DNA from: Bacteroidota bacterium | GTDB taxonomy: Bacteria; Bacteroidota; Bacteroidia; Bacteroidales; FEN-979 | Length of the DNA stretch: 64,000 bases | Direction of reading: 5' to 3' | NCBI GenBank assembly: GCA_026391355.1 | Contig: JAPLDH010000049.1 | Location: forward strand, 1-64,000 | Shown: positions 1-64,000 of the stretch, one piece after another | Position numbering within the stretch: position 1 is the first letter of the stretch | How the letters are laid out: each line of letters starts with the position of its first letter | Translations under genes and position numbers: made by a program | The notes under the pieces: generated by a model | Databases searched by the model: none | What the model was told of the DNA's origin: nothing | What the model saw: only the letters and a program-made list of their open reading frames with translations

Positions 1-96
1 CCAGACAATATGAACACTTAACCAACTTACAGTATGAGAACTCTTTCTAAAATCTTCCATACCGTAAATTTAGAACTTTTATAGAAACTAAAGTAG

Positions 97-112
97 CCGC
101 AATAAATTGCGG
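97..112. other. Short dyad 3' of the ATPase gene
   Basis: Perfect 6-bp arms (CCGCAA / TTGCGG) with a TAAA loop, just past the stop codon of the minus-strand ATPase. There is no T-run on the minus strand after it, so it is a poor intrinsic terminator. The rest of bases 1-135 shows no gene that I can support. Confidence 0.3.
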
Positions 113-135
113 GGATTTAACCCATTATTGAAACA

Positions 136-1320
136 TTAAAACAAATCGCCAGGGTTAGTCAGCAGGAAGTTGTGCAATGGGATCCCGGTTTTACCGATCA
201 GTAAGATCCGGTATGGATGAAAGCGCTTCTGAAAAGCTTCCATCCCTATGCGTTTGTGGGCTTCACCCGATGAAACTTCCAACCCGATGGTTTTTCCGTT
301 TTTTTGAATTACAAAATCTACTTCATCATTCCGATCACGCCAGTAATTCAAGGTGATGTTATCGGTCAGGATATGGTTTACCAAATGTGCGCCAACCGCC
401 GATTCAACCAGTCGACCCCATTGAGAAGGCTGATGCAGGATGTCGGTAAAGGACTCATGACGTTGTGCAGTAATTAAAGCCGTGTTAAAAACCTGGAATT
501 TTGGACTCGATGAACGTTGCCTTATCTGATTGGAAGCAAATTTCTCAAGACCGGTAAGTAAGCCGGCCTGGCTAAGGAGATCCAGATAGTGAGAAAGTGT
601 AGTTGTGTTTCCTGCCGTGGTTAATTGTCCGAGCATCTTGGTGTATGAAAATATCTGACCTGAGTATGAACATCCGAATTCAAACAGACGTCGAAGCAAC
701 GCAGGTTTTTCAACCCGGGTCAACATAAGGATATCTTTCGAAATACTGGTTTCGATGATGGAATCGGATATGTATTGTTTCCACCGTACCACCTGATCCA
801 TAATTCCTGCTGAACCTGGATACCCGCCAAACCAAATATATTTAGTAAGATCAATTCCAAAGGCAGACTGCATTTCACTGAATGACCAATGACCTGCATA
901 GATCATCTCAAAACGACCCGTCAACGACTCTGACAACCCTTGTTGCAACAAAAGCCGTGATGAACCAGACAGAAGAACTTTAACCGGAATTCCACTCAGA
1001 GAATCGGCATCCCATTCGCGCTTAACACTCTCACTCCAGTTTTCCACCTTCTGAATTTCATCAAGGGTCAATAAAAAATCAGCCGATGGATTTTGCTGTT
1101 GCCTGATCCTAGCAATTTCCCATTGCTCTGTGATCCATACCTGCCCGGCCGTAACCAAGCCATCAGCCGTAGCATAATGTGCGGGAAAAGGAAGATCCTG
1201 CATTACCTGAGTTACCAGGGTGGTTTTTCCGACCTGACGAGGGCCTGCAAGCACCTGGATGAACTTTCGTGGCTCGATTACCCTTGTTCTAACAAGCTGG
1301 AATAAAGTTCTTTGATACAT
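136..1320 (-). CDS. AAA ATPase with DUF4143 domain
   Basis: Cytoplasmic P-loop ATPase of 394 residues, the usual length for the AAA_14/DUF4143 family. Seen: a Walker A motif GPRQVGKT (residues 26-33), a Walker B-like LTLDEI (about 85-90), then a helical middle part. The C-terminal domain has EVDFVIQ followed by GLEVSSG, the pattern of a restriction-endonuclease-like fold in DUF4143 proteins. Family knowledge: these proteins are widespread in Bacteroidota and archaea, often in many copies, and their cellular role is not settled. It stands alone and is transcribed away from the next gene. A perfect palindrome lies 9 bases upstream of the ATG and may be its operator. Family assignment is secure; function is unknown. 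Confidence 0.9.
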   Translation of the reverse strand: MYQRTLFQLVRTRVIEPRKFIQVLAGPRQVGKTTLVTQVMQDLPFPAHYATADGLVTAGQVWITEQWEIARIRQQQNPSADFLLTLDEIQKVENWSESVKREWDADSLSGIPVKVLLSGSSRLLLQQGLSESLTGRFEMIYAGHWSFSEMQSAFGIDLTKYIWFGGYPGSAGIMDQVVRWKQYISDSIIETSISKDILMLTRVEKPALLRRLFEFGCSYSGQIFSYTKMLGQLTTAGNTTTLSHYLDLLSQAGLLTGLEKFASNQIRQRSSSPKFQVFNTALITAQRHESFTDILHQPSQWGRLVESAVGAHLVNHILTDNITLNYWRDRNDEVDFVIQKNGKTIGLEVSSGEAHKRIGMEAFQKRFHPYRILLIGKTGIPLHNFLLTNPGDLF

Positions 1321-1329
1321 GATTTACAA

Positions 1330-1351
1330 TTTACTCAAAAGTGTGAGTAAA
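1330..1351. promoter_or_regulatory. Perfect 22-bp palindrome before the ATPase start
   Basis: Arms TTTACTCA and TGAGTAAA (8 bp, no mismatch) with a 6-base spacer, ending 9 bases from the ATG of the minus-strand ATPase. Position and symmetry suit an operator bound by a dimer, or a hairpin in the leader. I infer autoregulation only from position. Confidence 0.5.
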
Positions 1352-1445
1352 ATTACTAAATCCCATTGAATACGCAAAATAAATTTTCTGCATAAAGGCT
1401 TCCGGGCTATTTCAGAAGTAAATCACTGAAGATCTTCATGGATTC

Positions 1446-1468
1446 ATTATCTTTGATTCGAAGATAAT
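1446..1468 (+). promoter_or_regulatory. TAnnTTTG box inside a dyad, upstream of the TPR gene
   Basis: TATCTTTG at 1448-1455 matches the Bacteroidota -7 element. It is covered by a perfect dyad, ATTATCTT (1446-1453) and AAGATAAT (1461-1468) with a 7-base spacer. No good -33 TTG lies at the usual distance. It would give a leader of about 80 bases for the gene at 1540. Confidence 0.4.
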
Positions 1469-1539
1469 GCGAACTTTCTTGAAATATTCTATCAACCCAC
1501 AGTATTTATTGACAATTTGATGAAAATAAACACAGCGGA

Positions 1540-3564
1540 ATGGAACATAAATTTGATCACTCACGGAATAAGAAAATAAAAATCAGTCCCACTGCTGGAA
1601 ATTCGCAAAAACCTGTACAGAATTCAATTTTCCCTCGATTTTTAATGCCTTTTCGCAATCAGTTACTGTTCCTTGTCATCTTAGGAGCTGCATTCTATGG
1701 TAATACCATTGGGAATGAATATGCAATAGATGATACAATCGTAATTCAAAAGAATGAATTTGTTCAACATGGACTCAATGGCATCGTTGATATCTTTACG
1801 AAAGACTCGTTTGCGGGTTATCTTCATAAGTATAGTGAAAAGAATCAACTTTCGGGAGGGCGTTACCGTCCCTTATCTCTTGCAACATTTGCCATTGAGC
1901 AACAACTATCCGGTGATTCACCTCACATGAGCCATTTTTTCAATGTTGTATTGTTCCTTTGTACCGTTATTGCCCTTTTGTACCTGTTTCACAACTTTAT
2001 TTTCAAAGAATTTCAGGATATTGCTTTCCTCGCTGTACTTCTGTTTACCATACACCCAATACATACAGAAGTCGTTGCTAATATTAAAAGCCGTGATGAG
2101 TTGTTGTCATTGCTTTTTATCATCCTTACTTTTATTTTTGCCTTTCAATGGAAAATGAAGGGAAAGAATATCAGATTAGCCGGATCGATCCTTTGTTTTT
2201 TCCTGGCGCTTTTATCAAAAGAATGGGGAATATTACTGATCATCCTTTTACCGGTTTCATTCTATGTTTTTTTTAATGATGGAATAAAGAAAAGCATCCT
2301 TACTTCAATTCCTTTCTGGATGACTGCATTGGTGTTCTTATTAATCCGGTTCAGCATCGTCCAAAGCCAGACCTCCGGGGAGGGTTTGACAATTATCAAT
2401 AACCCTTATCTCTTCGCCACACCGGTACAAGCCTTTGCTACAAAACTCTATATTCTTCTAAAATACCTGTATCTGATCATTATTCCTTACCCCCTTCTTT
2501 GTGATTATTCATATAAAACAATCCCATACGTTGGTTTTGAAAATTTACAAGTCTGGGTTGCCATTGTTGTCTATTCCGGAATGACCATATTTGGTATAAT
2601 ATTACTCATACGGCGTCACTTATTGGGTTTTGCGATAATTTTCTATTTATCATTTCTTGCGATGGTATCTAATTTATTCTTCGACCTTGGCGCTACCATG
2701 AGCGAAAGATTAATATATCACTCATCAGTCGGTTTTTGTATTGCAGTCGCATGGTTACTCCATTATTTACTAAGGAAGATAAAAAACCGTAAAACACAGT
2801 CATCCTTAGCTCTCATTATTTTTTTCCCGGTCATTATCATCACCGGTTTCATAACAATTCAACGCAATTCGGAATGGAAAAATAATAAAACCCTGTATCT
2901 CCATGATGTAAAATATCTTCCCCGGAACATGATGGTGAACGAAATTGCGGGGAAATTCTACATCGATTTCTTTGAAGAAAATAAAAACAAATCAGACTCG
3001 CTTTCCCGGTATAATCTTCTTGATACTGCTACCATTTATCTTACCCGTTCTGTCAATGATTATGCTGGATATTATAATCCGTATGTGAATTTAGGGATTG
3101 CAGATCTGTACAGGAAGAAGTTAGAGAATACACAATATTACTGGCATCTGGCTGACAGTCTTTTTCCGAGGAAACTCCATATTGATTTCTGGAAGATACT
3201 GGACACAACGTTGGCACGAGGCTATAATGACCGTGGTTTTGCATTTTATAACCAGAAGAGATATGCGGAATCGATGAATGATTACAACAACTCGATCAGA
3301 ATTGATCCCCTTTTTGGAGGGACCTATAATAACAGGGGCGTTTTAAAAGCAGTCATGAATGAATACAGGGAAGCATTAACTGACTTTGATAAATCGATTG
3401 AACTCAACCCGGAATCTGTGGATGTTTACCGGAACCGCGGGATGACAAGATTGCTTCTGAAAGACTTAAAAGGAGCACATGAAGACTGGAGTAAAGCAGT
3501 ATCACTGGGCGACGGAATATCTGTGAAATTACTGGAACAATATTTCGGTCCGACCGGAAAATGA
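1540..3564 (+). CDS. GT-C-like membrane protein with C-terminal TPRs
   Basis: Integral membrane protein of 674 residues. After a basic, soluble N-terminus, residues about 35-450 hold roughly ten or more hydrophobic segments. The first long loop contains YAIDDTIVI and GGRYRPLSLATFAIEQQL; an acidic motif in the first loop is typical of GT-C glycosyltransferases. The C-terminal 100 residues carry TPR repeats (NRGFAFYNQKRYAESMNDYN, then NNRGVLKAVMNEYREALTDF). This layout resembles eukaryotic TMTC O-mannosyltransferases and their bacterial relatives, which use polyprenyl-linked sugars. Substrate is unknown. It is monocistronic as far as I can see, divergent from the DUF4143 ATPase. Codon use is AT-rich like its surroundings. 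Confidence 0.75.
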   Translation: MEHKFDHSRNKKIKISPTAGNSQKPVQNSIFPRFLMPFRNQLLFLVILGAAFYGNTIGNEYAIDDTIVIQKNEFVQHGLNGIVDIFTKDSFAGYLHKYSEKNQLSGGRYRPLSLATFAIEQQLSGDSPHMSHFFNVVLFLCTVIALLYLFHNFIFKEFQDIAFLAVLLFTIHPIHTEVVANIKSRDELLSLLFIILTFIFAFQWKMKGKNIRLAGSILCFFLALLSKEWGILLIILLPVSFYVFFNDGIKKSILTSIPFWMTALVFLLIRFSIVQSQTSGEGLTIINNPYLFATPVQAFATKLYILLKYLYLIIIPYPLLCDYSYKTIPYVGFENLQVWVAIVVYSGMTIFGIILLIRRHLLGFAIIFYLSFLAMVSNLFFDLGATMSERLIYHSSVGFCIAVAWLLHYLLRKIKNRKTQSSLALIIFFPVIIITGFITIQRNSEWKNNKTLYLHDVKYLPRNMMVNEIAGKFYIDFFEENKNKSDSLSRYNLLDTATIYLTRSVNDYAGYYNPYVNLGIADLYRKKLENTQYYWHLADSLFPRKLHIDFWKILDTTLARGYNDRGFAFYNQKRYAESMNDYNNSIRIDPLFGGTYNNRGVLKAVMNEYREALTDFDKSIELNPESVDVYRNRGMTRLLLKDLKGAHEDWSKAVSLGDGISVKLLEQYFGPTGK

Positions 3565-3616
3565 AACAAAACTGTTCATTATTTTCTTTGTAAAAATTAA
3601 TATAATAAATCAGCAA

Positions 3617-3697
3617 AAATGGTCAATGGTAAACCAGCCTACCGATAGGCAGGTGGCAAATCCAATGGTCAGTTGTCAATAGTAAATGGTAAATATG
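3617..3697. repeat. Intergenic repeat cluster (AATGGTCAATGGTAAA type)
   Basis: Contains AATGGTCAATGGTAAA at 3618-3633, a small palindrome (GCCTACCGATAGGC) at about 3637-3650, and degenerate copies of the first unit at 3664-3694. The same 16-mer recurs at 8466-8481. No coding sequence lies in it. Confidence 0.7.
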
Positions 3698-3711
3698 TTA
3701 CCGCTTTTTCC

Positions 3712-3719
3712 TAATTTTG
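3712..3719 (+). promoter_or_regulatory. -7 box (TAATTTTG) of the citrate lyase operon
   Basis: Matches TAnnTTTG, 24 bases upstream of the citDE start. No clear -33 element; the expected site falls in the repeat cluster. Confidence 0.4.
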
Positions 3720-3743
3720 ACCACGATTTAATAGGATTGTAAT

Positions 3744-4964
3744 ATGGGTGAAATCATAACTACAGGAAACAAGGGGAAGACCATACGGTCGGATTGCTTT
3801 GTTACGCTTGAAATAAAAGATAGCGGAGGGATTGATCTTCAATTGGAAAGCAAGGTAGCCGTGATGTTCGGCGAAAGTATCAAAGTCCTGGCGAAACAGG
3901 TGCTGGATTTTTTTGAAATCAAAAATGCCTCATTAAAGATTGAGGATTCAGGTGCTCTGCCTTTCGTCATATCTGCCCGGATTGAAGCTGCCATAAAAAA
4001 GGTGATCCCATCGGAGAAGGAATTCCTGCCTGACATGCTGAAGGAAAATATGTATTCCACGGCAAGGGACAGGAATCGTTTCTCACGTCTTTACCTTCCG
4101 GGAAATTCACCCAGCCTGATGATCAACGCCGGGATTCATAAACCCGACGGGGTTATTCTCGATCTGGAAGACGCGGTAGCTCCCGACAAGAAGGATGAAG
4201 CCCGCTACCTCGTCAGGAATGCATTGCGGGCACTTGATTTTTACGGAGCAGAGCGGATGGTCAGGATCAACCAGGGAACACGGGGTGTTGAGGATCTTTT
4301 TTTCATCGTACCCCACAATATCAATCTGGTGCTGTTGCCAAAATGTGAAAAACCGGAACAGATACATGCTGTAAATGAACGAATTGATATCCTGAGAACA
4401 AAATTCAGTATCCCGCAACCGGTATGGCTTATGCCCATCATTGAAAGTGCATTGGGAGTGATCAATGCTTACGCGATTGCCGGTGCTGCTGAGAACATCG
4501 TGGCTATGGCCATCGGGTTAGAGGATTACACTGCTGATCTTGGTACACGCAGAACAACAGAGGGAATGGAATCGTTCTTTGCCCGGAGTATGGTCGTAAA
4601 TGCTGCAACAGCGGCAGGTATCCAACCGATTGATTCTGTTTTTTCCGATGTGGCTGACATGGATGGCCTGAAACAAAACGTCCAGCGCTCGAAAGCACTG
4701 GGTTTCGACGGAATGGGATGCATTCACCCGAGGCAGATCAGGGTCATTCACGAAAATTTTGCACCTTCCACGGATGAAACCGAAAAAGCCAGGAAAATCG
4801 TCTTTGCTTACCATAAAGCCATAGAACAGGGACTTGGTGTGGTTTCCCTGGGAACCAAGATGATTGACCCTCCTGTTGTTAAAAGGGCATTAAACACAAT
4901 CAATCTGGCAATAAAAATGGGGAAATTAGCAGAAAACTGGAGGGAAACATATGAACAAATATGA
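3744..4964 (+). CDS. citDE: Citrate lyase gamma (ACP)-beta fusion protein
   Basis: One 406-residue polypeptide joins two normally separate citrate lyase subunits. Residues 1 to about 95 match CitD, the acyl carrier protein: Ser16 in TIRSDCF aligns with the serine that carries the phosphoribosyl-dephospho-CoA group, and the later part has the family pattern (VMFGESIKVLAKQVL, IEDSGALPFVISARIEAAI). Residues about 110-400 match CitE, the HpcH/HpaI-type citryl-ACP lyase: RSRLYLPGNSP-like start, DGVILDLEDAV, and GCIHPRQI. Together with CitF the complex cleaves citrate to acetate and oxaloacetate in the cytoplasm. The gene overlaps citF by 14 bases, so they are co-translated. No gene for the ligase (citC) or prosthetic-group enzymes (citX, citG) is in the window. 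Confidence 0.88.
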   Translation: MGEIITTGNKGKTIRSDCFVTLEIKDSGGIDLQLESKVAVMFGESIKVLAKQVLDFFEIKNASLKIEDSGALPFVISARIEAAIKKVIPSEKEFLPDMLKENMYSTARDRNRFSRLYLPGNSPSLMINAGIHKPDGVILDLEDAVAPDKKDEARYLVRNALRALDFYGAERMVRINQGTRGVEDLFFIVPHNINLVLLPKCEKPEQIHAVNERIDILRTKFSIPQPVWLMPIIESALGVINAYAIAGAAENIVAMAIGLEDYTADLGTRRTTEGMESFFARSMVVNAATAAGIQPIDSVFSDVADMDGLKQNVQRSKALGFDGMGCIHPRQIRVIHENFAPSTDETEKARKIVFAYHKAIEQGLGVVSLGTKMIDPPVVKRALNTINLAIKMGKLAENWRETYEQI

Positions 4965-6513
4965 TAAACTTGTTACGAACGCATTGGGACGGATTGTTCC
5001 CACGGAAATAAACGGACAACCTGCAATCCCTTACATGGGAATCGGCAAATACAGGCCAACCGGCCATAAGGCCGCACCTTTAATCGTCTCCTCCGCTGAT
5101 TTCCCGGCCGATGGAAATAAAGTGTCCGCGAGCCTGAAAGAAGCCCTGGTAAAATGCGGATTAAAGGACGGTATGACCATCTCCACGCATCATCATTTCA
5201 GAAATGGCGACCTCGTTGCCAACCAGATTTTTGATATTGCCCATGAGATGGGTGTGAAAGATCTTTTGTGGTTTCCTTCGGCTTCGTTTCCTTGTCATGA
5301 ACCGTTGATAAAATATCTTGAAGACGGAACCATCCATCATATCGAAGGGAGCATGAATGGCGCTCTCGGAAAATTTACCTCCATGGGAAAAATGAAAGGA
5401 GTGGGTGTGTTGCGATCACATGGTGGACGATACCAGGCCGTGCAGGATGGAGAAGTACATATTGATCTTGCTGTAATAGCTGCACCTACCTCCGACCCTT
5501 TCGGGAATTCAAATGGTGTGAACGGTCCTGCCGCTTGTGGTTTACTCGGGTTTGCACTGGCCGATTCACAGTATGCTGATAAAGTGATCGTAGTTACCGA
5601 TAACCTCGTCCCATTTCCGTGTATTCCCTGGCAAATTCATGGAAATTATGTCGATCATGTCGTAGTATTGGACAAGATTGGGATCCCTGAAAAGATCGTC
5701 AGCGGTACCACCGAAGTGACCAAAAGCCCCGACAGGCTGTTGCTTGCTGAGATGACTGCACAATTTTGCGATGAAGCCGGGATCATCCGCGATGGATTCT
5801 CATTCCAGGCAGGCGCAGGAGGTACAGCTTTATCCATCGGGATCTATTTCTCGGAAATCCTGCGCAACCGAGGGTGGAAAGCCCGCTTTGCAAGGGGGGG
5901 CAGTAATAAATACCTGGTACAGATGCTGGAAGAAGGCCTCACAGAATACATTCTCGACGGGCAAACCTTCGATCTGGATGGTGTTCGCTCCATGCGAGAT
6001 AATCCAAGACATGTCAATACCAGTCCTTTTACGTCTTATAATTACCATGGAAAAGGCAACTTTGCTACGTTTGTTGATGTTGTTATCCTTGGCGCGACAG
6101 AAGTTGACGTGAATTTCAATGCCAATGTAGTAACCCATTCCGATGGATTGCTTTTACATGGTATTGGAGGCTGGCAGAATTGTCTCTTCTCAAAATGTAC
6201 CATCCTGCCTATACCCCTCTTCCGCGACCGGATGCCGGTAATCCTCGATGAGGTGACCACTGTTTGCGGTCCCGGAGAACTGATTGATGTGATCGTAACC
6301 GAAAGAGGGATTGCGATCAATCCCCGACGGACAGACCTGATCGAAAAATTAAAAAACTCATCGCTTCCGGTTAAATCTATTCAGGAGCTAAAGACGGAAG
6401 CTGAGAAGATCTGCGGAAAACCGGAGAAACCAAAATTCAGCGACGAAATCGTTGCCGTTATCAAATGGGTCGACGGAACCGTGATTGATTCTGTAAGGAG
6501 AGTTATTCTCTAA
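4951..6513 (+). CDS. citF: Citrate lyase alpha subunit
   Basis: 520 residues, the normal length of CitF, the citrate:acetyl-ACP transferase subunit. It swaps the acetyl group on the acyl carrier domain for citrate, after which the beta domain cleaves citryl-ACP. Family features seen: LKDGMTISTHHHFRNGD near residue 70, the glycine-rich FQAGAGGTALSIG near 285, and the C-terminal VCGPGELIDVIVTERGIAINP, all like CoA-transferase-family CitF. The start overlaps the end of citDE by 14 bases; the stop is 10 bases from the recQ start, so recQ is probably in the same transcript. Cytoplasmic. Confidence 0.93.
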   Translation: MNKYDKLVTNALGRIVPTEINGQPAIPYMGIGKYRPTGHKAAPLIVSSADFPADGNKVSASLKEALVKCGLKDGMTISTHHHFRNGDLVANQIFDIAHEMGVKDLLWFPSASFPCHEPLIKYLEDGTIHHIEGSMNGALGKFTSMGKMKGVGVLRSHGGRYQAVQDGEVHIDLAVIAAPTSDPFGNSNGVNGPAACGLLGFALADSQYADKVIVVTDNLVPFPCIPWQIHGNYVDHVVVLDKIGIPEKIVSGTTEVTKSPDRLLLAEMTAQFCDEAGIIRDGFSFQAGAGGTALSIGIYFSEILRNRGWKARFARGGSNKYLVQMLEEGLTEYILDGQTFDLDGVRSMRDNPRHVNTSPFTSYNYHGKGNFATFVDVVILGATEVDVNFNANVVTHSDGLLLHGIGGWQNCLFSKCTILPIPLFRDRMPVILDEVTTVCGPGELIDVIVTERGIAINPRRTDLIEKLKNSSLPVKSIQELKTEAEKICGKPEKPKFSDEIVAVIKWVDGTVIDSVRRVIL

Positions 6514-6523
6514 TCTTTCTATC

Positions 6524-8455
6524 TTGACCATACAGCAAATATTGCTGAAATACTGGGGGTATTCATCCTTTCGTCCATTGCAGGAAGAGATCATTCAATC
6601 TGTTCTTGACGGAAAAGATACCCTGGCCCTGCTACCAACGGGAGGCGGAAAATCAATAACATTCCAGGTCCCTGCATTGGCACGGGAGGGGCTATGCCTC
6701 GTCGTTTCACCTTTAATCGCACTGATGAAGGACCAGGTAGACAACCTTAAAAAGAAAGAGATCAAAGCCGCTGCGGTATATTCGGGGATGCATGCTGACG
6801 AAATTGATATTATCTTGAACAATTGCAGGTTGGGCGAATTTAAATTACTATATGTCAGCCCCGAACGACTGGTAACAGAGAAAATGCGGGATGCCATCAG
6901 GCGAATAAAGATCAACCTTATAGCAGTTGATGAAGCACATTGTATCTCCCAATGGGGTTATGATTTTCGTCCTCCTTACCTGCAAATTGCCGGGATCCGC
7001 GAATTTTTACCCGGAGTCCCGGTTCTGGCACTTACTGCAACTGCAACTGAAAAGGTTGTTAAGGATATTCAGGTTCGGCTTCTGTTCAGGCAACAGAATG
7101 TGATCCGGAAAAGTTTTGAACGAAAGAACCTTACCTATTACGTTTTTAAGGAAGAGGATAAACTCAGGAGACTCACAAACATTATCAACAAGGTCAAAGG
7201 TTGTGGGATCATTTATGTAAGGAACAGGAAGCACACAAAAGATATCGCGACTTATCTGGTAAAAAAAGGTATCCAGGCAACCTGGTACCATGCCGGACTT
7301 GATCCCCGTGAAAGGGTGAAGCGTCAGAATGAATGGATCAATGATAAGAAGCAGGTGATGGTAGCAACCAATGCTTTTGGGATGGGAATTGATAAGCCGG
7401 ATGTTAGGTTCGTGGTCCATATGGATCTTCCCGACAGCCTGGAAGCCTATTTTCAGGAGGCAGGCCGCGCCGGAAGAGATGAAAAACGATCCTATGCCGT
7501 TCTTCTTTATGAAACGTCGGATATCATCAATACCAAAAATAACCTCTCTTTGGCTTATCCCGGTATTGTTAGGATCCGGAAGATTTACCAGGCGCTTGGG
7601 AATTATTTTCAGATACCGGTTGGCGCCGGACGTGATCATAGTTTCGAATTTGATATCGCCCGGTTCTCAAGCCAATACAACTTCCCGAATGCGATAGTTT
7701 ACAATGCCCTGAAATTCCTGGAAAAAGAAGGTTATCTTGTATTGAGTGAAGGGATCCATCAACCTCCTGCGATTTATATAAAGACCGATAAGGAAACCTT
7801 GTACCGGTTCCAGGTTGAAAATGAGAAATACGACTCTATTATAAAGTTAGTGATGCGTTCTTATAGCGGTCTTTTCAGCAGTTTCGTGAATATTAACGAG
7901 GAAGAACTTGCAAGAAGAGCAGATCTTCCGGCAAAAACCATTATTAACAATCTGAACCTCCTGGAAAAAATGGGAGTACTTGATTACCGGAAACAGTCAG
8001 ACAAGCCCCAGGTAATGTTTACCGAAGGTCTTGCTGATGCAAAAAACCTTTATATTTCACCCGAAAATTATGCCGACCGGGTCAAAGATGCTGAACGACG
8101 ACTGAATACCGTGATCAATTATGCAGAAAACCATGATAAATGCCATAGCCAGGTTCTGCTTTCCTACTTTAATGAAGTTGAATCAAAACGCTGCGGTAAG
8201 TGTGATATCTGTTTGAAACGAAATAAAATAGGGTTGAACGATCTTGAGTATGATGCGATCAGGCAACAGATAGTAACTGTCTTAACTGAGGTACCATGCA
8301 CATTAATCGAACTCGTCAGCCGGCGTGGAAATTTCTCCGAAGATAAAATGATTAAGGTCATTCAATGGCTTACCGATCAAGGTTTGATCAAAGTGAATGA
8401 AGAGAGAAAATATTATAGTGACAAGGTGACAAAGGCACAAGACCGTGACGCGTAA
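6524..8455 (+). CDS. recQ: ATP-dependent DNA helicase RecQ
   Basis: 3'-5' DNA helicase of 643 residues. Seen: motif 0 (FRPLQEEII), Walker A TGGGKS (39-44), DEAH box (136-139), TATAT (motif III), the second RecA domain ending in QEAGRAGRDEK, the RecQ zinc-binding part (C..VESKRCGKCDIC, about 548-568), then a winged-helix region. I see no convincing HRDC domain. The start is TTG at 6524, right after citF; no in-frame ATG precedes the helicase core. The last codons (VTKAQDRDA) lie in GTGACAAGG-like repeat sequence that continues past the stop, so the extreme C-terminus may be repeat-derived. Confidence 0.95.
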   Translation: MTIQQILLKYWGYSSFRPLQEEIIQSVLDGKDTLALLPTGGGKSITFQVPALAREGLCLVVSPLIALMKDQVDNLKKKEIKAAAVYSGMHADEIDIILNNCRLGEFKLLYVSPERLVTEKMRDAIRRIKINLIAVDEAHCISQWGYDFRPPYLQIAGIREFLPGVPVLALTATATEKVVKDIQVRLLFRQQNVIRKSFERKNLTYYVFKEEDKLRRLTNIINKVKGCGIIYVRNRKHTKDIATYLVKKGIQATWYHAGLDPRERVKRQNEWINDKKQVMVATNAFGMGIDKPDVRFVVHMDLPDSLEAYFQEAGRAGRDEKRSYAVLLYETSDIINTKNNLSLAYPGIVRIRKIYQALGNYFQIPVGAGRDHSFEFDIARFSSQYNFPNAIVYNALKFLEKEGYLVLSEGIHQPPAIYIKTDKETLYRFQVENEKYDSIIKLVMRSYSGLFSSFVNINEEELARRADLPAKTIINNLNLLEKMGVLDYRKQSDKPQVMFTEGLADAKNLYISPENYADRVKDAERRLNTVINYAENHDKCHSQVLLSYFNEVESKRCGKCDICLKRNKIGLNDLEYDAIRQQIVTVLTEVPCTLIELVSRRGNFSEDKMIKVIQWLTDQGLIKVNEERKYYSDKVTKAQDRDA

Positions 8456-8465
8456 CTCGTGACGA

Positions 8466-8508
8466 AATGGTCAATGGTAAATGATAAATGCAATGGTAAA
8501 TGGTAAAT
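8466..8508. repeat. AATGGTAAAT repeat array spanning the mpg start
   Basis: Carries AATGGTCAATGGTAAA (8466-8481), the same 16-mer as at 3618, followed by further AATGGTAAAT-like units to 8508. The next gene's ATG (8500) lies within the last unit. The preceding bases 8447-8465 (GTGACGCGTAACTCGTGAC) form a partly palindromic repeat. Confidence 0.7.
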
Positions 8509-9108
8509 TATCCTTCCCTTCCCCGTAGTTTTTATACCCGTTCCGATGTAGTGTTGATTGCAAGGGAACTTCTCGGCAAATATCTGATGACCCGGTTTGA
8601 TGACCAGGTAACCGGTGGGATCATCGTAGAAACCGAAGCATATGAGGGAGAGAATGACCGGGCTTCACATGCATACGGGAAGCGCCGGACAATCCGGACT
8701 GAAATAATGTACAGGATTGGTGGAACAGCTTATATCTACCTGTGTTATGGGGTACATTCCCTTTTTAATATTGTCACAAATGATATTGATATCCCTCATG
8801 CAGTGTTGATCCGTGGTATCAGGCCTGTTGAAGGAATCAACACCATGCTTTCCCGGACAGAAAAGAAAAATCCCGGAAAGAATTTCGGTATTGGTCCGGG
8901 AGTCGTTTCCAAAGCCCTTGGAATTCACTTCAGTCAGACTGGAATAGACCTGACGAATGAACAGTTTAACAGACCGGGATCTGCAATATGGCTTGAGGAC
9001 AGGGGAGTTAATGTGGATCCCGGTCAGGTTCTGGTAACATCAAGGATTGGTGTTGAATATTCTGGAGAAGATGCTTTACGTCCGAACCGGTTTGTACTTC
9101 CCTTGTAA
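8500..9108 (+). CDS. mpg: 3-methyladenine DNA glycosylase (AAG/MPG family)
   Basis: 202 residues, full length for the family that removes 3-methyladenine and other alkylated or deaminated purines in base excision repair. Seen: LARELLGKYL-like N-terminal helix, IIVETEAYEGENDRASHA with the catalytic Glu and the DxASHA signature, GTAYIYLCYGVHSLFNIV with the intercalating Tyr region, VLIRGIRP, and GIGPGVVSKALGI. The ATG at 8500 is the only suitable start, and it lies in a repeat unit that also supplies codons 2-3. Follows recQ by 44 bases on the same strand; both repair DNA. A strong terminator follows. Confidence 0.93.
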   Translation: MVNYPSLPRSFYTRSDVVLIARELLGKYLMTRFDDQVTGGIIVETEAYEGENDRASHAYGKRRTIRTEIMYRIGGTAYIYLCYGVHSLFNIVTNDIDIPHAVLIRGIRPVEGINTMLSRTEKKNPGKNFGIGPGVVSKALGIHFSQTGIDLTNEQFNRPGSAIWLEDRGVNVDPGQVLVTSRIGVEYSGEDALRPNRFVLPL

Positions 9109-9111
9109 AAT

Positions 9112-9145
9112 AAAAAATCCCCCCGAACTTTCGGGGGGATTTTTT
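9112..9145. terminator. Bidirectional terminator between mpg and hup
   Basis: Perfect 15-bp stem: CCCCCCGA / TCGGGGGG extended by AAAAAAT / ATTTTTT, with an ACTT loop. The T-run on each strand suits both the plus-strand mpg and the converging minus-strand HU gene. Confidence 0.93.
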
Positions 9146-9169
9146 ATTGAATTTCCTTCATTCTCTTAA

Positions 9170-9442
9170 TTACTTCACTTTTTTGGCTAACAAGGCGCCG
9201 GCTTTGAATTTTACAACTTTCTTGGCAGGAATCTTGATTTCTTTGCCATTCTGAGGATTTCTGCCCTTTCTTGCAGCTCTTTTGGATACTGCGAAGGAAC
9301 CGAAACCAATTAAAGCAACTCTTTCACCTTTGGCAAGAGATGCTTTTGTTGTATCAATAAAAGCTTTTAAAGCGCTGTTGGCTTGAACTTTTGTGAGGTT
9401 TGCATCTTTTGCAATTGCATCGACTAATTGTGCTTTGTTCAT
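9170..9442 (-). CDS. hup: DNA-binding protein HU
   Basis: 90 residues, the standard length. HU dimers bend and compact DNA in the nucleoid. The sequence is classical: MNKAQLVDAIAKDANLTKVQANSALKAF helices, the GFGSFAVSKRAARKGRNP signature leading into the beta-arm, NGKEIKIPAKKVVKFKAG, and a Lys-rich end. Monocistronic, with its own well-formed promoter at 9484-9513 and a shared terminator downstream. Confidence 0.96.
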   Translation of the reverse strand: MNKAQLVDAIAKDANLTKVQANSALKAFIDTTKASLAKGERVALIGFGSFAVSKRAARKGRNPQNGKEIKIPAKKVVKFKAGALLAKKVK

Positions 9443-9483
9443 TTTGTTTGGGTTTTTAAGTTTATACTTGATTAAAAACCCTG

Positions 9484-9513
9484 CAAAGATAAGCCATCTA
9501 CAAAAAAAGTCAA
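9484..9513 (-). promoter_or_regulatory. Promoter of the HU gene
   Basis: On the minus strand: -33 TTG (9513-9511), 19-base spacer, -7 TATCTTTG (9491-9484). This is close to the Bacteroidota consensus and gives a leader of about 35 bases. Confidence 0.7.
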
Positions 9514-9593
9514 TAGTTTTTTGCTGAAAAGTGCTGAAAATGTTAATAAATCGAGCTTTTTGTTAATAACTGACTTTCTAAAAGGTCGATCCA

Positions 9594-10547
9594 TCAAGGG
9601 TTTTGAGTGAAAACTTTGCCAAATCCCCTTAAAAAGTCACCGGTCTGCATCACTTTTCTTCCCGGAATCTGTAATTCTGTGACTAAAATATATCCATTTT
9701 TTCCGGATATCCTGAAAAAATTCCTGCCATCAGTGTCGTATTGTCCTGGTTCAGTTTCTGCTTCAGAAATTTCCGGAGTGGCTTTGAATATCTTCATCAT
9801 GGAAATTTCCCCGTCAGCAGGCTTTATCTCGGTGAAAGCACCGGGGTAAGGACTAAGTCCCCTGATAAAATTATAGATTTTCAGTACATCGTTGTCCCAA
9901 TCTATTTTACAATCTTCCTTACGGATCTTGGGAGCTTTTTTTAAAACACCATCCATCTTTTGTCTTAGGGGATTTACCTGGCCTGCCTGAATAGCAGCAA
10001 CCGTTTTAACGACCAGTTCTGCACCCACTTCCATCAGTTTATCATGAAGCTCACCGGCTGTTTCATCTGGTCCTACAGAAACCCTTTCCTGAAAGATGAT
10101 ATTCCCGGTATCCACAGACTCTTCGAGGAAGAATGTTGTTACACCTGATTCCGTTTCCCCGTTCATGATCGCCCGGTTAATCGGCGCTGCTCCCCTGTAT
10201 TGGGGCAACAAGGATGCATGAAGGTTAAACGTTCCAAGCGGGGGCGTTGACCATACTTCCCTGGGAAGGATGCGGAAGGCGACAACGATCTGAAGGTCTG
10301 CATTAAACCTGGCCAATTGATCCAGGAAACCCGGGTCTTTCAGGTTTTCCGGTTGAAGGACCTGGATATGATGTCCTGCTGCATATTCCTTTATGGGAGA
10401 ATGCTGGATCTGCAAGCCCCTGCCTGCGGGTTTGTCGGGAACTGTGACCACGGCCACAACCGGATATCCTGACCGGAGAATCCGGTCGAGCGATGCTACT
10501 GCTATCTCCGGTGTGCCAAAAAAAACAATACTTAACTGCTTTTTCAT
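9594..10547 (-). CDS. fmt: Methionyl-tRNA formyltransferase
   Basis: Formylates the initiator Met-tRNA with 10-formyl-THF for translation initiation. 317 residues, full length. The catalytic residues Asn108, His110 and Asp146 are present (FNLHASLLPQYRGAAP and EESVDTGN). The N-terminal FFGTPEIAVASL and the tRNA-binding C-terminal domain (after about residue 205: FIRGLSPYPGAFTE) are intact. Minus strand, about 100 bases after the TPR gene; the two could share a transcript. No def (deformylase) gene is adjacent. Confidence 0.96.
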   Translation of the reverse strand: MKKQLSIVFFGTPEIAVASLDRILRSGYPVVAVVTVPDKPAGRGLQIQHSPIKEYAAGHHIQVLQPENLKDPGFLDQLARFNADLQIVVAFRILPREVWSTPPLGTFNLHASLLPQYRGAAPINRAIMNGETESGVTTFFLEESVDTGNIIFQERVSVGPDETAGELHDKLMEVGAELVVKTVAAIQAGQVNPLRQKMDGVLKKAPKIRKEDCKIDWDNDVLKIYNFIRGLSPYPGAFTEIKPADGEISMMKIFKATPEISEAETEPGQYDTDGRNFFRISGKNGYILVTELQIPGRKVMQTGDFLRGFGKVFTQNP

Positions 10548-10648
10548 GTTTTCCGATAAAAAAAAACTGTCTCAAAATCGTTCATCCTTTTGTGACAGCT
10601 TTTAAATATTTTCTGTGGATCCATTCTCCACCGGACAGGAATATCAGC

Positions 10649-11338
10649 TCATTTTTTCAGCAATCCTTCCATCTTTCCTATGTACTTATCGATCTCTCTT
10701 GCTTCAGTTGATCTGATAAACTCAGTTTTAATCCTTTTGTAAACTTTTAATGCGTCTTCAAATTTTCCAAGTTCTTCATAAGCCCAGCCGGCTTTCAATA
10801 AAAATAATGGGGTAGTGAAATCATTCTTCCTCTGTTCGGCTGCTTTCAGATAATACCCTGCTGCCTTTTCAGTATCTCCAAGTTCCATATAAGCATCCCC
10901 GATTCCTCCTGTTGCCATAGGCCCAACCATCTCATCTTTCCCCTTGAAATGTTTCAAATAATCAATGGCCTTTTCAAATTCACCTTTTTTCAGATAACAC
11001 ATCCCGGCATAATAATGAGCCAGATTGGCACATTTGGTAATTCCATACTGATCCATGATCTCAAGAAATCCGGGATAATTGCCATCCCCGTTGAGTGCCT
11101 TGCTGATAGAGTCCATTTCAAAGTATTTTTCTGCCATGAACATCTGTCCCTGTGCTTCTTTCTCCTTAGGTTCCATGTAGAACCTTTTAAATCCGAAATA
11201 ACCAAGTACAATAACTACAATTGCGCCAACAACGATAAGAATGATCTGTTGGTTTTTTTCAATGAAGTGTTCAGTTTTACTAAAGGCTTCCTCAACAGCA
11301 ACGATCCTGTCTTCAGTTTTATCGGTCTTTTTTGCCAT
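10649..11338 (-). CDS. Membrane-anchored TPR protein (YfgM-like)
   Basis: 229 residues from the chosen start MAKKTDKTED. Cytoplasmic basic N-terminus, one membrane segment (IILIVVGAIVVIVLGYFGF, about residues 32-50), then a soluble domain with several TPR-type helix pairs (YYAGMCYLKKGEFEKAIDYL, AYMELGDTEKAAGYYLKAAE, WAYEELGKFEDALKVYKRI). This is like YfgM/tetratricopeptide_21 proteins that work beside the translocon and periplasmic chaperones, but that role is inference. A longer start at 11362 exists, but a -7 box covers it, so the start at 11338 is preferred. Confidence 0.8.
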   Translation of the reverse strand: MAKKTDKTEDRIVAVEEAFSKTEHFIEKNQQIILIVVGAIVVIVLGYFGFKRFYMEPKEKEAQGQMFMAEKYFEMDSISKALNGDGNYPGFLEIMDQYGITKCANLAHYYAGMCYLKKGEFEKAIDYLKHFKGKDEMVGPMATGGIGDAYMELGDTEKAAGYYLKAAEQRKNDFTTPLFLLKAGWAYEELGKFEDALKVYKRIKTEFIRSTEAREIDKYIGKMEGLLKK

Positions 11339-11359
11339 GTTTCCTAAAATTTGGGATTG

Positions 11360-11367
11360 CAAAATTA
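11360..11367 (-). promoter_or_regulatory. -7 box (TAATTTTG) of the TPR gene
   Basis: TAnnTTTG on the minus strand, about 22 bases before the ATG at 11338. It overlaps the farther in-frame start, which would then be untranscribed. Confidence 0.45.
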
Positions 11368-11443
11368 ATTTTTTTATTGAAATAAAGACCTATGCTTTCA
11401 TTTTTTTACTTTTACCGCTCCTTTGCTTGAAATTAAATCTAAT

Positions 11444-12160
11444 ATGCCTGATGCGCTATCACACCTTGAAAAAGCACAACTCCTGGAGTATCTGAAACAA
11501 TTCATCTCAGAGAACAAAAACAGGCTTTTTCAAAAAAATATCAATAACCGGACACGATATTTGAGCATTGTTCTGGAAGACATTTTCCAGCCTCATAATG
11601 CAAGCGCAGTGCTTCGTACCTGTGACTGTTTCGGGATACAGGATGTTCATATCATAGAGAACCAGAATAAATATGAAGTCAACCCGGATGTTGCCCTTGG
11701 TTCTTCGAAATGGCTCACTCTTAACAGATATAACAACACCCTGGAAAATACATCCTTCTGCCTTAGAAATCTGAAAAAACAAGGATATCGCATCATCGCC
11801 ACTACACCTCACAAAAACGATTTTACCCCTGAAACCCTTCCTTTAAATGAAAAAATCGCTTTGGTTTTCGGTACAGAAAAGGATGGGCTTTCTGAAATTG
11901 CACTGAACCTTGCCGATGATTATGTAAGGATTCCGATGTATGGTTTTACGGAAAGCTTTAACATCTCCGTTTCGGCGGCATTGCTTGTCCGCGCTCTCAT
12001 AGAACGGCTTCACCAATCTTCCCTAAAATGGCAGCTTTCGAAGGAAGAAGCGCTGGATATCCAGCTATCATGGGTCAGGGCTGTGATCCGGAATCCTGAT
12101 CCGATTGAAAAGGCTTTTCTGAAAAAATTAAAAACCATTCAGTCGGGAACGTCTCCTTAA
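11444..12160 (+). CDS. trmH: TrmH-family RNA 2'-O-methyltransferase
   Basis: 238 residues from ATG 11444 (a TTG seven codons earlier is possible). SPOUT-fold enzyme. The three motifs are clear: motif 1 QPHNASAVLRTCDCFGIQDV with the catalytic Arg, motif 2 IALVFGTEKDGLSE, motif 3 IPMYGFTESFNISVSAALL. The order and the helical N- and C-terminal extensions fit TrmH, which methylates G18 in tRNA, better than rRNA-specific RlmB, but I cannot exclude another SpoU-family RNA target. Cytoplasmic. Divergent from the YfgM-like gene. Confidence 0.85.
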   Translation: MPDALSHLEKAQLLEYLKQFISENKNRLFQKNINNRTRYLSIVLEDIFQPHNASAVLRTCDCFGIQDVHIIENQNKYEVNPDVALGSSKWLTLNRYNNTLENTSFCLRNLKKQGYRIIATTPHKNDFTPETLPLNEKIALVFGTEKDGLSEIALNLADDYVRIPMYGFTESFNISVSAALLVRALIERLHQSSLKWQLSKEEALDIQLSWVRAVIRNPDPIEKAFLKKLKTIQSGTSP

Positions 12161-12167
12161 ATTTTAT

Positions 12168-12175
12168 TACATTTG
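12168..12175 (+). promoter_or_regulatory. -7 box (TACATTTG) before the THX gene
   Basis: TAnnTTTG, 32 bases upstream of the THX start and just after the trmH stop, so THX probably has its own transcript. Confidence 0.5.
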
Positions 12176-12207
12176 CAACAGATCGAATCTAACCAACACA
12201 TTATAAC

Positions 12208-12597
12208 ATGGGAAAAGGAGATAAAAAATCAAGACGGGGGAAAATTATCATTGGTTCTTATGGTGTAAGAAGACCCCAGCGAGTAGCAAAAAAGGCAGTT
12301 GTTGTTAAACCTGAAGCAGTGAAACCTGCCCCGGAGAAACCCGTACCGGTAAAACCAGTAACTCCACCTGTAATACCAGTAGAAGAACAGTTGGAAACTC
12401 CTGTTCTGATTCCTGAAACACCGGTTTCCTTGGAAATTCCTGAATCTGCAACGGAAGTAAAGAAACCACCCAGGAAAACCCCTGCAAAAAAAACAACCAC
12501 TAAAACAGAAACGGAAGAAACCAAACCCAAAGTTTCCAAAACTAAAAAGAAACCTGCCGAATCATCTGAAAATAAGGAAGAACCTGTTGAAGGTTAA
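12208..12597 (+). CDS. Ribosomal protein THX with a long Lys/Pro/Glu tail
   Basis: 129 residues. The first 30 (MGKGDKKSRRGKIIIGSYG, then VRRPQRVAKK) match bS22/THX, a very small basic protein that sits in the head of the 30S subunit in Thermus and in Bacteroidota. THX is normally about 26-50 residues. Here a tail of some 95 residues follows, made almost only of Lys, Pro, Glu, Val and Thr (for example VKPAPEKPVPVKPVTPP, KKTTTKTETEETKPKVSKTK). It is probably disordered. No signal peptide. Its own -7 box precedes it; rsmG, which acts on the 30S, follows 68 bases later. The THX match is firm; the role of the tail is unknown. Confidence 0.85.
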   Translation: MGKGDKKSRRGKIIIGSYGVRRPQRVAKKAVVVKPEAVKPAPEKPVPVKPVTPPVIPVEEQLETPVLIPETPVSLEIPESATEVKKPPRKTPAKKTTTKTETEETKPKVSKTKKKPAESSENKEEPVEG

Positions 12598-12665
12598 TCC
12601 TCATTTCATTCAGTTTTTCAGTATCTGACTATTGATCAGGACGCTTAATCAGAATATATCAATTT

Positions 12666-13289
12666 ATGATTGAAGAGATTAAGCATTACTTTCCGTCTCT
12701 CACCACTCACCAATATCAACAGTTGAGTTGTCTGGAAGGACTTTATTGTAATTGGAATTCGAAAATCAACGTGATCTCAAGGAAAGATATTGATCATCTT
12801 TGGGTACATCATATTCTCCATTCTCTAAGCATAGCCCGTATCATTTCTTTTAAACCCGGTACCCGGGTCATGGACGCAGGTACCGGTGGAGGATTTCCTG
12901 GAATTCCACTTGCCATCCTTTTTCCGGAAGCAGAATTTACCCTGGTCGACTCCGTTGAAAAAAAAATCAAGGTTGTCAGGGAAATTTCTCAGGCGCTCGA
13001 AATTCCGAACGTTATCCCTATCCGTTGCAGGTTCGAGGAGATCCATGATCATTTCGATTTTATTACCGGACGGGCTGTGATGGCCTTACAAGATATTTAC
13101 AGGATGGTCAGGGATAAAATTAAGGCAAACGGAAGGAATACTATTCCGAATGGTATCCTTTATCTTAAAGGTGGTGATTTTGAACCGGAACTGGATCAAC
13201 TGAAATGTAAATACACTATATATGAGATATATGAATCGATCCCGGAACCGTTTTTTCTGACGAAAAGGCTGGTACATCTTTATGGATAA
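12666..13289 (+). CDS. rsmG: 16S rRNA (guanine527-N7)-methyltransferase
   Basis: 207 residues, full length for RsmG/GidB, which makes m7G527 in the 530 loop of 16S rRNA using SAM. Seen: N-terminal NWNSKINVISRKD, the SAM loop VMDAGTGGGFPGIPLAILFP (about residues 68-87), LVDSVEKKIKVV with the acidic ribose-binding residue, and ITGRAV. Cytoplasmic. In other bacteria its loss gives low-level streptomycin resistance. It follows the ribosomal THX gene on the same strand. Confidence 0.95.
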   Translation: MIEEIKHYFPSLTTHQYQQLSCLEGLYCNWNSKINVISRKDIDHLWVHHILHSLSIARIISFKPGTRVMDAGTGGGFPGIPLAILFPEAEFTLVDSVEKKIKVVREISQALEIPNVIPIRCRFEEIHDHFDFITGRAVMALQDIYRMVRDKIKANGRNTIPNGILYLKGGDFEPELDQLKCKYTIYEIYESIPEPFFLTKRLVHLYG

Positions 13290-13326
13290 AGATGCTGAAA
13301 ACATTTTAATTTTATCATGGTAAATT

Positions 13327-13346
13327 CCCCGGGGCTTGCCCTGGGG
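13327..13346. repeat. GC-rich hairpin between rsmG and the OPT gene
   Basis: CCCCGGGG-CTTG-CCCTGGGG: 8-bp stem with one G-T pair and a 4-base loop. No T-run follows, so it looks like a short palindromic repeat rather than a terminator. The rest of the 189-base gap is AT-rich, ending in the AAAAAAGGAAAAG leader of the next gene. Confidence 0.55.
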
Positions 13347-13478
13347 TTAATACCAATTGATTCAAACCTGTTTACAGATAATATGTATAAACTTGTAAAT
13401 TATTCTTTGTCAGGTGGCAGAAATTTCATTAATTAGCTGAAAATTTCACAATTAATAAATTTAAAAAAGGAAAAGCTT

Positions 13479-15554
13479 ATGGCCGAACAGAAGAAATACA
13501 TTCCATTTGTCTCTGCTGAGACGAACATGAAGGAGTTTACAATCAGGGCACTGATCATCGGATTGTTTTTTGCCGTGATCCTCGGCGCTGCAAATGCCTA
13601 TCTTGGTCTCAAGGCGGGTATGACCATTGCTGCTACTTACCCTGCAGCCGTTTTAGGGATGGCCATCCTTAAATTGGTTAAAGGTTCAATCCTGGAAGAA
13701 AACTTTGCACGTACCGTCGGATCCATCGGTGAATCCGTGGCTGCAGGCGCTATTTTTACGCTGCCTGCATTTTTTGTTTCCGGCATCTGGTCTCAGTTTT
13801 TTACCCCTGGACATTATATTACCTCTACATTAATATTGATCGCCGGTGGTATCCTGGGTATTATGTTTGTTGCCCTTCTTCGCAGGGTCATGGTTGAAGA
13901 TGCAGAATTACCTTTTCCTGAATCAGTTGCAGCTTCTGAGATTCACAAAGCAGGTCAATCAGGCGCCGGTGGGTCAAAATTCCTTTTTGCTGCCATGGGC
14001 CTTGGTGGTTTGATTAAAATTCTTGGAGAATTGAAATTATTCCAGTACTTGTGGGAAAAATTCGTTGTTTTTGGAAAACAAACCATCGCAGGAACTGTAT
14101 TCCAGGGCAATGGGGGAATGCTTCTTAGTTCACCCGGCATAAGTCCGGCTTACATGGGGGTCGGTTATATCATTGGTCCGAAACTCGGCGCCCTTAACTT
14201 CAGCGGAGGACTTCTTGCCTGGGGATTGATGGCTCCAATGATTATGTATTTTCTTATGCCAAGTATCAATCTGAATGATTGGGCGGCTTTCCTGATGAGT
14301 CACGATGCTACCATGACGGCAGCCTCAGCTATGAAAAAAGTTTCAGACCCCAGTTATCAGATTTTCCAGATATGGAAATTCATTATTCGTCCGATTGCAA
14401 TCGGAGGAATGCTCGTTAGCGCTGGATTTACATTATTCCGTATGAGAAAAAGTCTTTCGACCGGAATTGCACGTTCTGTTAAAGATGTGCAAAAAGCGGC
14501 AAGTGGTATTGATTCTCATGTTCCACGAAATGAAAAAGACATCAGCTTTGGCTGGATCATGATAGGTATTGCCGCCGTAGCACTCCTGACTTTCGGTATC
14601 ACAAAATTTATTTTTGAAACAAACTACCTCATTGCAATTGTGGCCTCCACCGTCATGATCATCCTCGCCTTTTTCTTTGCTTCGGTTTCGGGCTATCTTG
14701 TCGGCATCATGGGATCCTCAAACAACCCGATCAGTGGTTTAACATTGACCGCATTGGTCGTAACAGCTTTGATACTTGTAGCCTTGGGTGTTTCGGGAAA
14801 TGAAGGAGTTGCCACCGTTTTAGGGGTTGCAGCCATTGTTTGTGTTTCAGCGGCTGTAGCCGGAGAAATGCTCCAGGACCTGAAGGCCGGACATATCCTT
14901 GGTGGTACTCCGTGGAGAATGCAGGTTGGAGATATTTTGGGTGTAATACTGGCAGGCGCTGTAATGTTTGCAGTACTTGCATTTTTGAATGATGGAGATA
15001 TTGCCAGTGGGAAAAACCTCGGTTACACCGGTGGATTTGGGAGTAAAAACCTTCCGGCGCCTCAGGCAAGTTTAATGGCTATTCTTTCACGCGGGATTGT
15101 CCAGGGTCAAATGGCATGGCCGCTGATCATTGCAGGTATGCTCATGGGAACCGCATTTATCCTTATGCAGGTGAAAAGTCCTATGCTGGTCAGTGTCGGA
15201 ATGTATCTTCCGATCGAAACTACTTTTGCCATTTTCGTTGGTGGATTGATCAAAGGCGTCGTAGATATGTTCACTGCAAAGAAAAAATTCAATGATGCTC
15301 AGAAAGTAAGGGTTGAAAATACAGGGGTGTTAATCGCTTCCGGATTGATTGCCGGGGAAGCATTAATGGGATTAGCGATCGCTATTTTTGCGGTATTCAA
15401 TATTTTCCTCTATAATTATTTTCACTTCTTTGATAACCCTACATTCTATGTCAGTTTCGTCATCCTCGCAATCATCGCCTATGCGTTGATACAGATACCA
15501 TTGAAGAATGCAGGTAAACCGGATGAACCGGCTCCACCTGCTTCAGGAATGTAA
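13479..15554 (+). CDS. OPT-family oligopeptide transporter
   Basis: Inner-membrane protein of 691 residues with about 14-16 hydrophobic segments. Family features: FTIRALIIGLFFAVILGAAN with AYLGLKAGMTIAATYPAAV at the N-terminus, the SVAAGAIFTLPAF loop, ELPFPESVAASEIHKAG, a GIMGSSNNPISGLTLTA half-loop, and QVKSPMLVSVGMYLP near the end. Bacterial OPT proteins import short peptides or metal-ligand complexes with protons. Here a PqqD-like gene and the dipeptidase PepD follow on the same strand, which supports peptide import and hydrolysis. Exact substrate unknown. Confidence 0.92.
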   Translation: MAEQKKYIPFVSAETNMKEFTIRALIIGLFFAVILGAANAYLGLKAGMTIAATYPAAVLGMAILKLVKGSILEENFARTVGSIGESVAAGAIFTLPAFFVSGIWSQFFTPGHYITSTLILIAGGILGIMFVALLRRVMVEDAELPFPESVAASEIHKAGQSGAGGSKFLFAAMGLGGLIKILGELKLFQYLWEKFVVFGKQTIAGTVFQGNGGMLLSSPGISPAYMGVGYIIGPKLGALNFSGGLLAWGLMAPMIMYFLMPSINLNDWAAFLMSHDATMTAASAMKKVSDPSYQIFQIWKFIIRPIAIGGMLVSAGFTLFRMRKSLSTGIARSVKDVQKAASGIDSHVPRNEKDISFGWIMIGIAAVALLTFGITKFIFETNYLIAIVASTVMIILAFFFASVSGYLVGIMGSSNNPISGLTLTALVVTALILVALGVSGNEGVATVLGVAAIVCVSAAVAGEMLQDLKAGHILGGTPWRMQVGDILGVILAGAVMFAVLAFLNDGDIASGKNLGYTGGFGSKNLPAPQASLMAILSRGIVQGQMAWPLIIAGMLMGTAFILMQVKSPMLVSVGMYLPIETTFAIFVGGLIKGVVDMFTAKKKFNDAQKVRVENTGVLIASGLIAGEALMGLAIAIFAVFNIFLYNYFHFFDNPTFYVSFVILAIIAYALIQIPLKNAGKPDEPAPPASGM

Positions 15555-15580
15555 CAAAACACTACTTACCACATACCTTA

Positions 15581-15603
15581 CCCCTCCCTGTTTCAGGGAG
15601 GGG
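15581..15603. repeat. Perfect GC-rich hairpin of a G/C-block repeat
   Basis: CCCCTCCCTG-TTT-CAGGGAGGGG, a perfect 10-bp stem, flanked by ACCTTA / AAGGGGTGGGTAT arms that extend the symmetry. It lies between the OPT stop and the next ATG. A related C-rich/G-rich block is at 56905-56960. It could weaken read-through, but there is no T-run. Confidence 0.7.
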
Positions 15604-15625
15604 CAAAGGGGTGGGTATTTATAAT

Positions 15626-16015
15626 ATGAACTTCCTTCAACGCAGGAAAATCCTGAAACAGGCCAATTACCTCGACCTTACACCTGTAAGAATGATGGAA
15701 TACATATTTCGCGAAAACGGCTACGTTGACATACTTCTTCCCAGGTTTAAAAATAAAGTATCCCGGAACCTACTCCAACCAGTGAAAAAAGGCGATCATA
15801 TTCATATTAAACTTGATACTCTGGGATCTGCAATCTGGAAATTGATCGATGGAAATTCGACTGTTACCCGGATTGTCTGTGATTTAGAGGAGTCCTATAC
15901 TGAAAAACTCACTACACATGATGAAACCATCAAACGGGTAACCCAATTTCTTTCTTTGCTTTATCAACAGAGATATATTTCTTTTTTGCAAATCCTTGAT
16001 AAAAAATCTTCATGA
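15626..16015 (+). CDS. PqqD-like protein
   Basis: 129 residues from ATG 15626 (a GTG at 15611 lies in the repeat and is less likely). The middle matches the PqqD/RRE winged-helix pattern: VKKGDHIHIKLDTLGSAIWKLIDGN, then TVTRIVCDLEESY and a C-terminal helix. A basic N-terminal region of about 45 residues precedes it. PqqD domains usually bind leader peptides for radical SAM or other RiPP enzymes. No such enzyme or precursor is here. Instead the gene sits between the OPT transporter and PepD, so a role linked to peptides is only a guess. Cytoplasmic. Confidence 0.72.
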   Translation: MNFLQRRKILKQANYLDLTPVRMMEYIFRENGYVDILLPRFKNKVSRNLLQPVKKGDHIHIKLDTLGSAIWKLIDGNSTVTRIVCDLEESYTEKLTTHDETIKRVTQFLSLLYQQRYISFLQILDKKSS

Positions 16016-16030
16016 CATTGGGATAGTTTC

Positions 16031-16038
16031 TATCTTTG
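16031..16038 (+). promoter_or_regulatory. -7 box (TATCTTTG) of pepD
   Basis: TAnnTTTG just after the PqqD-like stop and 62 bases before the pepD ATG. It also argues against a longer pepD starting at 15996. Confidence 0.55.
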
Positions 16039-16100
16039 AAATAGAATTTAAAGAACAAATCAACAAATCAATCATTCAATATACAAGGAGGAAAAACAAC

Positions 16101-17555
16101 ATGGGTAAAGACATTTTAAACCTGGAACCAAAATCATTATGGGCAAATTTTTACAACCTCACACAAATCCCCCGGCCTTCAAAATTTGAGGCACTGGCAA
16201 GAGATTATGTGGTAAACTTTGGAAAGAAACTTGGGCTGGAAACAATCATTGATGAAGTTGGCAATGTCATCATCAGGAAACCTGCTGCACCCGGCATGGA
16301 AAACCGTAAAGGGGTCGTCCTGCAGGGACACCTTGACATGGTCCCGCAAAAGAACAGCGACAAAGTTCATGACTTTGAGAAAGATCCGATCGATGCGTAT
16401 GTCGATGGAGAGTGGGTTAAAGCACGGGGAACGACGCTTGGAGCTGATAACGGGATGGGAGTAGCTGCTGCAATGGCCATCCTCGAATCGAAAGATCTAA
16501 ACCTCGGCCTCATCGAAGCGCTTTTCACCATCGATGAGGAAACGGGGATGACCGGCGCTTTCGGATTAAAGGCAGGTTTGTTCAAGGGGGATATCCTGAT
16601 GAACCTCGATTCGGAGGACGAAGGCGAACTTTACATCGGTTGTGCAGGCGGTACCAATGGGAATGCTAAATTCTCCTACCAGGAGGTAGCAGTACCTTCC
16701 GACGTGACCGCACTGAAGATAAGTGCCACCGGACTCAAGGGAGGCCACAGTGGTGTTGACATTCATCTTGGTAGGGGAAATTCAAACAAGATCCTCAACC
16801 GGTTTCTCTGGCATGCTGCTAAAAAATATGGTCTGCGTTTGGCCTCCATCGACGGTGGCAGCCTTCGCAATGCTATCCCACGGGAATCCTTTGCCATCGT
16901 GACTGTTCCTGTCAATATAAAAGATGACCTTCTGAAATGCTTAGCTGAATTCTCAGTGAAAGTGAAGAAAGAACTTGCATCGGTTGAGCCGGATATGAAA
17001 GTTGAGGCCGTTGCCTGTGACCTTCCAAAATTCCTCATCGATGAAAAAACACAGAAAGGCCTTCTTTATGCAGTTTATGCCTGCCCGAACGGCGTGATGC
17101 GAATGAGCAATGAGATGGCCGGACTGGTTGAAACCTCAAACAATCTTGCCATTGTAAAATCGGAAAACGGGATTATCAGGGTGATGTGCCTGCTCCGCAG
17201 CTCTGTCGATTCTGCCAAGCATGACCTCGAACATATGATGGAAAGTGTATTCGTTCTTGCCGGTGCTGAAATTAATTTCGACGGCCAATATCCGGGCTGG
17301 AAACCAAATCCCGACTCCCCAATCCTGAAAGCAATGCAGGACATCTACAAGAAAAAATACGGGAATGTTCCGGAAATAAAAGCCATTCATGCGGGTCTTG
17401 AATGTGGTCTTTTGGGAGGAGTTTACCCGAACTGGGACATGATCTCATTCGGCCCGACGATCCGTTACCCACATTCCCCGGATGAGAAAGTGAACATCGC
17501 AACCGTACAGAAATTCTGGGATTTCCTCGTGGAAACACTGAAGAACGTTCCTTAA
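16101..17555 (+). CDS. pepD: Aminoacyl-histidine dipeptidase (Xaa-His dipeptidase)
   Basis: M20-family zinc peptidase of 484 residues, cytoplasmic, cleaving dipeptides such as Xaa-His. The ATG at 16101 follows AAGGAGG (16085-16091), a rare strong ribosome binding site in this window. Metal and catalytic residues are visible: His77 and Asp79 (LQGHLDMV), Asp116 (LGADNGMG), Glu146-Glu147 (DEETGMTGA), the lid motif GGHSGVDIHLGRGN, and the late HAGLECGLLG and PTIRYPHSPDE. The stop overlaps that of the converging methyltransferase (TTAA shared). With the OPT transporter upstream it forms a likely peptide-use cluster. Confidence 0.94.
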   Translation: MGKDILNLEPKSLWANFYNLTQIPRPSKFEALARDYVVNFGKKLGLETIIDEVGNVIIRKPAAPGMENRKGVVLQGHLDMVPQKNSDKVHDFEKDPIDAYVDGEWVKARGTTLGADNGMGVAAAMAILESKDLNLGLIEALFTIDEETGMTGAFGLKAGLFKGDILMNLDSEDEGELYIGCAGGTNGNAKFSYQEVAVPSDVTALKISATGLKGGHSGVDIHLGRGNSNKILNRFLWHAAKKYGLRLASIDGGSLRNAIPRESFAIVTVPVNIKDDLLKCLAEFSVKVKKELASVEPDMKVEAVACDLPKFLIDEKTQKGLLYAVYACPNGVMRMSNEMAGLVETSNNLAIVKSENGIIRVMCLLRSSVDSAKHDLEHMMESVFVLAGAEINFDGQYPGWKPNPDSPILKAMQDIYKKKYGNVPEIKAIHAGLECGLLGGVYPNWDMISFGPTIRYPHSPDEKVNIATVQKFWDFLVETLKNVP

Positions 17556-18277
17556 ACCTTCTCGAAAGCACAGAAATAATAGTTATTCGCGGCTCCTATC
17601 AGTTCGAATTTCATGTAATAGCTTTCCGTAAAATTCGTGAAAGCCAGAAATTCATGTCGGGGAACATTGAACTGGTCGAAAAGAATGATATCCCCTTTGG
17701 CTAAATAAGGTGCGAGACTGGTAAGTGCATATAATGTTGAAGTATACAGATCCGCATCCATCAGGATCACTTTCTTTTTTCCTTTGTCAAGCGTTTTTAA
17801 AATACCGGGCAGCGTATCCTGGAAAAGTCCCTTCGCAAAGGTTACACGCGGATCCTCAATCGCCGGCAGTTTCAGACCTGCACTCATGTCGCCTTTCTTA
17901 AAGATCCCCCAATCTTCAGGTAATCCTTCAAATGTATCAAACCCGATAAAGGATGAGGAGGGGTGATCATTGTTCTTTACCCACCATTCAAAGGAATATC
18001 CCCCATAAACCCCAAACTCAAGATAGGTCATCTTTTCATGTTGCAGGTTCTTTTCATTCAGGATAAATTCATACAACTTATATCTCTTATTATAATCCCA
18101 TTTGCCGGAATAGAAATCATTGAATTTAAGGTTCCGGTTCTTACTGATGAATTTTGAAATCTTTGAGAGGAAGGAAAGATTCAGCATAAGACCGGTGAAT
18201 GGTTCGATGATTTTATGTAACCTGAACCGGATAAAATTTGCCTTTCCTTTTCTTATAAGAGTTAATTTTAATGACAT
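17552..18277 (-). CDS. TylF/MycF-like SAM methyltransferase
   Basis: 241 residues from the preferred start MSLKLTLIRKGK (18277); a start 25 codons upstream runs into the repeat at 18339 and adds nothing of family character. Seen: YLEFGVYGGYSFEWW (SAM loop), GFDTFEGLPEDWG, GDMSAG, and ILMDADLYTSTLYAL with the metal-binding Asp pattern of macrocin O-methyltransferase (TylF) relatives, then GDIILFDQF. In Bacteroidota such genes are often near polysaccharide genes, and a YfhO protein and a glycosyltransferase lie downstream on the other strand. Substrate unknown, probably a sugar. Confidence 0.8.
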   Translation of the reverse strand: MSLKLTLIRKGKANFIRFRLHKIIEPFTGLMLNLSFLSKISKFISKNRNLKFNDFYSGKWDYNKRYKLYEFILNEKNLQHEKMTYLEFGVYGGYSFEWWVKNNDHPSSSFIGFDTFEGLPEDWGIFKKGDMSAGLKLPAIEDPRVTFAKGLFQDTLPGILKTLDKGKKKVILMDADLYTSTLYALTSLAPYLAKGDIILFDQFNVPRHEFLAFTNFTESYYMKFELIGAANNYYFCAFEKV

Positions 18278-18338
18278 AGCGTTGATCCTTGTTGATAACG
18301 GGGTCAAAGGTATTAATATTTTTCTGTGATTTTTTTTC

Positions 18339-18424
18339 ACCACAATAGGCACAATAGATCACAGTAGATGAGCACAATAGATCTAATGTGTCTTTCTAAT
18401 GTGCCCTATTGTGTCTATTGTGGT
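18339..18424. repeat. Long inverted repeat (ACCACAATAGGCACAATAG)
   Basis: Left arm 18339-18357 and right arm 18406-18424 match at 18 of 19 bases. Between them lies a further near-palindrome, CACAATAGATCTAATGTG. It could form an extended cruciform or hairpin between the methyltransferase gene and rpmH. No protein is encoded. Confidence 0.75.
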
Positions 18425-18434
18425 TAATTATCTC

Positions 18435-18464
18435 TTGGAAGTAAGAAATAAAATCGTATTTTTG
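18435..18464 (+). promoter_or_regulatory. Promoter of rpmH
   Basis: -33 TTG (18435-18437), 19-base spacer, -7 TATTTTTG (18457-18464). Good fit to the Bacteroidota consensus, with a leader of about 15 bases before the ATG. Confidence 0.65.
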
Positions 18465-18483
18465 CACTCCCAAATTAACAAAC

Positions 18484-18645
18484 ATGACTAAGAGAACATT
18501 TCAGCCGTCAAACGTAAAGAGGAAAAATAAACATGGCTTCCGGGAAAGAATGTCATCGGCGAACGGTCGTAAAGTGCTGGCCTCAAGAAGAGCAAAAGGT
18601 AGAAAAAAATTAACGGTTTCAGATGAAAAATTAGGCTCAAAATAA
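18484..18645 (+). CDS. rpmH: 50S ribosomal protein L34
   Basis: 53 residues: [20 protein letters not shown], then [20 protein letters not shown] and [13 protein letters not shown]. This is an unmistakable bL34 of the large ribosomal subunit, very basic. It is transcribed alone, between its own promoter and a terminator. The usual partner rnpA (RNase P protein) and the dnaA origin region are not adjacent, which is common in Bacteroidota. Confidence 0.97.
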
Positions 18646-18690
18646 TTCTTCATGTCTTGAAGACAAAAATATTTTAATTTTTCTGCAATA

Positions 18691-18724
18691 AAAGAAGATA
18701 ATCTTACATTTATCTTCTTTTTTT
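18691..18724 (+). terminator. Intrinsic terminator after rpmH
   Basis: AAAGAAGATAA (18691-18701) pairs with TTATCTTCTTT (18710-18720), 8-base loop, followed by more T residues. Confidence 0.8.
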
Positions 18725-18754
18725 ATTTGTTTAAAATCCTTTGATACCAGCCTT

Positions 18755-21178
18755 ATGAAAAACCTCTCCTTTAAAATGATAGTTCCCTACCTGACAGCTA
18801 TCCTGCTATTCCTGGTCATCACTTTGGTTTATTTCAGCCCGTTGCTTGAAGGAAAACGACTCCTTCAAAGTGACATTGTTCACCATCAGGGTGTCTCTAA
18901 AGAAATATCCGATTATCGTGACAAAACAGGCCATGAAGCACTCTGGACAAATTCGATGTTCGGGGGAATGCCTGCTTACCAGATCTCTGTAAGATATACA
19001 TCCAACCTGATCGGGTACCTGGATAAAGTATTTACACTGTGGTTGCCCAATCCCGCAAACTATCTCTTTCTCTATTTCCTTGGTTTCTTCGTTTTAATGC
19101 TTGTTTTAGGGGTAAATCCATGGCTTGCAATAGCAGGATCGATCGGATTCGGCCTCTCATCCTTTTTCCTCATCGTAATTGAAGCCGGCCATAACTCCCA
19201 GGCACATGCCATTGGCTATATCGGTTTCGTTCTTGCCGGTATCATACTTACACTCAGGAAAAAATATCTTATCGGGGGCATTGTTACTGCTGTTTTTCTT
19301 TCCCTTGAACTGAATGCAAACCATCCCCAGATCGCCTATTATATGGTGATACTTGCTGTTCTTTACGGCATCTTTGAATTAATAGGGGCGATTAAAACAA
19401 AGACCTTCCTTCCCTACCTGAAATCCATTGGCATTATTATGGTGGCTGTTCTGTTCGCTTTCCTGACAAACATTACAAGCCTTTGGGCCACCTATGAATA
19501 CGGGAAATATACTATTCGCGGAAAATCCGAACTGACCACTGAAAAGGAAAACCGGACATCAGGTCTTGATAAAGACTATGTGACACACTGGAGCTATGGG
19601 ATCGCCGAGACAATGACGCTGCTTATCCCAAATGTTTATGGAGGTACCTATCAGAAGCTTTCGATGAATTCGGAAATTGCCAAAGCCCTGGAACAAAATA
19701 ATTATCCTCCACGGGAAATCATGAAAGAACAACAATGGCCAATGTACTGGGGTTCCCAGCCGTTTACCTCCGGTCCTGTTTATGTCGGGGCGATCATTGT
19801 CTTTCTGTTTGTCCTGGGATTATTTGTTGTTAAAGGACCTTTAAAATGGTGGCTGCTTGCCGGTACAATATTATCCATAATGCTGGCCTGGGGCCATAAC
19901 TTCATGACACTGACCGACTTTTTCCTCAATTATGTCCCTGGATATAATAAATTCAGGGCAGTGACTATGACCCTTGTCATCGCGGAAATTTCAATGCCGA
20001 TTCTGGGAATACTGGCCATTAAGGAAATTTTTAACCCTGAAAATGATCGGAAAAAATTATTCAAGGCACTGCAGATCGCATTTTTTATTACCGGTGGTAC
20101 ATGCCTCATTTTTGCCCTGCTCCCCGGAATGTTTTTCAATTTTGTCGGAGCAAGTGATAAATCACAAGGTTTACCCGATTTTATGATGAATGCACTTATT
20201 ATTGACAGAAAAAATCTCCTTGTTTCCGATGCTTTCCGTTCATTTGCACTTATTACCTTGACCGCTGGTTTGCTCTGGGCAGTTCTTTATAAGAAATTTA
20301 AATTGGCATATGCGTTTCCTGTTCTGATTGGATTGATTCTCATCGATTTGTTCATGGTCGATAAAAGATATTTGAACAACGACAGCTTTACCACAAAAGC
20401 GAAAGTTGAAAAACCTTTTGAACCAACTCAGGCTGACCAGCAAATTCTCCAGGATAATTCTTTGGATTACAGGGTTTATAACGCTACCATTGACCCCACC
20501 ATGGATGCAGGAACTTCATATTTCCATAAGTCGCTGGGAGGCTATCACGGGGCTAAGCTGCGCCGCTACCAGGAACTGATCGATTACCAGATAGGAAAAA
20601 ATAATATGCAGGTACTAAATATGCTGAATACTAAATATGTTATCGTACCGGATGCAAACAAAAACCCTCTTGCACAACAAAATCCCGATGCACTCGGGAA
20701 CGCCTGGTTTGTGAAAGGATACAAACTGGTGGAAAATCCGGATGCAGAGATCAATGCGCTAACGAAATTCAATGCGAAGGATACGGCAATTATTGATAAG
20801 ACCTTTTCGGCAGCGTTGAAAGATTATTCCCCAGGCAGAGATTCAGCAGATTTTATTAAACTCGACAGCTATGAGCCAAATAACCTTGCTTATTCTTACA
20901 AAACAAAAAGCAACGGTCTTGCAGTCTTTTCTGAGATCTATTACCCGAAAGGATGGGAAGCTACAATAGATAGTAAACCAGCTCCCATATTCAGGGTTAA
21001 TTATGTATTACGGGCAATGGTGCTCCCTGCCGGGGAACATAAAGTGGTATTCAACTTTCATCCAAAAGTTTATTATGTCGGAGAAAAGATCTCCCTGGCG
21101 AGTTCCCTCGTATTGATTGTTTTCATTGTTCTTTTCGGAGGTTTTGAGATCCGCATGGCAATGAAACCAAAAGCATGA
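18755..21178 (+). CDS. YfhO-family membrane protein
   Basis: 807 residues, about 12-14 membrane segments. The family pattern is clear: the first loop after TM1 has LLQSDIVHHQGVSKEI, then LWTNSMFGGMPAYQIS; later a GAGHNSQAHA-like loop (IEAGHNSQAHAIGYIGFVLA), and a C-terminal periplasmic beta-rich domain (LAVFSEIYYPKGWEATID, RAMVLPAGEHKVVFNFHPKV) before a last membrane helix. YfhO proteins are GT-C-like and have been tied to glycosylation of cell-wall polymers; here the sugar and acceptor are unknown. The gene overlaps the next glycosyltransferase by 4 bases (ATGA), so the two are translationally coupled and probably act together. Confidence 0.9.
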   Translation: MKNLSFKMIVPYLTAILLFLVITLVYFSPLLEGKRLLQSDIVHHQGVSKEISDYRDKTGHEALWTNSMFGGMPAYQISVRYTSNLIGYLDKVFTLWLPNPANYLFLYFLGFFVLMLVLGVNPWLAIAGSIGFGLSSFFLIVIEAGHNSQAHAIGYIGFVLAGIILTLRKKYLIGGIVTAVFLSLELNANHPQIAYYMVILAVLYGIFELIGAIKTKTFLPYLKSIGIIMVAVLFAFLTNITSLWATYEYGKYTIRGKSELTTEKENRTSGLDKDYVTHWSYGIAETMTLLIPNVYGGTYQKLSMNSEIAKALEQNNYPPREIMKEQQWPMYWGSQPFTSGPVYVGAIIVFLFVLGLFVVKGPLKWWLLAGTILSIMLAWGHNFMTLTDFFLNYVPGYNKFRAVTMTLVIAEISMPILGILAIKEIFNPENDRKKLFKALQIAFFITGGTCLIFALLPGMFFNFVGASDKSQGLPDFMMNALIIDRKNLLVSDAFRSFALITLTAGLLWAVLYKKFKLAYAFPVLIGLILIDLFMVDKRYLNNDSFTTKAKVEKPFEPTQADQQILQDNSLDYRVYNATIDPTMDAGTSYFHKSLGGYHGAKLRRYQELIDYQIGKNNMQVLNMLNTKYVIVPDANKNPLAQQNPDALGNAWFVKGYKLVENPDAEINALTKFNAKDTAIIDKTFSAALKDYSPGRDSADFIKLDSYEPNNLAYSYKTKSNGLAVFSEIYYPKGWEATIDSKPAPIFRVNYVLRAMVLPAGEHKVVFNFHPKVYYVGEKISLASSLVLIVFIVLFGGFEIRMAMKPKA

Positions 21179-22473
21179 AAAAAGCGCTGATCATTACCTA
21201 TTACTGGCCTCCGAGTGGTGGTGCCGGTGTTCAACGATGGCTGAAATTCGTTAAATACCTTCGTGGATTCGGTTGGGAACCCATTGTCTATACCCCCGAG
21301 AATCCTGAATTTCCTGAGATTGATAACTCCCTTTATAACGATATTCCTGATAATATTACGGTTATTAAAACGCCGATCCGGGAACCTTATAACGCTTATA
21401 AACGTCTGATCGGACAGAAAAAAGAGGAAAGGATAAATCCAAGTTTCCTTTCAGAGAAAAAAAGAAATCCTCTGCTTGAAAATATTTCAGTATGGATAAG
21501 AGGCAATTTCTTTATTCCTGATGCAAGGATGTTCTGGATCCGGCCCTCAGTAAGGTTCTTACTCAGCTACTTAGAAGAGAATCCGGTTGATATTATTATT
21601 TCGACAGGTCCCCCCCACAGCATGCACATCATCGGGATGAACATCAGCAAGGTTCTCAACCTCCCGTGGATCGCTGATTTCCGTGATCCCTGGACAAACA
21701 TCGATTTCTATAAGGAACTGAGACTGACCTGTTTGGCTGATCATCGTCACCGGAAGATGGAATTACAGGTACTTTCCCGCGCATCTGCAGTCACATGTAT
21801 CGGCGATTCCATGGCAGAAGATTTCAATAAATTGTTTACCCGGAAATATGATGTGATAACCAATGGATATGACGGAGATGATATATCACAGAACGAAACC
21901 CCTGCACCTGACCGAAAATTCTCCATCTCATATATCGGAACCATGGTCAGTTCACGAAACCCGGTTTCTTTCTGGACAGCCATTCAGTCGTTGGTAAATG
22001 AGAACAAGGATTTTCGCGACGACCTGCTGATCAGGTTGGTAGGGAAAACTGATTATTCAGTTATGGATTCTATCAATCAATCCGGGTTAACCGGTTATGT
22101 TGAAAAGGTAGATTACTTACCACACAGGGACGTCATTAAGATTCAGCGTCAAACGCAGGTTCTACTGCTCATCATCAATGATACACCGAATGCAAAGATG
22201 ATACTCACCGGTAAGTTCTTTGAATACATGGCAGCCCGGAGACCAATCCTATGCATCGGACCCATTGACGGTGATGCATCAAAAATTCTTGCTGAAACGA
22301 ATTCAGGCATGATCGCGGGATTCTCAAACGCTCAAAGGGTGAAAGAAATCATACAGGTCTATTATTCAAAATTCAAAGCCGGAACCCTGTTTTCTGAAAG
22401 TACTAATATTGAAGCTTATTCGAGAAAAGCCTTAACGGAGAAATTGAGCAAGATCATGGACTCGTTGGTCTGA
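21175..22473 (+). CDS. Glycosyltransferase (GT4-like, GT-B fold)
   Basis: 432 residues, cytoplasmic or membrane-associated. N-terminus KKALIITYYWPPSGGAGVQR (glycine-rich acceptor loop), WIADFRDPW in the middle, a second Rossmann half from about residue 240 (FSISYIGTMVSSRNP), and TGKFFEYMAARRPILCIG, the Bacteroidota version of the nucleotide-sugar-binding E..A.G.P motif. Function: transfer of an unidentified sugar in polysaccharide or glycolipid synthesis. Starts inside the last codons of the YfhO gene. The left arm of the inverted-repeat cassette begins 5 bases after its stop. Confidence 0.88.
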   Translation: MKKALIITYYWPPSGGAGVQRWLKFVKYLRGFGWEPIVYTPENPEFPEIDNSLYNDIPDNITVIKTPIREPYNAYKRLIGQKKEERINPSFLSEKKRNPLLENISVWIRGNFFIPDARMFWIRPSVRFLLSYLEENPVDIIISTGPPHSMHIIGMNISKVLNLPWIADFRDPWTNIDFYKELRLTCLADHRHRKMELQVLSRASAVTCIGDSMAEDFNKLFTRKYDVITNGYDGDDISQNETPAPDRKFSISYIGTMVSSRNPVSFWTAIQSLVNENKDFRDDLLIRLVGKTDYSVMDSINQSGLTGYVEKVDYLPHRDVIKIQRQTQVLLLIINDTPNAKMILTGKFFEYMAARRPILCIGPIDGDASKILAETNSGMIAGFSNAQRVKEIIQVYYSKFKAGTLFSESTNIEAYSRKALTEKLSKIMDSLV

Positions 22474-22477
22474 CCTT

Positions 22478-22968
22478 AGTAAATCAAAATGCAAAAATCA
22501 AATTGATTTGAAATGCCCATAAGTTTCCTACCTTGAGATGGTGTTATTTTGTCTTTGATTTTGCTGTAACTACAGATTTTGCTGAGATGTTAAGCAGTTC
22601 TTTTGATTCATTGAAAAGAAACCTTATTGCTTCATCGTTGGGGGAAATCATTTTTGCATTAATGATAACCTTAACCCAATAATTACATTCCCGGAGTTCC
22701 TTCACTACGATCTGCATTTTATGAATAAAATCTGCCCTGCTTTCTCCTGCTCTCGCTTCTTCATAATTTGCCCCGACAGAAGTGCCGGCCCTAAATAGCT
22801 GACTGTAAACATGCCGGCAGGAATAGGTTTTGAATAGCTGTTTCTCAATGTTTATTATATTTACCACAAGGATCATAAACCGATCTGACATCAAATCATA
22901 AAAAGTGTTCATAGTCATTTCCTTCTTATTTTGATTTTTACATTTTACATTTTGCATTTTGATTTACT
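22478..22968. repeat. 19-bp perfect inverted repeat bracketing the four-helix-bundle gene
   Basis: AGTAAATCAAAATGCAAAA (22478-22496) and its exact reverse complement (22950-22968) enclose one small gene. Inside the left arm is a 7-1-7 palindrome (22495-22509); the right side has a TGTAAAATGTAAAA tandem. I see no target-site duplication and no transposase, so this is a possible non-autonomous cassette rather than an insertion sequence. Confidence 0.7.
22544..22912 (-). CDS. Four-helix-bundle (S23/IVS-like) protein
   Basis: 122 residues from ATG 22912, chosen because AAGGAA lies at the right distance; an ATG at 22957 would add residues encoded by the AAATGTAAAATG tandem. Family signature: FRAGTSVGANYEEARAGESRADFIHKM and LRECNYWVKVI, as in S23-like proteins first seen in 23S rRNA intervening sequences of Leptospira and in Avd-like proteins of diversity-generating retroelements. 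It forms a pentameric helical bundle in known structures; its role in stand-alone form is unknown. It lies within a 19-bp inverted repeat, opposite in direction to both neighbours. Confidence 0.87.
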   Translation of the reverse strand: MNTFYDLMSDRFMILVVNIINIEKQLFKTYSCRHVYSQLFRAGTSVGANYEEARAGESRADFIHKMQIVVKELRECNYWVKVIINAKMISPNDEAIRFLFNESKELLNISAKSVVTAKSKTK

Positions 22969-23027
22969 GATGTTGCTTTATCGGGTTTACTTTGAAAAGG
23001 TCATACAAATCCTTTCAATATTTTTTG

Positions 23028-23035
23028 TAATTTTG
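23028..23035 (+). promoter_or_regulatory. -7 box (TAATTTTG) of rnpB
   Basis: TAnnTTTG 5 bases before the first base of helix P1, which fits the transcription start expected for RNase P RNA. Confidence 0.6.
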
Positions 23036-23040
23036 CACAA

Positions 23041-23409
23041 ACAACAGTTCGATCTATCGCTGCGGTTACGGATTTTCCGGAGACCGGAGAGGAAAGTCGG
23101 GACAACACAGAGCGCCATACTTCCTAACGGGAAGGCTTTCGGGATATAAAGGCCCGGGGGATAGAAAGTGCCACAGAAAATTACCGTCCCGGTTTCACAC
23201 CGGGATAAGGGTGAAAACGCGAGGTAAGAGCTCACGGTTATGGCAGGCAACTGCCATGAAGGGTAAACCTTATGGGTTGAAAGACCATGTACACTGACTG
23301 TTAAGGGCTGCTCGCCCAATGTCGGGGGGTAGGTCGATAAAGCCTGCAGGTGACTGCCGGCTTAGATAAATGATAGAATAGAACAGAATCCTGCTTACGG
23401 AACTGTTGT
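23041..23409 (+). ncRNA. rnpB: RNase P RNA, bacterial type A
   Basis: The catalytic RNA that matures tRNA 5' ends. Conserved blocks are seen in order: GAGAGGAAAGTCGGGAC (CR-I), ATAGAAAGTGCCACAGAAA, GGGTGAAAACGCGAGGTAAG, then AGCTCAC, and the 3' part of P4 in AACAGAATCCTGCTTACGG. The ends are set by helix P1: ACAACAGTTC (23041-23050) pairs perfectly with GAACTGTTGT (23400-23409). The T-run at 23409-23416 right after P1 serves as terminator. Minus-strand and plus-strand open frames across it are shadows. Confidence 0.95.
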
Positions 23410-23416
23410 TTTTTTA
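23409..23416 (+). terminator. T-run after helix P1 of RNase P RNA
   Basis: Eight T residues follow the P1 3' strand directly; P1 acts as the terminator stem. Confidence 0.6.
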
Positions 23417-23419
23417 TTC

Positions 23420-23475
23420 GAGTGATCGAGTGATCAAGTGATCGAGTGATCAAGTGATCGGGTGATCAAGTGATC
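23420..23475. repeat. Tandem array of seven 8-bp units (RRGTGATC)
   Basis: GAGTGATC twice, then AAGTGATC and GAGTGATC/GGGTGATC alternating, seven units in 56 bases. Every unit carries a GATC site. It opens the 307-base gene-free stretch between rnpB and gyrB (23410-23716). The rest of that stretch holds the palindromic repeat at 23500-23536, AT-rich sequence and the gyrB promoter box. Confidence 0.9.
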
Positions 23476-23499
23476 CGCGAATTGTTGATAACAAAGTTC

Positions 23500-23536
23500 A
23501 AGTGACATGTCCCAAGTCACATGTCACGAGTCACTT
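23500..23536. repeat. GTGACATGT / ACATGTCAC palindromic repeat
   Basis: AAGTGACATGT, AAGTCACATGTCAC and GAGTCACTT follow each other, giving partly overlapping inverted arms. Similar GTGAC/GTCAC words occur at the recQ 3' end (8447-8465). Confidence 0.6.
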
Positions 23537-23677
23537 TCTGGAGAATATCCATAAATACCATAACATTTACACATCTTTTTCTTCCTTGTAACCTCCATCA
23601 AACTTTTCACTAAAATTTGTTAATAAAATAGTTGATATTCCTGATATTATATTGCCTTCGGATTCAACTTTTTTTCG

Positions 23678-23685
23678 TAAATTTG
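23678..23685 (+). promoter_or_regulatory. -7 box (TAAATTTG) of gyrB
   Basis: TAnnTTTG 31 bases before the gyrB ATG at 23717. A TTG at 23652 is 23 bases upstream, slightly far for the -33 element. Confidence 0.5.
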
Positions 23686-23698
23686 TTGTATTATTTAA

Positions 23699-25678
<1,980 letters not shown>

Positions 25679-25705
25679 ATTTGTATCTTCAAGTATAATA
25701 TTTCC

Positions 25706-27067
25706 ATGAAACGAAAACGATACTTTTTTATTATTGCCGGGATCGCTGCCCTTGCAATTGTAGCTTATTTTATCTTTTCCAAACCTCAACGAACCCAGCA
25801 GATCTTTGCAAAGGTTAAGAAAGGGAACTTCCCGATAGAGGTTACCACAACCGGTGAACTTCTGGCAAAAAGTTCTGAGAAGATCGGGGCCCCCGCTGCA
25901 TTAAGGCAACTCTGGATCTACCAGATCAAAATTCAGGACATCCGTCCCGAAGGAACCCATGTCGATTCTGGTGATTATGTGGCTACACTCGATCGCACCG
26001 AGATCTCAAACCGGATGAAGGATGAGGAAACAAATGCTACAAAATTTGAAACTGAGTTGACAAGGGCAAAATTGGATACTGCCCTTCAATTGCAGAAAGC
26101 CAGGGACAATCTCGTTACCCTGAAATATGCACTGGAAGAAAGACAGATCGCTATGGATCAATCAAAATATGAAACACCTGCTACACAGCGACAGGTAGCA
26201 ATCGACCTTGAAAAATCCCAGCGAACCTATGAACAGGAGGTAAAAAATTATCAGTTGGTACGTAAAATGAATGTTGCCACAGTGGAAGCTGCAAAAGCCA
26301 ATTATGTACAGGCTAAAAACAGGCTCGAACGAATGCAGGATGTACTGAAACAATTGACCATCACCGCTCCGAAATCGGGAATGCTCATCTATAAAAGAGA
26401 CTACAATGGACAAAAGATAGGAGTCAATTCAACCGTCAATCTTTGGGATAATGTAGTTGCAGAACTCCCCGATCTTTCCAAAATGAACTCCCGAACCTAT
26501 ATCAATGAAATTGATATAAGTAAGATCCGCAAAGGACAATCTGTAAAAGTAAGCATTGATGCCTTCCCCGATAAAAAATTTACCGGATTTGTAGCTGAAG
26601 TTGCTAACATCGGTCAGCAGCAACCCAATTCGAATGCAAAGGTTTTTGAAGTACTGATCCGTATCAATGAAACCGATACGATCATTCTGAGGCCGGGAAT
26701 GACTACGAAAAATACCATCGGAACCGCCATGATCAATAACGTTTTTTCTATACCTATTGAAGCAGTATTCGGAAATGACAGCATCAGTTTTGTTTATAAA
26801 AAAGATGGGGGCTCGTTTTCCAAACAACAGGTGGTTGTTGGTCAGACCAATGAAAATGAGATCATAATAAAGGAGGGTTTGATTGAAGGTGAAGAGGTGA
26901 CTCTTCTTGAACCTGAGCAGAATGATAAAATGAAACTTCATACCCTTTCACCTAACATTCTTGCCAAATATAAAACACATCCTGATGAGGAACAAGGAAA
27001 AGAACGTGTCAACACTTCATCCGGTCAGGAATCACCAAAAAATACAAAACAAAAAATAAATAAATAA
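25706..27067 (+). CDS. Periplasmic adaptor (HlyD/MacA-like) of an efflux system
   Basis: 453 residues. One N-terminal membrane anchor (YFFIIAGIAALAIVAYFIFS), then barrel-sandwich/lipoyl halves around a long alpha-helical hairpin (about residues 105-210, Gln/Lys/Glu-rich coiled coil), then beta-barrel and membrane-proximal parts (LRPGMTTKNTIGTAMINNVF, SIPIEAVFGND). The C-terminal tail is charged. It should link an inner-membrane transporter to an outer-membrane channel; both a MacB-like permease and a TolC-like protein follow within 10 bases. Cargo unknown. Confidence 0.87.
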   Translation: MKRKRYFFIIAGIAALAIVAYFIFSKPQRTQQIFAKVKKGNFPIEVTTTGELLAKSSEKIGAPAALRQLWIYQIKIQDIRPEGTHVDSGDYVATLDRTEISNRMKDEETNATKFETELTRAKLDTALQLQKARDNLVTLKYALEERQIAMDQSKYETPATQRQVAIDLEKSQRTYEQEVKNYQLVRKMNVATVEAAKANYVQAKNRLERMQDVLKQLTITAPKSGMLIYKRDYNGQKIGVNSTVNLWDNVVAELPDLSKMNSRTYINEIDISKIRKGQSVKVSIDAFPDKKFTGFVAEVANIGQQQPNSNAKVFEVLIRINETDTIILRPGMTTKNTIGTAMINNVFSIPIEAVFGNDSISFVYKKDGGSFSKQQVVVGQTNENEIIIKEGLIEGEEVTLLEPEQNDKMKLHTLSPNILAKYKTHPDEEQGKERVNTSSGQESPKNTKQKINK

Positions 27068-27074
27068 TCTTCCG

Positions 27075-28454
27075 GTGTTTGAAAGATATAAATACATTTT
27101 CAATATCGCGCTGGAAGCGGTCTTTCTGAATAAATTCCGTTCCATGCTCACCGCACTGGGGATTATCTTCGGTGTTGCCGCTGTTATCGCCATGATGGCT
27201 ATCGGCAAAGGAGCTCAGAAAGAGATCCTCGACCAGATGAAACTTGTAGGAGTCAACAACATCATCATTTCCGCAAAACAACAAAACGCTAAGACTATTG
27301 AAAAAAAAGCATCCTCAGGTTCTGATAATAACAATACCACGAAATCAGAAAGCAACCAAACTGACAGATACTCTCCGGGTCTCACTTTGACGGATGCGCA
27401 AACCATTAAACAATATATTGCTTCTGTCGATCGGGTCAGCCCCGAAGTCATCTTTGAGTCTGAGATCTTCAAGGACGGAAGGAAATCTACCATTAAAATT
27501 ACCGGGATGACACCCGATTTTTTTAAGGTCTTTAATCTTGAACTTTCTGAAGGTCAAATGTTCAATGATGAACAACTGATACAGGGTAAATCGGTTTGTA
27601 TCATTGGCTCCTCCCTGAAATCAAGGTTCTTTCCCAAGGAAGATCCCATTGATAAAGAGATCAAGTGCGGACATTTATGGCTAAAGGTCATCGGGATATT
27701 ACGTTCCCGCGAACTTGGTTCTTCTACCATCAACGATCTGGGAATCTCGGATTATAACAATTCCATTTATACCCCGGTTCAGACTTTGCTGAGAAGGTAC
27801 AAAGACCGGTCACTGATCACAAATGCTTCATTACAGGAGGGTGCTGATAATGAAGACCAGGGTGATGAACAAGGTATGAGACCCGCCGGCGGTTCACGTT
27901 CCATGAACCAGGTTGATAAAATTGTTGTTCAGGTTAAGGAAAGCGAAATGATCAAACCCACACAAGCCATTTTGAAAAAAATGATGCTAAGAAGACATGG
28001 TGGCGTTGAAGATTTTGAAATTTCAGTTCCAGAACTTCTACTTAAAACCCAGCAGCGGACAAAAGAAATATTCAATTTCGTTCTTGCCGCAATTGCCAGC
28101 ATCTCCTTGCTTATCGGCGGGATCGGGATCATGAACATCATGCTGGCATCTGTTATGGAAAGAGTAAAAGAGATCGGCATCAGGCAGGCAATCGGCGCCA
28201 GGAAAAAAGATATTGTTCTACAATTCCTGTCTGAAGCCACTTTCCTGAGTTTGACCGGAGGTTTTATCGGAATCATTCTAGGAATAATCATTTCAAAACT
28301 GATAATGCAACTAACAGATATCACCACAATTATCTCACCATTATCCATACTTGTTTCCTTTGGTGTTTCTGTGTCTGTTGGGATCATCTTTGGATATATG
28401 CCCGCAAAGCGAGCATCAGAGCATGATCCGGTTGCATCACTCCGTTATGAATAA
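27075..28454 (+). CDS. MacB/FtsX-type ABC transporter permease
   Basis: 459 residues, start GTG 27075. Four membrane segments in the MacB pattern: one near the N-terminus (SMLTALGIIFGVAAVIAMMA), a large periplasmic MacB_PCD domain, then three at the C-terminus, with the family motifs GGIGIMNIMLASVMERVKEI, GIRQAIGARKKDI and the end FGYMPAKRASEHDPVASLRY. A Ser/Asn/Lys-rich insert sits at about residues 74-95. The N-terminal ATPase of true MacB is missing and no separate ATPase gene is in the cluster, so energy must come from a subunit coded elsewhere. Mechanotransmission export is inferred from the family. Confidence 0.88.
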   Translation: MFERYKYIFNIALEAVFLNKFRSMLTALGIIFGVAAVIAMMAIGKGAQKEILDQMKLVGVNNIIISAKQQNAKTIEKKASSGSDNNNTTKSESNQTDRYSPGLTLTDAQTIKQYIASVDRVSPEVIFESEIFKDGRKSTIKITGMTPDFFKVFNLELSEGQMFNDEQLIQGKSVCIIGSSLKSRFFPKEDPIDKEIKCGHLWLKVIGILRSRELGSSTINDLGISDYNNSIYTPVQTLLRRYKDRSLITNASLQEGADNEDQGDEQGMRPAGGSRSMNQVDKIVVQVKESEMIKPTQAILKKMMLRRHGGVEDFEISVPELLLKTQQRTKEIFNFVLAAIASISLLIGGIGIMNIMLASVMERVKEIGIRQAIGARKKDIVLQFLSEATFLSLTGGFIGIILGIIISKLIMQLTDITTIISPLSILVSFGVSVSVGIIFGYMPAKRASEHDPVASLRYE

Positions 28455-29965
28455 TGAACAAATCACCGATAGCTATGCAAAAAATCCTGCTTCCCTTTGC
28501 GACTACATTCTTTTTTATTGTCTTGTCTCAATTCCTGTATGCCCAGAATATCAGCCGGAAAATTACCCTCGACAATGCCATGGAGATCGCCCTTACAAAC
28601 TCACCGGATGCACTCAACTTCCGACAGCAATTTAAAGAAAGCTACCTTGAATACCGGACATTCCGTGATTCGTACCTGCCCCAGCTTTCACTAAATGGTA
28701 CTCTACCTGATCTTGAAAGATCCATCAGTTCCTATCCATTACCCGATGGCAGTCAGGTATTCGTTCACCAGCAATACATCGACAACCAGGCCAATCTCCT
28801 CTTAAATCAGCAAATTGGCTTTACCGGTGGATTTATCTACCTCTCCTCCGGACTTCATCGTCTCGATAATTTCTTGGACTCTACTACAAAAACCCAATAT
28901 GCAAGTAATCCGATAAATATTGGTTATTCTCAGCCACTGTTTAAATATAACCCCTTCAAATGGCAAAGAAAAATAGAACCACTTAAATACCAGCAGGCTA
29001 AAAGGATCTACCTCGAAAACCAGGAACAAATTAAAATCAATACCACTACCTATTTTTTTAACCTCCTGAGTGCGCAAATCCAGAAAAAAATTACCCAGGT
29101 TAATCTTTCCAATTATGATGCCTTGTTCCAGATAGCAAAGGGTCGTAATGAGGTTGGTACCATCGATGAAAATGAACTTTATGGTTTTGAATTGAGTTTT
29201 CTTGAATCACAAACCGCAGTTGAACAGGCAAAGCTGGACCTGGACAATGCTCTCTTTAAGTTCAGGTCTTACCTCAGGATAAAAGATACAATACCCCTTG
29301 AATTGATCCCCCCCATTGTGGTCGACACTTTCTATGTTGATCCGGTTCAAGCCATCGACCTTGCAACCAAAAATTCCTCCCGGTCGCTTGAATTTCAGAA
29401 GAGATTGCTGGAAGCAGCCAGCATTGTGAACCAGGCAAAAATGGATGGCCGTTTTGATGCAAATCTGAATGCTGTTTTCGGATTCACTCAAACTGCGGGA
29501 ACCTTGAAGGAAGCATACAAAAATCCACTTGATCAGCAGCAGGTTTCATTGGGTTTTACGATCCCGATCCTTGATTGGGGCGTTGCACGTGGAAAAATAA
29601 AAATCGCACAATCCAAGCAAGAAATAGAAAAAAACTCTGTGGAACAGGACATCATTGACTTTCAACGGGATGTCTATAAGCAGGTTGCTCAGTTTAACAT
29701 GCAGAAAAAACAGTTAAGAATTGCTGCACGGTCCGATACAGTTGCAAAAAAAACATACGGTATCACCCAGGCAAGGTATATGATCGGAAAAAGTATTACG
29801 CTGCTTCAATTGAATAACGACCAGACCAAAGCTGATAACGCCAAACTTTCATTCTTCACTGCTTTACAAACTTATTGGGCCAGTTATTTCCGGTTACGTC
29901 AGCAAACTTTGTTTGATTTTCGTACCAATAAACCAATTCAATTTGATTTTAATTCCCTGAAATAA
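28454..29965 (+). CDS. TolC-family outer membrane efflux protein
   Basis: 503 residues; its ATG shares one base with the permease stop (TAATG). A signal peptide (LLPFATTFFFIVLSQFLYAQ) leads to TolC-like repeats: LDNAMEIALTNSPDAL at the start, and the second half beginning near AIDLATKNSSRSLEFQKRLL. Long amphipathic helices rich in Gln, Lys and Ala dominate. It should form the trimeric channel of the adaptor-permease system upstream. Start could also be ATG at 28475, which keeps the signal peptide. Confidence 0.9.
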   Translation: MNKSPIAMQKILLPFATTFFFIVLSQFLYAQNISRKITLDNAMEIALTNSPDALNFRQQFKESYLEYRTFRDSYLPQLSLNGTLPDLERSISSYPLPDGSQVFVHQQYIDNQANLLLNQQIGFTGGFIYLSSGLHRLDNFLDSTTKTQYASNPINIGYSQPLFKYNPFKWQRKIEPLKYQQAKRIYLENQEQIKINTTTYFFNLLSAQIQKKITQVNLSNYDALFQIAKGRNEVGTIDENELYGFELSFLESQTAVEQAKLDLDNALFKFRSYLRIKDTIPLELIPPIVVDTFYVDPVQAIDLATKNSSRSLEFQKRLLEAASIVNQAKMDGRFDANLNAVFGFTQTAGTLKEAYKNPLDQQQVSLGFTIPILDWGVARGKIKIAQSKQEIEKNSVEQDIIDFQRDVYKQVAQFNMQKKQLRIAARSDTVAKKTYGITQARYMIGKSITLLQLNNDQTKADNAKLSFFTALQTYWASYFRLRQQTLFDFRTNKPIQFDFNSLK

Positions 29966-30006
29966 AAAATTCGTTGTTATTATCTAAAATGTTTCTAAAT
30001 AATTTT

Positions 30007-30014
30007 TAACTTTG
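30007..30014 (+). promoter_or_regulatory. -7 box (TAACTTTG) of ahpC
   Basis: TAnnTTTG 34 bases before the ahpC ATG. No -33 TTG at the usual distance. No OxyR-like site recognised. Confidence 0.5.
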
Positions 30015-30048
30015 CATCAAAATATTCATTCACTTAAATAATAAAATT

Positions 30049-30684
30049 ATGGCAGTACTTGTTGGAAAAAAAGCCCCATTATTCGAAGCAGATGCCGTTG
30101 TGAACGGCAAGGATTTCGTTGAAAAATTCTCTCTTGAACAATATATCGGAAAGAAACATGTAGTATTTTTCTTTTATCCGATGGATTTTACATTTGTTTG
30201 CCCGACGGAACTTATTGCTTTCCAGGAAAAACTGGAAGAATTTGAGAAAAGGGATGTGATGGTGGTCGGCTGTTCAACCGACTCGAAATTTTCACATTGG
30301 GCATGGTTGGGAACTGAACGGAAAAATGGCGGGATCAAAGGTGTCACCTTCCCTATCGTTGCAGATCTTTCCAAAACAATCGCCACAAACTATGATGTCC
30401 TGGCAGGAGATTATATATATAATGAAGATGGCTCCATCGATTTTGACGGGGCTCCTGTTGCTTACCGGGGGTTATTCCTGATCGATAAACAGGGAATTGT
30501 CCGCCACCAGGTTGTAAATGATCTTCCCCTGGGCAGAAGCATTGATGAAGCTTTACGAATGGTTGATGCACTTCAGTTCTTTGAGGAAAATGGTGAAGTT
30601 TGCCCGGCCGACTGGCACAAAGGAGATAAAGCAATGAAGGCCAATGCAACAGGCGTAGCAGAATATTTGGCAAATCTTGCATAA
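30049..30684 (+). CDS. ahpC: Peroxiredoxin (2-Cys, AhpC/Prx1 class)
   Basis: 211 residues, typical 2-Cys Prx length. Reduces hydrogen peroxide and organic peroxides in the cytoplasm. Peroxidatic Cys51 lies in PMDFTFVCPTE; the resolving Cys185 is in GEVCPADW. Also seen: GLFLIDKQGIVRH and the C-terminal helix. No ahpF or thioredoxin reductase gene follows; reduction must rely on partners elsewhere. Own promoter box and a strong terminator mark it as a single-gene unit. Confidence 0.95.
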   Translation: MAVLVGKKAPLFEADAVVNGKDFVEKFSLEQYIGKKHVVFFFYPMDFTFVCPTELIAFQEKLEEFEKRDVMVVGCSTDSKFSHWAWLGTERKNGGIKGVTFPIVADLSKTIATNYDVLAGDYIYNEDGSIDFDGAPVAYRGLFLIDKQGIVRHQVVNDLPLGRSIDEALRMVDALQFFEENGEVCPADWHKGDKAMKANATGVAEYLANLA

Positions 30685-30697
30685 TCGATTGCTACAG

Positions 30698-30730
30698 AAA
30701 AAAAGGACGTCCGGAAGGCGTCCTTTTTTT
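30698..30730. terminator. Bidirectional terminator between ahpC and the GT39-like gene
   Basis: AAAAAAAGGACG / CGTCCTTTTTTT, a perfect 12-bp stem with a 9-base loop, T-runs on both strands. Confidence 0.93.
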
Positions 30731-30735
30731 TATTT

Positions 30736-32169
30736 CTACCGCGTAAACTCATGAACCCTGAAACTCTCATAAATTCTATATACCCTGTGATTCCTGAACC
30801 GTTCCTCAAACATCCTGCAAATCCGGTTCTCTTTATCCACAACAGTCGCCCATTCCTCAAAATAAACAACCTTTCCGGCAGATCTAATAAGTGTTGTATC
30901 GACCTGCCTAACATCATTAACAGGAAAGATGTTGTCCGATTTCAGCTTTTCCCTGTATTCCCGGAACTGTTCAAAGTAAACCCTGTTATAATAATAGGTA
31001 AATCCAAGATCCAGCCAGGCAGGACAAATATATACCACACCGTCGTTACCCTTTAATTCCTTTACTTTTTCTACAGCATCTTTAATTCTTCTTTTATTGT
31101 CAATATTGGGATGGAAAGTCATCAACATGATACAGACTGCAATAAAAGCAACAGGTATGAACAATTTTTTTGAAGGACATAAATAACTTATGGCCACTCC
31201 GATTAACAGGTAATATCCAAGGGAAATAAAAATGACGTACCTGTCGAAAAAAACCGGAACTTTAAATGAAATAAGAAACATCAACAAATAGGGAAGAAAG
31301 AACCAGGTTACCAATACTTTCGTATTGACATCATAACTATTTGTTTTTCTTTTCTCAACGATAAATCTGACCAGAGAAAGCATTAGAATACCAAGAAATA
31401 CCACGGTTGCAACAGGTGTATTACTGAACCGCCAGACCATGGTGTACAGATCACTGATCAAGGGCATAGAAACCCAGGTGCCATATGAAGCAGATACCCA
31501 AAACCGGGACAATAAAAATGACATATAAGGCAGATAAAGAATAAATAATGCAACCAAATGCCAGCAATATTTTTTCAAAATTCCCTTTCTTACCATAGTA
31601 ATCCAGATACAGCAAACAAATTGTATCAATAGGATAAAGAATCCAAAGAAATGCGAATAAATCAGGAGGATATTAACCAGGATCAGGAGAAAGAAATATC
31701 GCTTATTAAAAGAATCCCTTATCATTGATAAAAAGAGAAACATGGATAAAGTTGATAAGAGTGCAAAGAGCGGATATACTCTTGCTTCATGTGCAAAAAG
31801 CTGGTGATAGTTGGAAAATGTAAAAAGCAGTGAGGCAATAACTCCCGATCTGAAAGAGAAAAATTTCCGGCCAATCTGATAAATAGTAAATGCAGAAGCG
31901 ATGCTGAATAATACGGAAGGAACCCTTACTGCAAAGGCTGAAATTCCAAAAAATCTGATCCAATAATGTAAAAATATAAAATGTAAGGGTGGGTTATTTT
32001 CTGTTTTCAGCATATCAAATAAGTCAGAAAACCCAACCTGGGCATAAAAAATACTGAATGGTTCATCCATAGCGATATCACGGCTGTCCAACCAAATGAT
32101 CTTCAGGATAAAGTTCAGTATGATCAGGAATAAGGGAAAAAGAAGAAATTCAACTGTTCTTTTCCTCAT
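30736..32169 (-). CDS. GT39-like (PMT/ArnT fold) glycosyltransferase
   Basis: 477 residues, about 11-12 membrane segments. N-terminal loop SRDIAMDEPFSIFYAQ contains the Asp-Glu pair expected at the active site of GT-C enzymes, followed by NNPPLHFIFLHYWIRFFG, the typical family block. The C-terminal part is periplasmic. These enzymes move a sugar from polyprenyl phosphate to protein or lipid A; acceptor unknown. It begins 7 bases after mazG on the same strand, so they are co-transcribed, though a functional link is not evident. Confidence 0.85.
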   Translation of the reverse strand: MRKRTVEFLLFPLFLIILNFILKIIWLDSRDIAMDEPFSIFYAQVGFSDLFDMLKTENNPPLHFIFLHYWIRFFGISAFAVRVPSVLFSIASAFTIYQIGRKFFSFRSGVIASLLFTFSNYHQLFAHEARVYPLFALLSTLSMFLFLSMIRDSFNKRYFFLLILVNILLIYSHFFGFFILLIQFVCCIWITMVRKGILKKYCWHLVALFILYLPYMSFLLSRFWVSASYGTWVSMPLISDLYTMVWRFSNTPVATVVFLGILMLSLVRFIVEKRKTNSYDVNTKVLVTWFFLPYLLMFLISFKVPVFFDRYVIFISLGYYLLIGVAISYLCPSKKLFIPVAFIAVCIMLMTFHPNIDNKRRIKDAVEKVKELKGNDGVVYICPAWLDLGFTYYYNRVYFEQFREYREKLKSDNIFPVNDVRQVDTTLIRSAGKVVYFEEWATVVDKENRICRMFEERFRNHRVYRIYESFRVHEFTR

Positions 32170-32176
32170 GGTTTAT

Positions 32177-32956
32177 TTAATCCAGTTTCTTGGCATTATT
32201 CCAAAAAACATCCATTTCTTTCAGGGTCATATCCTTTAATGGTTTGTGAAGCTTTTTGGCATTTTCTTCTACAAACTGAAATCGTTTGATAAATTTTTTA
32301 TTGGTACGTTCCAAGGCATCTTCAGGGTTAACATCAATGAACCTTGCATAATTGATAATTGCAAATAACAGGTCCCCAAGCTCATCCTCCATTTTGTCAT
32401 GATCAGCGCCATTATTAGCGACTTCATGCAACTCAGACAACTCCTCCTTGACTTTTTCCCAAACCTGTTCGGGTTTCTCCCAATCAAACCCAACACCACT
32501 TGCTTTCTCCTGGATCCGATAAGCCTTGACAACAGCCGGTAAGGATAAAGGAACCCCGGCCAGGACAGAATCATTCCCTTTCTCCTTCAGCTTAATCTTC
32601 TCCCAGTTATCCCTGACCTCCTTTGCATCGGCAACTATTACATCCCCAAAAATATGGGGATGTCTGTGAATTAACTTATTGATTATGTTGTTCAACACAT
32701 CAAGTATATCGAATGCATTGGTTTCAGAGGCAATCTTGGAATAAAAAACCAGGTGAAGCATCAGATCTCCCAATTCCTTCTTGATCCCCTCCATATCTTT
32801 CTCAAGGATCGCATCAGAAAGCTCATATGTCTCTTCAATGGTGAGATAACGAATGGTTTCCAATGTTTGTTTCTGATCCCACGGACATTTCGCCCTCAAT
32901 TCATCCATGATCTCAAGAAGCCGGCGAAATGCTGCTACTTTTTCTTCCATGCCCAT
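32177..32956 (-). CDS. mazG: Nucleoside triphosphate pyrophosphohydrolase MazG
   Basis: 259 residues, two MazG domains as in the E. coli enzyme. First: LRAKCPWDQKQTLETIRYLTIEETYELSDAI with the EExxE metal site and ELGDLMLHLVFYSKIA. Second: VKEELSELHEVA and DELGDLLFAIINYARF. It hydrolyses non-canonical NTPs to NMP and pyrophosphate (house-cleaning) in the cytoplasm. Also seen is the signature NKLIHRHPHIFGDV. Start may be Met1 or Met3 (MEEK); a possible -7 box lies only about 9 bases upstream, which would make the leader very short. Confidence 0.94.
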   Translation of the reverse strand: MGMEEKVAAFRRLLEIMDELRAKCPWDQKQTLETIRYLTIEETYELSDAILEKDMEGIKKELGDLMLHLVFYSKIASETNAFDILDVLNNIINKLIHRHPHIFGDVIVADAKEVRDNWEKIKLKEKGNDSVLAGVPLSLPAVVKAYRIQEKASGVGFDWEKPEQVWEKVKEELSELHEVANNGADHDKMEDELGDLLFAIINYARFIDVNPEDALERTNKKFIKRFQFVEENAKKLHKPLKDMTLKEMDVFWNNAKKLD

Positions 32957-33003
32957 TTTTTTTACAAAAATACGTATTTATCCTTTTTGACGTTTACTTA
33001 TTG

Positions 33004-33071
33004 AATCTTCCTGTCCCTATGGATTAAGGTGTGAACAATAAATCATTATAATTTTGTTGACAGGAAAGATT
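33004..33071 (+). promoter_or_regulatory. Promoter region with flanking inverted repeat, upstream of the PagL-like gene
   Basis: -7 box TAATTTTG at 33049-33056. An inverted repeat, AATCTTCCTGTC (33004-33015) and GACAGGAAAGATT (33059-33071, one extra base), brackets it. This could be an operator pair; inferred only from symmetry. Confidence 0.35.
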
Positions 33072-33085
33072 AAACCATCATTTGT

Positions 33086-34276
33086 TTGAATATACCTCTA
33101 CCACATCTGATATTATTAAAGCTACGGTTTCACATCGTTTTATTGATATTTGGAATAATCCCCCTGTCGACCCGGTCCCAATTCGAACATAAACTATTTA
33201 CCTCCAATATGCTGGTTGAAGCCAGGTTGAATTATGGCTTCTTTTATGCCCATCACCTCGAACTGGAATTATTCAACAGCCATATCACTGCTTTTGAGAT
33301 TAATCTTCAGCAGGAAACCTACGGCAAACATAAATGGGAAATTGCCTTTGGTTATCCTTTGATCGGGGTCAGCATGTGGTACTCGACCCTGGGAAAATCT
33401 CCATATCTCGGTTCGGTTTACGCTCTCTTTCCATATCTTGATTATCCGATCTTCAAGCATAAAAACCTGACATTTAACTTTCGCATCGGATTAGGGATTG
33501 GTTACCTCACAAAAAAATTCGACCGGATTGAAAATTATAAGAATCTGGCAATCGGCTCACATTTCAATGCTGCGTTAAGCCTGATGGCTGAGGCCCGTTA
33601 TAAGATCAACAGCAGGTTCATCCTTTCCGGAGGAATAAACTTCCAGCATTTTTCTAACGGATCATTAAAACTCCCGAATTATGGATTGAATATTCCCCTG
33701 GTGAACATCGGATTAGCCTACAGACTGGCAAGGGAAAACAAATTTCTCAGTGATCATATCTACCCTCCTGTCGAGCCATACTCTGCAATCATACGTCATA
33801 ACATCGAATTTAACTTCGGAGTTGCCTTCGGTTATAAAAATATGCAGTCTGTTTATGGGGAGAATTTCTTTGTTTACCATTTTTATGAAAATACTTTTAT
33901 ACCAATAAGCAGGAAAAGTCTCGTAGGACTTGGTGTAGATCTTTCTTACGATGAATCAATGCTAAAAATTCTGGAGGTAAATAACTTTATAATAACCAAC
34001 AAGTTGTCAATTCTCCGACCAGGCATGAACGCAGCTTACCAGCTTTCAATGGGAAGGTTGGGATTTCTCCTGAACCTGGGGTATTATCTTGGCGGGAAAG
34101 AAAAAAGCAATGGACCCTTATATGAAAAAGTATCCGTTCAATATAATTTTGCAGAGAACTTTTTTGCCAGTGTCATGTTGAAAGTTCATTTCGGAAGAGC
34201 CGATTATATTGGGTGGGGATTGGGTTACCGATTTTTAACATTTTATGGAAAAAAAACAGCTAAAACAGTTAAATAA
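33086..34276 (+). CDS. Acyloxyacyl hydrolase, PagL-like lipid A deacylase
   Basis: 396 residues, start TTG 33086 followed by a hydrophobic signal (FHIVLLIFGIIPLSTRSQ). The first two thirds are a beta-barrel with PagL hallmarks: GGINFQHFSNGSLKLPNYGL holds His188, Ser190 and Asn191, matching the catalytic HxSN. PagL removes the 3-O acyl chain of lipid A in the outer membrane. The protein is about twice as long as PagL of Pseudomonas; the extra C-terminal 170 residues look like more outer-membrane beta strands (VGLGVDLSYDESML, LNLGYYLGG). Bacteroidota proteins of this long form are annotated acyloxyacyl hydrolase; activity unproven. The next gene overlaps its end by 32 bases. Confidence 0.78.
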   Translation: MNIPLPHLILLKLRFHIVLLIFGIIPLSTRSQFEHKLFTSNMLVEARLNYGFFYAHHLELELFNSHITAFEINLQQETYGKHKWEIAFGYPLIGVSMWYSTLGKSPYLGSVYALFPYLDYPIFKHKNLTFNFRIGLGIGYLTKKFDRIENYKNLAIGSHFNAALSLMAEARYKINSRFILSGGINFQHFSNGSLKLPNYGLNIPLVNIGLAYRLARENKFLSDHIYPPVEPYSAIIRHNIEFNFGVAFGYKNMQSVYGENFFVYHFYENTFIPISRKSLVGLGVDLSYDESMLKILEVNNFIITNKLSILRPGMNAAYQLSMGRLGFLLNLGYYLGGKEKSNGPLYEKVSVQYNFAENFFASVMLKVHFGRADYIGWGLGYRFLTFYGKKTAKTVK

Positions 34277-35018
34277 CCCTGGTTACTGGTCAATTTGCTT
34301 ATTCGTTGTTATAACAGCGGGAGTTCTATCCATTTGCTCTTGTAAAAAGTCGGGGGATTGTTTCTCAAATACCGGGGAGATCATTAAGGAAGAGAGAAGA
34401 GTGGGTGATTTCGACAGCATTGATGTCAGGAATTATGTGAATCTGATCCTGATACAGGATTCGGTGAACAAGGTTGTAACAGAAGCAGGTAAAAACATCA
34501 TAAGCGGGATCACCACTGAAGTCCGCAACAATACGCTTTACATCGACAATACATTAAATTGTAACTGGTTACGGAGCTACAGCAAACCCTTAAATGTATA
34601 TATATATGCAAAAAATTTTTCCAAGATTTATTACCTGTCTTCAGGCAATATTACAAATTCTGACACATTGCGCTCCAGTTATTTAAAGATCGATATCTGG
34701 GGTGGATGCGGAAATATCAATCTTAAAGTTGCCATCTGGGAAGGTTATTTCATAGAGCATATGGGTACCGCGGATGTGGAATTACATGGGAGATGTCCGT
34801 TCTGTTCGATCTACGCAGGTGACTTTGGATTTTTTCAATGTAAAGATCTGAGAACGAGATACAACTATGTCACCAATAATGGTTCAAATGATTGTTATGT
34901 AAGTTCTGATCATTATCTCGATGTGACCCTGAAATCAATTGGAAATATATATTACACAGGTATTGCTGATTCCCTGGAAACAAAGATCACAGGATCAGGT
35001 AAGCTGATCAGATTCTGA
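34245..35018 (+). CDS. DUF2807 (head GIN domain) lipoprotein
   Basis: 257 residues. Signal sequence SICLFVVITAGVLSICSCKK with a lipobox-like LSICSC, then one DUF2807-type right-handed beta-helix region: DFDSIDVRNYVNLILIQDSV and the alternating short strands after it. Such GIN-domain proteins are common in Bacteroidota, anchored to the envelope and predicted as adhesin heads; no biochemical role is settled. It starts within the PagL-like gene (32-base overlap), so expression is coupled. Its stop abuts the stop of converging proS. Confidence 0.8.
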   Translation: MEKKQLKQLNNPGYWSICLFVVITAGVLSICSCKKSGDCFSNTGEIIKEERRVGDFDSIDVRNYVNLILIQDSVNKVVTEAGKNIISGITTEVRNNTLYIDNTLNCNWLRSYSKPLNVYIYAKNFSKIYYLSSGNITNSDTLRSSYLKIDIWGGCGNINLKVAIWEGYFIEHMGTADVELHGRCPFCSIYAGDFGFFQCKDLRTRYNYVTNNGSNDCYVSSDHYLDVTLKSIGNIYYTGIADSLETKITGSGKLIRF

Positions 35019-36494
35019 TTAGTATGCCCTCGCAAATACCACCCGCTGATTTGATGGCCTTCCTGTATAGATACATTTGCCCTTTTCCTGCGTACTATTT
35101 AACGGGATCACCCGGATGGTAGCTTTGGTTTCTTCTTTTATTCTTTCTTCAGACTCAGGAGTTCCATCCCAATGTGCATATAGAAAACCACCCTTTTCAT
35201 CCAGGATTCTTTTGAACTCATCATAGGAATCTACATTGGTGGTATTATTTTCCCTGAAAGAGATGGCTTTAACATATAAATTCTTTTGGATCTGATCGAG
35301 TAAATGTGCAATCTTATTTTCGATATCTGTAAGTTGGAATGTTTCTTTCTCGAGTGTGTCCCTTCTTGCAACTTCTACGGTTCCTTGCTCAATATCCCTG
35401 GGACCAATCGTTATCCTTACCGGAACTCCCTTGAACTCATATTCGGAAAACTTCCATCCGGGTTTGTGTGTATCCCTGTCATCATATTTCACACTGATCC
35501 CTAATTTCTGTAATCCTTTAATCAGGGGTTGAACTTTTTTAGTAATCATGGAACGTTGTTCTTCTGATTTAAATACCGGTACGATTACCACCTGGATCGG
35601 GGCAAGTTTGGGAGGAAGCACTAATCCGTTATCATCTGAATGAGCCATGATCAAGGCTCCCATCAACCTGGTGGAAACGCCCCACGAAGTAGCCCATACA
35701 TAATCCAGTTGATTCTCCTTATTCAGGAACTTTACATCAAAAGCTTTTGCAAAATTCTGCCCCAGGAAGTGGGATGTTCCGGTTTGTAAGGCTTTCCCAT
35801 CCTGCATTAATGATTCAATTGCATAGGTTTCAAGTGCACCTGCAAACCGTTCAGCAGGACTCTTGGTACCTTTCAGAACAGGTAAAGCCATCCAGTTTTC
35901 AGCAAAATCAGCATAAACATTCAGCATAGTTTCCGCTTCCTTCAAAGCTTCATCTCGTGTAGCATGAGCAGTATGGCCCTCCTGCCATAAAAATTCGGTG
36001 GTGCGAAGAAACAACCGTGTGCGCATTTCCCACCTAACGACATTTGCCCATTGGTTAATCAGGATTGGAAGATCCCTGTATGACTTTATCCAGTTTTTAT
36101 AGGCATCCCAAATGATGGTTTCAGATGTAGGCCTGATGATCAATTCTTCTTCCAGTTTTGCATCTTCATCAACAATGACCCCTTTCCCATCGGGTGAATT
36201 TTTTAGCCTGTAATGGGTAACAACCGCACATTCTTTGGCGAAACCTTCAACATGGCTTGCTTCCTTACTAAAAAAAGATTTTGGAATGAACAACGGAAAA
36301 TAGGCATTCGAATGCCCAGTGTCTTTGAACATCTTATCCAGAGCAGATTGTATTTTTTCCCAGATGGCATAGCCATATGGCTTTATTATCATACAACCCC
36401 TTACTGCAGAATTTTCAGCAAGGTCTGCCTTGATTACCAGATCGTTGTACCATTGGGAGTAATTTTCTTCCCGTGTTGGAAAATCTTTTGCCAT
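35019..36494 (-). CDS. proS: Prolyl-tRNA synthetase, type 3 (archaeal/eukaryotic-like)
   Basis: 491 residues, class II aminoacyl-tRNA synthetase charging tRNA-Pro. Seen: the class II core with RPTSETIIW (motif 2 region), [22 protein letters not shown], and [17 protein letters not shown] (motif 3 area), then the anticodon-binding domain and a C-terminal domain ending in aromatic Tyr, typical of the short type without the bacterial editing insert. Bacteroidota use this type. Divergent from the lipoprotein gene at 36618; no operon partner. Confidence 0.96.
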
Positions 36495-36617
36495 TTCTTA
36501 ATTGTGGTATAGTATTTGCAGGGATTCACCTTCGTTTTATCGATTACAAAAGTAATAAAATAATCCACATTCTTCAGATTTTAAAACACATTCAAACCAC
36601 TCCAAAGGAGGCATACC

Positions 36618-38033
36618 ATGAAAAAAATTATCTTTGGTATTATCGTTTTCGGGATCTTCCTGGCCGGTTGCAAAACCCAACAAACGGCAACAAATTCCGG
36701 AAATGACGATGTTTATTACAGGAAATCAAATGATGTAACATCTGTTCAGAAAGAAACGGTTACTTCACCCGATCTTTCCAGTCCGAAAAAAATTACTGCC
36801 CACGACACTTCATCATCAAAAACTCCAGCCTCTGTTACTACCGACCCTGATAACACTGACTATTCAGCCAGGTTTAAACGTTTTCATGATCCTGCAAGTA
36901 ACAAGGGGTATTTCGACAACTCCTATACCAATACGGGAAGCACCGACAGTACACAAGACAATACAAGTGTAAATGTTTATGTCGGATCCGGTTATGATCC
37001 TTACGGATGGGGTTCAGGTCTCTCCTTTGGAACAGGTTATGGTTGGGGTTATGGCGGTTGTTACGGAGGATGGGGATGGAATTATCCTTACTCATGGTAT
37101 TATCCTTATTCCTGGTATTCCCCTTACTCTTATTTCGGCTGGCCTGGAAGTTATTACTATGGTTACTGGGACGGTTACTGGAACGGATATTATACCGGTA
37201 ATTCTGAATGGTACAATCCCTGGTGGGATAATGGAAACCATTATTATGGCCACAGAAGATCCCTTTTCTCCCATGATGGAACCCGTGGAATCCGGACAGG
37301 AAATGTGATTCCTCCAACCGGAAATTCTCAAACAAGAACCGTAAATCCAAATACTCCCGGGGTAAGCAAGAGGTCAGAAGGCAATGTTCAAAGCTCCCCG
37401 TCCTCAATTTCAACAAGATCTGCAACAGGTAATAATTCTGAAACTGGAAAATCAACCACTTATAACAGGAGGGGAACAAATCCAAATCCGGTAATCAAAC
37501 GCACACCGGCTGATCAGAAACGTTACCAGTATACACGTTCTGCCAATCCAAAACAAACCCCTTACCAGAGAAATACCGTTACAAATTCAGCACCGGCTGC
37601 CAATCCTGCTCCTCGTTACGTACGACCGGAAAATAATCCGGTTACGCGGCAGGGTCAGGCACAGACCTATTCCTCACCAGCTTATCGTCAGCCCAAATCC
37701 AGCCAGGAATACCTGAGCCCAAGAAACCAGGCTGTTCAGAACAATAGTGAACGTGGAAATACCAATACCACCCGAACCTATTCTGGACCATCAGGCAATG
37801 ACAGAAGAATTGCACCAGCACAAAACACAAGAACTTATTCAACTCCATCAAATATGAACAGGAGCAATTATAATGCTCCCTCCCGGAGCTATACACCTTC
37901 CAGTTCTGCGCCTGCGCATTATTCTGCCCCTTCGCCTTCAAATAACAGCTATTCATCACCTTCAAGATCGGGAGGTAACAGCAGTGGAGGCAATAATTCA
38001 GGTAGCAGTGGGAGTAGTGGAAGAAGAAAATAA
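36618..38033 (+). CDS. Low-complexity Tyr/Gly/Trp- and Ser/Asn/Arg-rich lipoprotein
   Basis: 471 residues; AAAGGAGG (36603-36610) precedes the ATG. Lipoprotein signal FGIFLAGCKT puts it on the outer or inner membrane. Residues about 115-215 are extraordinarily aromatic (GYGWGYGGCYGGWGWNYPYS and similar). The last 230 residues are Ser, Asn, Pro, Arg, Thr-rich with repeated TRSATGN, RTYS and SPS-like words. No enzymatic motif. I do not know its function; the composition suggests a disordered, sticky surface or scaffold protein. It is followed 36 bases later by an OmpP1/FadL porin, likely the same transcript. Confidence 0.85.
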   Translation: MKKIIFGIIVFGIFLAGCKTQQTATNSGNDDVYYRKSNDVTSVQKETVTSPDLSSPKKITAHDTSSSKTPASVTTDPDNTDYSARFKRFHDPASNKGYFDNSYTNTGSTDSTQDNTSVNVYVGSGYDPYGWGSGLSFGTGYGWGYGGCYGGWGWNYPYSWYYPYSWYSPYSYFGWPGSYYYGYWDGYWNGYYTGNSEWYNPWWDNGNHYYGHRRSLFSHDGTRGIRTGNVIPPTGNSQTRTVNPNTPGVSKRSEGNVQSSPSSISTRSATGNNSETGKSTTYNRRGTNPNPVIKRTPADQKRYQYTRSANPKQTPYQRNTVTNSAPAANPAPRYVRPENNPVTRQGQAQTYSSPAYRQPKSSQEYLSPRNQAVQNNSERGNTNTTRTYSGPSGNDRRIAPAQNTRTYSTPSNMNRSNYNAPSRSYTPSSSAPAHYSAPSPSNNSYSSPSRSGGNSSGGNNSGSSGSSGRRK

Positions 38034-38069
38034 CCAAACAACCCTTATTAACCTAAAATAACACGGGAT

Positions 38070-39542
38070 ATGAAAAAGATTATTTCATGGGGAATTGTAT
38101 TGTTGTGTTTCTCCCAGATTGTGCTTGCTCAAAATGCTTCTGATGCATTACGTTATTCCAGGATTTTTTATAGCGGGACAGCAAGATATCAGGGAATGGC
38201 AGGTGCTTTTGGCGCAGTAGGCGGAGATTTCTCGGTTCTGGTTACCAACCCGGCCGGTATCGGCCTATTTCGCAGCACCGAAGTAACCCTGACTCCTTCT
38301 TTATGGATCAACCACGCAACGTCCCTGTATAACAATACAAACAGTACCGATAACAATGCAAATGTCAACATTGGGAATGTCGGAATTATTTTTGCGATTA
38401 AACCACATGAGAAAAGTAATTCTGATGGAATACAAAATTTCAACCTGGGCATCGGTTTCAATCACCAGAATAATTTTTCTTCCCATGTATTTATGGGAGG
38501 TCAGAATAATTCAAGTTCCCTGATGACAAATTTTGTAAATGAGCTGAATACCTTTCCTGGAGGAATTACCCCGGGTATGATCAGCGACACCTATCCCTTT
38601 GATATCGGACCTGCATATGACGCTAATCTGATTGTTTACGATTCAGCTTCAGGGAAATACTGGTGTGATGCACCCCACGGCGGAGTGTTCCAGAAAGAGA
38701 GCGTAAACACGAGTGGTTCTATCAACGAATTTGATATATCGCTGGGTGGAAACTTCAATGATAAATTGTATTTTGGCGCTACCATCGGCCTTCCCTCTAT
38801 CAATTTCACTGAAAAGACACAGTACAGTGAAATCCGGAGTGATACAGCAAAGGTCCACGAATTCAGACAACTCATTTACGACCAATACCTCAATACCACG
38901 GGTTTTGGAATTAATCTGAAAGTGGGTCTTATTTACCGTCCGGTTTATTGGTTGCGAATGGGGGCCGCCATCCATACTCCTACCTATTATGGAAATATGA
39001 AGGATAGCTGGCATAGTTCATTTTCTTCAGAATTTGATTCTGCCCAGTGGAACCAATCTGTTACATCGCCCGATGGTTATTATGAATACAAACTTACAAC
39101 TCCTTTCCGGGCTATCGGAGGTTTGGCATTTACCATTGGTGATTTTGGACTGATCAGCGGGGAGTATGAATATGTAAATTATGGACAGGCAAGATTCCAT
39201 GAAGACGGATCGAGTGATACAAGTGTCAATAGACAAATCAAGAATTCATTCATCTCTCCGGTTAATGTCAGATTAGGGACGGAATGGAGAATTCAGAATT
39301 TCAGGATCAGGGGCGGTTTCGGTTATTATGGAAGTCCATACAAAGCAGGCATAAACAAAGGTGAAATGATGGTAATTTCCGGAGGTTTAGGTTACAGGGG
39401 AAAGCATTATTTCGTTGACCTGGCTTATTCCTGGTACCAGACAAAGGAGGATTATTATTTTTATGATCCAATATTGGTAAACCCATCCCATAATACGCTC
39501 ACCAACCATAACATCTCAGCAACTTTCGGAATCCGGTTTTAA
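38070..39542 (+). CDS. OmpP1/FadL-family outer membrane transporter
   Basis: 490 residues. Signal peptide ending in VLAQ, then DALRYSRIFYSGTARYQGMAGAFGAVGGDFSVLVTNPAGIG, the FadL hatch signature in Bacteroidota form, followed by beta strands ending in the aromatic C-terminus ISATFGIRF. It should form a 14-stranded barrel importing hydrophobic molecules; substrate unknown. Follows the aromatic-rich lipoprotein. Its stop overlaps the stop of the converging TPR gene by sharing TTAA. Confidence 0.9.
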   Translation: MKKIISWGIVLLCFSQIVLAQNASDALRYSRIFYSGTARYQGMAGAFGAVGGDFSVLVTNPAGIGLFRSTEVTLTPSLWINHATSLYNNTNSTDNNANVNIGNVGIIFAIKPHEKSNSDGIQNFNLGIGFNHQNNFSSHVFMGGQNNSSSLMTNFVNELNTFPGGITPGMISDTYPFDIGPAYDANLIVYDSASGKYWCDAPHGGVFQKESVNTSGSINEFDISLGGNFNDKLYFGATIGLPSINFTEKTQYSEIRSDTAKVHEFRQLIYDQYLNTTGFGINLKVGLIYRPVYWLRMGAAIHTPTYYGNMKDSWHSSFSSEFDSAQWNQSVTSPDGYYEYKLTTPFRAIGGLAFTIGDFGLISGEYEYVNYGQARFHEDGSSDTSVNRQIKNSFISPVNVRLGTEWRIQNFRIRGGFGYYGSPYKAGINKGEMMVISGGLGYRGKHYFVDLAYSWYQTKEDYYFYDPILVNPSHNTLTNHNISATFGIRF

Positions 39543-41089
39543 GGATTTTGATGCTGAACTCTTTCTAATCCGGCTTTGGCTTTCTGACTTATGCTGTTTT
39601 TATATTCATCGTAATGTAGAGACAGGCAAAGTTGGTAGTATCGGTTTGCTTCCTGATAATTCTGTTCGCTTTCGCTGATCAAACCAAGGTAAAGGGCTGC
39701 ATTAGCTGTATAATAATAGCGCTGATCTGATCCCATCTTTATGGTTTGTTCATAATATTGCTTCGCTATAGAAATATTTCCGATCTCGTGATAAATCCGG
39801 CCTAAACGATATGTATATTCCAGAAAATCCCTTCCCGATGCAATGACCTCTTTATTCCCTTTTGAGGTCAATTCCTGCAATGCCTGGTTATAATACCCCC
39901 CGTCAAATAGTAATCTTGCCCGGAATAAAATAAGGTTCGGGATGGTCTTTTTTCTGGCCTCAATCAATGCCTGCTTATCTTCATCTACCACAGAAACCCC
40001 TTTTTCCCTTGCCATTATTAAATAATTCAGATAGCCTCCTTTATTCCTCTTTATTAAACAGCACCAGGCAAGTTTCTGGTATGCAGATTTGATATAATTG
40101 AGCCCATGATATTCCTGGAGAAATTGCAGAAAATAATGATCCGCATCAGGATCAAGACGGTTCAGTTTTGCCAGACCCAATAAGTAGGTCAGGTAATGGA
40201 TTTTGTATTGATCTGACAGGTTGGAATAACGGGAAAGAATTTTTATTGCTTCATCATTTCTACCAGTCTTCATGAGGATACTGGTTTTTGAAAAAGTTAT
40301 CAGCGGGCTATCCGCCAGTTCTCCATCCCGTTCAAACAAGTGGGTCAGGTTCAGAACCTGTAAGGCTCCAGCCTTATCTTTTCTCAGATTTGATTCAATA
40401 AAGGAAAGATAAAAGAAAACCTCCGGTTTAAAAAGGTTGATGATCTCATCTTTCCCGGCATAGGTGGCGATCATGTTCAACTCTTTGGTTCCTTGTTCTA
40501 CAGAACCCTGAAATCCGAGAAGATTTGCAAGCCATTTATACTGATCGGGAACGATTCCGGCCATGGTATGGATCAAACCTAAACCGCAATTATTTAACAT
40601 GAAACCTGGATACAACTGTTTGTTTTCTTCCAGCAGGGATTTCGCGCCCCTGATCTCAATAACTGCAGATATAAATTCCCCGAATTTCACCCTGGCAAAA
40701 GCCCATTGCAGTTGAACCTGGGCTAAGGTGAACCGGTAGTATGGTGAGTTCTTATTGGCATCTTCAAGTGAAGTGAGCCGGGCTGTTTCATTTTTACTTA
40801 ACCGGGAAAAATCCTCTGGATCTTCATTCGTAAAAAGGATCAGAAAATCAATATAGTTTTCAAGTAAAACCGGAATATGGTTTGACGGAAGAAGTTTCTT
40901 TTCTGCTTCGATCAATTGTCTTGCTTCCTTAAAACGGCAGGAGAAGATATATTGATAAGCATTTTTACAGTTATTGTCGAAAACGAACTGGGCTTTTGTG
41001 ATCATTGGGAAAAACAAAAAAGCACCCAGTAGAAGGAATCTTCCTTGCCTGAGTGCATTATTGATTTTACCTGGAATATACCTGGTCAT
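39539..41089 (-). CDS. Secreted TPR-repeat protein
   Basis: 516 residues from ATG 41089; this start shares a base with the stop of the zinc-ribbon gene (TAATG), gives a signal peptide (GRFLLLGAFLFFPMITKAQF), and so is preferred over a start 19 codons upstream. Many helical repeat units follow, the best TPRs near the C-terminus (YRLGRIYHEIGNISIAKQYY and LYLGLISESEQNYQEANRYY). Periplasmic location is inferred. No enzyme domain is recognised. Third gene of the minus-strand operon with Nif3-like and zinc-ribbon genes. Confidence 0.82.
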   Translation of the reverse strand: MTRYIPGKINNALRQGRFLLLGAFLFFPMITKAQFVFDNNCKNAYQYIFSCRFKEARQLIEAEKKLLPSNHIPVLLENYIDFLILFTNEDPEDFSRLSKNETARLTSLEDANKNSPYYRFTLAQVQLQWAFARVKFGEFISAVIEIRGAKSLLEENKQLYPGFMLNNCGLGLIHTMAGIVPDQYKWLANLLGFQGSVEQGTKELNMIATYAGKDEIINLFKPEVFFYLSFIESNLRKDKAGALQVLNLTHLFERDGELADSPLITFSKTSILMKTGRNDEAIKILSRYSNLSDQYKIHYLTYLLGLAKLNRLDPDADHYFLQFLQEYHGLNYIKSAYQKLAWCCLIKRNKGGYLNYLIMAREKGVSVVDEDKQALIEARKKTIPNLILFRARLLFDGGYYNQALQELTSKGNKEVIASGRDFLEYTYRLGRIYHEIGNISIAKQYYEQTIKMGSDQRYYYTANAALYLGLISESEQNYQEANRYYQLCLSLHYDEYKNSISQKAKAGLERVQHQNP

Positions 41090-42018
41090 TAATGAACCAG
41101 GTCGACAATCTGGTCGTCGACCAGGATTCTTCCACAATATTCGCAAACAATGATTTTTTTATGCATCCTTATATCCAACTGATGCTGGGGTGGAATCTTA
41201 TTGAAACATCCACCGCATGCATCGCGCTCAATCTGAACAACAGCCAACCCGTTCCTTGCGTTTTTACGGATTCTTGTATAAGCAATGATAAGCCGTTCTT
41301 CAATAAATTTCCTGTTATCCTCCGATTTTTTGATCAGATCGTTTTCTTCTTTTTCCGTCTCAGCGACAATATCATCCAGTTCATTTTTCTTAACGTCCAG
41401 GTCATTCTTACGGTCTGACAGAAGTTTCTGGTACTGTTCTACTTCCTCCTTTTTGTTTTCCAAAGTTTGCTGAACCTCACGGATCCGTTTTTCTGAAAGT
41501 TGGATTTCGAGGTTCTGAAATTCGATCTCTTTTGTCAGTGAATCATATTCCCTGTTGTTCCTGACATTCATTTGCTGTTCCTCGTATCTTTTTATCAGTT
41601 GCTGGCTATCTTTAATTGCATTTTTCTTTTCTGCCATTGATTTGTCGAGCGCCATAGTCTCTTGCAGGAAATTATCGATACGGGTTTCCAGTCCAGCAAT
41701 CTCATCTTCCAGGTCCTGAACTTCCAATGGAAGTTCTCCCCTGATAATCCGGATTTTATCGACTTGCGAGTCAATCTGTTGAAGATTGTATAATGCAATC
41801 AGCTTTTTTTCAATACTAACTTCAGCTTTATCATCAGTATTTTCGATCTTCTGCTTTTTCACAACCTCTTCGGGGGCATGTTTTTCCTGTTTGCTCACCT
41901 TTTCAGAAGTGGTTTTCGGTATTGCTTTCTTTACTTCCTTCACTGTGGGTGCCGGGGCTTTATTGGCCAGTTTCGCTGGTTTTGAAGTAGCAATGGGTTG
42001 CCGGGTCGTTTTTGCCAT
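41089..42018 (-). CDS. Coiled-coil protein with C4 zinc ribbon
   Basis: 309 residues. Residues 1-60 are Lys/Ala/Pro/Thr-rich and probably disordered. Residues about 70-245 form a long Glu/Lys/Gln-rich coiled coil. The C-terminus has CGGCFNKIPPQHQLDIRMHK and IIVCEYCGRILV, a CxxC...CxxC zinc ribbon. This is the C4-type zinc ribbon family (DUF164, like CT398 and HP0958/FlgZ), whose best-known members bind RNA or secretion and transcription factors. No flagellar genes exist here, so the partner is unknown. Lies 12 bases after the Nif3-like gene; conserved pair in many bacteria. Confidence 0.87.
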   Translation of the reverse strand: MAKTTRQPIATSKPAKLANKAPAPTVKEVKKAIPKTTSEKVSKQEKHAPEEVVKKQKIENTDDKAEVSIEKKLIALYNLQQIDSQVDKIRIIRGELPLEVQDLEDEIAGLETRIDNFLQETMALDKSMAEKKNAIKDSQQLIKRYEEQQMNVRNNREYDSLTKEIEFQNLEIQLSEKRIREVQQTLENKKEEVEQYQKLLSDRKNDLDVKKNELDDIVAETEKEENDLIKKSEDNRKFIEERLIIAYTRIRKNARNGLAVVQIERDACGGCFNKIPPQHQLDIRMHKKIIVCEYCGRILVDDQIVDLVH

Positions 42019-42030
42019 ATATCATTGATA

Positions 42031-43125
42031 TTAAAGGTAATTTACCGGATTTATATTCGTTTTAGAAATCAGGATTGCAAAATTAGGAAATTTTTCAATT
42101 AGTAGGGAATAAAACAATTCTTTCGCAACATGTTCGCTTTCATAGTGACCAATATCAGCAAGAATAATCTCCAATTGAGGCTCAAAGAAATCATGATAGC
42201 GGATATCCCCGGTAAGAAATATATCGGCTCCTTTCTGTTTTGCATCCTGCAAAAGGAAACTTCCTGAACCTCCGCAAACGGCAATTTTTTTTATTTTTTT
42301 ATTCAGCCATCCGGAATGACGGATTACCGGAATTTGCAATACCTCCTTGACCTTCTGCAGAAAGGTCTTTTCATCCTCTTCCACTTCAAGATCACCGATC
42401 ATACCAGCGCCAGCTTTATTATAATGGTTGGTCAAGGGATAAAGGTCATACGCCACTTCTTCATAAGGATGTGATGATAGTAATGCTTTTACCAGCTTTT
42501 TTTCGATGAATGAAGGATAGATAACTTCAATACGGACCTCATCCTCAAAATGCAGAAGATCTCTTTCACCGGTAAATGGATGGGCTCCTTCCAGTGCTCT
42601 GAACGTACCCTTCCCCTGAACATTGTAACTGCAGCAATCATAGTTTCCGATAAAACCGGCCCCGGCATCAAACAATGCCTGGCGGACCCTGTCAGCATAT
42701 TCTATAGGACAAAAAGTAACGAGTTTATTGAGAAATCCTTGTACTGGTTTAAGTATTACTGGTTGATTAACCCCAAGTTTCCGAATCAGAGAAAGATTCA
42801 ATCCTCCATAGATATTATCCAGGTTGGTATGGGCACAATACAGTGCAATATTATACCGGATCGCGGTAATGGCAATACGTTCAGTAAAATGTGCACCCGT
42901 CAGCTTTTTCAATCCTTTAAAAATAACCGGATGATGAGAAATGACCAGGTTACAATTGTTTTCATATGCCTCAGATATTACTTCTTCAGTGACATCCAAG
43001 GTTATCAGAATACCTGAAACCTCCATCTCCTGATCCCCCAGTATCAGTCCGCTGTTATCATAATCTTCCTGTAATGCCAGCGGAGCAAGCCGTTCAAGAT
43101 ATCCCGAAAATTCCCTGATTTTCAT
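42031..43125 (-). CDS. Nif3-like dinuclear metal-centre protein
   Basis: 364 residues from ATG 43125, preferred because AGAGGAAAAG precedes it; an earlier start adds 10 residues. Nif3/YbgI (DUF34) fold: NSGLILGD, LVISHHPVIFKG with the metal-binding HH pair, AHTNLDNIYGGLN, an inserted middle domain (PII-like, about 140-240), then AVCGGSGSF, GADIFLTGDIRYHDF and DIGHYESEH. Linked in various organisms to GTP cyclohydrolase-like chemistry, but the true role is unsettled. First gene of its operon. Confidence 0.9.
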   Translation of the reverse strand: MKIREFSGYLERLAPLALQEDYDNSGLILGDQEMEVSGILITLDVTEEVISEAYENNCNLVISHHPVIFKGLKKLTGAHFTERIAITAIRYNIALYCAHTNLDNIYGGLNLSLIRKLGVNQPVILKPVQGFLNKLVTFCPIEYADRVRQALFDAGAGFIGNYDCCSYNVQGKGTFRALEGAHPFTGERDLLHFEDEVRIEVIYPSFIEKKLVKALLSSHPYEEVAYDLYPLTNHYNKAGAGMIGDLEVEEDEKTFLQKVKEVLQIPVIRHSGWLNKKIKKIAVCGGSGSFLLQDAKQKGADIFLTGDIRYHDFFEPQLEIILADIGHYESEHVAKELFYSLLIEKFPNFAILISKTNINPVNYL

Positions 43126-43269
43126 AAATTCTTTTCCTCTTAAATTCAATGTCAAATTTATAAAATTTGTTGCTTGCTCAAATCCGATAAAATGTTAGGG
43201 TATCTTTTTTTTAATCCTGGTAAATATTATGAATTTATTTTTTTATTAACTTAGCATTTTTAATTGTCT

Positions 43270-44346
43270 ATGAGGTTTATCCATTTCATCTTATTACCTG
43301 TTTCTATATGTTTTGGGATCATTACCTGGATCAGGAATTTGCTTTTTGATATGGGCATCCTGACAACGGTAAGGTTCCAGATTCCGGTAATCTCTGTTGG
43401 AAACCTGTCCATGGGCGGCACAGGGAAAACACCTCATATTGAGTATCTGATACGTCTATTACAGAATTCATTATGTATTTCTACATTAAGTCGCGGTTAT
43501 GGCCGGAAGAGTGATGGTTTCGTTATGGCCGGGAAAAGTTCGAAAGCAACAGACATAGGCGATGAACCATTACAATTCATCAGAAAATTCGAAGATATCC
43601 TGGTTGCAGTCGATGAAAAACGTGTGAGGGGTATCCGGACACTGATTGATAAATTCCCTGACCTTGATCTGATATTACTGGATGATGCATTTCAGCACCG
43701 GTCTGTATCCCCCGGATTATCAATTCTCCTCACTGATTATCACTCTTTATATCATGATGACTTTGTATTTCCATCGGGTACACTGAGGGAATTTACCTGT
43801 GGTGCAAGGCGGGCAGATATTATCATCGTGACGAAAACACCGAAGGTTTTTTCACCCATTACAAGGCGAAGGATTATTGAGGAGCTCCATCCCCGACCCC
43901 ATCAGAAGGTATATTTCTCGTACATAAAATATGGTGTGCCAACTGCAGCCTTTGAGGAATCTTCTTTTTGTTTCCCGCCGAAAATCTCATTCCTTCTACT
44001 GTTTACAGGAATTGCAAATGATTACCCCTTAAAAGAGCAACTCAATCAATACTGTTCAAATATCTCAACCCTCAAATTTCCCGACCATCACCAGTTTAGT
44101 GTTAAAGATATCGAGAGTATTAAAAGAACCTTTGAGGACCTGCCGACACAGAAAAAAGTAATCTTTACTACCGAGAAGGATATCATGCGGCTCAGATCTT
44201 CTGAATTAAATTCCTTATTAAAAGACCTGCCCGTTTATTATCTGCCGATTGAGATCGATTTTCACGAAAAGGACAGATCCGATTTCAACAAGGATATTTT
44301 TGATTTCATCGCCAGAAACAGAGTAAAATCAGATGACCTTTCCTGA
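43270..44346 (+). CDS. lpxK: Tetraacyldisaccharide 4'-kinase
   Basis: 358 residues from ATG 43270 (a TTG two codons upstream is ignored). Phosphorylates the 4' position of the lipid A disaccharide precursor at the inner membrane. N-terminal hydrophobic segment (FIHFILLPVSICFGIITWI), then the Walker A GNLSMGGTGKTP (44-55), LSRGYGR, VAVDEKRVRG, LDDAFQHR and FTTEKDIMRL, all family marks. Divergent from the Nif3-like operon. An LpxR-like gene follows 107 bases later: both act on lipid A. Confidence 0.95.
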   Translation: MRFIHFILLPVSICFGIITWIRNLLFDMGILTTVRFQIPVISVGNLSMGGTGKTPHIEYLIRLLQNSLCISTLSRGYGRKSDGFVMAGKSSKATDIGDEPLQFIRKFEDILVAVDEKRVRGIRTLIDKFPDLDLILLDDAFQHRSVSPGLSILLTDYHSLYHDDFVFPSGTLREFTCGARRADIIIVTKTPKVFSPITRRRIIEELHPRPHQKVYFSYIKYGVPTAAFEESSFCFPPKISFLLLFTGIANDYPLKEQLNQYCSNISTLKFPDHHQFSVKDIESIKRTFEDLPTQKKVIFTTEKDIMRLRSSELNSLLKDLPVYYLPIEIDFHEKDRSDFNKDIFDFIARNRVKSDDLS

Positions 44347-44453
44347 TCAGTAAATCCATCAATGGCCTGGCTTAAATCCTGACTCCCGCATGAATAGACA
44401 ACCGGGAAACACCTCCATTGTGAATCATGGATTTGAGTACTTTTGCATGGCCT

Positions 44454-45752
44454 ATGAGAAAAATCATTACCCTCTTTTTTATGTTCCTTATTTTTCCACA
44501 GTGCTCAGAGCATAATAATGAGCCAACTGAAAAGGAGCAATCACTGGCAGTAAAAAAGTTCTCCATAACTCCCCATCAAATCAATCCTGATAACCGGCTA
44601 AAAATTGACTCCAAAAGAAAAGAAGTAAAAAATACCGGTAAAAAGATTCCCAAGATTGCAAAGAAAATACCTGAACACCTTCCTGTATCAATTCCACCGA
44701 AAAACCAGCAGTCAGGTAATGATTCTTTATTTTTCAACAAAATGCAGTACCTCCGGAGAGAGAAAATTGAAATTGATATAAATGAACCAATAAGCCGTGA
44801 ATATTTATTTTCTACAATTGAAAACGGCAATTTTCCATCGATGATCACCCTGAGCCGGGAACGGTTTTTACAAATAAACTTTGATAACGATATTCTTGAC
44901 AACACCGACAGGTTTTTTACTAATGGGATCCGCTTCGATTTTATCAGTCCTTTAATGCAGCAATATCCCCTGAGCAGGTTAATGGTGCCATATTGGGGTA
45001 AGGGGATGAATTATTATGGTATATCCCTGGTTCAGGACATGTATACACCCTCTACGACCAAGCTGGGGGGGATACTATACGGTGACAGGCCTTATGCTGC
45101 ATATCTTTTCGTTGGTAATTTCAAGATCACAAATGATGAACTGAAGAAGTTCCGCCAGACCAGTGAACTGGATCTGGGTATCATCGGTCCTTATTCCATG
45201 GGCGATTTCGTACAGAAAACTTTTCATAACAATGTTCCAACGAATTCAGAACCATTGGGTTGGGAATACCAAATCAAAAATGATGTTGTGGTCAATTACA
45301 ATATTAACCTGGAAAAGGGTGTTCTTTCCCTGAGAAATTTTGAAGGGGTTATCAATGCGAATGGAGCTATTGGAACATTGTATACTAATATCGGTGCAGG
45401 ATTTATGATAAGAACAGGATTTTTCAATCCTTATTTTAATAATCTTGGAATTTCCAGACAATTATTTTCTGAAGGAAAATCATACCGGCATACACAACTA
45501 TTTCTATCCCTGAAAACAACCGGAAAAATGGTCGGATACGATGCAACCCTTGAAGGAGGTGTATTTAACAGGAACAGCGCATACATGATCTCTTCCGGTT
45601 CCGTCTCTCGTCTTGTTTTTCAATCATCTGCCAGTGTCAAATTTACCTTTGGCGGGTTCTCCTATTCCATCGAACAATTTGTGCTAAGCCCTGAATTTCA
45701 TAATGGCTGGTGGCATAAATGGGTACATATGAACCTGGCCTTCTGCCTTTAA
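44454..45752 (+). CDS. LpxR-like lipid A deacylase
   Basis: 432 residues from ATG 44454, which gives a hydrophobic leader with Cys (FFMFLIFPQCSEHNN), perhaps a lipoprotein. A Lys-rich linker of about 85 residues precedes the barrel. The barrel has the LpxR pattern: NFDNDILDNTDRFFTNGIRF (Asn/Asp calcium and active-site region), LVQDMYTPSTTKLGG, and GDRPYAAYLFVG. LpxR removes the 3'-acyloxyacyl group of lipid A in a Ca-dependent way. The family match is good, activity unproven. Follows lpxK on the same strand. Confidence 0.83.
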   Translation: MRKIITLFFMFLIFPQCSEHNNEPTEKEQSLAVKKFSITPHQINPDNRLKIDSKRKEVKNTGKKIPKIAKKIPEHLPVSIPPKNQQSGNDSLFFNKMQYLRREKIEIDINEPISREYLFSTIENGNFPSMITLSRERFLQINFDNDILDNTDRFFTNGIRFDFISPLMQQYPLSRLMVPYWGKGMNYYGISLVQDMYTPSTTKLGGILYGDRPYAAYLFVGNFKITNDELKKFRQTSELDLGIIGPYSMGDFVQKTFHNNVPTNSEPLGWEYQIKNDVVVNYNINLEKGVLSLRNFEGVINANGAIGTLYTNIGAGFMIRTGFFNPYFNNLGISRQLFSEGKSYRHTQLFLSLKTTGKMVGYDATLEGGVFNRNSAYMISSGSVSRLVFQSSASVKFTFGGFSYSIEQFVLSPEFHNGWWHKWVHMNLAFCL

Positions 45753-45803
45753 TTGTTGAAAAATAAATCATGGTCCGGGCGTCTGTCTCAGGCGAATTAG
45801 TTA

Positions 45804-45811
45804 TATTTTTG
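45804..45811 (+). promoter_or_regulatory. -7 box (TATTTTTG) of dnaB
   Basis: TAnnTTTG 37 bases before the dnaB ATG; AAGGAG at 45835-45840 is the ribosome binding site. Confidence 0.45.
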
Positions 45812-45848
45812 AAGAATTGAACATCATACTTAATAAGGAGAATAAATT

Positions 45849-47381
45849 ATGCCGCTGAACAGGGAAGATAATAATGAATTACAGAGAAATGCAAAAAAAC
45901 GTTTACTTAAACCGGGAGTGAATCAGATATTACAGGATCATGGGAAATTACAACCGCAGGCACTGGACCTTGAGGAAGCTGTGCTCGGGGCGATGATGCT
46001 TGAAAAAGACAAGTTATCGGCGGTGATTGAACTTCTTCAACCTGAAGTATTTTACAAAACCGAGCATCAGCTCATATTTGCTGCCATACAGCGATTATTT
46101 GGAAATGTGAAACCAGTTGACATACTTACAGTTACAGATGAACTAAGACAAAGCGGGGATCTTGAAGTAGTCGGAGGACCCTATTACATTGCAATGCTTA
46201 CCAACCGTGTTGCATCATCTGCAAACATAGAATTTCATGCAAGAATATTACTACAAAAACATATTCAGCGTGAATTGATCCGGATTTCATCAGATGTGAT
46301 CAAGGATGCATACGAAGATACAACGGATGTATTTGATCTCCTTGATAAAGCAGAGAGTCATTTGTTTTCTGTCAGTGAAACCAGCCTCAGAAGAAATGTC
46401 AGATCAATGCAATCTCTTGTTAAAGAAGCGATTGATGAAATTGCTGCAGGACGGAAGCATGAAGGAACGCTGAAAGGGGTTGGTTCAGGTTTTACAGAAG
46501 TTGACAGGATTACCGCCGGTTGGCAAAAATCTGACCTGATCATCCTTGCCTCCCGTCCAGGTATGGGAAAGACTGCCTTTGCCCTGACCATGGCACGAAA
46601 TGTAGCTGTTGACTTTAAACAACCGGTTGCTGTTTTTTCTCTTGAAATGTCTGCCATTCAACTGGTTATGAGGTTAATCGCCAGTGAGACTGAAATTGCG
46701 GCAGAAAAGCTGAAAAGAGGAAACCTTGAAGATTATGAATGGGAACAACTGAATACGAGGATCTCCTCACTTATAGATGCACCGCTTTTTATCGATGACA
46801 CCCCGGCATTGACCGTTTTTGAACTTCGTGCCAAAAGCAGGAGGTTAAAAGCCCAGCATAATGTCAGTCTGATTATTCTTGATTACCTTCAACTGATGCA
46901 AGGTGCTCCCGAGCATAAAGGTAACCGGGAACAGGAAATCAGCAATATTTCAAGGTCCCTGAAAAGTCTTGCCAAAGAACTTGATATCCCAATAATTGCC
47001 CTTTCCCAGTTAAGCCGTGAAGTTGAAAAGCGAATTGTGAAGAAACCCATTTTGTCTGATCTTCGTGAATCGGGATCCATTGAACAGGATGCTGATATGG
47101 TTCTTTTTATCTACCGTCCGGAATATTATAAAGTTGATGATGATGCTTATGGTGGTTCAACCGAAGGAATAGCCGAAATCAGTATTGCCAAGAACCGAAA
47201 TGGAGCGACAAAAGACCTAAAGCTTAAGTTTATTGCTAAGTATGCCAAGTTTGTCGACCTCGAGGTAAATTTCAAATCGTCAGATACTTTTTCACCCAGT
47301 GAAACGTTTGAGACTCCGAAAAGAGTAAAGACGGTGATGTCAAAAATGGATGATGATGACAAGAATGAACCTGCGTTTTAA
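45849..47381 (+). CDS. dnaB: Replicative DNA helicase DnaB
   Basis: 510 residues, full length. Hexameric 5'-3' helicase of the replication fork. N-terminal domain from LQPQALDLEEAVLGAMMLEKD; linker; RecA-like domain with Walker A RPGMGKT (Gly238-Thr242), FSLEMSAIQLVMRLIASE, LIILDYLQLMQG (Walker B), SLKSLAKELDIPIIALSQLSREVEKR, and LRESGSIEQDADMV with LKFIAKYAKF near the end. No intein interrupts it. The last 32 bases overlap the next gene. Confidence 0.96.
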   Translation: MPLNREDNNELQRNAKKRLLKPGVNQILQDHGKLQPQALDLEEAVLGAMMLEKDKLSAVIELLQPEVFYKTEHQLIFAAIQRLFGNVKPVDILTVTDELRQSGDLEVVGGPYYIAMLTNRVASSANIEFHARILLQKHIQRELIRISSDVIKDAYEDTTDVFDLLDKAESHLFSVSETSLRRNVRSMQSLVKEAIDEIAAGRKHEGTLKGVGSGFTEVDRITAGWQKSDLIILASRPGMGKTAFALTMARNVAVDFKQPVAVFSLEMSAIQLVMRLIASETEIAAEKLKRGNLEDYEWEQLNTRISSLIDAPLFIDDTPALTVFELRAKSRRLKAQHNVSLIILDYLQLMQGAPEHKGNREQEISNISRSLKSLAKELDIPIIALSQLSREVEKRIVKKPILSDLRESGSIEQDADMVLFIYRPEYYKVDDDAYGGSTEGIAEISIAKNRNGATKDLKLKFIAKYAKFVDLEVNFKSSDTFSPSETFETPKRVKTVMSKMDDDDKNEPAF

Positions 47382-48645
47382 ATTTCCGAAAAAATTATTA
47401 TTCCTTCTTTTTTTCTTTTTGGCGCTTCAGGTCCGGCCGGCATCAATTCTGATTCCCATGGATGAGAATCAAAAAAATCACCTGAAAGCTTATGGAATAG
47501 CATATTGGGTTTTGAAGCACGACCTGGAGGTTGACTGGCTTTTAAACTATAAGGGTGGTAGTTTTTTGTTTTCCTATTCAAAACCTTTAGAAGATGAATG
47601 TGCTATTCGCGGGGTATCCTTCCAAGTGATAGCAGACGCACAGGTAAACGCAATTCTTGAAGAAATCGCCGATCCGCAGATCAACGAAGAGCGGATAAAA
47701 CTTCATAAAGCTCCGAGGATCGCCGTTTATTCACCCAAAAACAAACTACCATGGGATGATGCAGTAACATTGGTATTGACATATGCAGAAATTCCATATG
47801 ATATAATCTATGATGCAGAGATTATGAATGGCATACTACCAACTTACGATTGGCTCCATTTGCACCATGAAGATTTTACAGGACAATATGGAAAATTCTG
47901 GGCAGCCTATAAAACCTATGCATGGTATCAGGAAGATCAGCGGATAAGTGAAGAAATGGCACATAAGTTCGGTTTTACAAAAGTATCCCAGTTAAAGCTT
48001 GCTGTAGCAAAAAATATCCGGGATTTTGTTGCCGGAGGAGGGTATATGTTTTCGATGTGCTCTGCTCCAGATAGTTTTGATATTGCCCTGGGAGCAGAGG
48101 GTGTAGATATCTGTGATGTTATGTTCGATGGGGACCCTCCTGATCCCAATGCACAAGCAAAGCTGGATTTCAGCAAATGCTTTGCTTTCCAGAACTTTTT
48201 GATCAGTATGAATCCTTATGAGTACAGGAAATCAAACATTGATGTAACAGATACCCGGCCCAGAAGCATCAACCAGACAAATGATTTCTTTACTTTGTTT
48301 GACTTTTCTGCAAAATGGGATCCTGTTCCCACCATGCTTTGCCAGGATCATGAAAAGGTTATCAAAGGTTTTATGGGGCAAACAACAGCATTTAATGAAA
48401 AATACCTGAAACCTTCAACCCTGGTAATGGGTGAAAATAAGGCATTTGGCGAAGCAAGATACATACATGGGGAATTTGGAAATGGTACCTGGACATTCTA
48501 TGGAGGACATGATCCGGAAGATTATCAGCATTTCGTTGGAGATCCTCCGACTGATCTGAATCTTCATCCGAATTCACCCGGTTACAGGCTTATCCTGAAC
48601 AATGTTTTATTTCCTGCTGCAAAAAAAGAGAAAAGAAAAACCTGA
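47350..48645 (+). CDS. Secreted amidotransferase-like protein of unknown role
   Basis: Up to 431 residues; Met at 47365 (MNLRFKFPKK) is also a good start and both overlap dnaB. A signal peptide (LLFLLFFFLALQVRPAS) is followed by SILIPMDENQKNHLKAYG. The middle has FVAGGGYMFSMCSAPDSF, a Gly-rich turn with a Cys (codon 48058-48060) like the nucleophile elbow of class I glutamine amidotransferase folds, and HLHHEDFTGQYGKFW as in DUF4159-type proteins; near the end FGNGTWTFYGGHDPEDYQH. I recall Bacteroidota homologues labelled asparagine synthetase B, but no such synthetase motifs are present and the label looks wrong. Envelope location inferred. Confidence 0.65.
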   Translation: MMMTRMNLRFKFPKKLLFLLFFFLALQVRPASILIPMDENQKNHLKAYGIAYWVLKHDLEVDWLLNYKGGSFLFSYSKPLEDECAIRGVSFQVIADAQVNAILEEIADPQINEERIKLHKAPRIAVYSPKNKLPWDDAVTLVLTYAEIPYDIIYDAEIMNGILPTYDWLHLHHEDFTGQYGKFWAAYKTYAWYQEDQRISEEMAHKFGFTKVSQLKLAVAKNIRDFVAGGGYMFSMCSAPDSFDIALGAEGVDICDVMFDGDPPDPNAQAKLDFSKCFAFQNFLISMNPYEYRKSNIDVTDTRPRSINQTNDFFTLFDFSAKWDPVPTMLCQDHEKVIKGFMGQTTAFNEKYLKPSTLVMGENKAFGEARYIHGEFGNGTWTFYGGHDPEDYQHFVGDPPTDLNLHPNSPGYRLILNNVLFPAAKKEKRKT

Positions 48646-48654
48646 CATTACGGT

Positions 48655-49497
48655 TTAATTCCTTAAATGACCGGGGTTGTTGGTCCAGTGGTAATCATTT
48701 CCTTCAAAATCATAATTTATTCGGTTGTTGCATCCATCCGATGAAATAAAGCTGATTATGCCGGTTGGAATGGCAGCGTTCTTTATGGAAAAATGAATGA
48801 TCCCTTTTGTAAACCATGGACACATCACATTATTTTCCAATGTATCGAAATATGCTTGGAAAGAATGTCCCCTTGATGATGTACCGGAGCATATACCCTT
48901 CATCAAGAAAGATGCAACTTCCGTATTATTGAAACCCGCTGAAGATATTTTCAACTCGGTTTCAGAATTCAGGTTGACAATACTACTTACGCTGTCAGAA
49001 AGATATTTTAGGAGCATCCCATTTTTTATACGCTGAATAAATACCAGATTATTTGATTCATTTGTACCTGTAAAAATAATACTGTCAGTGAAACCAAGAA
49101 ACTCCCCGCATTCGTCATAATAATCAATAAAATTAACGGTGGTCACAGACCCGGGAACAAGAAAACAGGTATCAGACACTGCCTCAAATCTTCCAAACCT
49201 GTGAATGCTGTCAGAGCACATGGAACCGGTAAAGCAGAATGAATACTTATGTTGTGATGGTTTGTAACCAACCAGTGCAGAGTCGATAACAGCCAAGTGG
49301 GAAGCTTGTAACAGAGAGTCATTCTGAGACCTTATAATCATATTAAAGATGAACCTGAACTCACTCTGGGACCATACAATTTCATTGGCCACATTCAGAT
49401 TTGCACGAAGGTCTGTTTCACTATTCTTATTCTTGGTGCAACTGATAAAAATTGCAAAAAGTGAACAAATAAAGAATAAGGTAGAAATTCTTTTCAT
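48655..49497 (-). CDS. Hypothetical lipoprotein
   Basis: 280 residues. Lipoprotein signal: STLFFICSLFAIFISCTK with Cys in a lipobox-like IFISC. The rest is beta-rich with several Cys (CFTGSMCSDSI, YYDECGEFLGF, MCPWF) and no family I recognise. It has its own minus-strand -7 box (TACCTTTG at 49526-49519). Its stop faces that of the amidotransferase-like gene 9 bases away. Function unknown; envelope location inferred. Confidence 0.8.
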   Translation of the reverse strand: MKRISTLFFICSLFAIFISCTKNKNSETDLRANLNVANEIVWSQSEFRFIFNMIIRSQNDSLLQASHLAVIDSALVGYKPSQHKYSFCFTGSMCSDSIHRFGRFEAVSDTCFLVPGSVTTVNFIDYYDECGEFLGFTDSIIFTGTNESNNLVFIQRIKNGMLLKYLSDSVSSIVNLNSETELKISSAGFNNTEVASFLMKGICSGTSSRGHSFQAYFDTLENNVMCPWFTKGIIHFSIKNAAIPTGIISFISSDGCNNRINYDFEGNDYHWTNNPGHLRN

Positions 49498-49518
49498 GAA
49501 CTTTTGTTAACCATTAAA

Positions 49519-49526
49519 CAAAGGTA
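49519..49526 (-). promoter_or_regulatory. -7 box (TACCTTTG) of the lipoprotein gene
   Basis: TAnnTTTG on the minus strand, 21 bases before the ATG at 49497; between the lipoprotein gene and the end of folA. Confidence 0.5.
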
Positions 49527-49542
49527 AATAAAAATTCTTGAA

Positions 49543-50031
49543 CTACCTGATCTTCTCATAAATTTGGAATGAATAAGGAAAGCCATTTAAGGAATCTATC
49601 CGTTGATTTTCCGAGGAAATGAGTTTCCATTCATTTAAAGAAAAATCAGGGAAAAAAACATCCCCTTCAAAATCCGCGTGTATCCTTGTGACATATAACC
49701 GGTCGGTAAGAGGCATAAACTGCTTATAAATAGAAGCCCCGCCAATAATAAAATTCTCCTCATCAGGATTACAGCATTTAAGTGCATCGAGGATAGAGGT
49801 AACCATGAGACAACCTTCAAAACAATCCAGGGGATCGTCGGTTATTACGATGCTCCTGCGATTAGGCAATGGTTTTAAGGGCAATGATTCATACGTACGC
49901 TTACCCATGATTATGGTATGGCCTGTGGTTAGTTTTTTAAACCATTTCAGGTCTTCCGGTATGTGACACAGGAGTTTGTTATCTTTTCCTATTGCATTAT
50001 TCTGGGCAATGGCAACAATGATCGAGTTCAT
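49543..50031 (-). CDS. folA: Dihydrofolate reductase
   Basis: 162 residues, normal size. Reduces dihydrofolate to tetrahydrofolate with NADPH. Seen: IIVAIAQNNAIGKDNKLLCHIPEDLKWFKK with the active-site Glu/Asp position in PEDLKWF, HTIIMGKRTYESLP, FIIGGASIYKQFM, and DRLYVTRI. Third gene of the minus-strand operon: 14 bases after thyA, whose reaction makes the dihydrofolate it recycles. Confidence 0.96.
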   Translation of the reverse strand: MNSIIVAIAQNNAIGKDNKLLCHIPEDLKWFKKLTTGHTIIMGKRTYESLPLKPLPNRRSIVITDDPLDCFEGCLMVTSILDALKCCNPDEENFIIGGASIYKQFMPLTDRLYVTRIHADFEGDVFFPDFSLNEWKLISSENQRIDSLNGFPYSFQIYEKIR

Positions 50032-50045
50032 GGATGATTATAACT

Positions 50046-50840
50046 TTAAACTGCAATGTCTCCTTTTATATGAGGATGTGCCTGGTAGTTCTGCAATTCA
50101 AAATCCGTATAAGTGAAATCATCGATCCTTGTAATTTCAGGATTGATAATTAATGCAGGTAGAGGAAAAGGAGTTCGTGTCAATTGCAGATTAACCTGAT
50201 CCAGATGATTCAGGTAAATATGGGCATCTCCGAGGGTATGAACGAATTCACCCGGTTCAAGACCGGTCGCGCGTGCCATCATCATTGTCAAAAGGGCATA
50301 AGAAGCAATATTGAATGGTACTCCTATGAAAATGTCACAGCTTCGCTGGTACATCTGGCATGACAGGTTATTACCTGCTACATAGAACTGAAAGAGCAGG
50401 TGACATGGAGGCAATGCCATTTCATTGAGTTGGCCAACATTCCATGCACTCACGATATGTCGTCTGGAATCGGGATTTTCCCTGATGGATTTCACCACAT
50501 TTGCTATCTGGTCAATCTTATCACCGACGGCAACCGGCCATGATCGCCATTGGTATCCGTAGATGGGACCCAATTCCCCTTCTTCATCTGCCCATTCATT
50601 CCATATTTTAACCCCATTATCCTGAAGATATTTAACATTTGTGCTTCCTTTCAAAAACCAGAGCAGTTCATGAATGATCGATTTCAGATGGAGTTTTTTG
50701 GTTGTCAGTAAGGGAAAGCCTTCATTCAATTGAAATCTCATTTGGTAGCCAAATACGCTGAGTGCCCCTGTACCGGTGCGGTCCGTTTTATGGTATCCGT
50801 TTTTCAGAACATGATCCAACAGGTCAAGATATTGCTTCAT
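50046..50840 (-). CDS. thyA: Thymidylate synthase ThyA
   Basis: 264 residues, same length as the E. coli enzyme. Converts dUMP to dTMP with methylene-THF. Catalytic Cys146 is in [13 protein letters not shown]; the Arg pair that binds phosphate is in [31 protein letters not shown] and the HIYLNHLDQ block are intact. Between a bifunctional nuclease gene (13 bases) and folA (14 bases), so one transcript serves dTMP synthesis and folate recycling. Confidence 0.97.
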
Positions 50841-50853
50841 AAGATGGAATAAA

Positions 50854-51438
50854 CTAGCGTTTCTTTATTTCATCTCTAATCCGGGAGGCTTTCTCATAAT
50901 CTTCATTCTCCACGGCCGTCATCAGCAATTCTTCCAGTTCAGGCAGAGAATACCCGGCATAGCCGGTTGTTTCCTCCAGGTTTATGCGTTTTTTAGCTTC
51001 CTTTGGAGGTTTATTGCTTTCGTTTTCCTCATCCATGATAATGCCTGCAGCCCCCATGATATCCTCATAGGTAAATACCGGACAATTAAAACGGAGTGAG
51101 AGAGCGATGGCATCAGAAGTCCGGGAATCAATCTCTATTTCCTCATCTCCATTACTGCAAATCAAGATCGCATAAAAAACGCCTTCACTGAATTTATTAA
51201 TTATGACCTCACTTATACTAATATTAAAGGACTCAGCAAAAGATTTAAACAGGTCATGTGTCAATGGACGTGGCGTTTTGATCTTTTCAAGTTCAATTGC
51301 AATCGCCTGTGCTTCAAAGCCCCCAATGATTATCGGTAACCTTCTTTTCCCGTTGCGTTCGCCCAAAATCAGCGCATATGCCCCACTCTGAGACTGGCTG
51401 TATGACATACCGATAATGTCAAGTCTTAACTTTTCCAT
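50854..51438 (-). CDS. Bifunctional nuclease (DUF151) protein with UVR motif
   Basis: 194 residues. N-terminal DUF151/BFN domain: [29 protein letters not shown] and [30 protein letters not shown]-terminal UvrB/UvrC-type helical motif: [27 protein letters not shown]. Plant and bacterial relatives cut RNA and DNA in vitro, but the physiological role is uncertain. Leads the operon with thyA and folA and has a promoter back-to-back with that of hppA. Confidence 0.9.
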
Positions 51439-51461
51439 TCTAAATTTCCCTTTCCCAATTA

Positions 51462-51492
51462 CAAACCTACGTGATTTTTCTCAATCTTTCAA
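51462..51492 (-). promoter_or_regulatory. Promoter of the nuclease-thyA-folA operon
   Basis: Minus strand: -33 TTG (51492-51490), 20-base spacer, -7 TAGGTTTG (51469-51462), 23 bases before the ATG. Confidence 0.6.
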
Positions 51493-51494
51493 AG

Positions 51495-51523
51495 TTGGAT
51501 TGAAAAAAAACTCTTTATCTTTG
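51495..51523 (+). promoter_or_regulatory. Promoter of hppA
   Basis: -33 TTG (51495-51497), 18-base spacer, -7 TATCTTTG (51516-51523). The leader is about 45 bases. The -33 elements of this and the minus-strand promoter lie only 2 bases apart, so the two may interfere. Confidence 0.62.
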
Positions 51524-51573
51524 AAAAATCATTTTTAAATTTGGAACGGTTCTAAATTAATCAAATACAACTT

Positions 51574-53988
51574 ATGAAAAAAACGAGTATTCTTCTGGCA
51601 GCGCTGATGCTGCCTTTTTTAACATTTGCCAGTGAGGCAGATTTAAAGATCCCTTCACTTAATTCCAACCAGAATTCACTCCTTTATTTCGGCTTTCTGA
51701 TCTGTTTTCTGGGTATTTTGTTCGGGTATTATCAATTCAGGAAGGTAAAGGCATTGCAGGCGCATAAATCGATGTCGGATGTTTCGAAGATCATCTTTGA
51801 GACTTGTAAGACCTACCTTATCCAGCAAGGGAAATTTCTGGTGATTTTATTTCTTTTCATCGGACTTTGCATTGCTTTCTATTTCGGTGGCCTGCAGGAG
51901 AAATCATTTGGAGCTGTTTTACTGATCCTTAGCTGGACGATCGTCGGTATCCTTGGATCATACGGTGTTGCATGGTTCGGGATCCGGATGAATACATTAG
52001 CCAACAGCCGTATGGCATTTGCTTCGCTTGAAAGAAAACCCATCAAATTATTGAATATTCCACTGGATTCAGGTATGAGTATTGGCGTTATGCTGATCTG
52101 TGTTGAACTGATCATGATGCTGATCATCCTGTTGTTCGTCCCAAGGGAATTAGCCGGGGCCAGTTTTATCGGTTTTGCCATTGGGGAATCCCTTGGCGCT
52201 TCCGCTTTGCGTATTGCAGGAGGTATTTTCACCAAGATTGCCGATATCGGTTCTGACCTGATGAAAGTTGTTTTCAAGATCAAGGAAGATGATCCCAGAA
52301 ATCCAGGGGTTATTGCCGACTGTACCGGTGACAATGCAGGTGATAGTGTTGGCCCGACTGCTGACGGATTCGAAACTTACGGGGTAACCGGTGTTGCACT
52401 GATCTCTTTTATCGTGTTGGCAGTATCAAGTGTTGAGACCCAAAGGCAGTTGCTTACCTGGATCTTCGTGATGCGTATCCTCATGGTTATTACTTCCATC
52501 TCTGCATTCTATATTAACAAGATTCTAAGCCATTTTCTTTACAGTAAACAGGATGATATTGATTTTGAACGTCCCCTGACCAACCTTGTCTGGATCACCT
52601 CTATTTTATCTATCATCGTAACCTTTATCGCAAGTTATGCTATGATAGGCAGCCTGAGCAACAATCTCTGGCTGGTACTTTCCATCATCATCAGTTGCGG
52701 TACGCTTGGTGCAGCTTTAATACCGGAATTTACCAAGATATTTACCAGTCCAAAATCGAAACATGTAAATGAAGTGGTGACGGCCTCCAAAGAAGGCGGT
52801 GCTTCCCTGAACATCCTTTCCGGCCTCGTAGCCGGTAACTTCAGCGCTTTCTGGCAGGGAATCGTTTTCCTCACCTTGATGTTCGTTGCCTATATGGCAA
52901 GTAAGCATGGCCTGGATGCCTTTATGGGTTATCCGTCCATCTTTGCCTTCGGGCTGGTTGCTTTCGGGTTTCTGGGCATGGGACCTGTTACTATTGCAGT
53001 TGACAGCTATGGACCCGTCACCGATAATGCACAATCTGTTTATGAACTTTCGCTGATTGAAGAAAACAAGGAACAGGTTTCCATTGAAATCCAGAAAGAT
53101 TTCGGATTTAAGCCTGATTTCGAAAAAGCAAAGCATTATCTCGAAGCAAATGATGGCGCCGGAAACACCTTTAAGGCAACAGCCAAACCCGTGTTAATCG
53201 GAACAGCCGTGGTAGGTGCGACTACAATGATTTTCTCCTTGATCCTTGTTATCAAAAAACAATTCGGGATCAACCCTCAGGACATCTTAAATATTCTCAA
53301 TCCCTTTACAATCCTTGGATTCCTGATGGGCGGCGCTGTGATATATTGGTTTACAGGCGCTTCGATCCAGGCTGTTACGACAGGCGCTTACCGCGCTGTT
53401 GAGTATATCAAGAAAAACATCCACCTCGATGAAAATTCAGAAAAGAAAGCATCGATCGAAACTTCCAAGGAAGTGGTGAAAATTTGTACACAATATGCAC
53501 AAACAGGGATGTTCAACATTTTCATCGCCATCTTTTCTTTTGCCCTTGCCATCGCTTTTTTTTCAGGATACCAGGATACCAATATCAGTGACTTGCATAA
53601 TCCTTTACGGTACCCGGCTGCAGCCTTCTTTGTAAGTTATCTTATCTCCATTGCATTTTTCGGATTGTTCCAGGCAGTTTTTATGGCCAATGCCGGAGGG
53701 GCATGGGATAATGCAAAGAAAGTGGTGGAAGTGGATCTGAAAGAAAAAGGAACAGCGCTTCACGATGCTACTATTGTTGGAGATACAGTTGGAGACCCGT
53801 TTAAAGATACATCATCTGTGGCAATGAACCCGATCATCAAGTTCACTACCCTGTTCGGTTTGTTGGCAATGGAAATAGCAATTTCACCCAATTTCTACTC
53901 CATGGCGCCTTACATTGGGATTGTTTTCTTCGTAATTGCACTTTATTTTGTTTACAGATCATTCTATAAAATGCGGATCAGGAAGTGA
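51574..53988 (+). CDS. hppA: Membrane-bound pyrophosphatase, divergent type
   Basis: 804 residues, about 16-17 membrane segments, with a possible signal-like N-terminus (ILLAALMLPFLTFAS). It pumps H+ or Na+ across the inner membrane using pyrophosphate. Core motifs are present: KIKEDDPRNPGVIADCTGDN, then AGDSVGPTADGFETYGVTG, EFTKIFTSP, and the end HDATIVGDTVGDPFKDTSS. But the usual DNVGDNVGDCAGMGADLFE is changed here to DCTGDNAGDSVGPTADGFE. GAGNTFKATAK has Lys where K+-dependent enzymes have Ala, so K+ independence is inferred. This resembles the evolutionarily divergent, Na+-regulated H+-PPases described from Chlorobium. Confidence 0.88.
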   Translation: MKKTSILLAALMLPFLTFASEADLKIPSLNSNQNSLLYFGFLICFLGILFGYYQFRKVKALQAHKSMSDVSKIIFETCKTYLIQQGKFLVILFLFIGLCIAFYFGGLQEKSFGAVLLILSWTIVGILGSYGVAWFGIRMNTLANSRMAFASLERKPIKLLNIPLDSGMSIGVMLICVELIMMLIILLFVPRELAGASFIGFAIGESLGASALRIAGGIFTKIADIGSDLMKVVFKIKEDDPRNPGVIADCTGDNAGDSVGPTADGFETYGVTGVALISFIVLAVSSVETQRQLLTWIFVMRILMVITSISAFYINKILSHFLYSKQDDIDFERPLTNLVWITSILSIIVTFIASYAMIGSLSNNLWLVLSIIISCGTLGAALIPEFTKIFTSPKSKHVNEVVTASKEGGASLNILSGLVAGNFSAFWQGIVFLTLMFVAYMASKHGLDAFMGYPSIFAFGLVAFGFLGMGPVTIAVDSYGPVTDNAQSVYELSLIEENKEQVSIEIQKDFGFKPDFEKAKHYLEANDGAGNTFKATAKPVLIGTAVVGATTMIFSLILVIKKQFGINPQDILNILNPFTILGFLMGGAVIYWFTGASIQAVTTGAYRAVEYIKKNIHLDENSEKKASIETSKEVVKICTQYAQTGMFNIFIAIFSFALAIAFFSGYQDTNISDLHNPLRYPAAAFFVSYLISIAFFGLFQAVFMANAGGAWDNAKKVVEVDLKEKGTALHDATIVGDTVGDPFKDTSSVAMNPIIKFTTLFGLLAMEIAISPNFYSMAPYIGIVFFVIALYFVYRSFYKMRIRK

Positions 53989-54045
53989 AAGATCATTTCC
54001 TTTGCTCATGAGATACAAATTAACAAACCATCTAACCATAACAGC

Positions 54046-56904
54046 ATGATTACCAACAATTTTGCAAGACGACATAATGGACCATTCGGGGAAGAAGTAA
54101 AAGAAATGCTCTCCAAAATCGGCGTTGACTCACTGGATACCCTTATCGATCAAACTGTTCCTAAAAGCATCCGCCTAACACGGCCGCTAAACTTGCCAGA
54201 TGGATTAAATGAATACCAATATCTCAACCACCTCAAAGTTATTGGCTCCAAAAACAAGATTTTTAAAACATTCATCGGGTTGGGCTATTACAACACGATC
54301 ACACCTGGGGTGATCACCAGGAACATCCTGGAAAATCCGGGATGGTATACTGCCTATACACCTTATCAGGCAGAGATTTCCCAGGGTCGTCTTGAGGCTT
54401 TGCTGAATTTCCAGACAGTGGTCTGTGATCTGACTGGAATGCCGATCGCCAATGCTTCACTTCTTGATGAAGGAACTGCTGCGGCTGAAGCGATGATCAT
54501 GCTTTATAATGCCAGATCAAGGGATGCAGTAAAAAAAGGGGCTAATCAGTTTTTTGTTTCGATTGACCTTTTCCCTCAAACAATTGATGTGATCAGGACC
54601 CGTTCACTCCCATTGGGAATTGAGCTTATTTTCTGTAAGCATGATGAGTTTACTTTTAATGAAAAGGTTTTTGGAGCTGTGGTGCAATATCCAAACCAGT
54701 TCGGAGCTATTCACGAATACAGCGAATTTACCGCGAAAGCCCATCAATCGGGTGCTGCAGTTGCTGTAGCTGCAGATTTCCTGAGTCTTGCCCTGTTGAC
54801 ACCTCCGGGAGAATGGGGGGCAGATGTTGTTTTTGGCTCAACACAGCGATTCGGTATTCCGATGGGATTTGGCGGGCCTCATGCAGCATATTTCGCGACC
54901 AAAGAGGATTTTAAACGCCAGATGCCGGGAAGGATCATCGGGGTATCTGTTGATGTAAGAGGAAACAGGGCACTCCGTATGGCGCTTCAAACACGTGAGC
55001 AGCATATCAAGAGGGAAAGGGCAACTTCCAATATCTGCACTTCACAAGTGCTTCTCGCTGTGATGGCAGGGATGTTTGCAATATGGCACGGACCAAAGGG
55101 TATCCGTCAGATTGCCCGGCACATCAATATTCTTGCAGGTGTCCTTTCGAATGAAATCCAGAAATACGGTTACCGCCAGTTGAATTCGAATTTCTTCGAT
55201 ACATTAACGATACGTCTTCCGGAAGGAGTGTCGATCAAAAATATCAAGCAACCCGCAATAAAAAACAAGCTGAACTTCCGGTATATCGATGCCAAAACCG
55301 TTGGGATCAGTATTGATGAAACAACATCACTCGAAGATATCAACCTGATCATCTCCATATTTGCAAATGCCAACATAAAGCCTTTTTCTGCTTTTGTATG
55401 TGATCCGAAAGAATGTGAAAAGATCAGTACGTTCCAAGAATCCCTGGTCAGGAAAAGCACATATCTTACACACAAGGTCTTTAATTCCTATCATTCCGAA
55501 ACGGAAATGATGAGATACATCAAGAAACTGGAAATCAAGGATCTTTCCCTGAACCGGTCAATGATCCCTCTTGGTTCCTGCACAATGAAGCTCAATGCAG
55601 CCGCAGAACTATTTCACCTAAGCTGGCCGGAATTTGGCGCATTACATCCTTTCGTACCTAAAGACCAGGCAGAAGGTTATTATTACCTGATCCGTGAACT
55701 GGAAAAAGACCTTTGCGAAATCACAGGATTCAACGCGATTTCGTTTATGCCAAATTCAGGAGCAGCAGGAGAATATGCAGGGTTGATGGTTATCAGGCAA
55801 TACCTGATCGATAAAGGGGAAGGACACCGTGACATCTGCCTGATCCCGGCTTCGGCACACGGCACAAATCCAGCCAGTTCAATCATGGCCGGAATGAAGG
55901 TAGTTGTTATTAAAACTGACGAAAAAGGCAACATCGATATGCCGGACCTGAAGGAACAGACAATACTGAATAAAGACACTCTTGCAGCACTTATGGTTAC
56001 CTACCCTTCCACTCATGGTGTATTTGAAGAAGACATTATTGAAATCTGCAGGATCATTCATGAGAATGGCGGACAGGTCTACATGGATGGCGCGAATATG
56101 AATGCACAGGTAGGCCTGACAAACCCGGGCGTCATCGGGGCAGATGTTTGCCATTTAAACCTTCATAAAACCTTTGCCATTCCTCACGGTGGCGGTGGTC
56201 CTGGTGAAGGCCCGATCGGAGTCGCTGAACACCTTGTTCCATTCCTTCCAAAACATGCTTTTGTCGGCACAGGAGGTGAAAAGGGAATCACTGCTGTCTC
56301 TTCTGCCCCGTTTGGCAGCGCATTTATCCTTCCGATCTCATACGGATATATCAAAATGATGGGGGGAACCGGTCTGAAATGTGCCACCGAATTTGCTATC
56401 CTTAACGCCAATTACCTGAAAGTTGCACTTGAACCTTATTATCCAATCCTCTATTCCGGAACGAAGAACCGGGTTGCTCATGAATTTATACTCGATTGCA
56501 ATCCCATTACCAAAGCAACAGGAATTGGTGCGATCGATATCGCAAAACGCCTTATGGACTATGGGTTCCATGCACCGACTGTTGCTTTTCCTGTTCACGG
56601 TACTTTGATGGTAGAGCCAACAGAAAGTGAACCTTATTACGAACTGAACCGTTTGGTAAGCGCCATGGTTGCCATTAAGCAGGAAATTGATGAAATCGCA
56701 GAAGGAAAGGCAGATAAGCTGAACAATGTGATCATGAAAGCGCCGCATACTGTTGAAATGGTCACTGCTGATGAATGGATTCTCCCATACTCACGTCAAA
56801 AAGCTGCTTTTCCGATGCCGTGGTCAAAGGAAGACAAATACTGGCCAACCGTCACAAGAATTGATGATGCCTTTGGTGACAGACACTTGTTTTGTACCTG
56901 CTGA
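54046..56904 (+). CDS. gcvP: Glycine dehydrogenase (decarboxylating), P protein
   Basis: 952 residues: N- and C-terminal halves in one chain, as in E. coli and unlike the split Gram-positive form. PLP enzyme of the glycine cleavage system that decarboxylates glycine and passes the aminomethyl group to GcvH. Seen: [50 protein letters not shown] and [18 protein letters not shown] with the PLP-binding Lys708. The chain stops at [10 protein letters not shown], where homologues usually continue with a few more residues (CSCPP...); a C-rich repeat starts right at this stop. gcvT and gcvH are not in the window, but lpdA lies 3 kb on. Confidence 0.95.
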
Positions 56905-56960
56905 ATCCCTCCTCACCCCAGCCCCCCCCTTAACCACCTAGCCCAAGTGGGAGGGGGAAT
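56905..56960. repeat. C-rich/G-rich block repeat after gcvP
   Basis: CCCTCCTCACCCCAGCCCCC-type sequence followed by CCACCTAGCCCAAGTGGGAG and GGGG; the C-rich left half can pair imperfectly with the G-rich right half. It resembles the block at 15560-15617. The remaining part of the gap to 57079 is AT-rich with a promoter box. Confidence 0.6.
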
Positions 56961-56998
56961 AAATAATACTCCCTGATTATTTGTAAATCTAATTATAC

Positions 56999-57006
56999 TA
57001 AATTTG
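56999..57006 (+). promoter_or_regulatory. -7 box (TAAATTTG) before the carboxypeptidase-regulatory-like gene
   Basis: TAnnTTTG, 73 bases before the ATG; a TTTG at 56980 is rather close for a -33 element. Confidence 0.4.
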
Positions 57007-57079
57007 AGAAGTGTATTAATAGAAATGATGACGAAAAGCAAATATAAAACCAGTTAAAACAGGTAATATATTCGATCCT

Positions 57080-58438
57080 ATGTCAAAACATGTTAACCAC
57101 TCTGGTCTTGTGAAGTTTATCTTTCTCACAATCTTCCTTCTCTTTGTTCACACTTTTATCTTTTCCCAGACAATTCTTGTGAAAGGAATTGTTAAAGATG
57201 AACTTACCTCAAAACCAATTCAGGAGGTTAATATAAAAGTATATGGAACAACAACAGGAACTTCCACTGATAAAAAAGGTAGCTTTTTATTAAGATTAAA
57301 CAAAATCCCCGCAACTCTTGTCATTACATGCGTAGGTTACGAGGATGCATATTATGATATCACAGACATTTCTAAAATCCCGATTGAGTTTTTATTAAGC
57401 GCAAAGTCTTATAATCTCCAGCAAGTTGATATTTCTTCCAATAAATATTCCTTTCTGTTTAAAGATAAGGATTACTCTGTTCTTGATTATGAATTGATGG
57501 GTGATAATGTCCTTTTGCTTATTTTCCGGTACCAGTTAAAACGGTCTGAACTTGTTTTACTTAATAGAATTGGTGATACACTGGCAATTTCAAAATTACC
57601 GGAAGTACCACCTGCGTTACTTTTTAAGGACTTCCTTTCAAATGTTCATTACTTCTCCAAGGCGAATAATTCTTATCAATGCTTTTTTAATGAAAAAAAC
57701 AGTGGTATTGAATTTTTATATAAAACAACCGTCGATTCAATACAAACTCTAGTCAAACCATTTTTATTCAAAATGTCTGGTCGTTTATATTTTCAGGTAT
57801 CTCTTGCGAATGGATTTGGAACAGCGATCGGATACTTCGAGAATGGACATGTTAAAAAATATATCAAACAGTGCTTAAATGAAAAAAAATTAGCTGAATA
57901 TAAAGATGATCAGATATTCTATGAAAAGTGGAACGACTTTATAGCAAGCACTAATTCTACGCCTTTTAAAAACTTTAAGAGAGGTCAATATTTAGATGAA
58001 TATGAATCAAGAGCCCATCAATTTGAATTTTATAACATGATTTACCCGGTTATAAAAACAGGAGAAAATAACATTGTATTTTTTAATTTTTCCAGTGATC
58101 TGATAGAATTGATGAATGAAAATGGCAAAATCATTCACACTGTCCCGATCACTTTTCACAAGGAATCAACCAATTCCATTAATTTATCAAATGCCGGCTG
58201 GCGATGGGGAAGTAAAATTCTGACAGATGATTATTTCCATGATATTTATGCAATATTTCTAAAAAACGGGATGGTAAAAATCCAACGGATTGATCTCGAA
58301 ACCGGGAAATTAGGGAAAGCGACCGTGTTACCTTTACCGTTTCCTGAAAAAATTGAAATATATAAAGGTGATGCATATTTTCTTACTAAAGGGGCAGGAG
58401 AAAATGAGAAATGGAAACTGGTCAAAGTAAAGCTTTGA
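57080..58438 (+). CDS. Secreted protein with CarboxypepD_reg-like domain
   Basis: 452 residues. Signal peptide (FIFLTIFLLFVHTFIFSQ), then a CarboxypepD_reg/CNA_B-like beta-sandwich at residues about 30-110: VKGIVKDELTSKPIQEVNIK, VYGTTTGTSTDKKGSFLLRL, and TLVITCVGYEDAYY. In Bacteroidota this domain usually begins SusC-like TonB receptors. Here no plug or barrel follows. The rest is beta-rich with repeated short strands such as VLLLIFRYQLK, perhaps a beta-propeller. Function unknown. The gene looks more AT-rich than gcvP before it and lpdA after it, which could mean transfer. Confidence 0.75.
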   Translation: MSKHVNHSGLVKFIFLTIFLLFVHTFIFSQTILVKGIVKDELTSKPIQEVNIKVYGTTTGTSTDKKGSFLLRLNKIPATLVITCVGYEDAYYDITDISKIPIEFLLSAKSYNLQQVDISSNKYSFLFKDKDYSVLDYELMGDNVLLLIFRYQLKRSELVLLNRIGDTLAISKLPEVPPALLFKDFLSNVHYFSKANNSYQCFFNEKNSGIEFLYKTTVDSIQTLVKPFLFKMSGRLYFQVSLANGFGTAIGYFENGHVKKYIKQCLNEKKLAEYKDDQIFYEKWNDFIASTNSTPFKNFKRGQYLDEYESRAHQFEFYNMIYPVIKTGENNIVFFNFSSDLIELMNENGKIIHTVPITFHKESTNSINLSNAGWRWGSKILTDDYFHDIYAIFLKNGMVKIQRIDLETGKLGKATVLPLPFPEKIEIYKGDAYFLTKGAGENEKWKLVKVKL

Positions 58439-58540
58439 TTTTGATCAAGGCAGGAACGGTTTTGTAAACTATTTTACAAAATATGTCAGGGACATAATGA
58501 CTTCCTGTGTATTTTAAGCAGATGAATTAAATCATTTGCC

Positions 58541-58981
58541 ATGAAACGCTCTCTCCTTAAGATCCATTGTCTCTTCTTGTTTTTCATTCTCCTGACCTCC
58601 TCTTCCTGTATAAAATTCAGTGGTGCAGATGACGGTGTACTTTATTACCGTCTCCTGAACCACTCCGGATACAGGATCAAAATAGTGGCCTATGATTTCT
58701 GGGATCATAAATATTACTTTAAAAATACAAGTGATTCGACAATTTACTTTAATGCCGGCGAAGAGAGGAACCTGTTGGTCGTTTATGATGTGGGATACTG
58801 GCGGTCAGAACCGGAACACCTGGATACGCTGCAGGGAATTCATGTGCTGACGATCTGTAAAAATGATACGGTACCGGTTACCAAGAACTATCGGCTGAGG
58901 AAATACTGGGTCTATTCCGAACCGGATAAGTACAAGCATGAGTACACCCTTGAGATCACTGATGAAAGTTTTATCCCCTGA
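58541..58981 (+). CDS. Small hypothetical lipoprotein
   Basis: 146 residues. Lipoprotein signal LFLFFILLTSSSCIKFSG with Cys after TSSS. The mature part is beta-rich and aromatic (YYRLLNHSGYRIKIVAYDFW). No family recognised. It precedes the next outer-membrane gene by 12 bases, so the two are co-transcribed and may work together at the envelope. Start is the only ATG that gives the signal peptide. Confidence 0.78.
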   Translation: MKRSLLKIHCLFLFFILLTSSSCIKFSGADDGVLYYRLLNHSGYRIKIVAYDFWDHKYYFKNTSDSTIYFNAGEERNLLVVYDVGYWRSEPEHLDTLQGIHVLTICKNDTVPVTKNYRLRKYWVYSEPDKYKHEYTLEITDESFIP

Positions 58982-58993
58982 AAATTTCTCAAT

Positions 58994-59734
58994 ATGAAAA
59001 AGATTTACATAAAGATCACGGCTCTACTGATCTGTTACTTGATCGTTTCTTCGGTCATTGCACAGGACGAACGGTACTACCACCGGAATTTCATCGGAGG
59101 CAATCTCTCGGAAATACCTTTTCTCGATTACCGGTTATCCTATGAATACAGATTAACACCCTCACATGGCTTCAAAATAGAAATGGGGTACAAACCCGCA
59201 ACAAGGTACTTCACCGATGCCACCATCATCAACCTGGGTCAGAAAACCACCGGCTGGTGTTACCGGAACACGGCCAACTGGTACTACATTTCACTCGGCT
59301 ACAGGTACTATATAAATAAGAAAAAAACGGTTTACATTTCCCCGGAACTTTTTTATAAACTTATGACAGCCGATAAGATCGTTTACTCCTGGGGAATTAT
59401 CAACAGCGAAACCAGCCTCAATGCCTTTGACTTAAGATCAATGACTACGGATTGCATCGGAACGAACCTGCTGATAGGAAAAAGGGCGACCATCAGGTTC
59501 TGCAAAGGGTTTCATATGGGATTCGATTTTTTCACCGGTTTATCCATCCGGGCCAAATTGATCCATACCACAACCTACGGGCATATTGAAGTATCTCATT
59601 ACCATGATGAGGGAGTAGGTATCGTATCGATCCCTGAGTCCGACAACCCGGATCATGGTACCACAACATTTGTACAGGGAATGTTGCAGTTCGGGGTGAT
59701 CATGTTTTTCTCGTGGCCGGGAAATTTTCATTGA
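58994..59734 (+). CDS. Hypothetical outer-membrane beta-barrel protein
   Basis: 246 residues. Signal peptide ending SSVIAQ, then alternating aromatic strands: IPFLDYRLSYEYRLTPSHGF, WYYISLGYRYYINKKKTVYI, SPELFYKLM, and a C-terminal FGVIMFFSW region. This pattern is of a small 8-10-stranded barrel like DUF3575/OmpW-type proteins, but I cannot name the family. It follows the small lipoprotein closely. Confidence 0.72.
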   Translation: MKKIYIKITALLICYLIVSSVIAQDERYYHRNFIGGNLSEIPFLDYRLSYEYRLTPSHGFKIEMGYKPATRYFTDATIINLGQKTTGWCYRNTANWYYISLGYRYYINKKKTVYISPELFYKLMTADKIVYSWGIINSETSLNAFDLRSMTTDCIGTNLLIGKRATIRFCKGFHMGFDFFTGLSIRAKLIHTTTYGHIEVSHYHDEGVGIVSIPESDNPDHGTTTFVQGMLQFGVIMFFSWPGNFH

Positions 59735-59830
59735 TTCAGACACCCCTCCGTTACATAATTTCCCTTTGAGTGATCGTTTAATCCCATCAGATAATTTTCT
59801 ATCTTCGCAGATTGTAAAAATCCGAACATC

Positions 59831-61219
59831 ATGGGTCATGATATCATTGTTATTGGCAGCGGTCCGGGCGGATATGTTGCGGCGATCAGGGCATCGCAAC
59901 TGGGATTCAAGGTAGGGGTTGTGGAAAAAGCTGAACTGGGGGGGATTTGTCTGAATTGGGGTTGCATTCCCACCAAAGCCCTGCTGAAAAGCGCTTCTGT
60001 TTTCAGCTATTTTCAGCATGCTTCAAATTTTGGGATCATTGCGGGTGAAGTAAAGCCTGATTTTGCTGCCATCATCAAAAGAAGCAGGGATACAGCGGAA
60101 AGCATGAGCAAGGGCATTCAGTTCCTGTTCAAAAAGAACCAAATAGAACTGATCCAGGGTGTCGGTAAAGTAAAACCGGGAAAAATTGTTGAAGTAACGG
60201 ATCCATCGGGACAAATCACGGAATATTCTGCAAATCATATTATTATTGCTACCGGAGCCCGTTCCAGGGAATTACCGAACCTTAAGCAGGACGGGAAAAA
60301 GATCATTGGGTACCGCGAAGCCATGAACCTCCCTGAACAACCGAAGTCAATGGTAGTTGTTGGCTCAGGTGCGATCGGCGCTGAATTCGCTTACTTCTAT
60401 CATACCCTTGGCACGAAAGTGACACTGATTGAAATGCTTCCCAATGTTGTTCCCTTCGAAGATGAAGAGGTCTCCAAAGCGCTGGAACGCTCCTTTAAAA
60501 AAACCGGGATGAAGGTGATAACGGGGTCAACTGTCGAATCCGTGGACATAAGCGGGGATACCTGCAATGTGACGGTTAAAACAAAAAAAGGAGAAGAAAT
60601 AATCGAGGCTGATATCGTTCTGTCTGCAATTGGGATAGCGACAAATATTGAAGGAATCGGCCTTGAAGAAGCGGGAATAGCAACAGAAAAAAACAAAGTG
60701 GTTGTTGACGATTTTTACCAGACAAATGTTCCCGGCTATTATGCGATCGGTGATATCGTTCATGGACCTGCCCTGGCACATGTGGCATCACATGAAGGGA
60801 TCATCTGTGTGGAAAAGATTGCCGGGAAAGAGGTTGCGCCACTCGATTACGGCAATATTCCCTCATGTACCTATACTCACCCGGAGATCGCCTCTGTGGG
60901 AATGACAGAAAAAGCAGCAAGGGAAGCCGGATATGAGCTCCTGGTGGGAAAATTTCCCTACACGGCATCGGGAAAAGCAATGGCTGCAGGCGCACGCGAT
61001 GGGTTTGTGAAAGTCATCTTTGATAAAAAATACGGTGAATGGCTTGGCGCTCATCTGATCGGTGACAACGTTACGGAAATGATCGCAGAAGTCGTAGTAG
61101 CACGTAAGCTGGAAACCACCGGCAAAGAGATCATAGAAGCTATTCATCCTCATCCAACTATGTCAGAGGCCATTATGGAAGCTGTTGCCCAGGCCTATGA
61201 TGAGTGCATTCATTTATAA
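59831..61219 (+). CDS. lpdA: Dihydrolipoyl dehydrogenase
   Basis: 462 residues, full-length E3 flavoprotein that reoxidises lipoyl groups of glycine cleavage or 2-oxo acid complexes with NAD+. FAD motif IIVIGSGPGGYVAAIRASQL; redox pair Cys40/Cys45 in GGICLNWGCIPTKALL; NAD motif VVVGSGAIGAEFAYFYHTLG; GYYAIGDIVHGPALAHVASHEG; and catalytic His441-Glu446 in HPHPTMSE. It lies 2.9 kb after gcvP on the same strand, so it may serve as the L protein of the same system. rfbC follows at 9 bases. Confidence 0.96.
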   Translation: MGHDIIVIGSGPGGYVAAIRASQLGFKVGVVEKAELGGICLNWGCIPTKALLKSASVFSYFQHASNFGIIAGEVKPDFAAIIKRSRDTAESMSKGIQFLFKKNQIELIQGVGKVKPGKIVEVTDPSGQITEYSANHIIIATGARSRELPNLKQDGKKIIGYREAMNLPEQPKSMVVVGSGAIGAEFAYFYHTLGTKVTLIEMLPNVVPFEDEEVSKALERSFKKTGMKVITGSTVESVDISGDTCNVTVKTKKGEEIIEADIVLSAIGIATNIEGIGLEEAGIATEKNKVVVDDFYQTNVPGYYAIGDIVHGPALAHVASHEGIICVEKIAGKEVAPLDYGNIPSCTYTHPEIASVGMTEKAAREAGYELLVGKFPYTASGKAMAAGARDGFVKVIFDKKYGEWLGAHLIGDNVTEMIAEVVVARKLETTGKEIIEAIHPHPTMSEAIMEAVAQAYDECIHL

Positions 61220-61228
61220 ATCAGCAAT

Positions 61229-61771
61229 ATGGAGATAATTAAAACCAACCTCGACGGTGTTCTGATCATCAAGCCTGAAGTCTTTGCAGATGAACGGGGC
61301 TATTTCTTTGAATCCTATAATGAAGAGAAATATTATTCTGATGGATTGACTTCGATATTCGTCCAGGACAATGAATCAAAATCGAGGAAGAATGTCTTGC
61401 GGGGCTTGCATTTCCAGGTTCCTCCGTATGAGCAGGGAAAACTGGTCAGGGTGATGTGGGGCGCTGCCCTGGATGTAGCAGTAGACCTTAGAAAGCACTC
61501 TCATACTTTTGGGAAATGGACAGGAGCAACACTTTCCCGCGAAAATAAGCAGATGCTCTGGATCCCTCCAGGATTTGCACATGGATTCGTCACACTCGAG
61601 GATGATACCGTATTTTTCTATAAATGTACAAACGTCTATAATAAAGAATCGGAAAGAAGTATCCTGTGGAATGATCCTGATCTGAATGTTGAATGGGGTG
61701 TAAATGATCCTGTCATTTCAGAGAAAGATAAGCTGGCAATGAGGTTCCGGGAGTTTGTAAGTCCATTTTGA
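61229..61771 (+). CDS. rfbC: dTDP-4-dehydrorhamnose 3,5-epimerase
   Basis: 180 residues, normal for RmlC. Epimerises C3 and C5 of the dTDP-4-keto-6-deoxyglucose ring on the way to dTDP-L-rhamnose. Catalytic His61 (NVLRGLHFQ), the VDLRKHSHTFGKW block, the IPPGFAHGFVTL motif and the substrate-stacking Tyr region (FFYKCTNVYN, Tyr131/Tyr137) are present. rfbA, rfbB and rfbD are not in the window. It starts 9 bases after lpdA, an unlikely functional pair but probably one transcript. Confidence 0.94.
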   Translation: MEIIKTNLDGVLIIKPEVFADERGYFFESYNEEKYYSDGLTSIFVQDNESKSRKNVLRGLHFQVPPYEQGKLVRVMWGAALDVAVDLRKHSHTFGKWTGATLSRENKQMLWIPPGFAHGFVTLEDDTVFFYKCTNVYNKESERSILWNDPDLNVEWGVNDPVISEKDKLAMRFREFVSPF

Positions 61772-61838
61772 AATACATTGAGATGCCAGGAGGTGAATAA
61801 AAGTTCTTTTTCACCGCTAAAACGCTAAAAAATAAATA

Positions 61839-62840
61839 ATGAAAGTCAAAGTCAGATATATTGTTGTTATTGTTTTGCTGTTGGTTTTTGCCGGCGCTTT
61901 TATTTTTGCGGTTATTGAGAAGAAAAATACTACCGGGGATTACAGAGCTCTTTTTGCCCGGAATTACAGGATCCTCACCCCGGAAATTCCTTCTGAAATG
62001 TATTTTGCAGGGGAAAAAGTTCCTTTGAATCTGTTCTATATCAGGGAAAGCCTGGAAAGGGAGATCACCGCCAATACATTCATGCACTCCTCCACGATCA
62101 TGATGTTTAAACGCGCCTACCGGTGGTTCCCGGTGATTGAACCGATCCTGAAAAAATACAACATTCCGGATGATTTTAAATATCTTGCCCTTGCTGAGAG
62201 CAACCTGGTAAATAATGTCTCCCCTTCGGGCGCTGAGGGTTATTGGCAATTCCTTAAAGCCACCGGGAAGAAATATGACCTGGAGATCAATGATGAAGTC
62301 GATGAAAGATATAATTTAATAAAATCTACAGAGGCTGCCTGCCAATATTTCCTGGAGGGTTACGACCATTTTAAAAACTGGACACTGGTAGCAGCCTCAT
62401 ACAACCGTGGTTTCGAAGGAGTTGAGACGGCACTTGAACAACAGAAAGTAAATAATTACTATGATCTTTACCTGGTGGATGAAGCAGCCAGGTATGTTTT
62501 CCGAATTCTTGCCCTCAAACAGATTTATATTTATCCGGTAAAATACGGGTTGTATCTCCTTGAAAAGGATTTTAATCCTCCCATCCCGACCTATACAGTC
62601 ACAATTGATACCGGAATCAATGATCTCTCTGGATTTGCCATCCGGTTTAAAATAAATTACCACATTTTAAGGGAATTCAATCCATGGATTCATCGCTATT
62701 CCCTCCCGAACAAGACCGGTAAATCCTATACTTTCATTCTGCCTAAGGAAGGGAGTCTGAATTATAATCTCCTGATAAAAAATATGCCGGACAGCAAGAC
62801 GTTCTTTCATGATACTATACAAATAAACGAGGTTAATTAA
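61839..62840 (+). CDS. Membrane-anchored lytic transglycosylase (MltD-like)
   Basis: 333 residues. One N-terminal membrane anchor (IVVIVLLLVFAGAFIFAVI), then an SLT domain: Glu in FKYLALAESNLVNN, SPSGAEGYWQFLKATGKKYD, VAASYNRG. This fold cleaves peptidoglycan glycan strands between MurNAc and GlcNAc. The C-terminal 90 residues (YTVTIDTGINDLSGFAIRFK) look LysM-like but are degenerate. Periplasm-facing. Preceded by a small CCGCTAAAACGCTAAA repeat. uvrA begins about 27 bases after its stop. Confidence 0.87.
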   Translation: MKVKVRYIVVIVLLLVFAGAFIFAVIEKKNTTGDYRALFARNYRILTPEIPSEMYFAGEKVPLNLFYIRESLEREITANTFMHSSTIMMFKRAYRWFPVIEPILKKYNIPDDFKYLALAESNLVNNVSPSGAEGYWQFLKATGKKYDLEINDEVDERYNLIKSTEAACQYFLEGYDHFKNWTLVAASYNRGFEGVETALEQQKVNNYYDLYLVDEAARYVFRILALKQIYIYPVKYGLYLLEKDFNPPIPTYTVTIDTGINDLSGFAIRFKINYHILREFNPWIHRYSLPNKTGKSYTFILPKEGSLNYNLLIKNMPDSKTFFHDTIQINEVN

Positions 62841-62866
62841 CCTTAACTTTCTTTTTGGGGACCGCA

Positions 62867-64000
62867 GTGGAAGATAATCTGGAAATTTTTGGTGCACGGG
62901 TTCATAACCTGAAAAATATTGATATTACTATTCCAAGGAATAAGCTGGTAGTTTTTACCGGCCTGAGTGGAAGCGGGAAGTCGACGCTGGCCTTTGACAC
63001 CATCTATGCAGAGGGACAGCGGAGGTATATGGAAACCTTCTCCGCATATGCCCGTCAGTTTATCGGGAATCTTGAACGGCCTGACGTTGACAAGATCAAT
63101 GGCCTTAGCCCGGTCATCTCCATCGAGCAGAAAACAACCAGCCGTAATCCACGCTCAACGGTGGGAACGATCACCGAGATCTATGACTTCATGCGACTTT
63201 TATATGCCCGTGTCGCAGATGCATATTCCTATGTAACCGGCGAAAAAATGGTTCGTTATACGGAAGCCCAGATCGAAGAGCTGATCTTAACTAACTATAC
63301 GGATAAACCGATCCTGGTTCTTGCTCCTGTGATTAAGGGAAGAAAAGGCCACTACAGGGAGGTGTTCGAGCAAATCCGGAAACAGGGATTTCTCAAGGTC
63401 AGGATCGATGGTGAGATCGTGGAGATCAGCCATGGACTGCAACTTGACAGGTATAAGATCCATGATATTGAAATCGTGATCGACCAGATCCTTATCAAGC
63501 CTGAGAATCTTTTCCGGTTATCAGGCTCTGTTGGTCTTGCCATGCGGCATGGGAAAGGCGTTTTGATGGTCATGGACTCCACAACTTCAGTAGTGAGGCA
63601 TTTCAGCCGTCTCCTTATGTGCCCAACTTCAGGAATCTCCTATGAAGAACCTGAACCCAATACTTTTTCGTTCAATTCACCTTATGGCGCTTGTCAGAAA
63701 TGCAATGGATTGGGAACCATGACCGAAGTCGATATAAACAAGATTATTCCCGACTATTCAAAAAGTATCCGTAAGGGAGGTATCGTTCCCATCGGCGAGT
63801 ATAAGAATAGCTGGATATTCAAGCAGATTGAAGCCATCGGTGAGAAGTACGGTTTTGACCTGAACACTCCCCTCTCTGACATCACTGAACATGCTATCAA
63901 TATTATTCTGTATGGATCAGATGAGATGTTCAGGATAAAAAATGATTACCTTGGGGTGACCTCCTCTTATGCCCTGAATTTTGAAGGGATTGTCGCTTTT
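62867..64000 (+). CDS. uvrA: UvrABC system protein A, N-terminal part
   Basis: The first 378 codons of UvrA, cut by the window end (full proteins have about 940). DNA damage recognition ATPase of nucleotide excision repair. Start GTG 62867 (VEDNLEIFGARVHNLKNIDI); TTG at 62855 is possible. Walker A TGLSGSGKSTLAFDTIYAEG, QRRYMETFSAYARQF, SVISIEQKTTSRNPRSTVGT-like block all match. The first zinc module reads MCPTSGISYEEPEPN, then ACQKCNGLG, so one of the four Cys of the E. coli-type module is a Ser. Otherwise intact. Confidence 0.93.
   Translation, partial: MEDNLEIFGARVHNLKNIDITIPRNKLVVFTGLSGSGKSTLAFDTIYAEGQRRYMETFSAYARQFIGNLERPDVDKINGLSPVISIEQKTTSRNPRSTVGTITEIYDFMRLLYARVADAYSYVTGEKMVRYTEAQIEELILTNYTDKPILVLAPVIKGRKGHYREVFEQIRKQGFLKVRIDGEIVEISHGLQLDRYKIHDIEIVIDQILIKPENLFRLSGSVGLAMRHGKGVLMVMDSTTSVVRHFSRLLMCPTSGISYEEPEPNTFSFNSPYGACQKCNGLGTMTEVDINKIIPDYSKSIRKGGIVPIGEYKNSWIFKQIEAIGEKYGFDLNTPLSDITEHAINIILYGSDEMFRIKNDYLGVTSSYALNFEGIVAF

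Follow-up and report, generated by a model that had tools for sequence, protein, structure and literature searches.

The window, a stretch of 64,000 nt from a Bacteroidota genome, carries a gene of the S23/IVP (four helix bundle) family on its minus strand, between a glycosyltransferase gene (21175-22473, plus strand; Pfam Glyco_transf_4, just below its cut-off) and rnpB (23041-23413, plus strand; Rfam). The sequence-only reading had described this placement, with the gene opposite to both neighbors and inside exact 19-nt inverted arms, and the open reading frame (ORF) list, Rfam, the family profiles and reverse-complement identity agree with it. In gene orientation, the 5' arm (22928-22968, minus strand; called at 22928-22965 by TRF) is a 7-nt tandem array, AAAATGY/AAAATCA, with AAAATGC, AAAATGT and AAAATCA among its heptamers, and the 3' arm (22478-22505, minus strand) is its inverted counterpart. 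The outermost parts of the arms, 22950-22968 and 22478-22496, are exact reverse complements over 19 nt, and the 3' arm matches over 33 nt at 82% identity (22473-22505). Exact 19-mer inverted pairs no more than 600 nt apart occur twice in the whole window, the S23 arms being one of the two, and are absent from 20 shuffles of the window in two-base blocks. The other pair is a short hairpin at 9109-9148 (9109/9130).

The listed ORF (22544-22957, minus strand) begins at an ATG (22957) that lies inside the arm. A start at 22918, after AGAAGGAA, is likelier on reading of the sequence and gives a probable CDS of 124 amino acids (22544-22918, minus strand). Upstream of the gene is a leader motif, TGACCTTTT-N10-CCGATAAA (22977-23003, minus strand; coordinates read from the sequence), which is probably its promoter. 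As this motif lies just outside the 491-bp unit that had been proposed as a minimal cassette, the functional unit probably spans about 22474-23010; the cassette idea holds for a compact unit with one gene and inverted ends, but not for the stated boundaries, since they omit the leader. Behind rnpB follow arrays of the same kind without a gene (23418-23534, strand unspecified), made of the octamer GAGTGATC and then of AAGTCACATGTCAC. Rfam at gathering scores gives rnpB only, and no rRNA, at the window, and no reverse transcriptase is recognized by reading among the ORFs listed at 19000-27000. When the whole 491-bp unit was used as query and 40 of 99 first-look candidates were scored, there were 21 matches besides self, all of them array fragments in query positions 439-491, and no second copy of the window S23 gene.

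The window ORF scores above the curated cut-off with two family profiles, PF05635 (E 5e-14) and TIGR02436, named "four helix bundle protein" (E 2e-20), and its sequence also matches PDB chain 2rld (E 2e-15). PF05635 is the only Pfam match of the protein, with no catalytic domain and no Y1 transposase. Its predicted structure has four helices (pLDDT 92), and the best fold matches of this model in the PDB are 2rld and then 2gsc, both solved S23 proteins. Thus, by profile and fold, the protein belongs to the S23/IVP four-helix-bundle family. An Avd chain from a diversity-generating retroelement (DGR) complex, 8ub7, is also among the structural neighbors of the predicted bundle, at rank 17 (TM 0.77 by target length, E 0.17), where it is outranked by plant methylesterase inhibitors.

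Matched inverted arms are found around most S23 genes of this and related genomes. The genome of the window (4.83 Mb) has 22 PF05635 genes. The 350 nt upstream of each domain were compared with the reverse complement of the sequence from 30 nt before the stop to 350 nt after it, and arms were called at an inverted-arm score of at least 18. This score is reached by 18 of the 22 S23 genes of the window's own genome and by 76 of the 92 gene hits found at 87 loci of relatives, which were picked from the hit list by rank and genome, with flanks not considered. Control genes came from 400 kb of the own genome, in stretches without S23 that were picked by hand; the score is reached by 3 of 277 of them, and by 2 of 49 isolated ones (Fisher test, own S23 genes against isolated own genes, 4e-11; relatives' S23 genes against own-genome genes, a comparison across genomes, 1e-58). 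The best scores from 100 shuffles of each locus are 11-15, and real scores go up to 58. At this threshold, four own S23 genes and 16 of the relatives' hits have no arms, and two own loci (L014 and L019) score no better than their shuffles. S23 genes without the repeats in relatives, which had been named in advance as counting against the cassette, therefore do occur, but only as this fraction.

The arms are mostly tandem arrays of 7- or 8-nt units, with a word that matches within a locus and differs between loci. Of the 92 arm pairs, 42 have a best period of 7 and 27 one of 8 (69 together), and the words include GGCACGA, GGGACAT, AAGTCGT, GTGATCGA, TTAAGTG, GGTTAAT and others. For 19 of the 22 own loci, a gene's own downstream arm ranks best of all 22, and only 4 of 462 cross-locus arm pairs score 18 or more. 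The 5' arm has more G than C in 79 of 92 hits, more C than G in 10, and equal numbers in three, including the window. As the window 19-mer has as many G as C, the G-first polarity of the other loci is not visible there, and with arms of 19 nt this locus exemplifies the rule only weakly. The sequence-only reading had suggested looking for the 19-mer pair around other four-helix-bundle genes; the ends are instead arrays that have period 7/8, polarity and self-match in common. A fixed 19-mer terminus common to S23 genes is ruled out by arms that match within but not between loci, and the locus-specific words likewise do not fit a classical terminal inverted repeat of transposon or MITE type, conserved across copies.

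Empty sites, which had also been anticipated, exist at the window locus and elsewhere. From the glycosyltransferase stop to the start of rnpB (AACAACAGTTC) there are 566 nt in the window, versus 30 nt in G001 (same genus as the window genome) and 31 nt in G006 (same family), and both of these sites are without arms, leader and gene. The extra sequence of the window relative to them is approximately 22474-23010, from the glycosyltransferase stop to the rnpB promoter. Among 29 loci examined in relatives, these are the two in which rnpB directly follows the glycosyltransferase; in seven others a further gene intervenes and rnpB lies about 1.4 kb downstream, and in the remaining 20 rnpB is outside the examined stretch. 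None of the 29 glycosyltransferase loci has an S23 gene. A comparison of the S23 insertions of G000 with those of fetched relatives gave a few flank matches.

A second site, between two genes of Mesorhizobium, was searched in 99 genomes. The 70 loci fetched (30 best matches, which favors filled sites, and 40 picked by the gap between flank matches) are a chosen set and not a census, and 65 of them have both flanks. These comprise 10 empty sites (8-12 nt between the flanks), 27 array hairpins without S23 (95-212 nt) and 28 sites filled with S23, one of which holds a truncated gene. The hairpins are G-first in 27 of 27, and score at least 12 in 24 of 27, versus 0 of 27 shuffles. Words in hairpin-only sites are mostly 7-mers and those in filled sites mostly 8-mers, and the 3' tails also differ; thus, direct conversion between the hairpin and S23 states is not shown. 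On a weakly supported tree of 220 columns, empty, hairpin and filled sites are interspersed, with 21 changes (just three per state being forced by starred branches), suggesting that these states have been mixed along the Mesorhizobium phylogeny. Over 26 filled sites, the composition of the 5' arm correlates with that of the 3' arm (rho 0.59, kinship ignored), which points to homogenization between arms. The 3' arm tends to be longer, as more units are counted at that end (means of 8.7 in the last 140 nt and 3.5 in the first 90 nt of filled elements). The element begins near the upstream stop codon. Some filled sites have a GTGAG-like motif on both sides, and with no close empty parent a target-site duplication is not definable.

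Arrays of the same kind are also dispersed without the gene. In 464 kb of the window's own genome (the 400 kb of control stretches plus the window), there are 77 arrays without S23. Besides the window's own arms, eight gene-less inverted pairs are found there, mostly with short loops (five G-first, two C-first and one equal), and only one pair (L145) is as large as a cassette. In Mesorhizobium, S23 cassettes are very clear, one example, (TAGGCAG)n-S23-(CTGCCTA)n, lying immediately between two genes. Elements without S23 are present in these genomes too, and have a short loop and octamer words identical to those of the cassettes. Twelve such stretches were fetched from elsewhere in three Mesorhizobium genomes, including a lone arm (L356), a stretch cut off by the end of its contig (L358) and one assessed only visually (L359); all 10 that were scored are G-first.

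Many of the S23 genes in the window's family of Bacteroidota have a leader in common. The motif TGTATGACCTTTT-N9/10-CCGATTAA precedes 13 of the 22 own S23 genes and 50 of the 92 relatives' hits, versus two and two after shuffling. Perfect matches to TGACCTTTTN{4,14}GATTAA number 28 in the own genome, ten of them preceding S23 genes, and the reversed pattern has none there. A TWACC version is found in 22 of 41 genomes (18 of 25 in the family), and the reversed control gives zero in all 25. Other genes behind the motif, identified mostly by Pfam, include comF-like, comM-like, recJ, topA and radC in the own genome, and comEC, comM, recJ and a sigma-70 region 2 protein in relatives. As several motif sites precede other genes or no clear gene (ORF6N, DUF559, Nudix, DUF4160 and unknowns), the link to competence is based on few genes. 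Close relatives of the sigma gene (E no higher than 1e-34) are present in 24 of the 25 family genomes, and among 23 scored loci, which include one from outside the family, the motif (at least 12 of 16 positions) lies directly upstream of the gene in 22; two more distant sigma loci have motif scores of 9 and 13. Before the sigma gene the motif is spelled by genus (GTATAACC, GTATTACC, GTGTGACT), and on reading, S23 leaders tend to follow the spelling of the same genome's sigma-gene motif. From these loci (L075, L076, L082, L096, L214, L218, L225, L227 and L430-L453) we infer a putative autoregulated ECF-type sigma factor, the regulon of which would comprise many S23 genes and some competence genes. 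If the leader is a promoter common to some genes of DNA uptake and DNA processing, the activity of the unit may coincide with competence. In addition, G017 has nine identical copies of TTACCTTTTCCTGTTTTTCCGATTAA on several contigs, several of them near contig starts, suggesting a repeated element that bears the same leader.

The 5' arm lies upstream of the leader motif in 48 of the 51 loci that have both leader and arms. With the motif as promoter, the arms of most of these loci would be a feature at the level of DNA. Among the three exceptions is the window, its arm being downstream of the motif in gene orientation, and both of its arms could be transcribed and fold (RNA z -2.6). The earlier suggestion that the unit is excised as an RNA hairpin is thus possible for the window itself, but given the order of arm and putative promoter in the 48 other loci it is not the main reading.

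The arm rule is wide but not universal. In a scan of named genomes, at least 581 S23-like stretches were found, the best 80 of which were kept and 79 could be scored. Among these best 80 of at least 581, 41 of the scored loci are from Bacteroidota, and 11 of them reach a score of 18 or more. The other 38, which include one of uncertain phylum labelled Algicola, reach it in 20 cases. The armed loci outside Bacteroidota include Mesorhizobium, Bosea, three cyanobacteria, Planctomycetota, Acidobacteria, SAR324, Clostridia and others. With all loci pooled, 43 of 79 score at least 16, versus 135 of 6162 cross-locus pairs, and polarity is 40 to 2, although a locus's own arm is ranked first in only 34 of 79. 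Arm scores at the S23 loci of Chryseobacterium, Winogradskyella and Lutibacter are not above those of shuffles, and many flavobacterial copies are without arms. S23 loci on cyanobacterial plasmids have inverted arms in six of six cases (five distinct), with scores of 21-28. On plasmid pANA02 of Anabaena sp. 90, an armed S23 gene (L494, 1483-1851) lies between cas6 and cas4 of a type I-D CRISPR operon, and on the related plasmids 1 and 2 of Calothrix brevissima NIES-22 (L460 and L461), S23 with TAGGGTG arms directly follows a gene of the phage-integrase family. One query of phage records gave no S23 match.

The association of S23 genes with arrays, the statistical polarity, the self-match and the empty sites are observed, as are S23-less hairpins of the same polarity, both at the same Mesorhizobium site and elsewhere in the same Mesorhizobium genomes. 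The S23 gene family and this kind of DNA repeat thus seem to belong together. It is somewhat probable, and is our preferred explanation, that the S23 gene and its inverted 7/8-nt arrays form one insertable unit, and that the S23-less hairpins are gene-less relatives of it, as REPINs are to RAYT genes. Each end of such a unit would be an array in which a 7- or 8-nt word is repeated in tandem, the two arrays being inverted relative to each other; usually the G-rich arm would stand at the 5' end and the C-rich arm at the 3' end, and the word would be free to drift, yet kept alike in both arms. The S23 protein may recognize the nucleic acid of the arms by spacing and strand and not by exact sequence, and may help to spread, repair or maintain them via host recombination. 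A possible background to such a role is that a solved relative is a pentamer of four-helix bundles, and that the fold resembles Avd of DGR complexes. In the window's family of Bacteroidota, the unit would often be read from a promoter common to some genes of DNA uptake and DNA processing.

The main rival is that the hairpins are features of the host, arising by slippage and fold-back, and that S23 genes, moved by other means, persist only after landing in the loop of a hairpin. Arrays without S23 are indeed common (77 in 464 kb), a hairpin without S23 occupies the Mesorhizobium site in 27 of the 65 loci, and the hairpin and S23 inhabitants of that site use different words. However, only one S23-less inverted pair in the 464 kb is of cassette size (L145), and matched arms are rare around control genes (3/277). 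Moreover, both empty sites of the window locus, in G001 and G006, are without arms, and no other ends able to move S23 genes are seen. This rival is regarded as rather unlikely. It is improbable that the element acts only at the level of RNA, with arms that pair in the transcript and either shield it or serve as a substrate of RNase III, and with an S23 protein that binds RNA and has no role at DNA. Such an arrangement has a precedent, as the accessible part of PMC4990558 describes rRNA intervening sequences (IVS) that carry S23 ORFs and have complementary ends cut by RNase III; it would also suit the foldable window arms and the start of the Mesorhizobium element near an upstream stop codon. 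It does not suit the 48 of 51 leader-bearing armed loci in which the 5' arm precedes the putative promoter, nor the orientation of the genes, as, among 85 loci, S23 runs antisense to both neighbors in 22 and has a co-directional upstream neighbor in 52. That the arms are an artifact of AT-rich, low-complexity flanks is scarcely credible. The window arms are short and AT-rich, and L014 and L019 do no better than shuffles, but the 20 window shuffles have no 19-mer pair, per-locus shuffles stay far below the highest real scores, and GC-rich Mesorhizobium has the same arrangement; chance inverted repeats are rejected by the shuffles and the control genes.

The proposed unit has likenesses to several known systems. 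With the 23S rRNA IVS of Leptospira, Coxiella and others it has in common the S23 family and complementary ends able to form a stem around the ORF, as well as a sporadic presence, so far as the accessible part of PMC4990558 describes these. Unlike those IVS, the window copy lies outside rRNA, between a protein gene and rnpB, with two relatives lacking the insertion, and S23 units have 7/8-nt array ends, a probable promoter of their own and many differing copies per genome. In RAYT/REPIN systems, one gene, which encodes a Y1 transposase, is flanked by a kind of repeat that is also dispersed without the gene as inverted pairs, and RAYTs promote the spread or upkeep of REPINs. S23 genes are likewise flanked by a kind of repeat that is dispersed without them (in Mesorhizobium, and as eight inverted pairs and 77 arrays in the own genome), but S23 is not a Y1 transposase, and its array words are locus-specific, unlike the conserved palindrome of REPINs. 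As in transposons and MITEs, empty sites occur, at the window site and at the Mesorhizobium site. The predicted four-helix bundle of the window protein is a likeness to the Avd of DGRs; near the window gene (19000-27000, by reading), no reverse transcriptase is recognized. As G062 has S23 cassettes and no RVT_1 match (G000 has three), a reverse transcriptase is unlikely as an obligatory partner.

The arms also resemble heptanucleotide arrays described from other bacteria. In the accessible part of PMC2670836, the STRR sequences of cyanobacteria are usually 7-bp repeats that can form a hairpin, with function given as unknown. The GGGAATC arrays of Xanthomonas are described, in the accessible part of PMC4692102, as intergenic, close to the 5' neighboring ORF, in inverted pairs in 70-75 cases and generally with no association with mobile elements found. 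TAACTGA heptamers are discussed as regulatory sites in what was accessible of PMC4679880, and the term S23 is absent from the accessible text of the latter two papers. S23 arms share with STRR and GGGAATC arrays their 7-nt tandem units and the ability to form hairpins. Xanthomonas also has an S23 gene, XCC0516. Cyanobacterial STRRs reportedly occur in rnpB too, by the title of one paper. No literature linking S23 genes to heptamer arrays was recognized among the openly licensed papers searched.

A broader version of the preferred explanation is possible, though held with more doubt than belief. S23 would be the cognate factor of single-gene elements found across phyla, with ends set by period (7/8 nt) and polarity; the heptanucleotide arrays of cyanobacteria, Xanthomonas and Bacteroidota would be gene-less derivatives, rRNA IVS would be members caught in rRNA, and the element of this Bacteroidota family would be wired into a sigma-driven competence regulon. 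Two old puzzles would thereby be joined, namely the function of the widespread S23 proteins and the origin and upkeep of bacterial heptanucleotide arrays. Should S23 act on the arrays, experiments could address both puzzles directly, and the element would be an insertable one recognized by repeat spacing and not by a fixed end sequence. A leader common to comEC, comF, comM, recJ and radC would in turn give a candidate competence regulator for the Bacteroidota family.

Inverted repeats also flank the DUF559 genes (PF04480, nuclease-like) of the same relatives (L462-L488, of which L471, L478 and L485 are from the own genome). They are present in 13 of the 17 loci with full flanks, seven short ones being left out. 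Their words differ from those of S23 and are mostly C-rich, for example CTCACCCCCTGCCCCCTCTCC. DUF559 genes may represent a second system of a single gene with dispersed repeats.
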